Shown piece by piece: positions 1 to 47,375 of a DNA stretch of 47,375 nt. How positions within the stretch are numbered: the stretch's first letter is position 1; the number at the start of each line of letters is the position of its first letter. A model generated the notes under the pieces. It was given only the letters and a program-made list of their open reading frames with translations. It was not told the DNA's origin and did not search any database. Position numbers and translations under genes: made by a program. Source of the stretch: an uncultured Planctomycetia bacterium (GTDB lineage Bacteria > Planctomycetota > Phycisphaerae > FEN-1346 > JAACEH01); assembly GCA_903929765.1 (NCBI GenBank), contig CAIYVX010000040.1:1-47375 (forward strand). Direction: 5' to 3'.

Positions 1-1
1 C

Positions 2-127
2 CGGTCCATCGTACCCTATCGTCCCGGTCGCGTCGAACCGCGGGCCATCCGCCGCGAACCCAGACATTACGAACGACTCAAAATATCCCGCCGCGATTGG
101 AGGCTCCAACACGCCTCAGCGCCTTAA
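2..127 (+). CDS. Transposase C-terminal fragment, IS4-like (cut by window edge)
   Basis: Frame 2 is open from the first base of the window to a TAA at 125-127 and gives 41 residues, containing RPGRVEPRAIRREPRHYERL. The pattern R-x-E-P-R-A-x-(K/R)-R-x-P near the C-terminus is typical of IS4-family DDE transposases, where it follows the catalytic glutamate region. Only the tail is visible, so it cannot be told whether the gene is intact. No terminal inverted repeat was recognised between the stop codon and the hydrolase gene. The family call rests on a short motif from memory. Confidence 0.5.
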   Translation, partial: RSIVPYRPGRVEPRAIRREPRHYERLKISRRDWRLQHASAP

Positions 128-155
128 GGAAGTGCCATTATGCTCCGTCCCCTTT

Positions 156-1046
156 TTAATTCTTACCGGAGATGGCCCGGTCGAAAAAGTCGAGAATGAT
201 TTTGCGATAAGTCTCGCCGTGGCGGTCAGAACTGACGCCGTCGCAATGGCGGCCGCCGGGAATGTGGATGAAAGTTTTGGGCTGTCCGGCCTGGTCGAAC
301 AGGCGCTGGCCTTGTGTGAAGGGCACGACCTGGTCGGCGTCGCCGTGCAGCACCAGGAGCGGCGTGGGGGCGAGGCGGGCCAGGGTCAGAGACGGGCTGT
401 GGTCGTCGGTGACGCCCAAGGTCGAGAGGGGCCAACTGAAGAGCCAGGAATACCAGTTGGCCTGGAGGCTTTCGCAGGCGACGCCGCGGTAGGAGTAGAA
501 GGAGGAGTCGATGACGACGCCGCGGACCGCGTGCGGATCGGTCTCGCCGAGCGCCGCCAGAGCGCAGGCCCCGCCCAGGCTCTGAGCGAAGACGACCAGG
601 GATTTCTTGTCCACGTCGGGCCGGGTCTGAATGTATTTGAGCGCCGCGATGGAATCGAGGGCCAGGCCGTCGCGGTCGGGGTGGCCGGCGCTCTGGCCGA
701 AGCCGCGATAGTCGAAGAAGAAGAGATTGTAGCCGGCGTCGGGGAGCCAGGCGACACGTCGGTAGTGGGCGGTCAAGTTCTGGGCGTTGCCGTGGTAATA
801 GAGGACGGTGCCGCGCGCCGGGCCGACGGCGGGGATAAACCAGCCGTGCAGGCGGGTGGCGTCGGCCGAGGCGAACCAGACGTCTTCGACGTGGACGCCC
901 TGGGCGGCGGGATCGCTGTAGATGACGTTGTCGGGCCAGTAGAAAAGTCGGTTGCCCTGGCCGCAGCCGGCGACGCCGACGATCAGGCCCAGGACGGGGT
1001 AAACGACGAGGCGAATCCGCAGGCCGCGCGAAAGAAGGAGTTTCAT
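156..1046 (-). CDS. Alpha/beta hydrolase, predicted lipoprotein (S33/BEM46-like)
   Basis: A 296-aa serine hydrolase of the alpha/beta fold, probably an esterase or peptidase of unknown substrate. The N-terminus has a basic start, a hydrophobic stretch (about 11-27) and a lipobox VAGC ending at Cys28, so the protein is probably lipid-anchored outside the inner membrane. The oxyanion region HGNAQN lies at 85-90. The nucleophile elbow is AQSLGG with Ser156 (Ala replaces the usual first Gly). The acid is Asp238 in HGDADQVVP and the base is His267 in GGRHCDG. The length fits the family. The C-terminal SGKN and stop run into an A-rich tract. It is transcribed towards the transposase remnant and has no obvious operon partner. 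Confidence 0.85.
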   Translation of the reverse strand: MKLLLSRGLRIRLVVYPVLGLIVGVAGCGQGNRLFYWPDNVIYSDPAAQGVHVEDVWFASADATRLHGWFIPAVGPARGTVLYYHGNAQNLTAHYRRVAWLPDAGYNLFFFDYRGFGQSAGHPDRDGLALDSIAALKYIQTRPDVDKKSLVVFAQSLGGACALAALGETDPHAVRGVVIDSSFYSYRGVACESLQANWYSWLFSWPLSTLGVTDDHSPSLTLARLAPTPLLVLHGDADQVVPFTQGQRLFDQAGQPKTFIHIPGGRHCDGVSSDRHGETYRKIILDFFDRAISGKN

Positions 1047-1070
1047 AGGTGTGATGATACGGCGGAATGG

Positions 1071-1108
1071 AAGAATTAAAAATTAAAAATTGAAAATGAA
1101 AAATGAAA
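1071..1108. repeat. A-rich direct-repeat tract (AATTAAAAATT type)
   Basis: Tandem AATTAAAAATTAAAAATTGA-like units run straight into a family I palindrome. A T-rich counterpart lies at 1581-1613, and a related AGTAAAA tract at 36508-36548 precedes another family I palindrome. The tracts stand out against the GC-rich background. No function is claimed. Confidence 0.6.
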
Positions 1109-1112
1109 CAGG

Positions 1113-1146
1113 TGGGTGGCATGGCGGCGGTTTTTGCCGCCATGAG
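1113..1146 (+). repeat. Palindromic repeat family I, copy 1
   Basis: The leader GGGTGG is followed by the arms CATGGCGGC (1120-1128) and GCCGCCATG (1136-1144), a perfect 9-bp stem with the loop GGTTTTT. The same element recurs at about 6.6, 17.9, 27.8, 32.1 and 36.6 kb, with stem variants inside flhF, always in the same orientation. Confidence 0.9.
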
Positions 1147-1160
1147 AGTCCGGAGCGAAA

Positions 1161-1207
1161 CCCCTCACCCGGCCCTTCGGGCCACCCTCTCCCAAGGGAG
1201 AGGGGTG
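1161..1207 (-). repeat. Palindromic repeat family II, copy 1
   Basis: A nested palindrome: CCCCTCACCC, then a GGCCC/GGGCC hairpin with loop TTC, then CACCCTCTCCC and GGGAGAGGGGTG. It is the reverse-oriented counterpart of the fliL-fliN junction copy (27205-27254); the inner hairpins differ but remain self-complementary. Its purine-rich end supplies the likely ribosome binding site of the next gene. Confidence 0.85.
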
Positions 1208-1209
1208 AA

Positions 1210-1428
1210 ATGCCCATCGAGGTGGAGTATAATGTGGACATGAGCTATTCCGGTTACGATGAAGATCGCCAACGGATGATCGCCGAGACCAGCGCGTTCG
1301 TCACCTGGGGTCTGCGCCATCCGGGCGAGGTGCGCTGGATTCCGTGCCAGCCGGTGGAGCAGGGCTTTGCGTTTTCGCCGCGCCTGCGGGCCGTGTTCTG
1401 GTTGAGGCAATTCGTGAGGCGGGGATAA
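1210..1428 (+). CDS. Small hypothetical protein, 72 aa
   Basis: A short gene with no family recognised. From ATG 1210 it reads MPIEVEYNVDMSYSGYDEDR and continues through a segment rich in aromatic and charged residues (FVTWGLRHPGEVRWIPC). ATG 1210 was chosen because a purine-rich GGGAGAGGGG, part of repeat family II, lies four bases upstream. ATG 1240 (62 aa) is an alternative and follows a TATAAT-like run near 1228. Longer upstream extensions translate only repeats. No signal peptide or membrane segment is seen. It could be a real small gene or a chance frame; composition favours coding only weakly. Confidence 0.4.
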   Translation: MPIEVEYNVDMSYSGYDEDRQRMIAETSAFVTWGLRHPGEVRWIPCQPVEQGFAFSPRLRAVFWLRQFVRRG

Positions 1429-1447
1429 TTAATCAAGCTCGAACTCC

Positions 1448-1613
1448 GGGTGCCACACTTTGAAGCCCGACGAAGTCGGGCCAAAGTGTGTGTGTCTTCT
1501 TTTTCTTCTTCCTCACCCCTCTCCCTTGAGGGGAGATGGTAGGGTGAGGGTGTTGTTTCTTCTTTTTCTGATTCTTCTTTCAATTTTTAATTTTGCATTT
1601 TTAATTTTTAATT
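1448..1613 (+). repeat. Composite repeat block (family IV hairpin, pyrimidine tract, family II hairpin, AT tract)
   Basis: A family IV hairpin (1448-1492, arms ACACTTTG/CAAAGTGT with an inner CCCGAC/GTCGGG stem) is followed by a CTTCTTTTTCTTCTT tract. Next come a family II hairpin (1512-1552, CACCCCTCTCCC with GGGTGAGGG) and a T-rich tract (1581-1613). The order family IV, pyrimidine tract, family II recurs at 47227-47331. The block overlaps the last codons and stop of the URO-D gene, whose KKKRIKN tail is encoded by the end of the T-rich tract. Confidence 0.8.
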
Positions 1614-2761
1614 CGCTTCTTCTTCGGCTTCTCCGGCGTGCCGGTGGGCCGCACGTCGGACAGACCCTTGCCCCAGACCTGCTTGATGCGGTTAAGGTAA
1701 TAGATGTAATTGTCGAGCGAAACGTCCGGCGGCACGCGATGGTCGGGCGTCGGCAGGAAGCCGCCCTCCTCCACCAGCGGCGTGAGGCGGTCGATCATGG
1801 CGTCGATTTCCTTGCGGCTGCGGGCCATGGTCCGCTTGTCGACGCCGCCCATCATGGTCAGTTCCTTGCCGAAGCGCCGGCGAAGTTCCAATGGGTCGGC
1901 CCAGTCGCCGATCTCGATGGGGAACATGGTCGAGACGCCGGCCTCGCGCCAGGGTAGGATCAGTTCGTCCACCTTGCCGTCGCAATCGACGCTGAAGAAC
2001 GGGACGCCGTACTTGCGGCAGATGTCGGTGATCCGTTTGATCTGCGGGATGCCGATTTCAACGAAGGTCTGGGGGTTGATCAGTGGCCCGTGGTTGTAGC
2101 AGATGTCTTCCCAGAAGTGGCCCATGTCGAAGGTGACACCGGCCTTCTGGGCCGTGGCCAAAGCCCGGTCCAGGGTGACGGCGATGCAATTGCCGATGGT
2201 CTCGACCATTTCCCGGAAGAGCGGCGGATCGTCGACCTGGATGTAGCTGAAGTTCTCCAGGCCCAGCCAGTTGCGAAGGTCTCCGAAGACCGAGCCGCAA
2301 TGGACGAGGATGGGGAAGTCGCGTTTGCTGTCGGGCCATACGTCGTAGCAGTTCTGGATGAACTCCGGCGGGATGTGGCCGGGCATGTCGGGATCGAGCC
2401 GCCACTTATAATGCTCTTCCCAGGTGGCCCGGTCCTTGAGGGTGTAGCCGATGAAGTCGGGCATGGAGGTCTGGTCTTTGGGGCCGCGGGCGATAACGCC
2501 GTCCCCGCCGAGCGTGATTTGGATCTCGCCCTGGTCCTCGAGGACCGTGTACGGGAAGTGCGGCAGCAGGGCGGTGATGAGGCCGGAGTAGACCCATTGG
2601 CGGTCCATGCCGAAGAAGTCGTCCGGGTTGGCGTCGGCCGGCAGACCCTGCTCGCCGCGCCAGCGGGCCAGCGTCTCGGTCCAGAAGCCGAAGTCCCAAA
2701 TCGGACAGCGATCGACGGGCTGATAGTTGAAGACGGCCAGAAAACGTTCGCGTTGGTTCAT
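1601..2761 (-). CDS. Uroporphyrinogen decarboxylase family protein (URO-D-like)
   Basis: A 386-aa protein of the URO-D/MtaA superfamily, a TIM-barrel fold used by haem-pathway decarboxylases and by corrinoid methyltransferases. The N-terminus MNQRERFLAVFNYQPVDRCP matches the common opening R-E-R-x-x-x-A-(x)-n-P-D-R-x-P of the non-haem members. Conserved-looking blocks include GHFWEDICYNHGPLINPQTF and FFSVDCDGKVDELI. These features suggest a methyltransferase-like or sugar-associated paralogue rather than HemE, but the substrate is unknown. It is divergent from the GH2 glycosidase and shares a symmetric promoter region with it. The lysine-rich C-terminus ends in an AT-rich repeat and may be a late extension. 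Confidence 0.8.
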   Translation of the reverse strand: MNQRERFLAVFNYQPVDRCPIWDFGFWTETLARWRGEQGLPADANPDDFFGMDRQWVYSGLITALLPHFPYTVLEDQGEIQITLGGDGVIARGPKDQTSMPDFIGYTLKDRATWEEHYKWRLDPDMPGHIPPEFIQNCYDVWPDSKRDFPILVHCGSVFGDLRNWLGLENFSYIQVDDPPLFREMVETIGNCIAVTLDRALATAQKAGVTFDMGHFWEDICYNHGPLINPQTFVEIGIPQIKRITDICRKYGVPFFSVDCDGKVDELILPWREAGVSTMFPIEIGDWADPLELRRRFGKELTMMGGVDKRTMARSRKEIDAMIDRLTPLVEEGGFLPTPDHRVPPDVSLDNYIYYLNRIKQVWGKGLSDVRPTGTPEKPKKKRIKN

Positions 2762-2794
2762 GGAACAACCTTTCCAATTCAGGCGATTATCCAG

Positions 2795-2823
2795 CTTGAC
2801 CGGCGGTCAAGAAACGGGATAAT
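2795..2823 (+). promoter_or_regulatory. Sigma-70-type promoter with overlapping palindromic operator
   Basis: TTGACC (2796-2801), 16 bases, then GATAAT (2818-2823) makes a good promoter for the GH2 gene. The -35 box lies in a perfect palindrome, CTTGACCGGCGGTCAAG (2795-2811), and ATTATCC on the left mirrors GGGATAAT on the right. The symmetry suggests an operator controlling both divergent genes. The spacing on the - strand is less good (13 bases). Confidence 0.55.
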
Positions 2824-2903
2824 ACAGCGTTCTTTTACGAAATGCAAGCGGTGTCGAAGGACCCGTGGCCCGCGGGAACAGAAAAATTAAGGAGAACCCA
2901 GGC

Positions 2904-5801
2904 GTGCAGCGAAAGTCCATCTCACTCAACGGAGTTTGGGAAGTCATTTTTGACGACCACGAATCGCTCAAGGCCGACTGTTTCCGCCGCGGGGCGAAGA
3001 CCGTTCCGGTCAACGTCCCGGGCGTCTGGGAAGAGGCCCGGCCGGGCTACGACGGCCAGGGCTTCTATCGCCGCACGTTCGACGTGCCGGCCGCGCTGCT
3101 CGACAAACAGTTGCACCTGAAGTTCTGGGCGGTCAACTATTTCGCCGAGGTCTTCCTGAATGGCAAGAAGGTGGGGCAACACGAAGGCGGCTATACGCCG
3201 TTCGTGCTGAACGTGACCGGCCTGGTCCGGGCCGAGGGCAACGAACTGGTGGTCCGGGTGATCGATCCGCCGCGAAGGCGAAAGATTCAGGGCTTCCGTA
3301 CCGGAGCGCCGCTCAGCCAGTCGGACATTCCCACCTGGAAGGCCGGCTGGTACTACAACTTCGGCGGCATCTGGCAGCCGGTGGAACTCTATGCCACGGC
3401 GGCGGCCTTCGTCGAGGACATCTTCGTTCAGCCGCAGGAAGACCTCCAGACCGTGAAGTTCGACGTGACGGTGATCAATCGCGGCCCGGCCGGAAAATAT
3501 GACCTGGCCTTAGGTTTGGCCCCGCGAACGAGCGAGGAAAAGTCGGGCCTGGCGATCAAGAAGACGGTGAAACTGAAGAAGGGCGTGAACCAGTTCAAGT
3601 TCACAGAGACCGTCAAGCGGCCGCACTGCTGGTCGCCGGACGATCCGTTCCTCTATACCACGACGGTGACGTTGTCGCGCGACGGTGCAGCCGTCGATAC
3701 GCTGGCGGTGAAGTGCGGCATCAGGTATTTCACCATCGACGAGGGCGTCTTCAAACTCAACGGCAAGCGGATCGCCCTGCGCGGGTTCCTCCAGCAGGGC
3801 GTCTATCCGCGGCACCTGGTCTTCCCGGATTCTCTGGCCGAGGCCCGGCGCGAATTGATGCTCCTGAAGAACGCCGGCATGAACTTCATTCGGGCCCACC
3901 TCAAGCCTCCGGCGCCGCACCTGGACCTGGCCGACGAAATGGGCATCCTGCTGCTCGAGGAACCGCCCATCGGCTGGATCGAGAACACGCCGCACACGCC
4001 GGCGCGGTGCCGCCGCGAAGTGGACGAACTGGTCCGCCGCGACCGGAACCGCCCGGCCGTGGTGATGTGGGGGATTCTCAATGAGGCGGTCCACTACCGG
4101 ACCTTCACGCCGGCGGAAATGGTGAAATTCAAGAACGCCCTGTCGGTCGCCCTGCGCGAACTGGACCGGACGCGCCTGGTGATCGACAACTCGGGCGGGG
4201 AACTGGGCAGCCACGACGCCCCGATCCACGTCCATCTGCCGTTCCGTAAGGAAATGGCCCCGATGTTCGATAAGCACGCCTACTGCATCACGCCGGTGAC
4301 GGCGGAGGCCCTGGACGGGTACCGCCATCATGCCGACGGGGCGAAGCTGAAGTCCGACGGCAAACTGTTCCAGAGCGTCTCGAAGAAAGTGCGGCGCGGG
4401 AAGAATCCGACGACGGTGCCGCCGGTCTTCGTCTCGGAGTTCGGGGCCTTCGAGGGGCCGCCCGATTATGAGCAAATGCTGGGGCGGTACTCGGCGGCGG
4501 ACAAGAAGATCGGGCTGGAAGATTACGCGCAGCACCTGCGCTATTTCGAGTCGCTGAAAGCGGCGTTCAAGACCGCGGGCCTGGCTCGGACGTTCGGGAC
4601 GATGAAAAATTTCCTGCGGCTGACCCAGGACTACCACGCGGAGAACGCCCGGTCGATCGTCTCGGCCATGCGCTCGAACCCGCGGAACAACGGCTGGGCC
4701 TACTGCCAGTTGGCCGACGCCTCGGGCGAAATTTTCGGCGCGACCGACCTCTGGCGCCAGCCGCGACGGTGGTTCAAGGACATAGCCGCCGCCAGCCAGA
4801 CGCCGCTGATTGTGCCGCACACCAGCGCCCGTGTGGTGGCCCCCGGCGACCCACTGGGTCTCGACCTGCGCATCGTCAACGAAGACCGCCAGGGCGAGAA
4901 CTGGAACTGGCAACTGGCCATCGTGGACGAACAGGGCCGGACCGTGGCGAAAGAAGAGGGCCGGGTGCGGTCGAAAGCCTGGGTCCAGGAAGTGCTGGAG
5001 ACCGAGATCAAAGCCCCGCGCCGCGGCGGGCGGTACCGCGTCGAGGCCCAGTTGCGTGACGGCCGTCGCGTCCTCTCCAGCAACTACATTCGCTTCTCGG
5101 TGATCGAGACGCCGAAAGTGCCGGCCCCGCGAGTCGGGCTGTTCGACCTCGACAACGAGTTGCGCCCGGCTCTGGAAGACCTGGGCATCCCGGTCATCGA
5201 TGAGGCGGTCAACTGCTATTCGCTGAAGGAGAACCCCTGTCTTCTGGTGTCGCGGGCCGAGCAGAATACCTGCCTGATGAGCGAGATGTTGCGCCGCCTC
5301 CGGCAACTGGTCGAGGCGGGCGGGACGGTCCTGGTGCTGGAGCCGGTCACGCCGCTGCTGTACAGCGAGCTGCTGCCGAAACTGATCCGGCTGCAGTCGC
5401 CGATGCGCGACCTGATTTACATGCAGCCCTCGCCCATCTGGGACGGCCTGCCGAGTACCGGCGGGCTGATGGACTACGAGTTTGCCGACCTGATTTCGGG
5501 CCGGGCCGGAGCACGGAACAACGCCGAAGACGTCCGGGCGGCCGGCGGGCGGACCATCGCCGGAAGCCTCTGGGCCCACATGTGGACCACGCCGGACTAT
5601 TATCAATGGAACTCGTTTATTGACGACATTCCGGTCGGCCGCGGCCACGTCATCATCTGCCACTTCGGCCTGGTGAAACTGGCCCGGACCAATATCGTCG
5701 CCAAACGGCTGCTGGCCAACCTGATTCGCTACGCCGCCTCGCAGATCAAGCCCGGCGGCGAAGAGAAGCTGCTGCGGCGCTGCGTGGACCCGCTGGGGTG
5801 A
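2904..5801 (+). CDS. Glycoside hydrolase family 2 protein (beta-galactosidase/glucuronidase-like)
   Basis: A 965-aa GH2-type retaining beta-glycosidase; which sugar it cuts cannot be told. It begins SISLNGVWEVIFDD, the usual GH2 sugar-binding domain, followed by an Ig-like sandwich and a TIM barrel. The acid/base is Glu394 in WGILNEA and the nucleophile is Glu512 in SEFGAFEG. After about residue 730 there is an extra region with a Rossmann/amidotransferase-like look (VGLFDLDNELRPALEDLGIP), as in large GH2 enzymes of polysaccharide-degrading bacteria. GTG 2904 was chosen because AAGGAG lies nine bases upstream; GTG 2865 would add 13 residues without a better site. No signal peptide is seen, so the enzyme is probably cytoplasmic. 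Confidence 0.87.
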   Translation: MQRKSISLNGVWEVIFDDHESLKADCFRRGAKTVPVNVPGVWEEARPGYDGQGFYRRTFDVPAALLDKQLHLKFWAVNYFAEVFLNGKKVGQHEGGYTPFVLNVTGLVRAEGNELVVRVIDPPRRRKIQGFRTGAPLSQSDIPTWKAGWYYNFGGIWQPVELYATAAAFVEDIFVQPQEDLQTVKFDVTVINRGPAGKYDLALGLAPRTSEEKSGLAIKKTVKLKKGVNQFKFTETVKRPHCWSPDDPFLYTTTVTLSRDGAAVDTLAVKCGIRYFTIDEGVFKLNGKRIALRGFLQQGVYPRHLVFPDSLAEARRELMLLKNAGMNFIRAHLKPPAPHLDLADEMGILLLEEPPIGWIENTPHTPARCRREVDELVRRDRNRPAVVMWGILNEAVHYRTFTPAEMVKFKNALSVALRELDRTRLVIDNSGGELGSHDAPIHVHLPFRKEMAPMFDKHAYCITPVTAEALDGYRHHADGAKLKSDGKLFQSVSKKVRRGKNPTTVPPVFVSEFGAFEGPPDYEQMLGRYSAADKKIGLEDYAQHLRYFESLKAAFKTAGLARTFGTMKNFLRLTQDYHAENARSIVSAMRSNPRNNGWAYCQLADASGEIFGATDLWRQPRRWFKDIAAASQTPLIVPHTSARVVAPGDPLGLDLRIVNEDRQGENWNWQLAIVDEQGRTVAKEEGRVRSKAWVQEVLETEIKAPRRGGRYRVEAQLRDGRRVLSSNYIRFSVIETPKVPAPRVGLFDLDNELRPALEDLGIPVIDEAVNCYSLKENPCLLVSRAEQNTCLMSEMLRRLRQLVEAGGTVLVLEPVTPLLYSELLPKLIRLQSPMRDLIYMQPSPIWDGLPSTGGLMDYEFADLISGRAGARNNAEDVRAAGGRTIAGSLWAHMWTTPDYYQWNSFIDDIPVGRGHVIICHFGLVKLARTNIVAKRLLANLIRYAASQIKPGGEEKLLRRCVDPLG

Positions 5802-5860
5802 GCCGCAGGCGGGAGGTCGGATCGAATGGGCGCTGCGGCGCAGAAAACTGAGGGCGGTAC

Positions 5861-6592
5861 ATGGCTGACACGCGACGCGGGCTGGTGGAGAAGCTCAAGG
5901 ACCTGCCGGTCTTCCGGACGCTCTCTCCGCGCGACCTGGAGACGCTGGCCGGACGCCTGGGGCGGCGCGTCGTCGAAAAGGGCGAAACGCTGTTGCAGGA
6001 GGGCCAGACCTGCGACCGCTTCCTGATCGTGGTCGAAGGACGCTTGAACATCCTGAAGACCAGCACCGAGGGGCGGGAAAAAATCGTCGCCGAACTCTGG
6101 CCGCGACAACATTTCGGACTGGCCGAAATCATCACCGGACGACGCTCCAATGCCACCATCGAGGCCACCGAACGCTCCGTGGTCCTGACCCTCTCCAAGG
6201 AGGATTTCGTTCAAACCCTTCTGGACAGCCCGCAGATGTGCTTCAAATTGATGCAGGTTATGGCCGGTACGATCATGGATCTGTCTGACCAGATTCAGGA
6301 AGTCAGTTTCGAACGGGTCAGCGTGCGCCTGGCCCGGCTGCTGGTCAGCCTGGCCGACCGCGAGGGAGCCCCGAGCGCCGGTCGGCTCGTCGTCCGCCAC
6401 CGCTACAGCCATCAGGAAATGGGCCGCTGGCTCGGGGCCTCGCGCGAAACGATCACCCGCATGCTCAAACGCTTCCGGGATCTGGGCCTGGTGGCGACGG
6501 AACATCGACAACTGGTGGTGCTGGATCGTAAGGGTCTGCTCTCGACCATCGAGCGCGGCGGATTGGAAGATGAGCCGGAAGGCCTGGATTAA
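5861..6592 (+). CDS. Crp/Fnr family transcriptional regulator
   Basis: A 243-aa regulator. Residues about 10-125 form the cyclic-nucleotide-type beta roll (EKGETLLQEGQTCDRFLIVVEGRLNIL). A long dimer helix follows, then a winged helix-turn-helix at about 160-225 with SHQEMGRWLGASRETITRML, the HTH_Crp signature. The N-terminus lacks the cysteine cluster of an Fnr iron-sulfur sensor, so the effector is unknown. It starts 59 bases after the GH2 stop codon and may be transcribed with it. The preceding GAGGGCGG is a usable ribosome site. A role in sugar control is inferred from position only. Confidence 0.9.
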   Translation: MADTRRGLVEKLKDLPVFRTLSPRDLETLAGRLGRRVVEKGETLLQEGQTCDRFLIVVEGRLNILKTSTEGREKIVAELWPRQHFGLAEIITGRRSNATIEATERSVVLTLSKEDFVQTLLDSPQMCFKLMQVMAGTIMDLSDQIQEVSFERVSVRLARLLVSLADREGAPSAGRLVVRHRYSHQEMGRWLGASRETITRMLKRFRDLGLVATEHRQLVVLDRKGLLSTIERGGLEDEPEGLD

Positions 6593-6622
6593 TGTCGGGT
6601 GGCTGCTGGCCGCCACGCGGCT

Positions 6623-6655
6623 GGGTGGCATGGCGGCCGTCGTTTGCCGCCATGT
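6623..6655 (+). repeat. Palindromic repeat family I, copy 2
   Basis: GGGTGG, then arms CATGGCGGC (6629-6637) and GCCGCCATG (6646-6654), loop CGTCGTTT. It lies between the Crp/Fnr gene and a small membrane protein gene. A degraded half copy (GGGTGGCTGCTGGCCGCCAC) sits just upstream from about 6598. Confidence 0.85.
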
Positions 6656-6741
6656 TCACGCGGGGACGGTCGGCAGGCCACGATCTGAATAGCATCTGGT
6701 GGCTACACTCATTCGTGAAGTGCTCATGGGAGGGTAGGGGC

Positions 6742-7011
6742 ATGACTGAAACAAAAGGCCACGAGGCCCGCTGGTCGCTGGTCTTCTGGCTGCTGCCGGC
6801 GGCGGGGCTGCTCGGGTACTCGGCCTGGTGCGTCGCGGACGGCTGGTTCCGGTCGGTCTACACGTCACAACTCTTCAACCAGGTGATGGCCCCGGTGACG
6901 CTGGCGGCGTCACTGTGGTGCGTCTGGCAGGGGCTTAAGGAGTACCGCAAGGTGAAGGCCGCGGAAGAACAGAAGAACCACCCGAGCGGCGATCCGCCGC
7001 CGAACGGATAA
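6742..7011 (+). CDS. Small membrane protein, 89 aa
   Basis: An unrecognised protein with two likely membrane helices (WSLVFWLLPAAGLLGYSAWC, then VMAPVTLAASLWCVWQGL) and a charged C-terminal tail (KEYRKVKAAEEQKNH). ATG 6742 is preceded by GGGAGGG and avoids a longer frame that would translate the family I repeat upstream. The topology suggests an inner-membrane hairpin with both ends cytoplasmic. It is the last gene before a strong terminator and no function can be assigned. Confidence 0.65.
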   Translation: MTETKGHEARWSLVFWLLPAAGLLGYSAWCVADGWFRSVYTSQLFNQVMAPVTLAASLWCVWQGLKEYRKVKAAEEQKNHPSGDPPPNG

Positions 7012-7052
7012 CAAAGGAAAAAGTTTCAGGGGGCACAGACGTGAGGTGCCAG

Positions 7053-7087
7053 GACGGGCGAGGCCACGAGCCTCGCCCGTCTTTTTT
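7053..7087 (+). terminator. Rho-independent terminator
   Basis: Perfect 11-bp stem GACGGGCGAGG (7053-7063) and CCTCGCCCGTC (7071-7081), 7-base loop, then six T. It closes the unit ending with the small membrane protein and separates it from the flagellar region. Confidence 0.9.
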
Positions 7088-7306
7088 GGCGCCGGCCGCC
7101 TGACGGTGCGAGCAGGCGGCAGCTTATCGGACATGCCGGCGGCCGTGGCCGCGCCGGTTCGAGACGGGAATTACTAAAAAAAATAAAAATTTAAGTGTCG
7201 CTAATCAGGGGCAAGGCATAGGGGTCTTTCGCCACCATCGGCCCAAGGGCTTGTGGTTGTCCGGGACCGGGCTTGATCGACCGTGCGAGAGGTCTGAAAA
7301 TAAAGG

Positions 7307-7335
7307 TTGACAGCCAACAAGAATATCGCTTTTAT
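7307..7335 (+). promoter_or_regulatory. Candidate sigma-70 promoter upstream of the MerR-type gene
   Basis: An exact TTGACA (7307-7312) is followed after 17 bases by TTTTAT (7330-7335), in an AT-rich patch. The gene-less stretch 7088-7467 holds this promoter, an A-rich run near 7176-7196 and nothing else recognised. A start near 7343 would give a leader of about 125 nt before GTG 7468. Confidence 0.4.
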
Positions 7336-7467
7336 ATTTTACAAAATGCAAAAGCACTTCGTTCGGAATGGCTGCTGAGAGTTGGCGCGGGTGGCACTTC
7401 GATGGTCGCCGCAGGACGGCGTGGACAGGTTAAGAAGCGGAACGAAGTTAAACTCAGGGGAACCGAC

Positions 7468-7758
7468 GTGAACAGCCCGGTGGTGGCGACGTGTGCCTTT
7501 ACCTTGCCGCCGAAACTCTATCGCATCGGCGAGGTCGTCCGCTACAGCGGCTTCTCGCGGCAAACAATCCATAATTATACAACTATGGGGTTGATCCGCG
7601 AAGAGGAACGCACCGACGGCGGCCACCGCATGTACGGCGAGGGCGTCTTCCGCCAATTGGCGGTCATCAAAACTCTGAAAGACTCCAAAACCCTGGGCGA
7701 AATCCGGGAATTGCTGGAGAGTGAAACCGCCGCCGCAAGGCAAATGGAAAATAGTTAG
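7468..7758 (+). CDS. Minimal MerR-type DNA-binding protein, 96 aa
   Basis: A helix-turn-helix protein of the MerR type: PPKLYRIGEVVRYSGFSRQTIHNYTTMGLI is the first HTH, followed by the wing GGHRMYGEGVFRQLAVIKTL and a short helix (TLGEIRELLES). It has no effector domain after the DNA-binding part, so it is either a minimal regulator or needs a partner. GTG 7468 was chosen because it puts the HTH near the N-terminus. A frame back to 7273 exists, with a possible ATG at 7401, but the added residues look non-conserved. It heads the block leading to the flagellar genes, which suggests but does not show a role in flagellar control. Confidence 0.7.
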   Translation: MNSPVVATCAFTLPPKLYRIGEVVRYSGFSRQTIHNYTTMGLIREEERTDGGHRMYGEGVFRQLAVIKTLKDSKTLGEIRELLESETAAARQMENS

Positions 7759-7807
7759 CAGTTCTATGACCCGGCCACGGTCGTGACCGGTGGACGCGAG
7801 CGAGGCG

Positions 7808-10279
7808 ATGGCGAAAGAGGAAACAAAATCAGCGCAGGTCGAAAGCCCCGTGGCGGAACTGCCGCTGCGCCAGCGCCTCAAAGGGCGGTGGCAGATCCCG
7901 CTGCTGACTCTGGGGCTGTTGTCGCTCGTGGCGGCGGTGGCCGTGCTGGTGGCCCGGCCGCGGCAGGAGCGGCTCTCGCCGCAAATCCTGCGGCAACGGG
8001 CCGAGGCGGCGCTCGATGCCAAGGATTATCGCGCCGCCGATGCCGCCGCCGCCCGGTTCCTCCAGGATTATCCGAAGGACGAGGCCGCGGGCCGGATGTA
8101 CGAAATTTGCGGCGATGCCAATTACCAGGGAGCGCTGCTGGTCGAGGACGGGTCGCGGGATTATCTGAAGAAGGCCGAGACGGCCTACGAGGCGGCCAAC
8201 GCCCTGCGGCCGGGCGGGATCGCCTCGCCGCTGATTCTGCTCCAACTGGGCCGCTCCTGGCAACGCCTCGGCGACCCGAAGATGGCCGTCAAGTGCTACA
8301 ACGACGCCCTGACGAATGCACCGGAGGCGGCGGTGGCGATTGAGATTCACCTCGAGAAAGTGAAGTCGTTGCGGGCCGAGACGCCCAAGCCCGACCTGAC
8401 CGGTGCGCTCGGCGAAGTGGCGGCGACCTGGAAGCCCGTGGCCGCGCTGGAAAAGGAACATCCCGGGGCGGAGGCGGCCCAGGTCCGCGAGGACGTGGCC
8501 CTGGTCGAGGCCGACATTCTGAACGAACTGGGCCGCTACGACGTGGCGGAGGAGAAGCTGCGGGCGGAACTCAAAGGCGCCGGCGGCGGTCGGGCCTCGA
8601 AGCGGTTCCTGCTGGCCCTGGCCGATACCCAGCGGCTGGCCGGGCGGCAGACCGTGGCCCTGGACACGCTGGACGGCCTGCGCGAGGTGCGGCCGGAGGT
8701 GGGCGGCCCGGCGACGACGGACCTTGACGCCCAGGCCTTCCTGATGCACGCCCGGGTTTTCTACGGACTGACCAATTACGAGCAGGCCCTCGTCTGGTTC
8801 GAGAAGACGGTGAAAGATTATCCGGGAACGGACGAGGCCCTGGCGGCGCGGCTGGGGCAGGCCGAGACGCTGGTGGCCCAGGGCGAGGTGGCTCGCGCGG
8901 CGGAAAGCTATGAGTCCTACCTGTCGGCGGCGCGCCAGGCCGCGGTCCAGGACCGAAAAAACCGCCCCAGTCATAAAAATGAATTTATCAATCTCGATGC
9001 TTCGCGGCGAGTCCTGCGCGTGGCCTGCGAGGAGAGCGTCCTCCGCCGCCAGTACGAAACGGCCCTCGATTTCGTGATGATTGAAGAGTCGATGTTGCGG
9101 ACGGCGGATCGCGACGTCCTGTCGCGGAAGGCGGCGCTCCTCGGCCAGGTGGCCCAGGCCGCGGCGGCGAAGGCCACGGCCCCGCAGGCCTCCGAGGCCG
9201 AGCGAACCGCCGAGCGGCTGAAGGCCGAACGGGACTGGAACGAAGCCTCCGCCACCTATGTGCGGATGGCCGAGACCTTCGACGCCCGGACGCCCAAGGA
9301 CTATCCGGATGACATGTGGCAGGCCACGCGGTGTCTGCTCCTGGCCGGGACGCACGAAAAAGCCGTGGAACTGCTGGCCCGCTTTGCCCGCGAACAGCCG
9401 CGCGATTGGCGCGTCACCCAGGCCCGCCTCGACCTGGGGCTGCAATACGAGGTCCTGGGCAACTGGAACGAGGCCGTGGCGACGTTCCGCAAGGTCGCCG
9501 AACAGGAGAACAAGACGCCGGCCAGCTACGAGGCGATGTACCACCTGGGTAAGGCCCTGGAACGCCAGGGGCCGGACTTTTACGCCCAGGCCGAAGTGCC
9601 GTTCCGCGACCTGATCGAAAATTCGCCCGGCGTCGACCCGGCGGCGGTCTGGTACCAGAACAGTCTGCTCGAACTGGGCCGGCTGGAGTTTCGCCGTGAG
9701 AAGTTCGACGCGGTCATTCTGCGGATGAATGAATATTTGCAGAGATATCCAAAGTCCTCCGAGCGGCTTTCGGCGGCTTTTCTGGCGGCCTCGGCCACGC
9801 GGCAGTTGGGCCTCCGGGCCTTGGCCAAAAGCGACGCCGCCTCGCGGCCGGCCGAGAAGGACGCCTACCGCGAAATTTACCGCCAGCGCCTGGAGAGCGC
9901 CGCCCGGCAGTTCGAGCGCCTGGCCCCGGAGTACGAATATGCCGCCGGGCGGGAGATGACCCCGCTGGCCGAAAAAGAATACCGCGACGTGCTCTTCGGC
10001 CTGGCCGACAGCCGGTTCGAGCTGGGGCAGTTCGAGGAGGCCGTGCGGACCTACAACCTGATCGTCCACCGCTTCCAGACTTCGCCCTGTGCCATGTCGG
10101 CCTATGTGCAGTTGGCCGCGGCCTACGAAGGGCTGAAGCGCAAGGATCAGGCCTCGGCCGTCTTCGAGCGGGCCAAGTGGACGCTGGAAAAAATTCCCGA
10201 ACAGGACTTCGCCCGCGAACTGGGCGAGCCGAGCAAGGCGTACTGGCAGAATTGGATAAAGTCGATGGAGCAGCAATAG
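7808..10279 (+). CDS. TPR-repeat protein with one N-terminal membrane helix
   Basis: An 823-aa protein. After a polar stretch it has one membrane helix (about 33-55, IPLLTLGLLSLVAAVAVLVA), then an Ala/Glu-rich helical solenoid of tetratricopeptide-like units. Examples are YEQALVWFEKTVKDYPGTDEA, NWNEAVATFRKVAEQ and QFEEAVRTYNLIVHRFQTSP. TPR proteins are usually assembly scaffolds; the single anchor suggests that the bulk lies on one side of the inner membrane. ATG 7808 is preferred; GTG 7790 would add six residues and both have weak ribosome sites. Its stop is 20 bases before the FlgN-like gene, so it may serve flagellar assembly. That role is inferred from context. Confidence 0.75.
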   Translation: MAKEETKSAQVESPVAELPLRQRLKGRWQIPLLTLGLLSLVAAVAVLVARPRQERLSPQILRQRAEAALDAKDYRAADAAAARFLQDYPKDEAAGRMYEICGDANYQGALLVEDGSRDYLKKAETAYEAANALRPGGIASPLILLQLGRSWQRLGDPKMAVKCYNDALTNAPEAAVAIEIHLEKVKSLRAETPKPDLTGALGEVAATWKPVAALEKEHPGAEAAQVREDVALVEADILNELGRYDVAEEKLRAELKGAGGGRASKRFLLALADTQRLAGRQTVALDTLDGLREVRPEVGGPATTDLDAQAFLMHARVFYGLTNYEQALVWFEKTVKDYPGTDEALAARLGQAETLVAQGEVARAAESYESYLSAARQAAVQDRKNRPSHKNEFINLDASRRVLRVACEESVLRRQYETALDFVMIEESMLRTADRDVLSRKAALLGQVAQAAAAKATAPQASEAERTAERLKAERDWNEASATYVRMAETFDARTPKDYPDDMWQATRCLLLAGTHEKAVELLARFAREQPRDWRVTQARLDLGLQYEVLGNWNEAVATFRKVAEQENKTPASYEAMYHLGKALERQGPDFYAQAEVPFRDLIENSPGVDPAAVWYQNSLLELGRLEFRREKFDAVILRMNEYLQRYPKSSERLSAAFLAASATRQLGLRALAKSDAASRPAEKDAYREIYRQRLESAARQFERLAPEYEYAAGREMTPLAEKEYRDVLFGLADSRFELGQFEEAVRTYNLIVHRFQTSPCAMSAYVQLAAAYEGLKRKDQASAVFERAKWTLEKIPEQDFARELGEPSKAYWQNWIKSMEQQ

Positions 10280-10299
10280 TCGATGCGAGGGCGGGTGCG

Positions 10300-10767
10300 A
10301 TGAACGAACTGGACGGAACGGGCGTTCTGGCGGCCTTGAAGGAAGAGGCGGCCGCTTGCGGCGAACTCGCCGGCCTGCGGGCCGAGCAGCGCCGGTTGAT
10401 CGAGACCTGCGGGCCGGAATCGCTGGAAACGCTTCTGGAAGTTTTGGCTCGCAAGGAAAAGGCCCTGGCTCGGATCGCTCGGGCCGAGGAACGGATTCGC
10501 CCGCTGCGGGCCATGTGGGAAACTCGCAAAATGGCTCTGGCCGCCTCGCAACGCGTGGCCATCGGCGACGCCTTCGTGGAAGTGCGGCAGTTGCTGGAAA
10601 AACTGATTGCCGCCGAGACCGAGGACGCCGAGGCCCTGGCCGCGAAGAAAAAGGCGACCGAGGGCCGCATCGAAACTTTCGGCCGCCGCCGGCAACTCAA
10701 CGCCGTCTACGGGCGGGCCGCGCCGGGACCGGTCGAAGGCCGGATGATGGACCGGCGGGACGTTTGA
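10300..10767 (+). CDS. flgN: FlgN-like flagellar export chaperone
   Basis: A 155-aa all-helical protein with FlgN features: an N-terminal coiled coil, the segment LLEVLARKEKALARIARAEE and a C-terminal LNAVYGRA resembling the Y-G ending common in FlgN. FlgN binds the hook-filament junction proteins FlgK and FlgL and keeps them export-ready; those partners are not in this window. ATG 10300 follows GAGGGCGGG; a longer frame from 10177 overlaps the TPR gene and is rejected. The call rests on helical pattern, length and position rather than a strong motif. Confidence 0.6.
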   Translation: MNELDGTGVLAALKEEAAACGELAGLRAEQRRLIETCGPESLETLLEVLARKEKALARIARAEERIRPLRAMWETRKMALAASQRVAIGDAFVEVRQLLEKLIAAETEDAEALAAKKKATEGRIETFGRRRQLNAVYGRAAPGPVEGRMMDRRDV

Positions 10768-10831
10768 GATGTAACGGCCGCCCTGGGCAGGCGGTCGGGT
10801 CGTGCAGCCGGCGGAGTCGGCTTGGTGAAAG

Positions 10832-11743
10832 GTGGATGAAGTGGGCGACAAGAACGCAAACGCAGTGGCGGAGAGGCCGGCGGCGGAGCAGCTTTCCCGC
10901 GACGAGCTTCTGGGCGTCCTCGTTCGCTATAACGAGGCGACCGAGCGGCTGCGCGCCAGCCACGAGTTGCTCCAGCGCGAGGTTGGGCGGCTCACGGCCG
11001 AACTGGAGCAGAAGAACCGCGAGTTGGAGCGGCGCGAGCGCCTGGCCCTGCTCGGCGAGATGGCCGCCGGCGTGGCCCACGAAATTCGCAATCCCCTCGG
11101 TGGCATCTCACTTTACGCAGACATTCTGGCGCAGGATTTAGGCGGCGGGCGGACAGGGCAGAGCCCTGTCCCTACGAACGGCAACAGCCAGCCCGCCGAA
11201 ATCGTCGCCCGCATCCAGGGCGGCATTCGGATCCTCAATCGCATCGTCGAAGATATGTTGCTCTTTGCCCGCGATCTGCGGATGGACGTCCAGGCCCACC
11301 GGCTGATGGACCTGGTCGGCGGGGCGCTCGATCTGGCCGGGCACGAAGTCGCCTCCAGCGGCCTCCGCGTGGTGCTGGACGAAACCGGGCTGGCGACGGC
11401 CGTGGCGGCCGACGGGTCGCTGGTGACGCGGGCTTTGGTGAACCTCATCTTGAATGCCGCCCAGGCGGGCCAGGGGCGGACCGAAGCGGCCCTGCGGATC
11501 ACCGCCGGCCAGACGCCGGAAGGCTGGGTCCGGGTGGTGCTGGAAGATTCCTGCGGCGGCATCGCCGCCGAAGATTTGGCCAAAATTTTCAATCCATTTT
11601 TCACGCGGCGCGAGCAGGGCACCGGGCTGGGGCTGGCCATTGTCCATCGGACCATCGAGGCTCACGGCGGGCGAATCACGGCGGCGAATAACCAGGTCGG
11701 CGGGGCGACGTTCGAGTTCACCCTGCCGCAGGCGGAGGTCTGA
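10832..11743 (+). CDS. Soluble sensor histidine kinase (NtrB/FlgS-like)
   Basis: A 303-aa kinase without membrane segments. Residues about 20-70 form a coiled coil (LLQREVGRLTAELEQKNREL). The DHp domain has LGEMAAGVAHEIRNPLGG with phospho-acceptor His83, and the HATPase domain has N-box NLILNAAQAG and G-box GTGLGLAIV. It probably phosphorylates the sigma-54 regulator encoded 1 bp downstream. Between the two DHp helices lies GGGRTGQSPVPT (104-115), encoded by a palindromic repeat. GTG 10832 is assumed; GTG 10841, preceded by AGGTGGA, is equally possible. By analogy with FlgS/FlrB it would sense a stage of flagellar assembly from the cytoplasm. Confidence 0.88.
   Translation: MDEVGDKNANAVAERPAAEQLSRDELLGVLVRYNEATERLRASHELLQREVGRLTAELEQKNRELERRERLALLGEMAAGVAHEIRNPLGGISLYADILAQDLGGGRTGQSPVPTNGNSQPAEIVARIQGGIRILNRIVEDMLLFARDLRMDVQAHRLMDLVGGALDLAGHEVASSGLRVVLDETGLATAVAADGSLVTRALVNLILNAAQAGQGRTEAALRITAGQTPEGWVRVVLEDSCGGIAAEDLAKIFNPFFTRREQGTGLGLAIVHRTIEAHGGRITAANNQVGGATFEFTLPQAEV
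11150..11173 (+). repeat. Palindromic repeat inside the histidine kinase gene
   Basis: GGACAGGGC (11151-11159) and GCCCTGTCC (11163-11171) form a perfect 9-bp stem with a 3-base loop. It is read in frame as RTGQSPVP and resembles the family III CACGGGC/GCCCGTG hairpins in build but not in arm sequence. Confidence 0.75.
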
Positions 11744-11744
11744 C

Positions 11745-13145
11745 ATGGCACGGATTCTGGTGGTCGACGACAAAGATCTGATGCGCGAAAGCATGGATCT
11801 GACGCTGCGCCGAGCCGGGCACGAGGTCCAGACGGCCTCCGACGGCAGCGCCGCTCTGGCGGCCCTGGGGCGCGAGCGGTTCGACCTGGTCGTGACGGAT
11901 TTGAAGATGCCCAAGACCGACGGCGTGACGCTCCTGGAGCAGGTCAAGGCGCGGCGGCCGGACGTGGAAGTGGTCCTGGTGACCGCCTTCGGGACTATCG
12001 ACGTGGCCGTGCGGGCGATGAAGTTCGGGGCCTTCGATTTCCTCCAGAAGCCGTTCAAGGCCGAGGAGTTGACGGCCGTGGTGGACCGGGCGTTGGAACA
12101 CCGGCAACTGCGGAGCGAGAACGAAGCCCTGCGTGCGGCGGCCAAAGGCAACGGTCCGGCGGAACTGATCGGCGCCAGCGCCGCGACCGAAGAAATTCGC
12201 CGCCAGATCGCCCAGGTGGCGCCGAGCGCTGCGACGGTCCTGATTCACGGCGAGAGCGGCGCGGGCAAGGAAGTCGTCGCCCGCCTGATTCACGCCGGCG
12301 GGTCGCGGGCGGCGCGACCGATGCTTTGCCTGAACTGCGCCGCCCTGAGCGCGGGGCTGCTCGAGAGCGAACTTTTCGGCCACGAGCGCGGGGCCTTCAC
12401 CGGCGCCGACAAGTTGCGAAAGGGCCGGTTCGAGTTGGCCGACGGCGGGACGCTGCTCCTCGACGAAGTGAGCGAAATTGAGCCGCGACTTCAGGCCAAG
12501 TTGCTGCGGGTACTCGAGGCGCAGGAGTTCGAGCGGGTCGGCAGCAGCGAGACGATTCGCGTGGACGTGCGGGTGCTGGCGACGACGAACCGCCGGCTCG
12601 GCGAGGCCGTGGCCAAGGGCGAATTCCGCGAGGACTTGTACTACCGGTTGAACGTGGTGCCGATTCATGTGCCGCCGCTGCGGGAACGTCCCGAGGATAT
12701 CCGCGTGCTGGCCGACCATTTCTTGGGACGCTACGGGCGGCGCGAGGGCCGGACGCGGCCGGAGTTCGCCCCGGAGTGCCTCGAACTTCTGATGAGCTAC
12801 GACTGGCCCGGCAACGTGCGGGAACTGGAGCACCTGGTTGAGCGGGCCTGCGTGATGGGCCTGGGGCCGCGCATCGCGGCGGAAGACCTGCGGCCGTGGC
12901 TGTCGCGGCGGCGGTTGGATTCGGACGGCCCGCGTCTGGCTGCAGGAACGGCGCTGGAGACGGTCGAGCGGGAGATGATCGAGGCCACGCTGCGAAAATT
13001 CGGCGGCCATCGGGTCCGGACGGCGACGGCGCTGGGCATCTCGGTGCGGACGCTGGGCATGAAAGTCAAGGCCTATGGGCTGGCCGATGCGGGCCGGACG
13101 GCGGAGATGTCGGACCGGCAGAAAATGCCGGTCGGGGCGCAATAA
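11745..13145 (+). CDS. Sigma-54-dependent response regulator (NtrC/FlrC-like)
   Basis: A 466-aa activator with three domains. The receiver (1-120) has the acidic pair near D8/D9, phospho-acceptor Asp52 in VVTDLKMP, and conserved T and K. The AAA+ domain (about 140-375) has Walker A GESGAGKE, the sigma-54-contacting GAFTGA loop and Walker B GTLLLDE. A Fis-type HTH lies at the C-terminus ([22 protein letters not shown]). Phosphorylated by the upstream kinase, it should activate sigma-54 promoters; the best one in view is just downstream, before flgB. The start ATG 11745 lies one base after the kinase stop codon. Confidence 0.92.
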
Positions 13146-13264
13146 ACGCCGGTGCCGGCGAGGAATTAGCCCGGTCAGTTCAGCCGGCCGGGCCACATAA
13201 GGCGGATTGTAAGGCGGGATGGGAAAAGGAGTTAGGCGTCGCAAGGGTCGTCTGGTGTGGCCGG

Positions 13265-13280
13265 TTGGTACGGAAGTTGC
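13265..13280 (+). promoter_or_regulatory. Sigma-54 (-24/-12) promoter of the flgB operon
   Basis: TTGGTACGGAAGTTGC has GG at 13267-13268 and GC at 13279-13280 separated by exactly ten bases, matching TTGGCACG-N4-TTGC with one change. Transcription would start near 13292, giving a 31-nt leader with GAGG (13311-13314) before ATG 13323. Its place after a GAFTGA regulator strongly supports it. Confidence 0.82.
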
Positions 13281-13322
13281 GAAAAGGCTACCCGAGGTAG
13301 TGCGTAAAACGAGGTATCGGCG

Positions 13323-13757
13323 ATGGCGAACTGGATGGACGGAATTTTTTCGCGGGGCGGACCGGCGGTGGCCGAGAAGGTCGCGGCCTTCGCCGAGGCT
13401 CGCAACGCCGTCCTGGCCGACAACATCGCCAACATCAACACGATGGGCTACAAGACGAAGGATCTCTCCGTGGCCGAGTTTCAGCAGACGCTCGCGGCCG
13501 CCATTGACGAGAGCGAGCAGACGGGCGAGCCGCTGAAGTTGAAGTCCACGCGGCACATTCAGGTCGACGATTCCGGGACCGTAAGCTTCGAGCCGGTCGA
13601 GACGCAGGACAACATCCTCTTTCACGACCGCGGCGACCGGAGCATCGAAAAAGAAATGAGCGAACTGGCCAAGAACCAGATGCTTTACCAGGTGGCGATT
13701 GCGGTGCTGCGGAAACAAAACGAGACGCTGTCAGCGGCGATTGCGGAACACCTGTAA
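13323..13757 (+). CDS. flgB: Flagellar proximal rod protein FlgB
   Basis: A 144-aa rod subunit. The N-terminal motif ARNAVLADNIANINTMGYKTKDL is the flagellar rod/hook signature (N-x-A-N-x-x-T-x-G-(F/Y)-K), and the C-terminal helix NQMLYQVAIAVLRKQNETLSAAI pairs with it in the assembled rod. It is exported by the flagellar type III apparatus and, with FlgC and FliE, joins the MS ring to the distal rod. It is the first gene after the sigma-54 promoter, with flgC and fliE following in the usual order. The length is normal. Confidence 0.93.
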   Translation: MANWMDGIFSRGGPAVAEKVAAFAEARNAVLADNIANINTMGYKTKDLSVAEFQQTLAAAIDESEQTGEPLKLKSTRHIQVDDSGTVSFEPVETQDNILFHDRGDRSIEKEMSELAKNQMLYQVAIAVLRKQNETLSAAIAEHL

Positions 13758-13777
13758 CAGCGGCGCGGAGGTAAGCG

Positions 13778-14179
13778 ATGTTCGGAACGTTTGATATTTC
13801 CACGAGCGGGATGATGGCCCAGCGGGTGCGGCTGACGGCCATTGCCTCGAACCTGGCCAATCTCAATACGACGGAAAACGCCGCCGGCCAGCCCTCGCCG
13901 TACCAGCGGGAAATGGTTTTGATGGCCGCCGGGGCCGACGGCAAAGGTACGCCGGGCGTGCGGGTGACGAACGTGGTGAAGGATCCCAGTCCGCCGCGGC
14001 TGGTTTACGATCCGACGCATCCCGACGCCGGGACGGACGGCTATGTGAAGTATCCGAACGTGGACCAGGCGACCGAGATGGTCGATGCGATTGACGCGAC
14101 GCGGGCCTTCCAGGCCAACGTCACGGCGTTCGAGTCGACGAAGTCGATTATGGCGAGCAGCCTGAGGATTCTGGCGTAG
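13778..14179 (+). CDS. flgC: Flagellar proximal rod protein FlgC
   Basis: A 133-aa rod subunit. It begins FGTFDISTSGMMAQRVRLTA and carries the rod motif IASNLANLNTT. The C-terminal part YPNVDQATEMVDAIDATRAFQANVTAF is the diagnostic FlgC/FlgG-type ending. It lies 20 bases after flgB with a GGAGG just before the start. The length (about 134-150 in the family) is normal. Confidence 0.94.
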   Translation: MFGTFDISTSGMMAQRVRLTAIASNLANLNTTENAAGQPSPYQREMVLMAAGADGKGTPGVRVTNVVKDPSPPRLVYDPTHPDAGTDGYVKYPNVDQATEMVDAIDATRAFQANVTAFESTKSIMASSLRILA

Positions 14180-14244
14180 ACGGCGCGAGGCCGCCGGCGG
14201 CGCGGAGCGCTGCGGACGGCCGGTAGGAACAAGGAAGTCGAGCG

Positions 14245-14562
14245 ATGGCCAACGATATCAGCGGAAATCTTCCGATCTCCCCGGGACCGATCACGCCGGG
14301 GCGGCTTCAGCCCCCGGCCGTCCAGCCGACGACGGAAGAAGGCGGGTCGTTCAAGGATCTGCTCGTGAAGAGCCTGGACCAGGTCAACGCCATGCAGCAG
14401 AACGCCGACACGGCCTTCCAGAAGTTGGCCACCGGTCAGACCGACAACGTGACGGAAGTTTTGAACGCGGTGAACAAGGCCGACTTGGCCTTCAAGCTGC
14501 TGATGCAGATCAGGAACCAGTTGGTCGAGGCGTACTCCGAAGTAGAAAAGATGAATATCTAG
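14245..14562 (+). CDS. fliE: Flagellar hook-basal body protein FliE
   Basis: A 105-aa protein that links the MS ring to the rod and is the first substrate of the export gate. SFKDLLVKSLDQVNAMQQNA and the C-terminal VNKADLAFKLLMQIRNQLVEAY are characteristic. The N-terminal 35 residues are Pro-rich and disordered, also typical. It starts after AAGGAAG, 65 bases after flgC, and is followed 19 bases later by fliF. Confidence 0.94.
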   Translation: MANDISGNLPISPGPITPGRLQPPAVQPTTEEGGSFKDLLVKSLDQVNAMQQNADTAFQKLATGQTDNVTEVLNAVNKADLAFKLLMQIRNQLVEAYSEVEKMNI

Positions 14563-14581
14563 GTCGAGCTAGGGGCGAACT

Positions 14582-16180
14582 ATGGAGTTCCTGCAAGCGA
14601 AACTCGGGCAGTTGCGGACGACGCTGGAAGGGATGAGCGGCAGCGGGCGGCTGGCCCTGGCCATGGCCGCGCTGCTGGTCGTGGCCCTGCTGGTCATCGT
14701 CTCGCACAACGTCGGTGAGCCGGAACTGGTGGCCCTGCCCACCAGCGGCGGACCGGCGGAACTGACGCGGGCCGCCGGCGCCCTGACCGGCGCGGGCATC
14801 AAGAACGAAGTGCGTGGCAATCAGATTTTCGTCAGCCCGGACCGCGTGCGGGCTGGGCTGGAGATTCTGGTGAAGTCCGACGCCGTGCCGGAAAGCGGCG
14901 TGAACTTCGCCGAGTTGATCAAGGATTCCAGCCCCTGGTCGACCGATCAGGAGCAGCAGAAGAAATGGAATTTTGCTTTGAAGGGCGAACTGGAAAGCCT
15001 GATCCGGGCCATGCCGGGCATCGGCCATGCTTCGGTGAACATCAATTACGGCACCGGCGGGACGCTCCGGCGGGTGCCGGAAGGGGCCTCGGCCTCGGTC
15101 GCCGTGAAGACGGGCAAGGGTTCGCCGCTGACGCGGGAGACGGCCCGCTCCATCGCCCTGCTCGTGGCCGGGGCCGTCAACGGGCTTTCCATCGACAAGA
15201 TCAACGTCATCGACCAGACCACGGGCAAGTCGCTCACCGTGCAGTCCGACGACGGGGCCGGCGACTATGTGCCGCTGGTTACCCAGTACGAAAACTATTT
15301 CGATCAGCGCCTGCGGGATCATTTCAGCTATATCCACAACGCCATGATTACGGTGCATTGCGTGCCGAATCTGGAGAAGACCGCCGAGACGAGCCACAAG
15401 GTCGATCCGAAGGAAGTGATCAACGGCGAAACCCAGGAGCGGACCCTGACTTCGACGGGGGCCGGGTCGGGTAGCGGGCCGGTGGGCGTGACCCCGAACG
15501 TTGGGACGCCCGTGGCCGGCAGCGGGGCCTCGGCCTCGGGGGAATCGAGCACCGATGAGAAGAACGGCCACCCCGTGGCCTGGTCGTGGAAGCAGACCGC
15601 CACCGAAAAGGGCCGCGGCGAAGTCAAGGAAATGACCGTTTCGATCAACGTGCCGCGCAGCTACTTCGAGAGCATCGAACGGTCGAAGGCGGGCGACGCC
15701 GGCGCGAAGATCGACGAGGCCAAGCTCCAGACGACCATGACCGCCGAGATGGCCAAGATCGCCGATCAGGCCAAGACGATGATCGGCGCCAAGGACGACA
15801 CCTCGGTCAAGGTGAGCTGGTTCTACGACCTCAAGGACGACAAGGTCGAGGAGACCGGGTCGTCATTCAAGGACGGCCTGCTGGCCTCGCTCTCCGGTTG
15901 GGGTCCGTCGGCCGGGCTGGGCCTCCTGGCCCTGCTGGCCCTGGGCCTGGTCTGGAACGTGGTGAAGAAGATTCAGCCGGTGGCGGCGCCGCCGGAGACG
16001 GTGACCGTGGCCTCGGAGAACATGACCGAAGGTCTGACCCTGGACAGCATCCTCGAGGGCGTCGAACTCGAAGCCGACACCATCCGGGCCAGCAAGATGC
16101 AGGAACAGATTGCCAGCATGGTCAAAGAAGACCCCGAGAGCGTGGCCAACCTGGTTAAGCGGTGGATCGTACAGGAGTGA
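14582..16180 (+). CDS. fliF: Flagellar MS-ring protein FliF
   Basis: A 532-aa ring-forming inner-membrane protein. The first membrane helix is at about 21-42 (RLALAMAALLVVALLVIV). YscJ/FliF ring-building motifs follow (GVNFAELIKDSSPWSTDQEQQ). The central periplasmic part has a Gly/Ser/Ala-rich loop (about 295-325), and the second membrane helix is near 441-460. The C-terminal cytoplasmic tail (AGLTLDS-like to WIVQE) is where FliG docks. The length is near the family norm (520-570). The 3' end overlaps the fliG reading frame, consistent with coupled translation. Confidence 0.95.
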   Translation: MEFLQAKLGQLRTTLEGMSGSGRLALAMAALLVVALLVIVSHNVGEPELVALPTSGGPAELTRAAGALTGAGIKNEVRGNQIFVSPDRVRAGLEILVKSDAVPESGVNFAELIKDSSPWSTDQEQQKKWNFALKGELESLIRAMPGIGHASVNINYGTGGTLRRVPEGASASVAVKTGKGSPLTRETARSIALLVAGAVNGLSIDKINVIDQTTGKSLTVQSDDGAGDYVPLVTQYENYFDQRLRDHFSYIHNAMITVHCVPNLEKTAETSHKVDPKEVINGETQERTLTSTGAGSGSGPVGVTPNVGTPVAGSGASASGESSTDEKNGHPVAWSWKQTATEKGRGEVKEMTVSINVPRSYFESIERSKAGDAGAKIDEAKLQTTMTAEMAKIADQAKTMIGAKDDTSVKVSWFYDLKDDKVEETGSSFKDGLLASLSGWGPSAGLGLLALLALGLVWNVVKKIQPVAAPPETVTVASENMTEGLTLDSILEGVELEADTIRASKMQEQIASMVKEDPESVANLVKRWIVQE

Positions 16181-16185
16181 CGGCG

Positions 16186-17199
16186 GTGGTCGAGTCAACG
16201 GCGCGAAGCAATGTCCACAAGGCGGCGGTTCTCCTGGTCAGCATGGAGGAGGATCTCGCGGCCATCATCCTCTCCAAGCTGGAGAAGGAACAGGTGGAAC
16301 TGGTGACGCGGGAGATCGCCCGCCTCAAGAGCATCAGCCAGGCCGAACGCGACACGATCATCGAGGAGTTCTATCACGTGGCTCTGGCCCGCGGGGCGGC
16401 CGAGTCGGGCGGCATGGGCACGGCCCGGGCGCTTCTGGAGAAGACCTACTCGAAGGAAGAAGCCGGCCAGATGCTCGACCAGGTGGAAAAGTCGATGCAG
16501 GCCTCGCCCTTCGCCTTTTTGCAGCGGGCCGAAAGCGGCAACCTACTCACCTTCATCCAGGGCGAGCACCCGCAGACCATCGCCCTGATTCTGGCCCACC
16601 TGCCGTCGGGCCAGGCGGCGGAAATTCTCTCCGGCCTGCCCTCCAAGAAGCAGATCGAAGTGGTCCGTCGCGTGGCCAACATGGAGCAGACCAGCCCGGA
16701 CGTGATTCAGCAAGTGGAGCGGGCCCTGGAGAGCCGCCTCTCGGCCATCGTCTCGCAGAAGTTCGAAAAGGCCGGCGGCATCGAGTCGGTCGCCGAAATG
16801 CTGAACCTGACCGACCGGGCGACGGAAAAGGGCATCATGGAGTCGCTCGAGGAAGACGATCCCGAACTGACCGAGCAGATTCGCCGGCTCATGTTCGTCT
16901 TCGAGGACATCATGCTCGTCAACGACAAGGGCATCCAGGCCGTCCTCAAGGAAGTGGAGAACGAATCGCTGGCCCTGGCCCTGAAGACGGCCAGCAACGA
17001 ATTGAAAGAGAAGATTTTCAAGAATATGTCCGAGCGGGCCACCACGCTGATCAAGGAAGACATGGAGTACATGGGCCCGGTGCGCGTGAGCGACGTCGAG
17101 TCGGCCCAGCAGAAGATCGTGGACGTGGTCCGGCGGCTGGAGGACGCGGGCGAAATCATTATCGCCGGCCGTGGCGGAGAGGAGGAACTCGTTGTCTAG
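16186..17199 (+). CDS. fliG: Flagellar motor switch protein FliG
   Basis: A 337-aa switch protein that binds FliF with its N-domain, FliM with its middle domain and MotA with its C-domain. The motif GEHPQTIALILAHLPSGQAA lies in the middle domain. FVFEDIMLVNDKGIQAVLKEV and LGPV-like MGPVRVSDVESAQ with charged helices form the torque-generating C-domain. GTG 16186 was chosen for the AGGAG nine bases upstream (inside the fliF stop region). GTG 16162 would add eight residues. FliM, its direct partner, is not encoded in this cluster. Confidence 0.95.
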   Translation: MVESTARSNVHKAAVLLVSMEEDLAAIILSKLEKEQVELVTREIARLKSISQAERDTIIEEFYHVALARGAAESGGMGTARALLEKTYSKEEAGQMLDQVEKSMQASPFAFLQRAESGNLLTFIQGEHPQTIALILAHLPSGQAAEILSGLPSKKQIEVVRRVANMEQTSPDVIQQVERALESRLSAIVSQKFEKAGGIESVAEMLNLTDRATEKGIMESLEEDDPELTEQIRRLMFVFEDIMLVNDKGIQAVLKEVENESLALALKTASNELKEKIFKNMSERATTLIKEDMEYMGPVRVSDVESAQQKIVDVVRRLEDAGEIIIAGRGGEEELVV

Positions 17200-17914
17200 C
17201 TTACTGACGCGCGAAGATGCGGCGACGCAGCCGCTCGTGGCGCTGAATCTGCGAGACGTCGAGGTCGGAGCCCGCGAGGCCGTCGAACGGGCCCGCGCCG
17301 AGGTCCGCCGGATGCTCGCCGAAGCCGTGGCCAAAGCCCGGGAGATGGAAGTCGTCGCGACGGCGCGCGGAGAAAAGTCCGGCTATGACGCGGGGTTCCG
17401 CAAGGGCGAAGAAGCGGGCCGGCTGGCCGCCTTCGCCTCCGAAAAAGAACGAATCGCCGCAGCGACGGCTACGGTCCGCGAGGCCCTGCTCGGCGTCCTG
17501 ACGGAAGTGGAAAATCGCCGCCACGAACTGTTGGCCGAGGCGCGGCAAGACCTGGTCGGCCTGGCCGTGGCTATTGCCGACCGGATTTGCCGGGCCCAAC
17601 TCTGCCGGTCGCAGGATCATGTGCGGCCGCTCGTGGCCGAGGTGATCGACGTGGCCGGCAAGCACGCCGGTCTGGTGCTGCGGATGAATCCGGCGGACGC
17701 CCAGGCGGCCGAGACCTTTCTGGGAGAACTTTTCGGTCGCCTTAACGGCGGCACTACGTCCCCGGCGGGGTGCGAGACGCCGGTCTGCCTGGTTGCGGAT
17801 GAGCGGGTGGCCCGCGGCGGCTGCCTCGGCGAACGCTCCGGCGGATCGGTCGACGGGCGGGTCGAAGCGCAGATGGAGCGGATCGTGGCGGAACTTTTAG
17901 GGACGGAAAAATAA
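17192..17914 (+). CDS. fliH: Flagellar assembly protein FliH
   Basis: A 240-aa regulator of the export ATPase FliI. It is an Ala/Glu/Arg-rich helical rod (about 20-100, REAVERARAEVRRMLAEAVA, with GYDAGFRKGEEAGR containing the GxxxG pattern of FliH). A C-terminal FliH/HrpE-like domain follows, with CLVADERVARGGCLGE. TTG 17192 was chosen because GGAGGA ends five bases upstream; the start overlaps the fliG stop by eight bases. GTG 17171 would add seven residues. A family I palindrome follows the stop codon. Confidence 0.88.
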   Translation: MSSLLTREDAATQPLVALNLRDVEVGAREAVERARAEVRRMLAEAVAKAREMEVVATARGEKSGYDAGFRKGEEAGRLAAFASEKERIAAATATVREALLGVLTEVENRRHELLAEARQDLVGLAVAIADRICRAQLCRSQDHVRPLVAEVIDVAGKHAGLVLRMNPADAQAAETFLGELFGRLNGGTTSPAGCETPVCLVADERVARGGCLGERSGGSVDGRVEAQMERIVAELLGTEK

Positions 17915-17922
17915 ATACGGCA

Positions 17923-17955
17923 GGGTGGCATGGCGGCGGTGTTTGCCGCCATGTT
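17923..17955 (+). repeat. Palindromic repeat family I, copy 3 (fliH-fliI junction)
   Basis: GGGTGG, arms CATGGCGGC (17929-17937) and GCCGCCATG (17945-17953), loop GGTGTTT. It starts eight bases after the fliH stop. A second small hairpin TCGGGT-AAACAG-ACCCGA (17980-17997) followed by AATAATTTTT lies before fliI and could be a weak attenuator. Confidence 0.85.
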
Positions 17956-18026
17956 GGATGGATGCCGGTAAACGGTAGGTCGGGTAAACAGACCCGAAAT
18001 AATTTTTGTAACGGATCTGGCGGTAA

Positions 18027-19424
18027 ATGACGACGGCCTTTGCCAACCTCGCGGATCAGGTGCGAACCCTCAGCCCCTTGGGCATCGAGGGATGCGTGCG
18101 GCAGGTCGTCGGCCTGGCCATCGCGGTCGATCATTTTCCGGTCGCGGTCGGAAGCCGGTGCGAAATTCATGCCCGCTCGACCGGGCAAAACATTCTGGCC
18201 GAGGTCGTGGGCTTCGGCGGCGGCGAGACGCTGTTGATGGCCCTGGGCGAAATGGACGGCGTCAGCCACGGCGACCGTGTCCGTCTGACGGTGCGGCGGC
18301 AGACGATCGGCGTCGGAGACGAAATGCTCGGCCGGGTGGTCAACGGCTTGGGCGAACCCCTCGACGGCAAAGGCGCGGTCCGCTGCGGGCTGCGGCGGCC
18401 GCTTGAGGCCCGGGCCATCGGCGCCCTGGAGCGGGAACGGATTGACGAGCCGCTGGGCACGGGGATCCGGGCCATCGACGCCTGCCTGACCTGCGGCCGG
18501 GGCCAGAGGGTCGGAATTTTCTCCGCCGCCGGCGTCGGCAAGAGCGTCCTGCTGGGCATGATGGCCCGCTACACCAGCGCCCACGTCAACGTGATCTGCC
18601 TCGTCGGCGAGCGCGGACGCGAAGTGCGGGAATTCATCGAACGCGATCTGGGGCCGGATGGGCTGCGCAAGTCGGTGGTGGTGGTTTCGACCAACGACGA
18701 GCCGCCGCTGATGAAGATCAAGGCCGCCCTGGCCGCCCACACGCTGGCGGAATATTTCCGGGACTCGGGACGCGACGTGTTGCTGATGCTCGACAGCGTG
18801 ACGCGTCTGGCCCTGGCCCAGCGGCAGGTCGGCCTCAGCGCAGGCGAGCCGCCGGCGACGCGCGGCTTTCCGCCAAGCATGTTCGCCCTGATGCCGCGGA
18901 TTCTCGAAAGGGCCGGACGCGGGCGGACGGGGAGCATTACCGGCTTCTACACGATCCTGGTCGAAGGCGACGACATGAACGAACCGGTCGCCGACACGGT
19001 GCGCAGCATTCTCGACGGGCACCTGGTCTTGAGCCGCCGGCTGGCCGGGCAGAGCCATTACCCGGCCATCGACGTGACCCAGAGCATCAGCCGCTTGATG
19101 AGCGACGTCGTGGACGAGAAGCACCTGCGGACGGCGCGGGAACTGACGCGGCTGCTGGCCGTCTACGGCGAGGTCGAGGATCTGGTGAACATCGGGGCCT
19201 ACGCCTCGGGCGCCAACCCGGAGGTCGATCTGGCCGTGGCCATGCACGCGGAAATCATGAAATTTCTCCGCCAGAGCGTCGAGGAGCCGGTGCTCTTTGT
19301 CCAGGCCCAGAACGATATGGCGGAACTGGCGGCGAAGATCGAACGGCAGCGGAAACAGATTGAAGCGCAGCGAGCCTCGCGGCAACGACCGCAGGCGACC
19401 GGCCCCGTGGCGGCGAAGAACTGA
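18027..19424 (+). CDS. fliI: Flagellum-specific ATPase FliI
   Basis: A 465-aa hexameric ATPase that energises unloading of export substrates at the gate, related to F1 beta subunits. Walker A GIFSAAGVGKS has Lys172. Walker B is DVLLMLDSVTRLALAQR, and the signature PPATRGFPPSMFALMPRILERAG is that of the flagellar/type III class. The N-terminal beta barrel (about 1-95) and a C-terminal helical domain are complete. A positively charged C-terminal tail (IERQRKQIEAQRASRQRPQA) is somewhat longer than usual. It is followed 12 bases later by fliJ. Confidence 0.96.
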   Translation: MTTAFANLADQVRTLSPLGIEGCVRQVVGLAIAVDHFPVAVGSRCEIHARSTGQNILAEVVGFGGGETLLMALGEMDGVSHGDRVRLTVRRQTIGVGDEMLGRVVNGLGEPLDGKGAVRCGLRRPLEARAIGALERERIDEPLGTGIRAIDACLTCGRGQRVGIFSAAGVGKSVLLGMMARYTSAHVNVICLVGERGREVREFIERDLGPDGLRKSVVVVSTNDEPPLMKIKAALAAHTLAEYFRDSGRDVLLMLDSVTRLALAQRQVGLSAGEPPATRGFPPSMFALMPRILERAGRGRTGSITGFYTILVEGDDMNEPVADTVRSILDGHLVLSRRLAGQSHYPAIDVTQSISRLMSDVVDEKHLRTARELTRLLAVYGEVEDLVNIGAYASGANPEVDLAVAMHAEIMKFLRQSVEEPVLFVQAQNDMAELAAKIERQRKQIEAQRASRQRPQATGPVAAKN

Positions 19425-19436
19425 TCGAAGGCGGAT

Positions 19437-19877
19437 ATGGCGAAATTCAAATTGGAACCGGTCCTGCGGCTCCGCCAGCACCGCGAGGAATCGCGGAAAC
19501 GGGAACTGGCCGTGGCGGTCGCGATTGAGACGGAGCGCAAGGAAGGCGTGCGGCGGCTGGCCGGGATGCGCGACGAGCAGAGGCAAACCTTGCGGCAAGT
19601 GCAGCAGACCGGGACGCTCGACATGGAGACGGTGATTCAGGAGCGGCAATACGTCGGGCTGCTGGATCGCGAGATCGGGCTGAGTCTGGGCGTGGTGGCC
19701 GGGGCGGAACGGGAAACGGCGGCGCGGCGGGGGCGGATGATCGAGGCCATGAAAGAACGCAAGGCCCTGGAGGTCTTGAAAGAGCGGAGCAGGTTGGCCG
19801 AGCAGCGGCGCGAGGCTGCGGTCGAAGCGGCGGCGCTGGACGAAGTGGCGGCGGTGCAGTTCGAGCGGAAACGGTAG
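19437..19877 (+). CDS. fliJ: Flagellar export protein FliJ
   Basis: A 146-aa antiparallel coiled-coil protein; KFKLEPVLRLRQHREESRKRELAVA is the typical FliJ opening, and most of the chain is Glu/Arg/Ala heptads. FliJ sits in the FliI hexamer like the gamma subunit of F1 and contacts FlhA. It lies directly between fliI and a MotE-like gene, the normal order. Confidence 0.9.
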   Translation: MAKFKLEPVLRLRQHREESRKRELAVAVAIETERKEGVRRLAGMRDEQRQTLRQVQQTGTLDMETVIQERQYVGLLDREIGLSLGVVAGAERETAARRGRMIEAMKERKALEVLKERSRLAEQRREAAVEAAALDEVAAVQFERKR

Positions 19878-19896
19878 GACTCTTGAGGTGAGGAAG

Positions 19897-20589
19897 ATGG
19901 GTCGCGAACGCGGAAGCACGCTGGTCAACGTCCTGGCGATTCTGATGCTCCTGGAGCTTGCGGGCGCAGCGGCCCTGGCCGGCTATGTCGTCCTGACCGG
20001 CAAGGTGACTCAGGAGCAACTGCGGCTGGCCTATCAGGTCTATAAGGGCGAGGTGCGGCAAGAGGCCCTGGACGATGCCGCCAAGTGGAAAAAGCACCAG
20101 GAAGATTTAGCCGAGGCGGCGAAAAACAAGCCGGCCGGCGCCGACGCCTATACCAAACTGGCCGCCACGGGCATGCAGGCCGAGGCCGGCTGGCTGGGAC
20201 TGGAGTTTGAGATGAAGCGGGTCCAGGATCGCCAGGCGGCCCTGAACCAGCGGATGGCGGAATTCGACCTGAAGAAAAAAGAGTTGGAAGATCTGGAGAA
20301 ACGTCTGGCGACGCAATCGGCTAAGGAGCATGACGGCTCCGGGGCGGCCAGTTTGCAGAAGGCGCTGGCGATCCTCAAAGGCATGAAGCCCGCCCAACAG
20401 AAAGAATATCTGGACGGGGTGGACGATGCAACGGCGGTGCTGGTGATCAAGGGTCTGGAAGAGCGGATGGCGGCCAAAGTCCTGGCGGAGTACAAGACGT
20501 CGGCCGATCAACTGCGCCGAACGAAGTTGCTGGAGATGGTGCGGACCGGGGAATTGGCCAAAGGCAACAGCTCGGTGGCCGGTGGTTAA
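19897..20589 (+). CDS. MotE-like flagellar protein
   Basis: A 230-aa protein with one N-terminal membrane helix (VNVLAILMLLELAGAAALAGYVVL), a long coiled coil (KKKELEDLEKRLATQ) and a C-terminal domain like the MgtE N-domain (ILKGMKPAQQKEYLDGVDDATAVLVIKGLEERMAAKVLAEY). This arrangement is found in MotE/YlxF proteins located between fliJ and fliK, which act as chaperones for MotC or as basal-body accessory factors. ATG 19897 follows GAGGTGAGG; GTG 19888 would add three residues. Confidence 0.78.
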   Translation: MGRERGSTLVNVLAILMLLELAGAAALAGYVVLTGKVTQEQLRLAYQVYKGEVRQEALDDAAKWKKHQEDLAEAAKNKPAGADAYTKLAATGMQAEAGWLGLEFEMKRVQDRQAALNQRMAEFDLKKKELEDLEKRLATQSAKEHDGSGAASLQKALAILKGMKPAQQKEYLDGVDDATAVLVIKGLEERMAAKVLAEYKTSADQLRRTKLLEMVRTGELAKGNSSVAGG

Positions 20590-20599
20590 GGAGTCAGCG

Positions 20600-22246
20600 A
20601 TGACGATACAACAAACGAATGCGACGAATGGGTACGAAAGCGCGGTGGGGTCGCTGCTGGCGGCGCTGGCCCAGGGAGCTTCGGGCCAGGGCGCCGCTGC
20701 GGCCTTTCAAACGCAATTGGCCAGTTCGCTCAATGCCGTGTCGCCGCAAGTCCCGGCGCGGGCCGAAACGCAGCCGGTCGCGTCCGGCAAGCCGCACAAG
20801 GCGAAGGTCCGGCCGGCGAAAACTGACGACAGCAATGCCGCCGGCGGAGCGGTCAGTCAGGACCAGCCACAGGCGAGCGCTGCGGCCGGTTCCAACGGCG
20901 CGACCGTAAGCCAGGACAATTCCTCGAACGCTCAGGTTTCCCCGGAGAACAAAAGCTCGGCGAACCAGGGCGGAACGACTTCGACGGCCACGGCGACGGA
21001 GACCACCTCGTCAACCGCGACGACAACGGTGCCGACTACGACTGCGACTACGATAACGGCAACTCCATCCGCAACCGCAACGGTAACGGTCGCGGCTCCA
21101 GCAACGACAACAGCAACGACCTCTCCCGGCAGCGCTGGGGGCCTCATCGACAACGGTAGCAACAACGGTCTGCCCCAGGCAGATGCGGCCCCGGCATCCG
21201 GGGCTGCTGATGCGGAGTCGGCGGTAACGGCCGCAAGCGGAAAGTCCGGCCGCGGCACGGGTGCGCAAAAGACGGCGAAAGACCAGTCCCAGACCGCTTC
21301 GGCGCCGGCGTCCACCGAGACGACCGTGCCGACGAATCAGACTGGGTCAGACGCCGGCCGGACTCAGGCCGCTGTCGTAGCGACGCTGGGCGGACCATCG
21401 GAAGCGGTTGGGGCCAAGGCTCAGACAACGCCGCAAGCCGGCGCGGAAATTGCCAACGCGGCGACACCGCCGATTGGTTCTTCGTCGGGTCATTCTTCCT
21501 CGACGGCGCAACCGGCCGCGCAGCAAGACGCGGCTCGGGCCTCGGCGGCAAAGACCGTGGACTTTCAGCAGGCCCTTCAGGGTTTGAGCCTGCAAAGCAT
21601 GACCGTCAGGGCGGAGATGGCCGGCGGGCAGGTCGCCGCAGCGGCGGCATACGATTCCGCAACCTCGGCCGGCGGCGACGCTACCGCGATCGCTGCGGTC
21701 GGCATGTCGGGATCACAATCTTCGACGCCGGCGGCCCAGGCCGAGGCCGACGTCCAGACCGGTACGGCCGAACAGCCGGACCAGGCCGCCCAGGTCGAGC
21801 AGATTGTGCGGGCCATGCAGTCCAGCCTGAGCCGCGGCGGCGGTCGCGTCACGCTTCAACTCAGCCCGCCGGAACTGGGCCGGCTGCGGGTCCAGATGCA
21901 GATTCGCGGCTCGGACCTGACTGCCAGTTTCGATACGGAAAACGAGGCCGCGCAGACGTTGCTTCAGAACAGCCTCCCTCAATTGCGGCAGGCCCTGGCC
22001 TCGCAGGGTTTGCGCCTGGTGGACGCCTCGGTTCAGATTCAGGGCGGCGCGGCGCACCAGTTGGGCGGCCAGTCCGGCGGCTCCAGCGGCGCCGGCAACT
22101 TCGGGCCGGGAACGCAAACCGGGGGCCGGCAGACCGCCTCGGGCGGGCAACAGCATTATGGCCAGGCGGTCGAGACCGAACCGGCCGCGACGGCGCCGTG
22201 GAACACGGTCGTCGAGGATGACAGTCGCGTCAACGTTGTGGTCTGA
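20600..22246 (+). CDS. fliK: Flagellar hook-length control protein FliK
   Basis: A 548-aa secreted ruler protein that measures the hook and switches export specificity. The conserved Flg_hook domain is near the C-terminus (about 405-480): RVTLQLSPPELGRLRVQMQIRG and ASQGLRLVDASVQIQGG. The first 370 residues are an unstructured ruler, extremely rich in Ala, Thr, Ser and Gln, with an ACG/ACT-rich core (codons near 20990-21130: runs such as TTTVPTTTATTITATPSAT). ATG 20600 follows AAGGAG by six bases. A Gly/Gln-rich tail follows the domain. Confidence 0.92.
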   Translation: MTIQQTNATNGYESAVGSLLAALAQGASGQGAAAAFQTQLASSLNAVSPQVPARAETQPVASGKPHKAKVRPAKTDDSNAAGGAVSQDQPQASAAAGSNGATVSQDNSSNAQVSPENKSSANQGGTTSTATATETTSSTATTTVPTTTATTITATPSATATVTVAAPATTTATTSPGSAGGLIDNGSNNGLPQADAAPASGAADAESAVTAASGKSGRGTGAQKTAKDQSQTASAPASTETTVPTNQTGSDAGRTQAAVVATLGGPSEAVGAKAQTTPQAGAEIANAATPPIGSSSGHSSSTAQPAAQQDAARASAAKTVDFQQALQGLSLQSMTVRAEMAGGQVAAAAAYDSATSAGGDATAIAAVGMSGSQSSTPAAQAEADVQTGTAEQPDQAAQVEQIVRAMQSSLSRGGGRVTLQLSPPELGRLRVQMQIRGSDLTASFDTENEAAQTLLQNSLPQLRQALASQGLRLVDASVQIQGGAAHQLGGQSGGSSGAGNFGPGTQTGGRQTASGGQQHYGQAVETEPAATAPWNTVVEDDSRVNVVV

Positions 22247-22266
22247 AATTACTAAGGAGAGCTGAA

Positions 22267-22926
22267 ATGTCGGTAATTAACAGTAACAACATCGGTTCGA
22301 CCGGTACGACGAAGCCCACCGGGGCGGCCAGCCTGTCCAGCATGTCCGCCACCGATTTCCTGAAAATCATGACCAAGCAACTGGCCAACCAGGATCCGAC
22401 GAGTCCGACCAGCAGCACCGATTTGATGCAACAGTTGTCGACCGTCTACAGCCTGCAATCGAACCAGCAGATGATGCAACACCAGAATATGTCCAGTGCC
22501 GTGGCCTTGATGGGCAACTCCATCTCGGGATTGGACGCCAACGGCGCTTCGGTGCAGGGCGTCGTGAGCAACATCGTGTTGGATTCCAAGGGCGGCGTCA
22601 ACCTGGTGGTCGGTCAGTCAGAAGTGCCGCTGAACAACGTGAACTCGGTGAGTCGCACGAGTGCCAACCGGACCGACATGACCAATGCCGCGATGCTGAT
22701 CGGCAGCACGATCTCCGGCACCGATGCCAAAGGCAATGCGGTCCAGGGCACGGCCATGCAGATGGCGGTGGACAACAGCGGCGGCGTGAACCTGGTGGTA
22801 CAGCCGCCGACGCCCACAACGGGGCTTTCCGCGGGTCTCAAGCCGAATACCGTGAATGTGCCGCTGGGCAACGTTACCAACGTGAGTTACCCCAGCGCCG
22901 CCAGCGGCACGGGAACGGGTTCGTAA
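22267..22926 (+). CDS. flgD: Flagellar hook-capping protein FlgD with internal duplication
   Basis: A 219-aa scaffold that caps the growing hook and lets FlgE subunits polymerise. The conserved N-terminal part is SATDFLKIMTKQLANQDPTSP, then LQQLSTVYSLQSNQQM-like residues. The remainder holds two related units: 78-129 (LMGNSISGLDANGASVQG ... GGVNLVV ... VPLNNVNSVS) and 141-207 (LIGSTISGTDAKGNAVQG ... GGVNLVV ... VPLGNVTNVS). Most FlgD proteins have only one V-G-x-x-(I/V)-x-G block, followed by an Fn3-like domain. Start after AAGGAG. Confidence 0.92.
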   Translation: MSVINSNNIGSTGTTKPTGAASLSSMSATDFLKIMTKQLANQDPTSPTSSTDLMQQLSTVYSLQSNQQMMQHQNMSSAVALMGNSISGLDANGASVQGVVSNIVLDSKGGVNLVVGQSEVPLNNVNSVSRTSANRTDMTNAAMLIGSTISGTDAKGNAVQGTAMQMAVDNSGGVNLVVQPPTPTTGLSAGLKPNTVNVPLGNVTNVSYPSAASGTGTGS

Positions 22927-23067
22927 GAGAAAGTTGCCGAGTATGACGGCTGCCGGTGGCGGCCGAGAACAGATCAAGGGGCGGAGACCCGAGGCAAAAG
23001 GAACAGCGGAAAAAAACAGTATCCCCCGGCAATATCGGGGACTCTAACTGGAAGCAGGAGGACTAGT

Positions 23068-24795
23068 ATGGGCCTGACGACAACTTTTTATGCGGCGCTG
23101 AGCGGCCTGGACACCAGCAGCACCAATTTCCAGGTGATCGGCAACAACATCTCGAACGTGAACACGACCGGGTTCAAGGCCCAGAGCGCTCTGTTCCAGA
23201 CCGAGTTCAGCCAGACGCTGAACATCGGTTCGCAGCCGCAGGGGGTCTCCGGCGGCACCAACCCCGAGCAGCTCGGCCTGGGGACGGCCATTGCTACGGT
23301 GCGGACCGACTTCTCCGCCGGTTCGCTCCAGACCACCGGGATCAACTCGGACCTGGCTATCGAAGGCAACGGTTTCTTCATCACCCAGGATGCGACCGGC
23401 GCCAACGTCTACACCCGCAACGGCGCCTTCTCGATCAACAGCCAGGGCGACCTGGTCAACACCGACGGCAATTATGTCCAGGGCTACAACATTGACACTA
23501 ATTTCAACATTATTCCCGGACAGATCGGGAACCTCAGCATCCCCGAAGGCTCGCTGACCGTGGCCCGGGCGACGCAGACCGCGTCCATCAATGGCACCCT
23601 GAACTCGGCGGGAAACACGGCGACGCAAGGGACGGTGCTGACGTCTTCGGTCATGAAGGACGCGGGCAATGGTGGGGCCAACGCGACGCTTGTGACCAGG
23701 CTGACCAACGTGACCATCGGGGGCGTGACCCAGTTCCACGTGGGCGACGTAATCACGCTGGGGGGGACGGCGGGCACGGTCCAAGTCGGCTCGGCGGACG
23801 TGCCGGCGGCTAGCTACACGGTCGCGGCGGGGAGTACGCTGACGGGACTCTGCGCTTTTCTCCAGACGAGCTTGGGCATCGATTCTTCAGCGGGGTTGCC
23901 GCAGCCGGGCAGTGTGAGCGTCGTGGGCGGAGCCATCCAGATCACCGGAAACTCAGGAACGGACAACGCGATCAGCTCGGGTGGCAGCCAGTTGGCGACC
24001 ACGGCGATCAGTGTTAACGGCGCCAGTAACCCCTTCACCTGGACGCAAAACCAGGCGGCCAACGGCGAGAGCGTCAACACGACGTTCCTGGCTTACGATT
24101 CCCTCGGCACGCCGTTGAACATGGGTGTGACCTTCGTCAAGGAATCGGCCACCAACGTCGGCCAGACCTGGCGCTTCTACGTCAAAAGCCCCAGTGACAC
24201 CACGCAACAACTCGAGGGCGACGGCACGGTGACGTTCAACACCAACGGCCAGTACGTCTCGTCGGCCGGAACACAGATTAACGTTAACCGGGCCAATACC
24301 GGCGCCGTCACGCCGCAGACGGTCAACCTTGATTTTTCCACCCTGACCGCGGCGGCGATGAAGGTTCCTACCGGAAATTCGGGGCTTTCGACCGGCGCCT
24401 CACAGGTCGCCCTGAAGAGCCAGGACGGTGTGCCGCTGGGGACGCTCGACAACTTCGGCGTCGGCAACGACGGCAAGATCACCGGAACCTTCAGCAACGG
24501 CTTGACCAGGTCGCTGGGCCAGATCGCCCTGGCCACCTTCGCCAACCCCAATGGCCTCTTGGCCGCCGGAAAAAGCAGTTACACGGCCGGGCCGAACTCC
24601 GGCGATGCCGTGATCGGGGCGCCGCAAACCATGAGCGCCGGCAGCATCCAGGGCGGCGCGCTGGAACTCTCCAACGTCGACCTCTCGACCGAGTTTGTCA
24701 ACATGATTACCACCTCGACCGCCTTTTCGGCCAACGGACGGACCATTACCACGGCCAACCAGATGATGATGGAACTTCTGCAAATGGGCAAGTAA
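23068..24795 (+). CDS. flgE: Flagellar hook protein FlgE
   Basis: A 575-aa hook subunit. Starts TTFYAALSGLDTSSTNFQVI and has GNNISNVNTTGFKAQ, the classic hook/rod signature. The C-terminal helix is ELSNVDLSTEFVNMITTSTA followed by FSANGRTITTANQMMMELLQM. The central domains are Thr/Asn/Gly-rich and enlarged compared with the about 400-aa enteric form. AGGAGG eight bases before the start is a very strong ribosome site, fitting an abundant structural protein. The 141-bp gap before it holds no convincing promoter. Confidence 0.95.
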   Translation: MGLTTTFYAALSGLDTSSTNFQVIGNNISNVNTTGFKAQSALFQTEFSQTLNIGSQPQGVSGGTNPEQLGLGTAIATVRTDFSAGSLQTTGINSDLAIEGNGFFITQDATGANVYTRNGAFSINSQGDLVNTDGNYVQGYNIDTNFNIIPGQIGNLSIPEGSLTVARATQTASINGTLNSAGNTATQGTVLTSSVMKDAGNGGANATLVTRLTNVTIGGVTQFHVGDVITLGGTAGTVQVGSADVPAASYTVAAGSTLTGLCAFLQTSLGIDSSAGLPQPGSVSVVGGAIQITGNSGTDNAISSGGSQLATTAISVNGASNPFTWTQNQAANGESVNTTFLAYDSLGTPLNMGVTFVKESATNVGQTWRFYVKSPSDTTQQLEGDGTVTFNTNGQYVSSAGTQINVNRANTGAVTPQTVNLDFSTLTAAAMKVPTGNSGLSTGASQVALKSQDGVPLGTLDNFGVGNDGKITGTFSNGLTRSLGQIALATFANPNGLLAAGKSSYTAGPNSGDAVIGAPQTMSAGSIQGGALELSNVDLSTEFVNMITTSTAFSANGRTITTANQMMMELLQMGK

Positions 24796-24828
24796 AAGGC
24801 ACAATAATTGAGGGATTGGACTCAAAAT

Positions 24829-24836
24829 GCCGATAA
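24829..24836 (+). promoter_or_regulatory. Possible sigma-28 -10 element before flbD-motAB
   Basis: An exact GCCGATAA, the sigma-28 -10 consensus, lies 37 bases before the flbD start. The region 15 bases further upstream (GAGG) does not match the TAAA -35 box, so this may be chance. Confidence 0.25.
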
Positions 24837-24872
24837 ATTCTGTTCGAGTGGGCAATCTGGATAATCTGGGCA

Positions 24873-25064
24873 ATGATTAAGGTGACGCGACTGGGCGGAA
24901 AAGAGCTGGTGGTGAATGCGGATTTGATCCGCTTTGTGGAGTCTACGCCGGACACGATCATCAGCCTGACGACGGGCGAGAAGATCATGGTTCAGGAAGG
25001 CGTGGACGAGGTGATCCGGCGGGTGATCGAATACGGGCGGGCGGTGCGAGCCTTGCGGAGTTGA
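24873..25064 (+). CDS. flbD: FlbD-family flagellar protein
   Basis: A 63-aa protein matching the FlbD family, often found just before motA: MIKVTRLGGKELVVNADLIRFVE, then TPDTIISLTTGEKIMVQEGVDEVI. Its biochemical role is unknown; it should not be confused with the Caulobacter sigma-54 regulator that has the same name. The stop codon is three bases before the motA start, so the two are translated together. Confidence 0.88.
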   Translation: MIKVTRLGGKELVVNADLIRFVESTPDTIISLTTGEKIMVQEGVDEVIRRVIEYGRAVRALRS

Positions 25065-25067
25065 GCC

Positions 25068-25850
25068 ATGGATATTGCAACACTAATTGGGCTGGCGGTG
25101 GGCGTCGGGCTGGTCTGTTTCGCCATGTTTGGCGGCGAAGGGGCGGACCCGACCGCGTTTGTCAGCGTCCACGGCTTGATCGTGGTCCTGGGCGGAGCCA
25201 TTGCCGGAACGATGATCAGTTTTCCGCTGGCCAACGTGATGGGCCTGCCGGTGATCATCAAGAACTGCTTTACGAACAAGAACGAGAACCCGCAGAAGTT
25301 GATTCAGGACCTGGTGTCGTACGCGGAAGTGGCCCGGCGCGACGGGATTCTGAGTCTGGAGAACGTGCTGCGGAGCGTCAAGGACGAATTTATGGTCAAG
25401 GGCATCCAGATGGCCATTGACGGGACCGACCCGGAGATCATCGAGGACGTCCTCAAGAGCGACGTGAACTCGACGGCCAATCGCCATGCCACCGGCAAGG
25501 CCATGCTCGAAGCGGCGGCCATGTACGGGCCGTCCTTCGGCATGATTGCCACCCTGATCGGCCTGGTGATGATGCTGCGCAGCATGAACGACCCGGAAAA
25601 GATCGGGCCGTCGATGGCCGTGGCCCTGCTGGGTACGCTCTACGGGGCGCTGCTGGCCAACCTGGTCTGCGGCCCGATGGCCAGCAAATTGGCCAAGAAG
25701 TCGCACGATGAGTTGATTATGAAGGAAATCATCATTCGCGGAGTGATCTCGATTCAGTCCGGCGACAACCCGCGCGTGGTCGAGCAGAAGTTGAAGGCGT
25801 ATCTGGAGCCCAAACAGCGTCGGGCGACCGAAGTGGCGTTGCAGGAATAA
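25068..25850 (+). CDS. motA: Flagellar motor stator protein MotA
   Basis: A 260-aa inner-membrane stator subunit with four membrane helices. The N-terminus is IATLIGLAVGVGLVCFAMFG. The long cytoplasmic loop has RRDGILSLENVLRSVKDEF, the conserved R-x-G-x-x-x-L-E block that touches FliG. Helices 3 and 4 are SFGMIATLIGLVMMLR and MAVALLGTLYGALLANLVCGP. The size resembles the PomA/Bacillus class, shorter than enteric MotA. Whether H+ or Na+ drives it cannot be decided from the sequence alone. It pairs with motB 25 bases downstream. Confidence 0.95.
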   Translation: MDIATLIGLAVGVGLVCFAMFGGEGADPTAFVSVHGLIVVLGGAIAGTMISFPLANVMGLPVIIKNCFTNKNENPQKLIQDLVSYAEVARRDGILSLENVLRSVKDEFMVKGIQMAIDGTDPEIIEDVLKSDVNSTANRHATGKAMLEAAAMYGPSFGMIATLIGLVMMLRSMNDPEKIGPSMAVALLGTLYGALLANLVCGPMASKLAKKSHDELIMKEIIIRGVISIQSGDNPRVVEQKLKAYLEPKQRRATEVALQE

Positions 25851-25875
25851 GTGCAGTTAAGGTCTGGAGACGGTT

Positions 25876-26619
25876 ATGTCGGGACACGGTGGCGGCGGCG
25901 GATGCCCGCTCTATTGGCTGACCTGGGCGGACATGATCACGCTGCTGATGACCTTCTTTGTCGTGCTGGCCAGCGTCGGCCGGGTGCAGTACGACGAGAA
26001 GTACAACGCCATTGTGAACAGCCTGCACGAAACGTTCGGGGCCTATACGCCCAAAAGCCAGAACGAGAGCGACGCCGGCGGTACGGCCGGAGTGAGTCTG
26101 ATCAAGAAGATTCAGCAGCAGGTCTCCAAGAACGGCAAGGAAAACACGACCAAGAACGGCCATCGCGACGGCCAGATGGGCAAGTCGACCACGGTGAAGA
26201 ACATTCGGGACGGACTGATGATCACGGTGGGCGGGCTGACGCTGTTCGAGGAGGGCAAGGCCGACCTGTTGCCGCAGGCCGAGGCCGACCTGTTGAACGT
26301 GGTGACGGTGGTCAAGGGTTATCGCAACAAAATCCTGGTTCGCGGACACACGGATCGCCTGCCGCCGCCGAAGGATTCGAAATTTAAGTCGCCGATGGAT
26401 CTTTCGTACGCCCGGGCTGCGGCAGTGCTGGAATTCATGGTTAAGCAGGGCATTTCGCGTGATCGGCTGACCATCGAGGCCTGCGGAGGCAACGAGCCGG
26501 TCAAGACGTTTACGACCGAGTATGACGAGGACGCGACGGCGCAGAATCGCCGGGTCGAGATCGTGGTCAAGGACCAGATGGTCGAGGACTTCGAAGGAAG
26601 CCCGGCCGGCGGCAAATAG
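25876..26619 (+). CDS. motB: Flagellar motor stator protein MotB
   Basis: A 247-aa stator subunit. The single membrane helix WADMITLLMTFFVVLASVG contains the ion-carrying Asp near residue 17. A plug/linker is followed by an OmpA-like peptidoglycan-binding domain (LMITVGGLTLFEEGKADLLP, RGHTDRLPP, SYARAAAVLEFMV, AQNRRVEIVV). The cytoplasmic N-terminus is very short (SGHGGGGGCPLYWLT) and Gly-rich, with fewer basic residues than most MotB. Confidence 0.95.
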   Translation: MSGHGGGGGCPLYWLTWADMITLLMTFFVVLASVGRVQYDEKYNAIVNSLHETFGAYTPKSQNESDAGGTAGVSLIKKIQQQVSKNGKENTTKNGHRDGQMGKSTTVKNIRDGLMITVGGLTLFEEGKADLLPQAEADLLNVVTVVKGYRNKILVRGHTDRLPPPKDSKFKSPMDLSYARAAAVLEFMVKQGISRDRLTIEACGGNEPVKTFTTEYDEDATAQNRRVEIVVKDQMVEDFEGSPAGGK

Positions 26620-26630
26620 GAGAACGAATC

Positions 26631-27188
26631 ATGGCCGAAGAACAGGTCGAGAAAAAAGAGAGTGCCGCCGCGGCGCCCGTGGCCGAAGAGGGCGGCGAAA
26701 AAAAATCGAAGCTCAAAAAACTGGTCCTGGTCCTGGGCGGTTTCGTGGTCGTCCAGGCTCTGGTGGTGGCTGTGGCCGTGGTGGTAATCAAGACGGCGAC
26801 GAGTCCCGCCCCGGCCGTGGCCAAGGCCGAGACGGCCCCGGTTCACGAGGAGATGGTGCTGGTTTCGGTGCTGCCCAAGGAGTCGGACGGGAAAATCCGG
26901 GCCGTCAACGCCCGCAGCGGGCAACTCGTCTATTGGTCGATCAAGGTCAGCGTCCGGGTGCCTTCGGGCCAGCAGAAAGAAATCACCGAGCGGCTGATCG
27001 CCAACACCGACCTGGTCAAACAGGAAATTACGACCGTCGTGGCCGCCTGCGATCCGGACATCCTCCAGCAGGAAGCCGATCACGCCACCCTGAAACGGCA
27101 GATTTGTTTCGCCTTGAACACGATTCTCGGAAAGCAGATGGTTTCGGAAGTGGTGATACCGGAGTGCCTCCCGGCGGTGCAGAACTAG
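26631..27188 (+). CDS. fliL: Flagellar basal-body protein FliL
   Basis: A 185-aa single-pass protein that surrounds the stator and stabilises it. It has a Glu/Lys-rich cytoplasmic N-terminus (about 1-28), a membrane helix (KLVLVLGGFVVVQALVVAVAVVVI) and a periplasmic FliL domain. That domain ends KRQICFALNTILGKQMVSEVVIPECLPAVQ, like the R-x-x-L-x-x-x-(I/V)-N-x-x-L block of FliL. ATG 26631 follows AGGAG. In most clusters fliM comes next; here a palindromic repeat and then fliN follow. Confidence 0.85.
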   Translation: MAEEQVEKKESAAAAPVAEEGGEKKSKLKKLVLVLGGFVVVQALVVAVAVVVIKTATSPAPAVAKAETAPVHEEMVLVSVLPKESDGKIRAVNARSGQLVYWSIKVSVRVPSGQQKEITERLIANTDLVKQEITTVVAACDPDILQQEADHATLKRQICFALNTILGKQMVSEVVIPECLPAVQN

Positions 27189-27204
27189 AGAGGTCGTGAT
27201 CTTT

Positions 27205-27254
27205 CACCCCTCTCCCTTGGGAGAGGGTGGCCCCTTTAGGGGCCGGGTGAGGGG
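27205..27254 (+). repeat. Palindromic repeat family II at the fliL-fliN junction
   Basis: CACCCCTCTCCC, GGGAGAGGGTGG, an inner GGCCCC-TTTA-GGGGCC hairpin, then GGGTGAGGGG. It is the reverse-oriented relative of 1161-1207, with a longer inner stem and a different loop. It occupies the position where fliM would normally be. Confidence 0.85.
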
Positions 27255-27284
27255 TTGAGGCCGGAGTATTAGGGGATTAAGAAC

Positions 27285-27812
<528 letters not shown>

Positions 27813-27839
27813 GCTCTGTCAGCCGTCAAATGAGGAATC

Positions 27840-27872
27840 GGGTGGCATGGCGGCGTTGTTTGCCGCCATGTT
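27840..27872 (+). repeat. Palindromic repeat family I, copy 4 (fliN-fliO junction)
   Basis: GGGTGG, arms CATGGCGGC (27846-27854) and GCCGCCATG (27862-27870), loop GTTGTTT. It starts 27 bases after the fliN stop codon. Confidence 0.85.
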
Positions 27873-28023
27873 CAGGGGAGAGAGGGTTGTTCGAGTGAAA
27901 CCGTGAAAATACTCAATTCACGGCTGACAGTGCAGTGGTGCCCGTGGTGAGCCCTCATTCGAGGGAACGGGTTGGTGAAGTGGCGAAGTGGGCGGGTTGC
28001 GGAGCAACCCAGTGAGGTGGGCC

Positions 28024-28857
28024 ATGAAATCCCGGCGATGGATCAACTACCCGAGCGTGCTCGCAGGCCGCGGCCTGTGCTGCGCGCTCCTGCTCTGCGC
28101 TGCGGCGGCCGGTGCGTCGCCCTCGGCGGTGACGGCTAACGCGCCGCCGGAAGTCGCCCTGGACATTCCGGCTGCTTCCGTGGCCGGGCACATCGACACC
28201 ACCACGATATCGACAACTTCGGTTGCCCTATCGGCCCCGACCACGGCCGTGAGCGCCACCGGTGCGACCAGCGCGGTGTCCGCGACGGCGGCGGAAGACG
28301 TTGAGCAGCATCTCCTCGGCGGAAGGTCGTCGGAGAAGTCGTCGGCGGGAGCGTTGCATAAGAACGACAAACCGTCAGGCAGTTTGATGAGTTTCGCCTT
28401 GCCGCTGGCCGCGGTCCTGGCCCTGATCCTGATCATTGTCTGGGCGGCTAAAAAATACCTGCCGAACGTGCGCCGGCTGACCGGTTCGACGGCCATGAAG
28501 GTCGTGGCCCGGACACATCTCTCGCCGCGGCAGAGCATCGCCGTGGTACGCCTGGGCCGGCGGTTGCTGGTGGTCGGCCAGACGGCGGACAACCTGACGC
28601 CGCTGGGCGTGGTCGAGGATCCCGAAGAGGTCTCGGAGTTGCTCGGCGAGATCGAGAGCGGCAAGACCAACAGCGCCGTGGGGAATTTCAAACGGGTCTT
28701 TCAGAAAACTGATGAGGAGTTTGCTGCGGCGGACGAGGCGGCGGGCGGTGAGCCGGCCGATGGCGAGATCGAGCGGGTGCGGACGGAGCTGGAGAGCCTG
28801 ACGCGGAAAGTCCGCGAGGTGACAGGCAAGACAAATCAGGTCGGATCAAGGGACTGA
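28024..28857 (+). CDS. fliO: Flagellar biosynthesis protein FliO
   Basis: A 277-aa protein that helps FliP fold into the export gate. It has a signal-like N-terminus (about 5-35, SVLAGRGLCCALLLCAAAAGA), a Ser/Thr/Ala-rich spacer, a membrane helix (SFALPLAAVLALILIIVWAAKKYLP) and a FliO domain (MKVVARTHLSPRQSIAVVRLGRRLLVVGQTADNLTPLGVV). The C-terminal 70 residues are an acidic, partly coiled-coil extension. ATG 28024 was chosen because GAGGTGG lies four bases upstream; a frame from 27988 adds 12 unlikely residues. FliP starts three bases after its stop. Confidence 0.88.
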   Translation: MKSRRWINYPSVLAGRGLCCALLLCAAAAGASPSAVTANAPPEVALDIPAASVAGHIDTTTISTTSVALSAPTTAVSATGATSAVSATAAEDVEQHLLGGRSSEKSSAGALHKNDKPSGSLMSFALPLAAVLALILIIVWAAKKYLPNVRRLTGSTAMKVVARTHLSPRQSIAVVRLGRRLLVVGQTADNLTPLGVVEDPEEVSELLGEIESGKTNSAVGNFKRVFQKTDEEFAAADEAAGGEPADGEIERVRTELESLTRKVREVTGKTNQVGSRD

Positions 28858-28859
28858 AC

Positions 28860-29681
28860 ATGCTTTGGCGGCAGTGGGCAATTTTTGTGGTCGTAACGCT
28901 CGCGGTGACGGCCTGCGCAGCGGGGACGCTCTCGGCCCAGACCGCGCCGACCTCGGCCGCCCCGGCCCTGGCCGCGCCCCTGGACAATCCGCTGGGCATT
29001 CCCGACCTCTCCAAAATCGCCCCGCCGGTCCAGACCCGCGAGGGCATGTCCTCGGCCATTCAGATCATGCTCCTCCTGACCGTCCTGACCCTGGCCCCTG
29101 CGATTCTCGTCCTGATGACCAGCTTCACCCGGATCATCATCGTCCTGTCGCTCCTGCGGCAGGCCCTGGCGACGCAAACTCTGCCGCCCAACCAGGTGCT
29201 CATCGGGCTGTCGCTGCTGATGACCTTCATGATCATGAGTCCGGTGCTCCAGGAAATTAACCAGGATGCCTTCCAGCCCTACATGAACGGAAAAATGGGC
29301 CAGATGGCGGCGCTCGAGAAGGCCGCCGTGCCGGTCCGGCGCTTCATGATCCGCCAGATCGAAAACGCCGGCAACCAGGCCGACGTGCGGATGTTCCTGG
29401 AGTACAGCGGCCATGGGAACGTGGAAAAATTCTCCGACGTGCCGACGCTGACGCTGATTCCGGCCTTCGTCACCAGCGAACTGAAAGTCGCCTTCCTGAT
29501 GGGCTTCAAGATCTACCTGCCGTTCCTGATTATCGACATGGTGGTTTCCAGCATCCTGATTTCGATGGGCATGTTGATGTTGCCGCCGGTGCTGATTTCG
29601 TTGCCGTTCAAACTGCTCCTGTTCGTGCTGGTGGACGGTTGGCACCTGGTGATCGGCGGATTGTTGCTGAGCTTCAGTTGA
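28860..29681 (+). CDS. fliP: Flagellar export gate protein FliP
   Basis: A 273-aa core gate subunit. A cleavable signal peptide is likely (about 1-28, WAIFVVVTLAVTACAAGTLSA). The FliP signatures are TLAPAILVLMTSFTRIIIVLSLLRQALATQTLPPNQVLIGLSL and, in the C-terminal half, IPAFVTSELKVAFLMGFKIYLPFLIIDMVVSSILISMGMLMLPP. The FliP5-FliQ4-FliR1 complex forms the channel. It is followed within 30 bases by fliQ. Confidence 0.96.
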   Translation: MLWRQWAIFVVVTLAVTACAAGTLSAQTAPTSAAPALAAPLDNPLGIPDLSKIAPPVQTREGMSSAIQIMLLLTVLTLAPAILVLMTSFTRIIIVLSLLRQALATQTLPPNQVLIGLSLLMTFMIMSPVLQEINQDAFQPYMNGKMGQMAALEKAAVPVRRFMIRQIENAGNQADVRMFLEYSGHGNVEKFSDVPTLTLIPAFVTSELKVAFLMGFKIYLPFLIIDMVVSSILISMGMLMLPPVLISLPFKLLLFVLVDGWHLVIGGLLLSFS

Positions 29682-29709
29682 TGCAACTTTAATGTCAGAG
29701 GCGGAAACG

Positions 29710-29967
29710 ATGACTACGGAAGCGGCGATTGATCTGGCGCGACAGATGCTCTGGACGGCGATGCTGATCAGCGCCCCGGTCCTGGTGATCGGCATGATCG
29801 TCGGCCTCGTCATCAGCATCCTCCAGGCCGTGACCCAGGTGCAGGAACAGACGCTCTCGTTCGTGCCGAAGATCATCGCCATGACCCTCATCCTGGGCCT
29901 GTCGTTGCCCTGGGTGGCGGCCCGGCTGATGGAGTTCAGCCGCGCAATGTTCATGTTGAGCTACTAG
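29710..29967 (+). CDS. fliQ: Flagellar export gate protein FliQ
   Basis: An 85-aa protein with two membrane helices (LWTAMLISAPVLVIGMIVGLVISILQAVTQVQEQTLSFVPKI is the diagnostic block). ATG 29710 was chosen over ATG 29692 because GAGG lies eight bases upstream and the sequence then begins MTTEAAIDLAR like other FliQ proteins. The family length is about 89. Confidence 0.95.
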   Translation: MTTEAAIDLARQMLWTAMLISAPVLVIGMIVGLVISILQAVTQVQEQTLSFVPKIIAMTLILGLSLPWVAARLMEFSRAMFMLSY

Positions 29968-29980
29968 CTCTGCACAGTAG

Positions 29981-30082
29981 CATGGGCGTCCCGCCCATGA
30001 GTGCCACGGGCGTCCCGCCCGTGGAAAGAAGAAGAACAGGGGCAGGATGCCCCTGTGACTCACGGGCAAGATGCCCGTGCCA
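29981..30082 (+). repeat. Array of four palindromic hairpins (family III) before fliR
   Basis: Four hairpins in a row: CATGGGC/GCCCATG (29981-29999), CCACGGGC/GCCCGTGG (30004-30024), CAGGGGCA/TGCCCCTG (30037-30055) and CACGGGC/GCCCGTG (30061-30079). An AAGAAGAA spacer lies before the third. The last two, with the purine spacer, recur on the other strand at 47041-47084, also just before a start codon. Confidence 0.88.
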
Positions 30083-30102
30083 CGGTGAAGAAGGGCTGCC
30101 GG

Positions 30103-30885
30103 ATGTTTGACCTGTCGCACATCATCACTTTGTTGCCGGCCTTCGCCGTGGTCCTGACGCGCGTGTCGGGGCTGATGCTGGCGGCGCCGCTGTTCAGCCT
30201 GTCGGTGATTCCGCCCCAGGTCAAGGCCGGCCTCGCGGCCCTGATCAGCCTGATCATCTTTCCGGTGGTGCGGCCGACGATGGGCCAACTGCCGGAGAAT
30301 CTGCTGGGCGTCGTCATCGCCTGCGGCGGCGAACTGATGGTCGGCCTGGTGATTGGCCTGGCCGTGAACCTGCTCCTCGTGGGCGTCCAGTTGGCGGCCC
30401 AGATGGCCTCGCAACAGATGGGCCTGGGCCTGGCCCGGCTCTTCAACCCCGCCCTGGGCGGCCAGACCGACGTGATGGAACAGTTCTACGTCATGTTCGC
30501 CACCGTCCTGTTCCTGTTGTTCAACGGCCACCTGCTGGTACTCGGTGCGGTGCTGGACAGTTTCAAGTCGCTGCCGCCGCTGGCCGTGACCTTGCGGCCG
30601 GAGGCGTTTCAGGTGCTCATCGGCCTGCTGGGCGGGGCCTACGTGATGGCTCTGAAGGTGGCGGCGCCGGTCCTGGTGGTCTTTTTCCTGGTCAGTGCGG
30701 TGATGGGCTTTCTGGGCCGGACGGTGCCGCAGATCAACATCCTGGTCGTCGGCTTTCCGGTTCGCATCACCGTCGGCCTGGCGGTCCTGGCAACGACGGT
30801 CGCCACCACGGCCCTGGTCTTCAGCGACGCCTATCGCGAAACCATCGACGGGGTCGGCGAATTGATTCGCGGTCTGGGAGCGTGA
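30103..30885 (+). CDS. fliR: Flagellar export gate protein FliR
   Basis: A 260-aa gate protein with about six membrane helices (LLPAFAVVLTRVSGLMLAAPLF at the start; PQVKAGLAALISLIIFPVV; VGLVIGLAVNLLLVGVQLAAQMASQQMGLGLARLFNP). The start ATG 30103 gives the usual length. A frame extending back to 30001 only translates the hairpin array (GQDAPVTHGQDARATVKK) and is not believed. The SD is weak (AAGAAGGG 11 bases away), so the hairpins may affect translation. Confidence 0.94.
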   Translation: MFDLSHIITLLPAFAVVLTRVSGLMLAAPLFSLSVIPPQVKAGLAALISLIIFPVVRPTMGQLPENLLGVVIACGGELMVGLVIGLAVNLLLVGVQLAAQMASQQMGLGLARLFNPALGGQTDVMEQFYVMFATVLFLLFNGHLLVLGAVLDSFKSLPPLAVTLRPEAFQVLIGLLGGAYVMALKVAAPVLVVFFLVSAVMGFLGRTVPQINILVVGFPVRITVGLAVLATTVATTALVFSDAYRETIDGVGELIRGLGA

Positions 30886-30895
30886 ATTGAACTGT

Positions 30896-30957
30896 GCCAC
30901 GGCGGGGCTTGTCCTGCCGTGCGGAGCGAGGGTTGCTCCCCGGACGACGAAGTCCGG
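30896..30957 (+). repeat. Three hairpins in the fliR-flhB gap
   Basis: CACGGC/GCCGTG with an inner GGGG/TCCT region (30898-30921), GGAGC/GCTCC (30923-30939) and CCGGAC-GACGAA-GTCCGG (30940-30957). The first is a degraded family III relative. The last resembles the inner CCCGAC/GTCGGG hairpin at 1467-1480, with both arms changed. Confidence 0.6.
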
Positions 30958-30974
30958 TTAATAAGGGGCCGATG

Positions 30975-32054
30975 ATGGCCGAAGAGAGTTTTGGAGATAA
31001 AACTGAAGCCCCGACGCCGCGCCGCCTCGAAGAGGCGCGGGAACGCGGACAGGTCGCCCGCTCGACCGACCTGACGGCGGCGCTCGGCCTCCTCGCCGCG
31101 ACCACCGCCCTCTACCTGGCCGGCGGGCAACTCAGCGGCAGCCTGACCGAAATGACGCGGCAGATGCTGCGCATCGGCGACGTCAGCCCGGCCTCGTCCG
31201 AAACGATGATGGCCGATTTTGTCACCGTAATCAAACACTTCGCCCTGATCCTGGCCCCGGTCCTGGGCGGCATCATGGCCGTGGGCATCGCTGCCAACGT
31301 GGCCCAGGGCGGCTTCGTCTTCAGCACGCAGCCGCTCGTCCCGTCGCTGGACAAGATCAACCCCGTCACTGGTTTCGGCCGGATTTTCTCGAAACGGGCT
31401 TTGGCCCGCCTGGTCGGAAACCTGATCAAACTCGCGGCCATCGTCTGGATTTCCTATGCCGTCATCACCAGCGATTACGCGAAAATCGTGGCTCTGCCGC
31501 AGATGAGCCTGGGCCGCATCGTCACCGGCGGGGTGGAAATCGTCCTGTCGCTCTGCTTCAAGCTGGCCGCCGTCCTGGTCGTCATCGCCATGCTGGATTA
31601 TCTCTACCAGCGCTGGCAGCACCTGGAAGACCTGAAGATGACCAAGCAGGAACTCCGCGAGGAAATGAAGCGGATGGAAGGCGATCCGCTGATCAAGGAA
31701 CACCGCCGCCACATCGCCCGCCAGATGGCCATGCGCCGCATGAGCGCCGAAGTGCCCAAGGCCGACGCCGTCATCACCAACCCGACGCACTTCGCTGTGG
31801 CCATTCGCTACGACGTCAAAAAAATGGCGGCGCCGCAAGTCGTAGCCAAAGGCCAGGATCTCATGGCCAAGCGGATTCGTGAAATCGCGCTGGAGCATGG
31901 CGTGACCATCGTCGAAAAGCCGGTCCTGGCCCGGGCCCTCTACAAGACGGTGGACGTGGGCCGCGAGGTGCCGACGGAATTGTACAAGGCCGTGGCGGAA
32001 GTGCTGGCCTTTGTTTATCGCTTGAAGAATCGGACATTTAACCCGGCGGCGTAA
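30975..32054 (+). CDS. flhB: Flagellar export switch protein FlhB
   Basis: A 359-aa export protein that changes substrate class after hook completion. The N-terminus is EESFGDKTEAPTPRRLEEARERGQVARS, the standard FlhB opening. Four membrane helices follow (about 30-210), and a cytoplasmic domain has the autocleavage motif NPTH at Asn269-Pro270, the same numbering as in Salmonella FlhB. ATG 30975 was chosen with AAGGGG six bases upstream; ATG 30972 is one codon earlier. FliK, its switch partner, is in the same cluster. Confidence 0.96.
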   Translation: MAEESFGDKTEAPTPRRLEEARERGQVARSTDLTAALGLLAATTALYLAGGQLSGSLTEMTRQMLRIGDVSPASSETMMADFVTVIKHFALILAPVLGGIMAVGIAANVAQGGFVFSTQPLVPSLDKINPVTGFGRIFSKRALARLVGNLIKLAAIVWISYAVITSDYAKIVALPQMSLGRIVTGGVEIVLSLCFKLAAVLVVIAMLDYLYQRWQHLEDLKMTKQELREEMKRMEGDPLIKEHRRHIARQMAMRRMSAEVPKADAVITNPTHFAVAIRYDVKKMAAPQVVAKGQDLMAKRIREIALEHGVTIVEKPVLARALYKTVDVGREVPTELYKAVAEVLAFVYRLKNRTFNPAA

Positions 32055-32057
32055 CGT

Positions 32058-32088
32058 GGGTGGCATGGCGGCGGTGTTTGCCGCCATG
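32058..32088 (+). repeat. Palindromic repeat family I, copy 5 (flhB-flhA junction)
   Basis: GGGTGG, arms CATGGCGGC (32064-32072) and GCCGCCATG (32080-32088), loop GGTGTTT. It begins three bases after the flhB stop codon and ends 17 bases before the flhA start. Confidence 0.85.
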
Positions 32089-32105
32089 AATAGGAAGAGA
32101 AGAGT

Positions 32106-34229
32106 ATGCCAGAAAATCTGGGAACGATGGGTCCGGCGGGACGGGTGGCGGCCTTTTTGGCCAAACACCGCGGCCTCGTTCTGCCCGTGGCGGTCATCTT
32201 CCTGATCGTCGTCATCGTCATGCCGCTCAAGCCCTGGCAAATCGACATACTTTTGTCCTGCAATATCACCCTCAGCATCATGGTCCTGCTGACGACCTTG
32301 TATGTCCGCAAACCCCTCGATTTCAGCGTCTTCCCGAGCTTGCTCCTGGCCATGACGCTCTTCCGCCTGGTCCTGAACGTGGCCTCGACGCGCCTGGTGC
32401 TGACCGTGCCCGACCGCGTGGCCGACCCGACCGCAGCCTCCGGAGCGGCCGGCCACGTCATCGAGGCCTTCGCCACCTTCGTCGCCGGCAACAACCTGGC
32501 CGTCGGCATCATCGTCTTCTCCATCCTGGTCATCATCCAATTCGTCGTCATCACCAAAGGCGCCACGCGCATCAGCGAAGTGGCCGCCCGGTTCACCTTG
32601 GACGGCATGCCCGGCAAGCAGATGGCCATCGACGCCGACCTCAACGCCGGCCTGATCACCGAGGCCGAGGCCCGCGGCCGCCGCGAAACCATCGCCCACG
32701 AAAGCGATTTCTACGGAGCCATGGACGGTGCTTCCAAATTCGTCCGCGGCGACGCCATCGCCGGCATCATCATCACCCTCGTCAACATCCTCGGCGGGTT
32801 CTACGTCGGCCTGGTCGAACACGGCTGGCCGCTGGCCGAATGCCTGAAGGTCTTCACGCGGCTCACCATCGGCGACGGCCTCGTGACGCAGGTGCCGGCC
32901 TTCATCGTCTCGATCTCCGCCGGTTTGCTGGTGACCCGGTCCACCTCCAAGACCGACCTGGGCCAGGAAATGGTGGGCCAGTTGACGACCAGCCCGACGG
33001 CCCTGATTTTCGCCGCGATCTTCTTGGTGACGATGGGCGTGATGGGCTTGCCGATGTTGCCGCTCTTTCTGCTGGCGGGGATTTGCGGCACGCTGGCGTT
33101 TGTGTTGAGTAAGAGTGCGAAGAAGAATTCGGCGCTGGAAGCGGAGAAGGCCAAGCAGGCTGCCGCCCCCGCCCGCAAACCGGCCCAGGACGAGAGCATG
33201 GTCCAGGTCGATGCTATGGAACTGGAAATCGGCTACGGCTTGATTCGGTTGGTTGACGCGACGCAAGGCGGCGACCTGCTCGACCGCATCTCGATGCTCC
33301 GCCGCCAGATCGCCACCGAACTGGGCATCATCGTGCCGCCCATTCGCATCCGCGACAACATGCGGCTGGAACCGAGCGACTATGTGGTCCGCATCAAGGG
33401 CAACCCCGTCGGTCGCGGGCAGGCCCGCGTCGGCATGTTCCTGGCCATGGACAGCGGGTTGGCCTCGGGCGAATTGACCACGGGCATCGAGACCAAGGAA
33501 CCGGCCTTCGGCCTCCCGGCCTGGTGGATTCCCGAAAGCGAGCGGCAGCGGGCCGAGATGCTCAATTACACTGTTGTCGATGCGTCCAGCGTCCTGGCCA
33601 CGCACCTGACCGAAGTGATTCGCAGCCACGCCGCCGAACTCCTGACGCGCGAAGAGGTGAACAAGCTGATCAAGACCCTGAAGGAAAAGGCCCCGAGCGT
33701 GGTCGAAGAAGTGGTTCCGAACGTCCTCAAGGTCGGCGACGTCCAGAAGGTCCTCCAGAACCTCCTCCGCGAGCGGGTGCCGATCCGCGACCTGGAAACG
33801 ATTCTGGAAACCCTCGGCGATTGGGCTCCGCGGGCCAACGACATCGACGTGCTCACCGAGTACGTCCGCAACGCCCTGGCCCGGGCCTTGTGCGAACAGT
33901 ACCAGGGCGAGGACGGCGTGCTGCGCGTCGTCACGCTCGACCCGGCCCTGGAGGATCGCATCAACAGCCACATCGAGCACAACGAGCGTGGGACGTTCCT
34001 GACCATGCCGCCGGAGGTGTCGCGGAAGGTGGCGCGGGAAGTGGCCGAAGCAGTGCGGCCGCTGGTCAGTGCGGGCCATCCGGCGGTGGTGTTGACCTCG
34101 CCGCAGGTGCGGGCCCAGGTGAAACGAATTGCCGAGAGCGCCACGGGCAACCTGGTGGTCCTCTCGTTCAACGAGATCGTCCGTGGCGTCAAGGTTGAAA
34201 GCATGGGCATGGCGGAGTTACGAACATGA
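32106..34229 (+). CDS. flhA: Flagellar export protein FlhA
   Basis: A 707-aa export motor component. Eight membrane helices fill residues about 15-330. The FHIPEP signature is SVFPSLLLAMTLFRLVLNVASTRLVL. The cytoplasmic loop contains ARFTLDGMPGKQMAIDADLNAGLI, important for proton-driven export. The C-terminal cytoplasmic domain (about 365-707) binds chaperone-substrate complexes and ends in SFNEIVRGVKVESMGMAEL. The stop codon overlaps the flhF start (ATGA), so the two are translationally coupled. The length is normal (about 690-710). Confidence 0.97.
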   Translation: MPENLGTMGPAGRVAAFLAKHRGLVLPVAVIFLIVVIVMPLKPWQIDILLSCNITLSIMVLLTTLYVRKPLDFSVFPSLLLAMTLFRLVLNVASTRLVLTVPDRVADPTAASGAAGHVIEAFATFVAGNNLAVGIIVFSILVIIQFVVITKGATRISEVAARFTLDGMPGKQMAIDADLNAGLITEAEARGRRETIAHESDFYGAMDGASKFVRGDAIAGIIITLVNILGGFYVGLVEHGWPLAECLKVFTRLTIGDGLVTQVPAFIVSISAGLLVTRSTSKTDLGQEMVGQLTTSPTALIFAAIFLVTMGVMGLPMLPLFLLAGICGTLAFVLSKSAKKNSALEAEKAKQAAAPARKPAQDESMVQVDAMELEIGYGLIRLVDATQGGDLLDRISMLRRQIATELGIIVPPIRIRDNMRLEPSDYVVRIKGNPVGRGQARVGMFLAMDSGLASGELTTGIETKEPAFGLPAWWIPESERQRAEMLNYTVVDASSVLATHLTEVIRSHAAELLTREEVNKLIKTLKEKAPSVVEEVVPNVLKVGDVQKVLQNLLRERVPIRDLETILETLGDWAPRANDIDVLTEYVRNALARALCEQYQGEDGVLRVVTLDPALEDRINSHIEHNERGTFLTMPPEVSRKVAREVAEAVRPLVSAGHPAVVLTSPQVRAQVKRIAESATGNLVVLSFNEIVRGVKVESMGMAELRT

Positions 34230-35635
34230 TGATGAAGACTTTCAAGGCGGCCTCGATGCGCGAAGCCCTGGGCCAGGTCAAACGGAACCTGGGGGCGGGG
34301 GCGGTGATTCTGGGAACGCGAGCCTATCGCACCGGAGGCTTCCTGGGACTGGGCCAGCGGGACGTGGTCGAGATCACGGCCAGCGCCGATGGCGCGGCCG
34401 TGGAGCGAGCGCCGAAGCTGGGTGGATCATCAAGAACGGTGGGTGGCATGGCTGCCGATGTTGGCAGCCATGAACGCAAACCTTCCCCCGGCCTGACTTC
34501 TCCCCAGAGAGAGGGGAAGGCCGTCGATCATCGCGTCCGCCAGACCTACGGCCAACTCGTCGCCGAGGCCAAAGACAAAGCCGTGCACGTCAGCGCCGGC
34601 GAACTTCGCAGCGAGATGAGCGGCCTGAAGGAAATGGTCAACACGCTGATTCAGGAGACGCGGGCCCATCGCCAGCCGGAGGTGCCGGCGGAACTCTTCG
34701 ATACCTATGTGCGGCTCCTGGGCAACGAAGTCGCGGACGAGTTGGCCAAAGATCTGGTGAAGCGCATTCGCGAGCAACTCCCCGAAAGTGAGTGGGGCCA
34801 GGAGCACCGGGTCCGCGAAACGTTGGTCCGCTACGTCGCCTCGCGGATCGAAGTGGCCGGGCCGATTGAACTGGGCGAAGGCCAGACGCCGCGCATCATC
34901 GCCCTGATCGGGCCGACCGGCGTGGGCAAGACCACCACCGTCGCCAAGCTCGCCGCCCAGTTCAAGTTGAAGCAGGGCAAGTCGGTCGGCCTGATCACCA
35001 TCGACACCTATCGAATCGGGGCGGTCGACCAACTGCGGACCTACGCCGAGATCATCAGCGTGCCGCTCAAGGTCGTCCTGACGCCGAAGGAGTTGCGCCG
35101 GGCCGTGGACGAGTTCGCCGACAAGGACGTGGTCCTGATCGACACCGCCGGCCGCAACCAGGGCGACACGATGCGAATGAACGAGTTGCGGCAGTTCCTC
35201 GAAGCCGTGCGACCCGACGAAACGCACCTGGTCATCTCGACCACCGCCGGGCAGAAAAACGCCACCGCCGTGATCGAAAAGTTCAGCGAGTTCCAGGTCG
35301 ACCGGGTGATTCTGACCAAGATGGACGAAGCCGTCAGCTTCGGCATGGTGCTCGGCGTACTGGAACGGACGCGGCAGAAATTATCTTACGTCACCGCCGG
35401 CCAGGACGTGCCGGACGACATCGAGCCGGGACAGGCCCGGAAGCTGGCGGAGTTGATCGTTCCTGCTGTTGGAACAAAAGCAACGTCGGGTGGCCTGGCG
35501 GCCGATGTTGGCCGCCATGAATGTGTAAGGCCTAAAACGGTGGGTGGCATGGCTGCCGATGTTGGCAGCCATGAATCATCGACTCAAGACACCTCACCCG
35601 GCGGGACGCGGACGATGGAAGGGATAAAGAAATGA
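34226..35635 (+). CDS. flhF: Flagellar SRP-like GTPase FlhF carrying repeat-encoded inserts
   Basis: A 469-aa GTPase of the SRP family that sets where the flagellum is built. The N-terminal part is KTFKAASMREALGQVKRNLGAGAVILGTR. The NG domain has P-loop GPTGVGKT (229-236, Lys235), TIDTYRIGAVDQL, Walker B VLIDTAGRNQGD and TKMDEAVSFG. Three inserts are encoded by family I palindromes in frame: residues 72-83 (VGGMAADVGSHE), 421-432 (SGGLAADVGRHE) and 439-450 (identical to the first). The first lies in the linker before the N domain and is followed by a family II-like segment (KPSPGLTSPQREGK). The last two form a C-terminal tail. The enzyme core is untouched. Confidence 0.95.
   Translation: MMMKTFKAASMREALGQVKRNLGAGAVILGTRAYRTGGFLGLGQRDVVEITASADGAAVERAPKLGGSSRTVGGMAADVGSHERKPSPGLTSPQREGKAVDHRVRQTYGQLVAEAKDKAVHVSAGELRSEMSGLKEMVNTLIQETRAHRQPEVPAELFDTYVRLLGNEVADELAKDLVKRIREQLPESEWGQEHRVRETLVRYVASRIEVAGPIELGEGQTPRIIALIGPTGVGKTTTVAKLAAQFKLKQGKSVGLITIDTYRIGAVDQLRTYAEIISVPLKVVLTPKELRRAVDEFADKDVVLIDTAGRNQGDTMRMNELRQFLEAVRPDETHLVISTTAGQKNATAVIEKFSEFQVDRVILTKMDEAVSFGMVLGVLERTRQKLSYVTAGQDVPDDIEPGQARKLAELIVPAVGTKATSGGLAADVGRHECVRPKTVGGMAADVGSHESSTQDTSPGGTRTMEGIKK
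34441..34522 (+). repeat. Family I palindrome plus family II-like segment inside flhF
   Basis: GGGTGGCATGGCTGCC (34441-34456) pairs with GGCAGCCATG (34463-34472); compared with the intergenic copies both arms changed (GGC to CTG-type) and stay complementary. It is followed by CTTCTCCCC-AGAGAGA-GGGGAAG (34496-34518), resembling family II. Both are in frame and free of stop codons. Confidence 0.8.
35488..35573 (+). repeat. Two family I palindromes in the 3' end of flhF
   Basis: Copy at 35488-35520 has TGGCGGCC/GGCCGCCA arms and the copy at 35542-35573 has CATGGCTGCC/GGCAGCCATG arms, both with the loop GATGTT type. The second is nearly identical to the copy at 34441. They encode the C-terminal tail of FlhF. 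Confidence 0.85.
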
Positions 35636-36504
35636 TTATGGGCGATCAGGCTGAAAAACTCCGGCGGCTGGTGCGCGAGGTGCGGCCCCACGCCCGCGTC
35701 GTGACCATCGCCAGCGGCAAGGGCGGCGTGGGCAAGACCAACATCGCCGTCAACCTGGCCATTGCTCTGGGCCGCGATCACGGCCGCCGCGTGACCCTGA
35801 TCGACGCCGACCTCGGCCTGGCCAACGTTGACCTGATGCTCGATCTTCAGCCGCGCTGGAACCTGAGCCACGTCCTGGCCGGGCAGCGGCGGCTGGAAGA
35901 TTCCATCGTCGCCGGTCCCGAGGGCGTGGAAATTGTGGCCGGGGCGAGCGGCCTGTCGCGTCTGGCGGACCTGGAGGACTGGGAGCGCCGCGGCCTGCTC
36001 GAACAGCTCGCTCGGCTGGAAGAGCGGACGGACTATTGCCTCATCGACACCAGCGCCGGCATAGGCGGAACGGTGGTCAGCCTCGCCGCCAGCGCCGACG
36101 ATTGCCTGATCGTCGTCACGCCGGAGCCGACCAGCATTGCCGACGCCTACGCCACGATCAAGGTGGTCAGCCGGGCCTCCGAACGGCCACGGCTCCATCT
36201 GCTGGTGAACATGGCCGGCAGCCGCCCGGAGGCCGGACGGGTCTACGAGCGGGTGGCCGGTGTGGCCCGCAAGTTCCTGGGGGTCGAACTGATTGACGCC
36301 GGCTACATCCTCTGCGACGGCCATGTGGCCCGGGCTGTGCGGCGCCGTCGGCCGTTTGTCACCGAGTTTCCCAATTCGCAGGCGGCCTGGTGCTTGCGGC
36401 AGGTCGCGGAAAAGTTAACCGACGGGGCGGCCCACGAGGAAACGACGGGGCGCGGACATGGATTCTTTCAGCGTGTGGCCGGACTGTTCGGCGTCACGGC
36501 ATGA
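35632..36504 (+). CDS. flhG: Flagellar number regulator FlhG (FleN/MinD-like ATPase)
   Basis: A 290-aa ParA/MinD-type ATPase that limits flagellar number and stimulates FlhF. GDQAEKLRRLV near the start is the DQAxxLR activator motif for FlhF GTPase. The deviant Walker A is KGGVGKTN, with LIDADLGLANVDLML and DYCLIDTSAGIGGTVVSL following. The C-terminal helix region probably binds the membrane. The start ATGA overlaps the flhF stop; ATG 35638 is a second option giving MGDQAEKLRR. FleN also restrains the sigma-54 master regulator in Pseudomonas, which would fit this cluster. Confidence 0.93.
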   Translation: MIMGDQAEKLRRLVREVRPHARVVTIASGKGGVGKTNIAVNLAIALGRDHGRRVTLIDADLGLANVDLMLDLQPRWNLSHVLAGQRRLEDSIVAGPEGVEIVAGASGLSRLADLEDWERRGLLEQLARLEERTDYCLIDTSAGIGGTVVSLAASADDCLIVVTPEPTSIADAYATIKVVSRASERPRLHLLVNMAGSRPEAGRVYERVAGVARKFLGVELIDAGYILCDGHVARAVRRRRPFVTEFPNSQAAWCLRQVAEKLTDGAAHEETTGRGHGFFQRVAGLFGVTA

Positions 36505-36507
36505 CAG

Positions 36508-36548
36508 AAAGTAAAAAGGTAAAAGTAAAAAGTAAAAAGTGAAAAGAA
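36508..36548 (+). repeat. AGTAAAA direct-repeat tract
   Basis: About five imperfect (A)GTAAAA(A) units follow the flhG stop codon and lead into family I copy at 36554. The arrangement A-rich tract then family I palindrome also occurs at 1071-1146. Confidence 0.65.
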
Positions 36549-36553
36549 AAGAC

Positions 36554-36584
36554 GGGTGGCATGGCGGCGGTGTTTGCCGCCATG
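36554..36584 (+). repeat. Palindromic repeat family I, copy after flhG
   Basis: GGGTGG, arms CATGGCGGC (36560-36568) and GCCGCCATG (36576-36584), loop GGTGTTT, identical in arms to the copies before fliI and flhA. Confidence 0.85.
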
Positions 36585-36652
36585 TTCAGGGGAGAAAATC
36601 CTGAAAAACCCTTGATGATAAATCGCAATCTGATTGAAGCAATACAGTAGAA

Positions 36653-37060
36653 ATGGAGCGGATTGTGGCGGCGGAGTCTGAAGTGCAGGGCCGTGCGAAA
36701 TCTGAGGCGGCTGGCCGGGCGATTGAGGATCGAAACATGCTCTGGAAAGTTTTTGGTTCGACGCTGGCGCTGTCGGCCTTCGCGGTGGCCTGTCTGGCCG
36801 GGCTGATCCAGGGGCACTCGTTTGCCTCTTGTATCAAGCACTCGCTGGTGGCCCTGGCGGCGGGAGGCGTGGCGGGGATAGCGCTGGCTTATGTGGTGCG
36901 GGCGGTCGTGACGGAGGATTTCCGTCGCAAAAATCCGGCGCCGGCGAAGGCCGGAGAGCATGCGACGGCAGCCGGGGTTGCGGAAAAGCGGAGCGGCACG
37001 GAGGTGGCGGCGAACCGTACGGCGGCTAAGGGGCCGCCGGCGGTGGGGTCGAGGAACTAA
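36653..37060 (+). CDS. Small membrane protein between flhG and fliA
   Basis: An unrecognised 135-aa protein with two likely membrane helices (MLWKVFGSTLALSAFAVACLAGLI and SLVALAAGGVAGIALAYVVRAVV), probably a hairpin with cytoplasmic ends, and a polar Ala/Lys/Arg tail. ATG 36653 has no clear ribosome site; ATG 36737 (107 aa, MLWKVFGS) has GAGG eight bases upstream and may be the real start. It is transcribed with fliA, 37 bases downstream, so a flagellar link is likely but unproven. Confidence 0.6.
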   Translation: MERIVAAESEVQGRAKSEAAGRAIEDRNMLWKVFGSTLALSAFAVACLAGLIQGHSFASCIKHSLVALAAGGVAGIALAYVVRAVVTEDFRRKNPAPAKAGEHATAAGVAEKRSGTEVAANRTAAKGPPAVGSRN

Positions 37061-37097
37061 GGTCAGGAGTCGCATTACTAGAGGGTGAGGTGAGGGC

Positions 37098-37913
37098 ATG
37101 GCACGAACGAAGCGGAAAGTCGACATGGCGGGGCAGCCGGTGCGTCTGGCGGAGGAGGAAATCCTGCCGCTCTGGAAGAACTACCGGGAGAAGCCGACGC
37201 TCGAGGCGCGGAACAAGTTGGCGGAGCATTATCTGTCCATCGTCAAGTTCACGGCCGAGCGGCTCTATACGCGCCTGCCGGACGAGGTCGACATCAACGA
37301 TCTGCACCAGGACGGCTTTCAGGGCCTGCTGGACGCGATCGAATCCTTCGACCTGAGCCGCGGCGTGAAGTTCGAGACCTACTGCGCCCTGCGCGTCAAG
37401 GGCGCCATCCTCGACAGCCTGCGGGCCAACGACTGGGTCCCGCGACTGGTCCGGGCCAGGGTCCACAAAATGAACGAGGCCCGGGCCACGCTCGAACTGA
37501 AATTGTCGCGCGCCCCGACCGACCGGGAGCTGGCCGACCATTTCGCCATGAGCCCGGAAGACTACGAACGGATGATCCGCGACGCCAACGCCACGGGCGT
37601 CGTCAGCCTCAACCGTAAGTGCTACGAAACTGACACGAACAAGGACGTCCGCGAAATCGACATCGTCGAGGACAAACGCGGCGACGACCCCGTCCGCACG
37701 GTCCAGCGGGGCGACCTGAAGAAGCTGCTGATCAAGGGCCTGTCCAAAAACGAGCGCCTCATCATCCTGCTCTATTATTATCAGGAAATGACCATGAAAG
37801 AAATCGGCGCCACCCTCGACCTGTCCGAATCCCGCGTCAGCCAGATGCACTCGGCCATTCTTTCGCGGCTCCGCCCGATGCTCGAAGGCCGCAAACACGA
37901 GTTCGCCACTTAA
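37098..37913 (+). CDS. fliA: Flagellar sigma factor FliA (sigma-28, WhiG type)
   Basis: A 271-aa sigma factor of the FliA/WhiG group. Region 2 is LAEHYLSIVKFTAERLYTRLPDEVDINDLHQDGFQGLLDAI and SFDLSRGVKFETYCALRVKGAILDSLR. Region 3 is APTDRELADHFAMSPEDY. Region 4 is LSKNERLIILLYYYQEMTMKEIGATLDLSESRVSQMHS. It should transcribe late genes such as flagellin and motor accessories. The anti-sigma factor FlgM is not in the window. The stop codon overlaps a possible sigma-28 promoter for the next gene. Confidence 0.95.
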   Translation: MARTKRKVDMAGQPVRLAEEEILPLWKNYREKPTLEARNKLAEHYLSIVKFTAERLYTRLPDEVDINDLHQDGFQGLLDAIESFDLSRGVKFETYCALRVKGAILDSLRANDWVPRLVRARVHKMNEARATLELKLSRAPTDRELADHFAMSPEDYERMIRDANATGVVSLNRKCYETDTNKDVREIDIVEDKRGDDPVRTVQRGDLKKLLIKGLSKNERLIILLYYYQEMTMKEIGATLDLSESRVSQMHSAILSRLRPMLEGRKHEFAT

Positions 37914-37937
37914 GTTTGTCCGGGCGAACGCCGATAG
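37911..37937 (+). promoter_or_regulatory. Possible sigma-28 promoter overlapping the fliA stop codon
   Basis: TAAG (37911-37914), 15 bases, then GCCGATAG (37930-37937) matches the sigma-28 pattern TAAA-N15-GCCGATAA with one change in each box. It points at the small gene at 38122; the 125-bp inverted-repeat element would then lie in the leader. Confidence 0.5.
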
Positions 37938-37954
37938 GCAGCGGCGGTGAGCTG

Positions 37955-38079
37955 GAGCAGTTAACGATTGAATAGTTACTTCCAGGGTGCCACACCTTGG
38001 CCCCCCGGCTGTTCGGGGGGCAAGGTGTGAGGAAGGCCGGCAAACTTTCGCACGGAATTCAACCAGTCGTTATCTGCTC
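37955..38079. mobile_element. 125-bp element with terminal inverted repeats, copy A
   Basis: The left end GAGCAGTTAACGATTG and the reversed right end GAGCAGATAACGACTG match at 14 of 16 positions. The interior carries the family IV hairpin (ACACCTTGGCCCCCC with GGGGGGCAAGGTGT). Exactly 125 bp long, like copies B (41732-41856) and C (41859-41983). It is too short to encode a protein, so it is MITE-like. Confidence 0.88.
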
Positions 38080-38121
38080 TTGAGCGTGAACAGCTTTAAA
38101 AGTGGGCGGGGAGATACCGCC

Positions 38122-38490
38122 ATGGCGGACATTGGCAGTTCAATTGCCGGGTCGTGCAACCAGTCGCTCCAGGCCAGCCGGGCCGTGGAGGCCGACCGCC
38201 AGCGCCTCCTCCAGACCGACGGCCAGCGGGTCCGCGATGCCCGCCAGCGCTTCATCGCCGCCCGCGAAGAAGTCGAGCAGGCCCAGACCCTGGGCGGGAC
38301 GCGGGTCGAGGCCGACAAGGAAGAATCCGACGGCGAAGACGCCCGCGACCAGTATGTGGCCCATGAGGAATACGACCAGCAGCGGGCGGAAACGCCCCCG
38401 CGCCGCGCGCCGCAGCAAAAAAATGAGGCCCAGGACCAGGATGAGGGCAGCGGAAGCGGCTCCGGCCATCTGGTCGACATCGAGGCTTGA
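38122..38490 (+). CDS. Small hydrophilic hypothetical protein, possible late flagellar gene
   Basis: A 122-aa protein with no recognised family. It starts MADIGSSIAGSCNQSLQASR, has a predicted helical middle (RQRLLQTDGQRVRDARQRFIAAREEVEQ) and ends in an acidic, Gln-rich low-complexity tail (EAQDQDEGSGSGSGH). No membrane helix or signal peptide. ATG 38122 follows GGGGAG by eight bases; an upstream extension would translate element A and is rejected. A sigma-28-like promoter upstream and its place between fliA and PilZ genes suggest a late flagellar role. The opposite strand contains a chance hydrophobic frame that should be ignored. Confidence 0.6.
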   Translation: MADIGSSIAGSCNQSLQASRAVEADRQRLLQTDGQRVRDARQRFIAAREEVEQAQTLGGTRVEADKEESDGEDARDQYVAHEEYDQQRAETPPRRAPQQKNEAQDQDEGSGSGSGHLVDIEA

Positions 38491-38519
38491 AAAGGGCAGC
38501 ATAAGGTTAACACAGCGAA

Positions 38520-38645
38520 AATATTATAATATTCCAGGCTAATTCTAACTTTGTAACCCGCGTTCCTGGCTAGTGTTAGGTGGAATTTGGGGGTTTTTTG
38601 CGTTTGGCCGGATTTGCTTGTTGCCGATTCCTGTGTTAAGATAAT
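38520..38645 (+). promoter_or_regulatory. AT palindrome and candidate sigma-70 promoter before PilZ gene 1
   Basis: TTGTTG (38618-38623), 16 bases, then GATAAT (38640-38645) is a fair promoter giving a leader of about 125 nt. A perfect 14-bp palindrome AATATTATAATATT lies about 90 bases upstream and could be a protein site. The rest of 38491-38779 shows nothing else. Confidence 0.4.
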
Positions 38646-38779
38646 GGGAGTAGGAATTAGTTTCACGCTCACGGCTGTTGTTGTCTGGAAAGTTGGCGCG
38701 TGGCCAGGAGGGCCTGTACCGTAAAGCCGTTGGGGGGCGGCGTGGCGGTTCCGCGTAGTGCGTTAACGGGAGTGGGCCT

Positions 38780-39136
38780 ATGAGCGATTCGTCGAAGTCA
38801 ATGGCCGGAAATTCTGAGAAGGAGCGGCGGCGCTTTCGGCGCTACGTCGTCCCCATGCACGTCGTGGCCGTGCGCCGCGAAGTCCAGTCCCCGGTCGAGA
38901 AGCCGCGCACCGTCGGCCTGCATGTCAAGGACATCAGCAAGGGCGGTCTCTGCGGCGTGCTGGGGGAACAGGTCAGTTGCGACGAAGAGTTGATGCTCTT
39001 CATTCCCCCGCAGGGTGGCCGGGGCGGTCGGGACGTCTGCGGCCGTGTCTTGCGCTGCGATCAGATCGAGACGCACTACCGCGTCGGCATCGCCTTTAGC
39101 GATCCTTTGGGCGAAGCCGGCAGTTGTCTCCACTGA
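38780..39136 (+). CDS. Single-domain PilZ protein 1
   Basis: A 118-aa protein made of one PilZ domain, a c-di-GMP receptor fold. The binding signature is present: RRRFRRYVVP (RxxxR) and DISKGGLCG (D/NxSxxG). The barrel ends GRVLRCDQIETHYRVGIAFSD. Such stand-alone domains act as adaptors that bind partners on c-di-GMP; next to a flagellar cluster, motor braking (YcgR-like) or flagellar gene control is likely but not shown. No YcgR-type N-terminal domain is present. Confidence 0.87.
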   Translation: MSDSSKSMAGNSEKERRRFRRYVVPMHVVAVRREVQSPVEKPRTVGLHVKDISKGGLCGVLGEQVSCDEELMLFIPPQGGRGGRDVCGRVLRCDQIETHYRVGIAFSDPLGEAGSCLH

Positions 39137-39380
39137 GGATACTTGGTGTTTTGTTAACTGGAGGATGGGTAGGAGGTCGATTTTTAACGAAAAAAGCCGG
39201 CGTCAGCCCGAAAAATTTGCTTCTTGATACAAAATAGTTCATACTGTGGTGATTAAATGGACTTCTTGTGGGCTGGCGTCCGATAAAGTGTCAGGTATCG
39301 CCGCAGTGCAGGGAGGCAGCGCGGAGCGAAAGACTTAGGAAAAGATGACCACCGAGGGGTGACGGGAGCAAGGCGCCGTC

Positions 39381-39809
39381 ATGAGCGTTGTGAACTCAAC
39401 AGAAGGGCAGCAACCAAGCCCGGATCGCCGGCAGTTCAGGCGCTTTCCGATGTTCCTCCAGGTCACGGCCCAGCGCGATGTTTTGGCGCAGGCCGCCGAT
39501 CAGGGGGGAGCGGAGAGACCGGAACGGACCGTGCATCTGCACGTTCAGGATTTCTCCCTGAGCGGGCTGCGCGGAGAATCTGCCGTGGCCTTGCGGCAGG
39601 GTGAGCCGGTCACGGTCTCGATGCCGCCTTATGGCACGCGGCCGGAAATCGGCGTGACCGGTCGCGTGACCCGTTGCCGGCGGCAGGAAGGCCGGTTCGA
39701 CGTGGGCATCGAATTCTGCCAGACCCGCGAGGCCCCCGAAAGTTCCCCGTGGCTGCGGATTCACGAAATCTTCTATTTCGCTGGTCAGACGACCAAAGAA
39801 ATTCAGTAA
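39381..39809 (+). CDS. Single-domain PilZ protein 2
   Basis: A 142-aa PilZ protein. The signature is DRRQFRRFP and DFSLSGLRGES; the barrel part is GVTGRVTRCRRQEGRFDVGIEFCQ. A short C-terminal helix (SPWLRIHEIFYFAGQTTKEI) is not in the first paralogue. The N-terminal loop between the two motifs is longer (AQAADQGGAERPERT). It is the second of a tandem pair, 244 bases after the first, so it is probably an independent transcript. A terminator follows immediately. Confidence 0.85.
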   Translation: MSVVNSTEGQQPSPDRRQFRRFPMFLQVTAQRDVLAQAADQGGAERPERTVHLHVQDFSLSGLRGESAVALRQGEPVTVSMPPYGTRPEIGVTGRVTRCRRQEGRFDVGIEFCQTREAPESSPWLRIHEIFYFAGQTTKEIQ

Positions 39810-39842
39810 CCCTCTTTTCAGTGCCATAACAATGACACCGAC

Positions 39843-39877
39843 GCCCCGGCTGAGAGGTCGGGGCTTTTTTATTTTTT
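39843..39877 (+). terminator. Rho-independent terminator after the PilZ pair
   Basis: GCCCCG (39843-39848) and CGGGGC (39859-39864) form a 6-bp GC stem, followed by TTTTTTATTTTTT. It ends the flagellar and PilZ region. Confidence 0.85.
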
Positions 39878-39932
39878 ACCAGTCGGCGGGAATGTGGCTC
39901 GAAACAGGCCAGAGAAAACAGGCCAGGAAAGT

Positions 39933-39961
39933 TTGACTCCGACAGTATATGGGGTTAGAAT
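39933..39961 (+). promoter_or_regulatory. Sigma-70 promoter for a probably leaderless transcript
   Basis: TTGACT (39933-39938), 17 bases, then TAGAAT (39956-39961). The ATG at 39969 is only seven bases after the -10 box, where transcription should begin, and there is no Shine-Dalgarno sequence. The mRNA is therefore probably leaderless. Confidence 0.6.
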
Positions 39962-39968
39962 AACTATT

Positions 39969-41732
39969 ATGGGATGGTCGTTCACTATATTTAATCTGCT
40001 GGCGGTCTTGACGGCCGTCCTGGCTTGGGGCGCCGGGACGGTTCAGGCCGGCACGCTCAGTATCACGGCGTTTACTTCGACGGCTTGGGTCTACCAGAAC
40101 ACCCCGAACCTCACCCAGTACCGCCATTGGCGGCCGCTGACGGTCAACGTCACGAGCAACACCTATGGCAACACCTCTTACACGCTGACCCTCTCGCAGA
40201 GCGGCCCCGGCGCCGTAACCGTCATGACCACGCCCAAGTACGGCTTTACCGGGCCGACGATGGTTCTGCCGCTCGTGGGCGGGCCGCGACAGAGCGATTT
40301 CGTCACCGGAACCGGATCATGCACGATCCAGGTCACCGTCTCGGGCAATGTCGGGGGCCAGGCCCAGGTCTCGGTGCCGTTTGCCGTGCGCCGACTCGGC
40401 GACATCAACGCCGACGGCCTGGTGACCGCCGCCGACCGCGACGCCCTGAACGCACGCCTCAACGGCTTGCCGACCGGCCTCGCCGACGACGCCTTCGACC
40501 TGATCGGCGAAGGCTCTGTCACTGCCGCCGACCGCGTGGTGCTCAACAAGATTCTCAACGGTCTGCTCAACGACCAGAGCGTCTACGCCCAGTGGAGCAA
40601 CGGCCTCTCGCCCAGCCCGAGTTACTTCCCGATCGGCGTCTGGCTCCAGTCGAGCTGGAATGCGGCCAGATACAAGGCGGCCGGCTTCAATCTCTACATC
40701 GGCTATTGGGGCGACCCGGCGGCCTCGGACCTCGCGACTCTCCGGTCGGCCGGGATGCAGTTGATCTGTGCCCAGGACGCGGCCTCTCTGAGCTTGTCCT
40801 CCTCCTACCCCGGCGTTATCGTCGGCTGGTTGCAGGTGGACGAGCCGGACAACGCCCAGTCAGACGGTCATGGCGGCTATGGCCCCCCCATCCTGCCGTC
40901 GGTCATCGTCGGCGATTACCAATCCTTCCGCGCCGCCGATCCCACCCGGCCCGTCTTCCTGGGCTGCGGCCGGGGCGTGGCCAACTTTTACTGGGTCGGT
41001 CGGGGCACGGGCTACGGTCCCCAGGACTACCCCTTCTGGACCACCTCCGCCAACCCCGTCGGCGGCTACTATGCCGGCAGCGATATCGCCTCATACGACA
41101 TTTATCCATTCAATAGCACTGACCAGTCCGCGAATAGTCCGTGGTATGTAGCCTTTGGCGTGGACAACCTGGTGGCCTGGACCAATTCTCGGACCCAGAC
41201 CGTCTGGAACGATCTCGAATGCACCAGCATCAACGGCTCGCTCGGTCCGACCGGCCCGACGCCGGCCCAGACCCGGGCCGAGATCTGGATGAGCCTGATC
41301 CACGGCTCCCATGGCCTGGTCCTCTTCTGTCACCAGTGGCACCCCTTTTGCGAGTACGAACTGCTCCAGGAACCGGCCATGCTGGCCATGGTCACGGCCT
41401 CCAACCAGCAGATTCAGCAACTCGCCCCGGTCCTGAATTGCCCCTCGGTGGCCGTTTCGCTCAGCCCGTTGTCGGTCCCGAGCGGCAGTTACCCGGTGGA
41501 TTATATGGTCAAGCAATACGCCGGTTCGACCTGGCTCTTTGCCGTCGAGATGCGTAACGGCTCGGCCGCACCGACCTTTACCGTGCCGGGACTGAAGCAG
41601 CCGGCCACAGCCGTGGTCCTGGGCGAGAGCCGCAGCCTGCCCGTCACCGCCAGCGGCGGCGTCTTCCAGTTCCAGGACAGTTTCGGCCCCTACGCCGTCC
41701 ACCTGTACCAGATCACGCCGAACTCGCCGTAG
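39969..41732 (+). CDS. Secreted protein with dockerin-like module and glycosidase-like barrel
   Basis: A 587-aa secreted protein. The signal peptide (IFNLLAVLTAVLAWGAGTVQAG) begins directly at ATG 39969. Residues about 25-140 are a Thr/Ser-rich beta domain. Residues 144-201 have two dockerin-type calcium loops (GDINADGLVTAADRDALN, then DLIGEGSVTAADRVVLN). Residues about 210-490 look like a TIM-barrel glycosidase-type domain (FPIGVWLQSSWNAARYKAAGF; GWLQVDEPDN with candidate catalytic Asp/Glu; WNDLECTSING). A beta-sandwich ends the protein. No GH family could be named. The internal place of the dockerin-like module is unusual. GTG 39894 was rejected because it buries the signal peptide. Confidence 0.75.
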   Translation: MGWSFTIFNLLAVLTAVLAWGAGTVQAGTLSITAFTSTAWVYQNTPNLTQYRHWRPLTVNVTSNTYGNTSYTLTLSQSGPGAVTVMTTPKYGFTGPTMVLPLVGGPRQSDFVTGTGSCTIQVTVSGNVGGQAQVSVPFAVRRLGDINADGLVTAADRDALNARLNGLPTGLADDAFDLIGEGSVTAADRVVLNKILNGLLNDQSVYAQWSNGLSPSPSYFPIGVWLQSSWNAARYKAAGFNLYIGYWGDPAASDLATLRSAGMQLICAQDAASLSLSSSYPGVIVGWLQVDEPDNAQSDGHGGYGPPILPSVIVGDYQSFRAADPTRPVFLGCGRGVANFYWVGRGTGYGPQDYPFWTTSANPVGGYYAGSDIASYDIYPFNSTDQSANSPWYVAFGVDNLVAWTNSRTQTVWNDLECTSINGSLGPTGPTPAQTRAEIWMSLIHGSHGLVLFCHQWHPFCEYELLQEPAMLAMVTASNQQIQQLAPVLNCPSVAVSLSPLSVPSGSYPVDYMVKQYAGSTWLFAVEMRNGSAAPTFTVPGLKQPATAVVLGESRSLPVTASGGVFQFQDSFGPYAVHLYQITPNSP

Positions 41733-41856
41733 AGCTGTTAACGATTGAATGGTTACTTCCAGGGTGCCACACCTTGGCCCCCCGGCTGTTTGGGGGGCAA
41801 GGTGTGTGGAAGGGCGGCAAACTTTCCCAAAGAGTACAACCAATCGTTATCTGCTC
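41732..41856. mobile_element. 125-bp element with terminal inverted repeats, copy B
   Basis: Left end GAGCTGTTAACGATTG, reversed right end GAGCAGATAACGATTG. TA flanks both sides, which may be a target duplication of the Tc1/mariner-IS630 type. The stop codon of the upstream gene is TA plus the first G of the element. The interior family IV hairpin is like copy A. Confidence 0.88.
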
Positions 41857-41858
41857 TA

Positions 41859-41983
41859 GATCTGTTAACGTTTGAATGGTTACTTCCAGGGTGCCACACC
41901 TTGTCCCCCCGGCTGTTTGGGGGGCAAGGTGTGTGGAAGGCCGGCAAACTTTCCCAAAGAGTACAACCAACCGTTATCTGCTC
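41859..41983. mobile_element. 125-bp element with terminal inverted repeats, copy C
   Basis: Left end GATCTGTTAACGTTTG, reversed right end GAGCAGATAACGGTTG. It lies in direct tandem with copy B, two bases apart, in the gap between two converging genes. Its GC-rich central hairpin may end transcription from both sides. Confidence 0.88.
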
Positions 41984-42002
41984 CAGCAAGTGGTGGTTAA
42001 GG

Positions 42003-42986
42003 CTATTCCCCGTACCCCTCCGGGTGCGAATTGTGCCACTTCCACGCCGTTTCGATAATACTTTCCAGTGCTGGATAGCGCGGCTTCCAACCCAACTCCC
42101 GAATGATCTTTTCCGAAGAGGCCACCAGCACCGCCGGATCGCCCGGCCGACGCGGCGACTCGGCCACCGCAATCTTTTTCCCCGTTACCCGCTCCGCCGT
42201 CTGGATGACCTGCCGCACCGAATAGCCCTGGCCGTTGCCCAGGTTGTAAGCCCGGGCCTCGCCCGGCTTGATCGCCTCCAGGGCCAGGATGTGGGCCTGG
42301 GCCAGATCGTAAATGTGAATGTAATCGCGTACACATGTCCCATCCGGCGTTTCGTAATCGTTGCCGAAAATCGCCACGTTCTCCCTGAGGCCCAGCGCCG
42401 CCTGGAGCACCACCGGCACCAGATGCGTCTCCGGGTCGTGATCTTCCCCCAGCGCCGCATCGGGCGCCGCCCCGGCCGCATTGAAATACCGCAGCGCCGC
42501 AAAGCCGATCTGGTGCGCCCGGGCATAGTCGCCCAGAATCTGCTCGAAGTGCAACTTGGTCCGACCGTAGACGTTGATCGGCGACTGCGGGTGAGTTTCG
42601 GTGATCGGACTTTCGATGGGATCGCCGTAAGTCGCGGCGCTCGATGAAAAGACGATCCGCTTCACCTCCGCCGCCTTCATCGCCCGCAGCAGGTTCAGCG
42701 AGTTGACCACGTTGTTGTAATAATATTTTTCCGGATCGACCATCGACTCGCCGACGTAACAGTTCGCGGCAAAGTGGACCACCGCGTCAAACGGCTCGCT
42801 CCTCAGGGCCTGGCCGAGCGTGGCCAGATCGGCCAGGTCGCCGCGCACCAGCAGCCCCGCCGGCACCGCCGCCGCATGGCCTTCCGACAGATTATCGTAA
42901 ACCATCACCCGATGCCCGGCCTCCAATAACAGCCGCACCGTATGCGATCCGATGTATCCCGCCCCGCCGGTAACAAAGACATTCAT
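42003..42986 (-). CDS. galE: UDP-glucose 4-epimerase GalE
   Basis: A 327-aa short-chain dehydrogenase/epimerase that interconverts UDP-glucose and UDP-galactose. NAD-binding VTGGAGYIGSHTVRLLL; SSSAATYGDP with the catalytic Ser; YGRTK as the YxxxK pair; ALRYFNAAGAAPDAALGEDHDPETHLVPVVLQ, the GalE-specific block; YGND-type loop FGNDYETPDGTCVRDYIH. ATG 42986 gives the normal length; the longer frame is rejected. It is third in a nucleotide-sugar unit on the - strand. Confidence 0.94.
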   Translation of the reverse strand: MNVFVTGGAGYIGSHTVRLLLEAGHRVMVYDNLSEGHAAAVPAGLLVRGDLADLATLGQALRSEPFDAVVHFAANCYVGESMVDPEKYYYNNVVNSLNLLRAMKAAEVKRIVFSSSAATYGDPIESPITETHPQSPINVYGRTKLHFEQILGDYARAHQIGFAALRYFNAAGAAPDAALGEDHDPETHLVPVVLQAALGLRENVAIFGNDYETPDGTCVRDYIHIYDLAQAHILALEAIKPGEARAYNLGNGQGYSVRQVIQTAERVTGKKIAVAESPRRPGDPAVLVASSEKIIRELGWKPRYPALESIIETAWKWHNSHPEGYGE

Positions 42987-43002
42987 AGTATGCTCCCAGT
43001 TT

Positions 43003-43509
43003 CTACCAGGTTCCTGGTCTGACCTTTTTTTTACCTTCTTCCAACTCCACGGTTCTTCGAGCATCGTCGACGATCATGCGATAGGCCAGCGGCGCTCCTA
43101 TACACCAGATCACGAGCGACACGAGCGGCACGAGGCACTGATACCCCGCGGGCATCCTCGGCCAATCGCAAGTCAGCAGGCTCCAGGCGAAACTGATCAG
43201 CGCCAGGCCAATGCCCACAATCGATAAACCTCCGTAGAGATTGCCGGAGATGAACGTCGCCGCGATGAACGGAACGAAGACCGCCCATAGCAACTTCGGA
43301 GGAAACCAGGCTTTCTGTTTTTTGTAATAAATCGAGACAGCAATCAGCAAGCCGAACGAAAACAATCCCGTCGGAAACCACGGCAGACCCCATTCCAGCA
43401 GCTTTGCGAACGCCAGAATCAGAAAACTGGCGCCGATTGCCTTGGCGGCTTTTCTTGTGCGATCCTCTGCGGCCTGCACATACGCCACCGGATCCTCTAC
43501 CTCGCGCAT
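43003..43509 (-). CDS. Four-helix membrane protein in the nucleotide-sugar unit
   Basis: A 168-aa protein with about four membrane helices (IGASFLILAFAKLLEWGLPW, GLFSFGLLIAVSIYY, LLWAVFVPFIAATFISG, LVPLVSLVIWCIGAPLAY) and charged ends. No family is recognised. It starts four bases after the stop codon of the upstream decarboxylase-like gene and its stop is 16 bases before galE, so it is clearly part of that unit. It might take part in polysaccharide export or assembly, but this is only positional. Confidence 0.75.
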   Translation of the reverse strand: MREVEDPVAYVQAAEDRTRKAAKAIGASFLILAFAKLLEWGLPWFPTGLFSFGLLIAVSIYYKKQKAWFPPKLLWAVFVPFIAATFISGNLYGGLSIVGIGLALISFAWSLLTCDWPRMPAGYQCLVPLVSLVIWCIGAPLAYRMIVDDARRTVELEEGKKKVRPGTW

Positions 43510-43513
43510 AGCC

Positions 43514-44455
43514 TTATCCTCCTCTGACCTGCCGGAAATAATCCACCGTTCTGTTCAATCCTTCGCTCCGCCCGACGCGCGGCTGCCAGCCGAGCATCTT
43601 TTTCGCCCGCGTAATATCCGGGCAGCGCTGGAGCGGATCGTCCTGCGGCAGCGGCTGATAAATAATCGGTACGGCGGAGTCCGTGAGCTTCAGAATTTCC
43701 CGGGCGAAGTCGAGAATCGTGATTTCCTCGGGGTTGCCCAGGTTGACCGGGGCCGCTCCGGCGTCGGACTCCATGAGCCGCACCAGGCCGTCGATCAGGT
43801 CATCGACGTAGCAGAAGCTCCGCGTCTGCGAGCCGTCGCCGAAAACGGTGAGCGGCTCCCCGCGCAGGGCTTGGCCGACGAAGGCCGGCAGCACCCGTCC
43901 GTCGTCGAGCCGCATGCGCGGACCGTAGGTATTGAAGATCCGGGCTATCCGGGCGTCGAGTTTGCGGTAGCGGTGGTAAGCCGTGACCGTGGCCTCGGCG
44001 AAGCGTTTCGATTCGTCATAAACGCTGCGTGGCCCGACCGGGTTGACGTTTCCGTAATAATCCTCGGTCTGCGGATGGACGGCCGGGTCGCCGTAACATT
44101 CGCTGGTCGAAGCCTGAAGCAGCCGCGCCCCATTGGCCAGGGCCAGTTCGCACATGGCCTTCATTCCGGCGGAGCCGACGTCGAGAGTTTCCAGTCCCAG
44201 GCGATGATAATCGACCGGCGAGGCCGGCGATGCCAGGTTGTAAAGCCGGTCGAGCTGACTGCTGATTTCGATGTGGTCGCAGGTAATATCGGCCTGTCGG
44301 AAAGTGAAACGATTATTCCCGGCCAGGTGGGCGAGGTTGCCGGGACGACCGGTCGAAAAATTATCGACGCCGAGAACCTTGTGCCCGTCGGCCAGGAGCC
44401 GGTCGACCAGGTGCGAACCGAGAAACCCCGCCGCTCCGGTCACCAGGATGTCCAT
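43514..44455 (-). CDS. NAD-dependent sugar-nucleotide epimerase/decarboxylase (UXS-like)
   Basis: A 313-aa extended SDR. NAD site [28 protein letters not shown], a motif typical of UDP-xylose synthase; STSECYGDP with catalytic Ser; YDESKRFAE with the YxxxK pair; [31 protein letters not shown] and [14 protein letters not shown]. This combination is that of UDP-glucuronate decarboxylase, making UDP-xylose for extracellular polysaccharides; a dTDP-glucose 4,6-dehydratase-like activity is the main alternative. It heads the - strand unit with the membrane protein and galE. Confidence 0.88.
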
Positions 44456-44483
44456 GAGCGCTCTCCCGCTGGATTAGAGCATT

Positions 44484-45719
44484 TCACGTTTGCCGGTGTT
44501 CTTGGCGGCCTTCGGCGTTGCTCGCCGCCTTGTGCGCCGGAAAATAAACAAACAATCGGCTCTGCACCTCCGACTCTCCGAAATAAATCTGTCCCTGCGG
44601 CCCCGTCGCCGCCGCCTCGAACTCAAACCCGTACCGCTTCTCCTCAATCGTCGCCAGCGGAATCCCCAGATTCTTCAATTCCCCCGTCCCCGGCTCGTAC
44701 ACGAACATCTGGGCCAACTCCCCCTCCGCTCCGGCCATCCCGAAAATCCGCCCGTCCAGCCCCGCCGCCAACGCCCGAATCCGCCGGTTCCCCGTCGGTT
44801 TCCCCAGCAGCCGCACCTCCAGCGTCCGCGGGTCCACCGTTTCCAGCAGCCCGTCCGCCTTGTCGCCCACGTAGAACAATCCGCTCACCGCGTCATACGT
44901 CCACGAATCGATGCGTGAATAGCATCCCCGCCCCGGATAGCTCGCCAGCCGCGCCTCGCCCGCCGACGCCAGTTCCTCCGTCACCGGATCGTACCGCACA
45001 ATCCGCCCGCCTGCCCCCGTCGTCAGCACCTCGCCGCCCGGCGAAATCATCAGGTTCTCCGAAAACATCCAGTATTTGTCCACCGGTCCGCGAACCTCCA
45101 CCTTCCCGCTCGCCGTGTCCAGGATGAAAAACACCCCCGTCTTGTCCGACAATCCATACACCCGCCCGCGCAGCCGATCTATCGCCAGCGCCGCCACGCC
45201 TTCCCCCGCCACCGGCACGCCCAGCCGCTCCACCTCGCCCGGCGTCCGCCCCCATTCCTGAACGTTGTCCGAACCGAACCCCGGCGCCGTGATCCGGTAC
45301 AGCGCCCCGGCCCGCGTCCCGCAAATCACCGTCCGGCCCTTTTCCCACACCAGCGACCGCCGCACCGCCGCCTCGCCTTCCAGCGCCGCCACCGGCATCA
45401 CCGCGTCGAACGGCGGCCGCGGATCATACGCAAACACCTGCGCCGTCTCCCCGCTCGTCGCCCCGAACACCTGCCCCTCCGGGCTGACGCACAGCGACGT
45501 GATCGCCGACGAATAATCCGGCAAATCCCGGTACTGCGAACTGTACCGCAGCCGCCGGCAGACGAAATATCCTTCCGTCACGTGGACCGCGCCCCGCGCC
45601 GCCTGGATGTCCGCCCACGCCGCCGCTTCCTTCAGGGCCGGGCTTAGCTCCACCTGAACATACCGCGCCGCATCAGGCTCGCTGCCGATCGGCGGAATCT
45701 TCGCTTTCATTTCGTTCAT
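44484..45719 (-). CDS. Beta-propeller protein 1
   Basis: A 411-aa protein with repeated blades of the type G-x-(V/I)-x-(G/A)-x-(T/S)-(x)n-Y-D-P: SPEGQVFGATSGETAQVFAYDP, SPGGEVLTTGAGGRIVRYDP, AAGLDGRIFGMAGAEGELAQMFVYEP. Probably a six- or seven-bladed propeller; enzyme function unknown. No signal peptide is visible at the chosen start. The start ATG overlaps the stop codon of the upstream propeller gene by four bases (ATGA), which supports it over an ATG two codons earlier. The pair probably works together. Confidence 0.75.
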   Translation of the reverse strand: MNEMKAKIPPIGSEPDAARYVQVELSPALKEAAAWADIQAARGAVHVTEGYFVCRRLRYSSQYRDLPDYSSAITSLCVSPEGQVFGATSGETAQVFAYDPRPPFDAVMPVAALEGEAAVRRSLVWEKGRTVICGTRAGALYRITAPGFGSDNVQEWGRTPGEVERLGVPVAGEGVAALAIDRLRGRVYGLSDKTGVFFILDTASGKVEVRGPVDKYWMFSENLMISPGGEVLTTGAGGRIVRYDPVTEELASAGEARLASYPGRGCYSRIDSWTYDAVSGLFYVGDKADGLLETVDPRTLEVRLLGKPTGNRRIRALAAGLDGRIFGMAGAEGELAQMFVYEPGTGELKNLGIPLATIEEKRYGFEFEAAATGPQGQIYFGESEVQSRLFVYFPAHKAASNAEGRQEHRQT

Positions 45720-47014
45720 CCCCATAACCTCAGCGGCATTCCGGCGGCCGCGCCGCCCCCGGCCACGCCGGGCGTTTGCCATTCATAAATACGCGTCGGC
45801 ATGTTCATAACGTCCGCAAACAGGACTCGCCCCGCCCGCGTCCGCGCCGCCCGCGCTATGTACGCCACCCGCAAATCCCCAACCTTCAGCAACCCCACCC
45901 GCTCCTTCGCCCCCGTCCGCACGTCCATCCGCATCAGCCAGCAGCGCCGCTCCGGCGTGCTCGTCATCAACTCCCGCCGGTTCTCGCTCGCCGCGTAATA
46001 TAGCGCCCCGTCGTTGCCGAACACCAGCCCGCCCACGTGATGCGTGAAAAATGTCGACCTCTCATCATGCACCGCCCCCGGCAGCCCCACCCCGCAGTCC
46101 GTCATCTCGCCCGGCCCGCCTCGCGGGTCCATCCGGTACCGGAAAATGTGCGCCGGTATGTTCCACGGACACCCGTACACCACGTCCGGGTCCGTCGGAT
46201 CGCGCACCACGTCGTACGCCACGTTATGCCACCCGTCCACTCCCGCCGCAAACGGCAGCCGCACCTCCAGCCGTTCCGGCCGACCCCGCCCCGCGTTGAA
46301 GCGCAGCACCGTCCCCCAATCGTCCGTCGTGTAGGCGTTATCCTCCGAATCCAGCCACACCGCCTGCGAATTCACCGACCCCGTCCGCCCGCAATCCTTT
46401 GTCTGGTGCGTCTCCAGATCGTAGGTGAAATAATGGCTCCGCGGAAAGGCCACCCCGTGAATCAGCCCGCGCTTCCGGTCCAGCGCCATGCACCGCGAAC
46501 CTTCCCATTCGTAACACATGTCCGTCCATAAAATCTTGTCCGTCCGCGTGTCGAAGGCGAACAGGAACGACCCCCGGAACGACCGGTGCATCTCGTGCCA
46601 CGACCCCAGCCACGAATACCCCACGTCCCCGCGCGGCGCCCCCGACAAATGCGTCGCCCCGTACAAAATCCCCGTCTTCTCGTCCGGCATCATACAATAA
46701 TGTATCTTGCACTGGCTCGCCCGGCCGTTGTCCGCCGGTTCCCCCACCGCGTCCCCCACGTCGAACAGATATTCCAGCCGACCCCCGCCCACCTTTGCCC
46801 CCGGCGTGTACCGCACCAGGTAAACCGCCACGCCCCCCGTGTGCTCGCAGCACGCCGCCGCATAAATCCGGTCGTCCGGCCCCGTCTGGAGCGACCAGCA
46901 CGTGTCGCTCAGTGGCAGCTTGTCGAACGTAATCATCCCCAGCCCCGCCAAGGCCGGCTCGGCCTGTTTCTCGCTTCTCGCCGCCGCCTTTTTCTTTACC
47001 GCCTGTCGTGCCAT
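45716..47014 (-). CDS. Beta-propeller protein 2
   Basis: A 432-aa partner of the downstream propeller gene. After a Lys/Ala-rich N-terminus (RQAVKKKAAARSEKQ) come propeller-like blades: QTGPDDRIYAAACCEHTGG, GSFLFAFDTRTDKILW, SRCMALDRKRGLIHGVAF, HYFTYDLETHQTKDCG, GNDGALYYAASENRRELM. ATG 47014 was chosen, with AAGG seven bases or so upstream. The longer frame translates hairpin repeats (GQDAPGTHGRDARATVKKK). Function unknown; both proteins resemble uncharacterised planctomycete propellers that are often read as sensors or lectin-like scaffolds, but this is not demonstrated. Confidence 0.75.
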   Translation of the reverse strand: MARQAVKKKAAARSEKQAEPALAGLGMITFDKLPLSDTCWSLQTGPDDRIYAAACCEHTGGVAVYLVRYTPGAKVGGGRLEYLFDVGDAVGEPADNGRASQCKIHYCMMPDEKTGILYGATHLSGAPRGDVGYSWLGSWHEMHRSFRGSFLFAFDTRTDKILWTDMCYEWEGSRCMALDRKRGLIHGVAFPRSHYFTYDLETHQTKDCGRTGSVNSQAVWLDSEDNAYTTDDWGTVLRFNAGRGRPERLEVRLPFAAGVDGWHNVAYDVVRDPTDPDVVYGCPWNIPAHIFRYRMDPRGGPGEMTDCGVGLPGAVHDERSTFFTHHVGGLVFGNDGALYYAASENRRELMTSTPERRCWLMRMDVRTGAKERVGLLKVGDLRVAYIARAARTRAGRVLFADVMNMPTRIYEWQTPGVAGGGAAAGMPLRLWG

Positions 47015-47040
47015 TCTTCGACCTTTCTTCTTTACAGTGG

Positions 47041-47084
47041 CACGGGCGTCCCGCCCGTGAGTCCCAGGGGCATCTTGCCCCTGG
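47041..47084. repeat. Two family III hairpins before propeller gene 2
   Basis: CACGGGC/GCCCGTG (47041-47059) and CCAGGGGCA/TGCCCCTGG (47064-47084). Read on the - strand, the order purine tract, CAGGGGC hairpin, CACGGGC hairpin, purine tract, ATG is the same as before fliR (30029-30103). Confidence 0.85.
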
Positions 47085-47106
47085 TTATGTTTCTTCTTCT
47101 TTTTCC

Positions 47107-47375
47107 GGGTGCCACACCTTGACCCGGCGGCTGTATCGCCGGGCAAGGTGTGTTCTTTGTTACGCCTGTTTCCAAATTCCTTGCCGACCGCTCGCCGAAG
47201 CCAGAAACTTGTCCGTGTTCTTTTCCGGGTGCCACACTTTGAAGCCCCGGCTCTATCGGGGCCAAAGTGTGTGCTTCTTCTTTTTCTTCTTCTTCACCCC
47301 TCTCCCTTGACGGGAGAGGGTAGGGTGAGGGTGCTGCTGCTTCTTCACCCCTCTCCCTTGACGGGAGAGGGTGGC
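47107..47375 (+). repeat. Repeat cluster at right edge (families IV and II)
   Basis: Family IV at 47107-47152 (ACACCTTG/CAAGGTGT with inner CCCGGC/GCCGGG) and again at 47227-47272 (ACACTTTG/CAAAGTGT with inner GCCCCG/CGGGGC), each preceded by TTTTCC. The second is followed by CTTCTTCTTTTTCTTCTTCTT and family II copies at 47293-47331 and 47344-47375 (cut by the window end). No gene is seen in 47015-47375. Confidence 0.85.

Follow-up and report, generated by a model that had tools for sequence, protein, structure and literature searches.

The flhF gene in the window (the whole 47,375-nucleotide stretch of DNA analyzed here) lies between flhA and flhG and carries three palindromes that are read through in frame, which raises the question of whether these are mobile DNA that the protein tolerates, ordinary protein sequence, or segments with a role of their own in a polarity-determining GTPase. 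The original prediction placed in-frame palindromes at 34441, 35488 and 35542; as Table 1 shows, all three are found at those sites within an intact ORF, and the peptide expected at residues 72–83 and 439–450 is read there. The SRP54 domain spans residues 223–411, and therefore all three inserts fall outside the GTPase domain, as had been claimed, with one in the N-terminal linker and the other two indeed making up a C-terminal tail. We consider these palindromes to be GTGG-tagged copies of a REP element of the GTAG superfamily, selfish DNA that is tolerated in frame where the added peptide is harmless, and we give this reading a probability of about 0.84.

Table 1. Features of flhF and intergenic copies of the palindrome family (F1) in the window
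Feature	Positions	Strand	Remarks
flhF, SRP54-type GTPase	34226..35635	+	intact ORF, 469 codons; G domain residues 223-411
REP copy 1 = VGGMAADVGSHE, residues 72-83	34439..34474	+	pattern match 34442-34472; GTGG tag 34443-34446; stem 34447-34456 / 34463-34472; loop GATGTT
REP copy 2 = SGGLAADVGRHE, residues 421-432	35486..35521	+	pattern match 35489-35519
REP copy 3 = VGGMAADVGSHE, residues 439-450	35540..35575	+	pattern match 35543-35573
Insert 1, N-terminal linker, ~27 residues extra vs sister genus	34436..34522, approximate limits	+	linker not exactly alignable
Second repeat-like stretch KPSPGLTSPQREGK within insert 1, pyrimidine/purine-rich partial palindrome	~34481..34522	+	sequence
FlhF C-terminal tail, residues 416-469, ~45 residues longer than sister genus	35471..35632	+	
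ATGA overlap, flhF stop / flhG start	35632..35635	+	also present in sister genus
Intergenic F1 copy, 5 nt past flhB stop	32059..32088	+	
Intergenic F1 copy, after flhG	36555..36584	+	
Intergenic F1 copy, 29 nt past a stop	27841..27870	+	
Intergenic F1 copy, 10 nt past a stop	17924..17953	+	
Intergenic F1 copy, 31-nt type	6624..6654	+	
Intergenic F1 copy	1115..1144	+	

FlhF and its relatives

Relatives that carry the same peptides without the repeat family would, the original prediction reasoned, mark the inserts as ordinary protein sequence. The FlhF of a sister genus (L044) lacks both segments, and the peptides are seen in no other aligned relative. That sister-genus genome (G001) is the only one of the same family in the comparison and has the same gene order at flhF. 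Its FlhF is 69% identical to the host protein over the alignment, with a linker shorter by 27 residues after residue 52 and a C-terminus that comes 45 residues sooner; in the other fully aligned relatives FlhF likewise stops shortly past a conserved segment near residue 412. Since the nearest relative belongs to a different genus (~70% identity), the empty site in FlhF is not placeable to the base, and because the length of the linker varies naturally among relatives, neither are the bounds of insert 1. A contig search for strains of the same genus returned just relatives at ~50% identity or less. Insert 1 also contains a stretch that the first reading overlooked, KPSPGLTSPQREGK, which resembles a second repeat family, F2, by eye only.

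In an AlphaFold2 model of FlhF built from 33 sequences, the core is predicted with confidence and pLDDT drops below 50 at residues 58–105 and 420–464, the two stretches with which the inserts coincide. The low values fit disorder, although they are partly expected because the alignment columns there are without homologues. FlhF probably tolerates the inserts as disordered segments without a particular task.

A GTGG-tagged palindrome family

A census of F1 was carried out by pattern searches and stretches of the assembly (96% complete, 116 contigs). The pattern GGTGGCNTGGCNG...NCNGCCATG occurs 117 times in the 3.83 Mb genome and the reversed-pattern control 0 times, and chance is therefore excluded. 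Subtypes A and B are 30 and 31 nt long, subtype C is 25 nt with a 2-nt loop, and subtype D is the flhF type, which differs from B at two bases, in the loop and the stem. Genome-wide, the flhF subtype (GGCNGCC-GATGTT-GGCNGCC) is limited to four copies; flhF itself contains three of them, and the fourth lies within a different ORF. In the aligned copies the GTGG tag is invariant and lies immediately 5' of a 9–10 bp stem, while the loop is variable.

Intergenic copies lie mostly in unidirectional gaps and in the sense direction, at a median distance past the stop codon of 27 nt (B) or 47 nt (A). Subtype C is the exception, being found mostly within called genes. Matches of subtype A "inside" genes lie near called starts and were set aside as probable start miscalls. 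Close inverted pairs (non-overlapping, within 250 nt) number six, with the tags outside in 6/6, and outside the in-gene arrays there is one close pair in the same orientation. The claim that the family recurs elsewhere in the window holds, as six further exact-pattern copies lie outside flhF, 6/6 of them intergenic; it had been placed in five gaps of the flagellar cluster, however, and the flagellar region has four exact-pattern intergenic copies.

The tagged hairpin, the high copy number, the intergenic bias toward 3' ends and the tags-outside dimers are those of GTAG-superfamily REPs, and the flhF palindrome fits this superfamily as a GTGG-tagged member. Viewed as a MITE, F1 is a single hairpin, and the CTTCTTCACCCCTCTCCC direct repeat that surrounds some of the coding copies may belong to F2 and not be a target-site duplication. 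Palindromes that share the tag and foot but have different interiors are patchily distributed in the wider class, in 14/397 genomes. The window has other repeats as well: GTAG/GTGG-type palindromes of the CATGGGCGTCCCGCCCATG type, from a third REP family, at 29969–30024 and 47029–47084, and a 127-nt repeat in three copies, two of them in tandem (37953–38079, 41730–41856 and 41857–41983).

In-frame copies, empty sites and a transposase in ValS

The reading of in-gene copies was traced with a window-trained codon model and six-frame tracing. The genome-wide in-frame count proposed with the original prediction comes to at least 16 copies of the 31-nt type (B/D) in nine long ORFs; every one is sense and uses the frame GGT GGC ATG GCG GCC (+0). 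The hosts are FlhF, FolC, a RecB-family helicase (AddA-like), the ORF adjoining that helicase, an AddB-like protein, an AhbD-AhbA/AhbB fusion, MobB-MobA, an LptA-like protein and a protein with a GLMA-like domain. All six frames are open in the core, as are four in the composite of core plus the 3' extension ESQTPDEESSLLHPSP. With independence assumed, the chance of nine ORFs sharing one of four open frames is ~(1/4)^8 = ~1.5e-5. One frame is used though four are open, and therefore stop avoidance alone is not the explanation; copying between coding copies might account for it. In-gene copies of subtype C are read in several frames, so the one-frame rule holds only for the B/D composite.

The single sense frame speaks for the possibility, which we hold as tentative, that the in-gene sub-family (palindrome plus ESQTPDEESSLLHPSP) is a coding module, or a set of recombining coding copies, whose frame is maintained because a soluble, disordered peptide is selected for. 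The extension is present in most of the in-gene copies beyond flhF and in none of the intergenic ones; the +0 peptide, mildly acidic and free of aromatics, appears prone to disorder; and the third codon position is the most variable in the extension (24/20/35). The core, however, shows no third-position excess in the same test for synonymous change (19/7/4), the flhF copies do not have the whole extension, and copies within one gene are not independent. Moreover, the frame bias might stem purely from the removal of insertions with harmful peptides, or from landing in an F2 repeat already in frame.

Alignments with the sister genus show the host protein to be contiguous where the host genome (G000) carries an insert in FolC, AroC, UvrA, MiaB, AsnB and ValS. 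The FolC insert (53 residues, F1 plus F2) and the AroC insert (34 residues) are missing there, and the largest gaps in the other proteins are 42 (UvrA), 24 (MiaB), 19 (AsnB) and 233 residues (ValS); HypF gives split matches only. Clean absence in an orthologue thus refers to FolC for F1 and to AroC, UvrA, MiaB, AsnB and ValS for other repeat families, with FlhF compared by alignment. On solved structures the AroC insert maps between residues 175 and 213 of 1q1l; the FolC insert maps to 2gca between residues 220 and 239, where its two matched domains adjoin. Since a search of the host genome gave no second copy of ValS, FolC or AroC, the decorated proteins are presumably functional.

Several loci carry related decorations. 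In-frame copies of F2 (CACCCCTCTCCCTTGGGAGAGGGTGG, translated as HPSPLGEGG...GPGEG) occur in UvrA, an M16-type peptidase, AsnB, AroC, HypF and others (L259, L260, L262–L265, L268, L269, L272, L273 and L277); L261, L270, L271, L274 and L256, which have F2 peptides but strongly negative coding scores, were left out. Above strict thresholds there are 3 copies of F2 and 2 of a further family, F3, too few for a frame test. MiaB (L248:127–1725, G000:C84) contains an in-frame dimer of the third REP family (MGILPMSPTGVPPV...GQDAPGTHGRDARAT), which is abundant in the sister genus too. Repair proteins (AddA/AddB-like, UvrA) at L205 and L212 (G000:C86, C114) are heavily decorated, in agreement with the published bias of intragenic REPs toward repair genes. 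Finally, AhbD, AhbA and AhbB are encoded in one 762-aa ORF (L210:1752–4037, minus strand, G000:C105) with two REP copies between AhbD and AhbA, and their matches in G001 lie in separate ORFs on different contigs. Judged from this arrangement, REPs may have joined the AhbD and AhbA/AhbB genes.

A REP-associated tyrosine transposase (RAYT) lies in frame within the ValS ORF (L275:1601–4999, G000:C82), in the region before TVATTRPETMLGD. ORF residues 385–488 match NF047646 (E 8.8e-18, under the model's curated cut-off), PF01797 is matched above its cut-off, TnpA-REP (4er8) weakly, and a MPNHIH motif is present. Inverted GTGG REPs of family F3 (GTGGCACGGGC...GCCCGTG) flank this gene. The insert sits between residues 204 and 210 of the ValRS structure 1gax, a second, F2-type insert sits between residues 364 and 366, and the transposase is missing from the ValS of the three other genomes compared. 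Among the 8 Y1_Tnp genes of this 96% complete genome, it is the only one with tagged REPs, and none is flanked by the flhF palindrome or lies near an F1 copy. The sequence that F1 and F3 have in common is only GTGGCAYGG and CCRTG, on which basis the ValS-internal RAYT is a candidate mobilizer of both families. A limited literature search gave no report of an in-frame transposase inside ValRS.

Origin and meaning of the FlhF inserts

It is possible, but in our view unlikely, that the FlhF tail arose by read-through, with REPs that once lay between flhF and flhG being absorbed when a stop codon was lost. REPs usually lie just past stops, and the REP array between AhbD and AhbA, whose domains are separate ORFs in the sister genus, suggests that fusion mediated by REPs can occur. 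The ATGA overlap of flhF and flhG is found in both genomes, however, and therefore there was probably no gap to absorb; insert 1 is also left unexplained.

We consider it very improbable that the inserts function in FlhF, for example as a binding tail or as an mRNA hairpin tuning flhF/flhG expression. Such a role would agree with the stem of copies 1 and 3, where a T-A pair replaces the usual G-C and preserves the hairpin; the change is silent in arm 1 (GCG to GCT), replaces Arg with Ser in arm 2 (CGC to AGC) and is not found in the other two copies of the flhF subtype. The RNA fold z values are −4.6 and −4.8 for copies 1 and 3, and a weak −1.4 for copy 2. But copies 1 and 3 have 32 identical nt and look like one duplication, one probably deriving from the other by local copying, so that the paired change represents a single event. 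In addition, the same palindromes occur in many unrelated proteins, and an Rfam search gave no match. As flhF is one host among many, there is no sign of a role tied to polarity in particular. As for ordinary fast-evolving protein sequence or an assembly artefact, the natural variation in the length of the FlhF linker would suit the former, but the genome-wide copies refute this reading and leave it a negligible chance, as near-identical DNA lies between genes and in unrelated proteins whose sequence is contiguous on either side of the insert and matches the sister genus.

The reading that we prefer, a tolerated GTGG-tagged REP, would work as follows. The F1 hairpin would be non-autonomous mobile DNA, most likely spread by a Y1 (HUH) transposase of the REP type that works on single-stranded DNA. 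The majority of copies would land past stop codons, and an in-gene copy of the right total length would simply be translated, which is possible because the core is stop-free in all six frames; the GTGG tag, unlike GTAG, brings no TAG, and so the core stays that way. The survivors would be copies whose extra peptide does no harm, in loops, linkers and tails. In FlhF, the tolerated sites would be the variable linker that joins the N-terminal domain to the NG core, and the C-terminus, just ahead of the ATGA junction with flhG.

New here are the host lineage, the one-frame coding sub-family, the apparently REP-joined AhbD-AhbAB protein and the in-frame REP transposase gene in ValRS. With these observations, palindromic insertions in frame are known from a planctomycete lineage as well, where they decorate many conserved proteins, among them ones for which no second copy was found (ValS, FolC, AroC). 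Whether the inserts are merely tolerated or change the protein, and why a single reading frame is used, are now testable. The AhbD-AhbAB protein and the ValRS transposase suggest that REPs can make linkers and embedded domains. A bolder proposal, which we regard as a long shot, is that a REP sub-population is a protein-coding mobile module with its frame kept by selection on the disordered peptide, and that the transposase of a related REP persists as an in-frame domain of ValRS. If so, transposase expression would be tied to an essential gene, apparently that of the only valyl-tRNA synthetase.

Comparison with known systems

Intragenic GTAG-tagged REPs have already been described (Di Nocera et al. 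2013, PMC3733652). Most GTAG-20 elements of Opitutus terrae have a GTGG tag, and this species, also a member of the PVC superphylum, has the largest number of intragenic GTAG REPs (PMC3733652). REPtrons are absent in some species, so a flanked RAYT is not obligatory (PMC3733652). F1 shares with GTAG REPs the short hairpin, the terminal GTRG tag, high copy number, sites just past stops, tags-outside dimers and in-frame gene copies, with many repair hosts (uvrA, recB/uvrD types) and tRNA synthetases. It differs in its Phycisphaerae host, its new sequence, a GTGG invariant in the aligned copies, a loop of 6–8 nt in two subtypes, the lack of a transposase found beside it and a composite coding sub-family in one frame. 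REPIN/RAYT systems (Y1 HUH transposases; TnpA-REP, PDB 4er8) likewise have tagged hairpins and inverted pairs, and the host genome has a RAYT with inverted GTGG REPs on either side, inside ValS; that RAYT, however, is flanked by F3 and not by the flhF family.

Published precedents exist both for REPs read in frame and for Rickettsia palindromic elements (RPEs) (PMC3733652; PMC10969869). F1 resembles RPEs as palindromic selfish DNA, in frame in unrelated genes (here nine ORFs) with one peptide recurring. RPEs are set apart by description as Rickettsia elements of ~100–150 bp, whereas the F1 core is 25–31 nt and GTGG-tagged, with a longer composite in coding copies; the tag of RPE-4 and RPE-6 is CGTC (PMC3733652). 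The original prediction of a coding-tolerant mobile palindrome comparable to RPEs is thus supported and apt as an analogy, and the anatomy fits GTAG/GTGG-tagged REPs more precisely.
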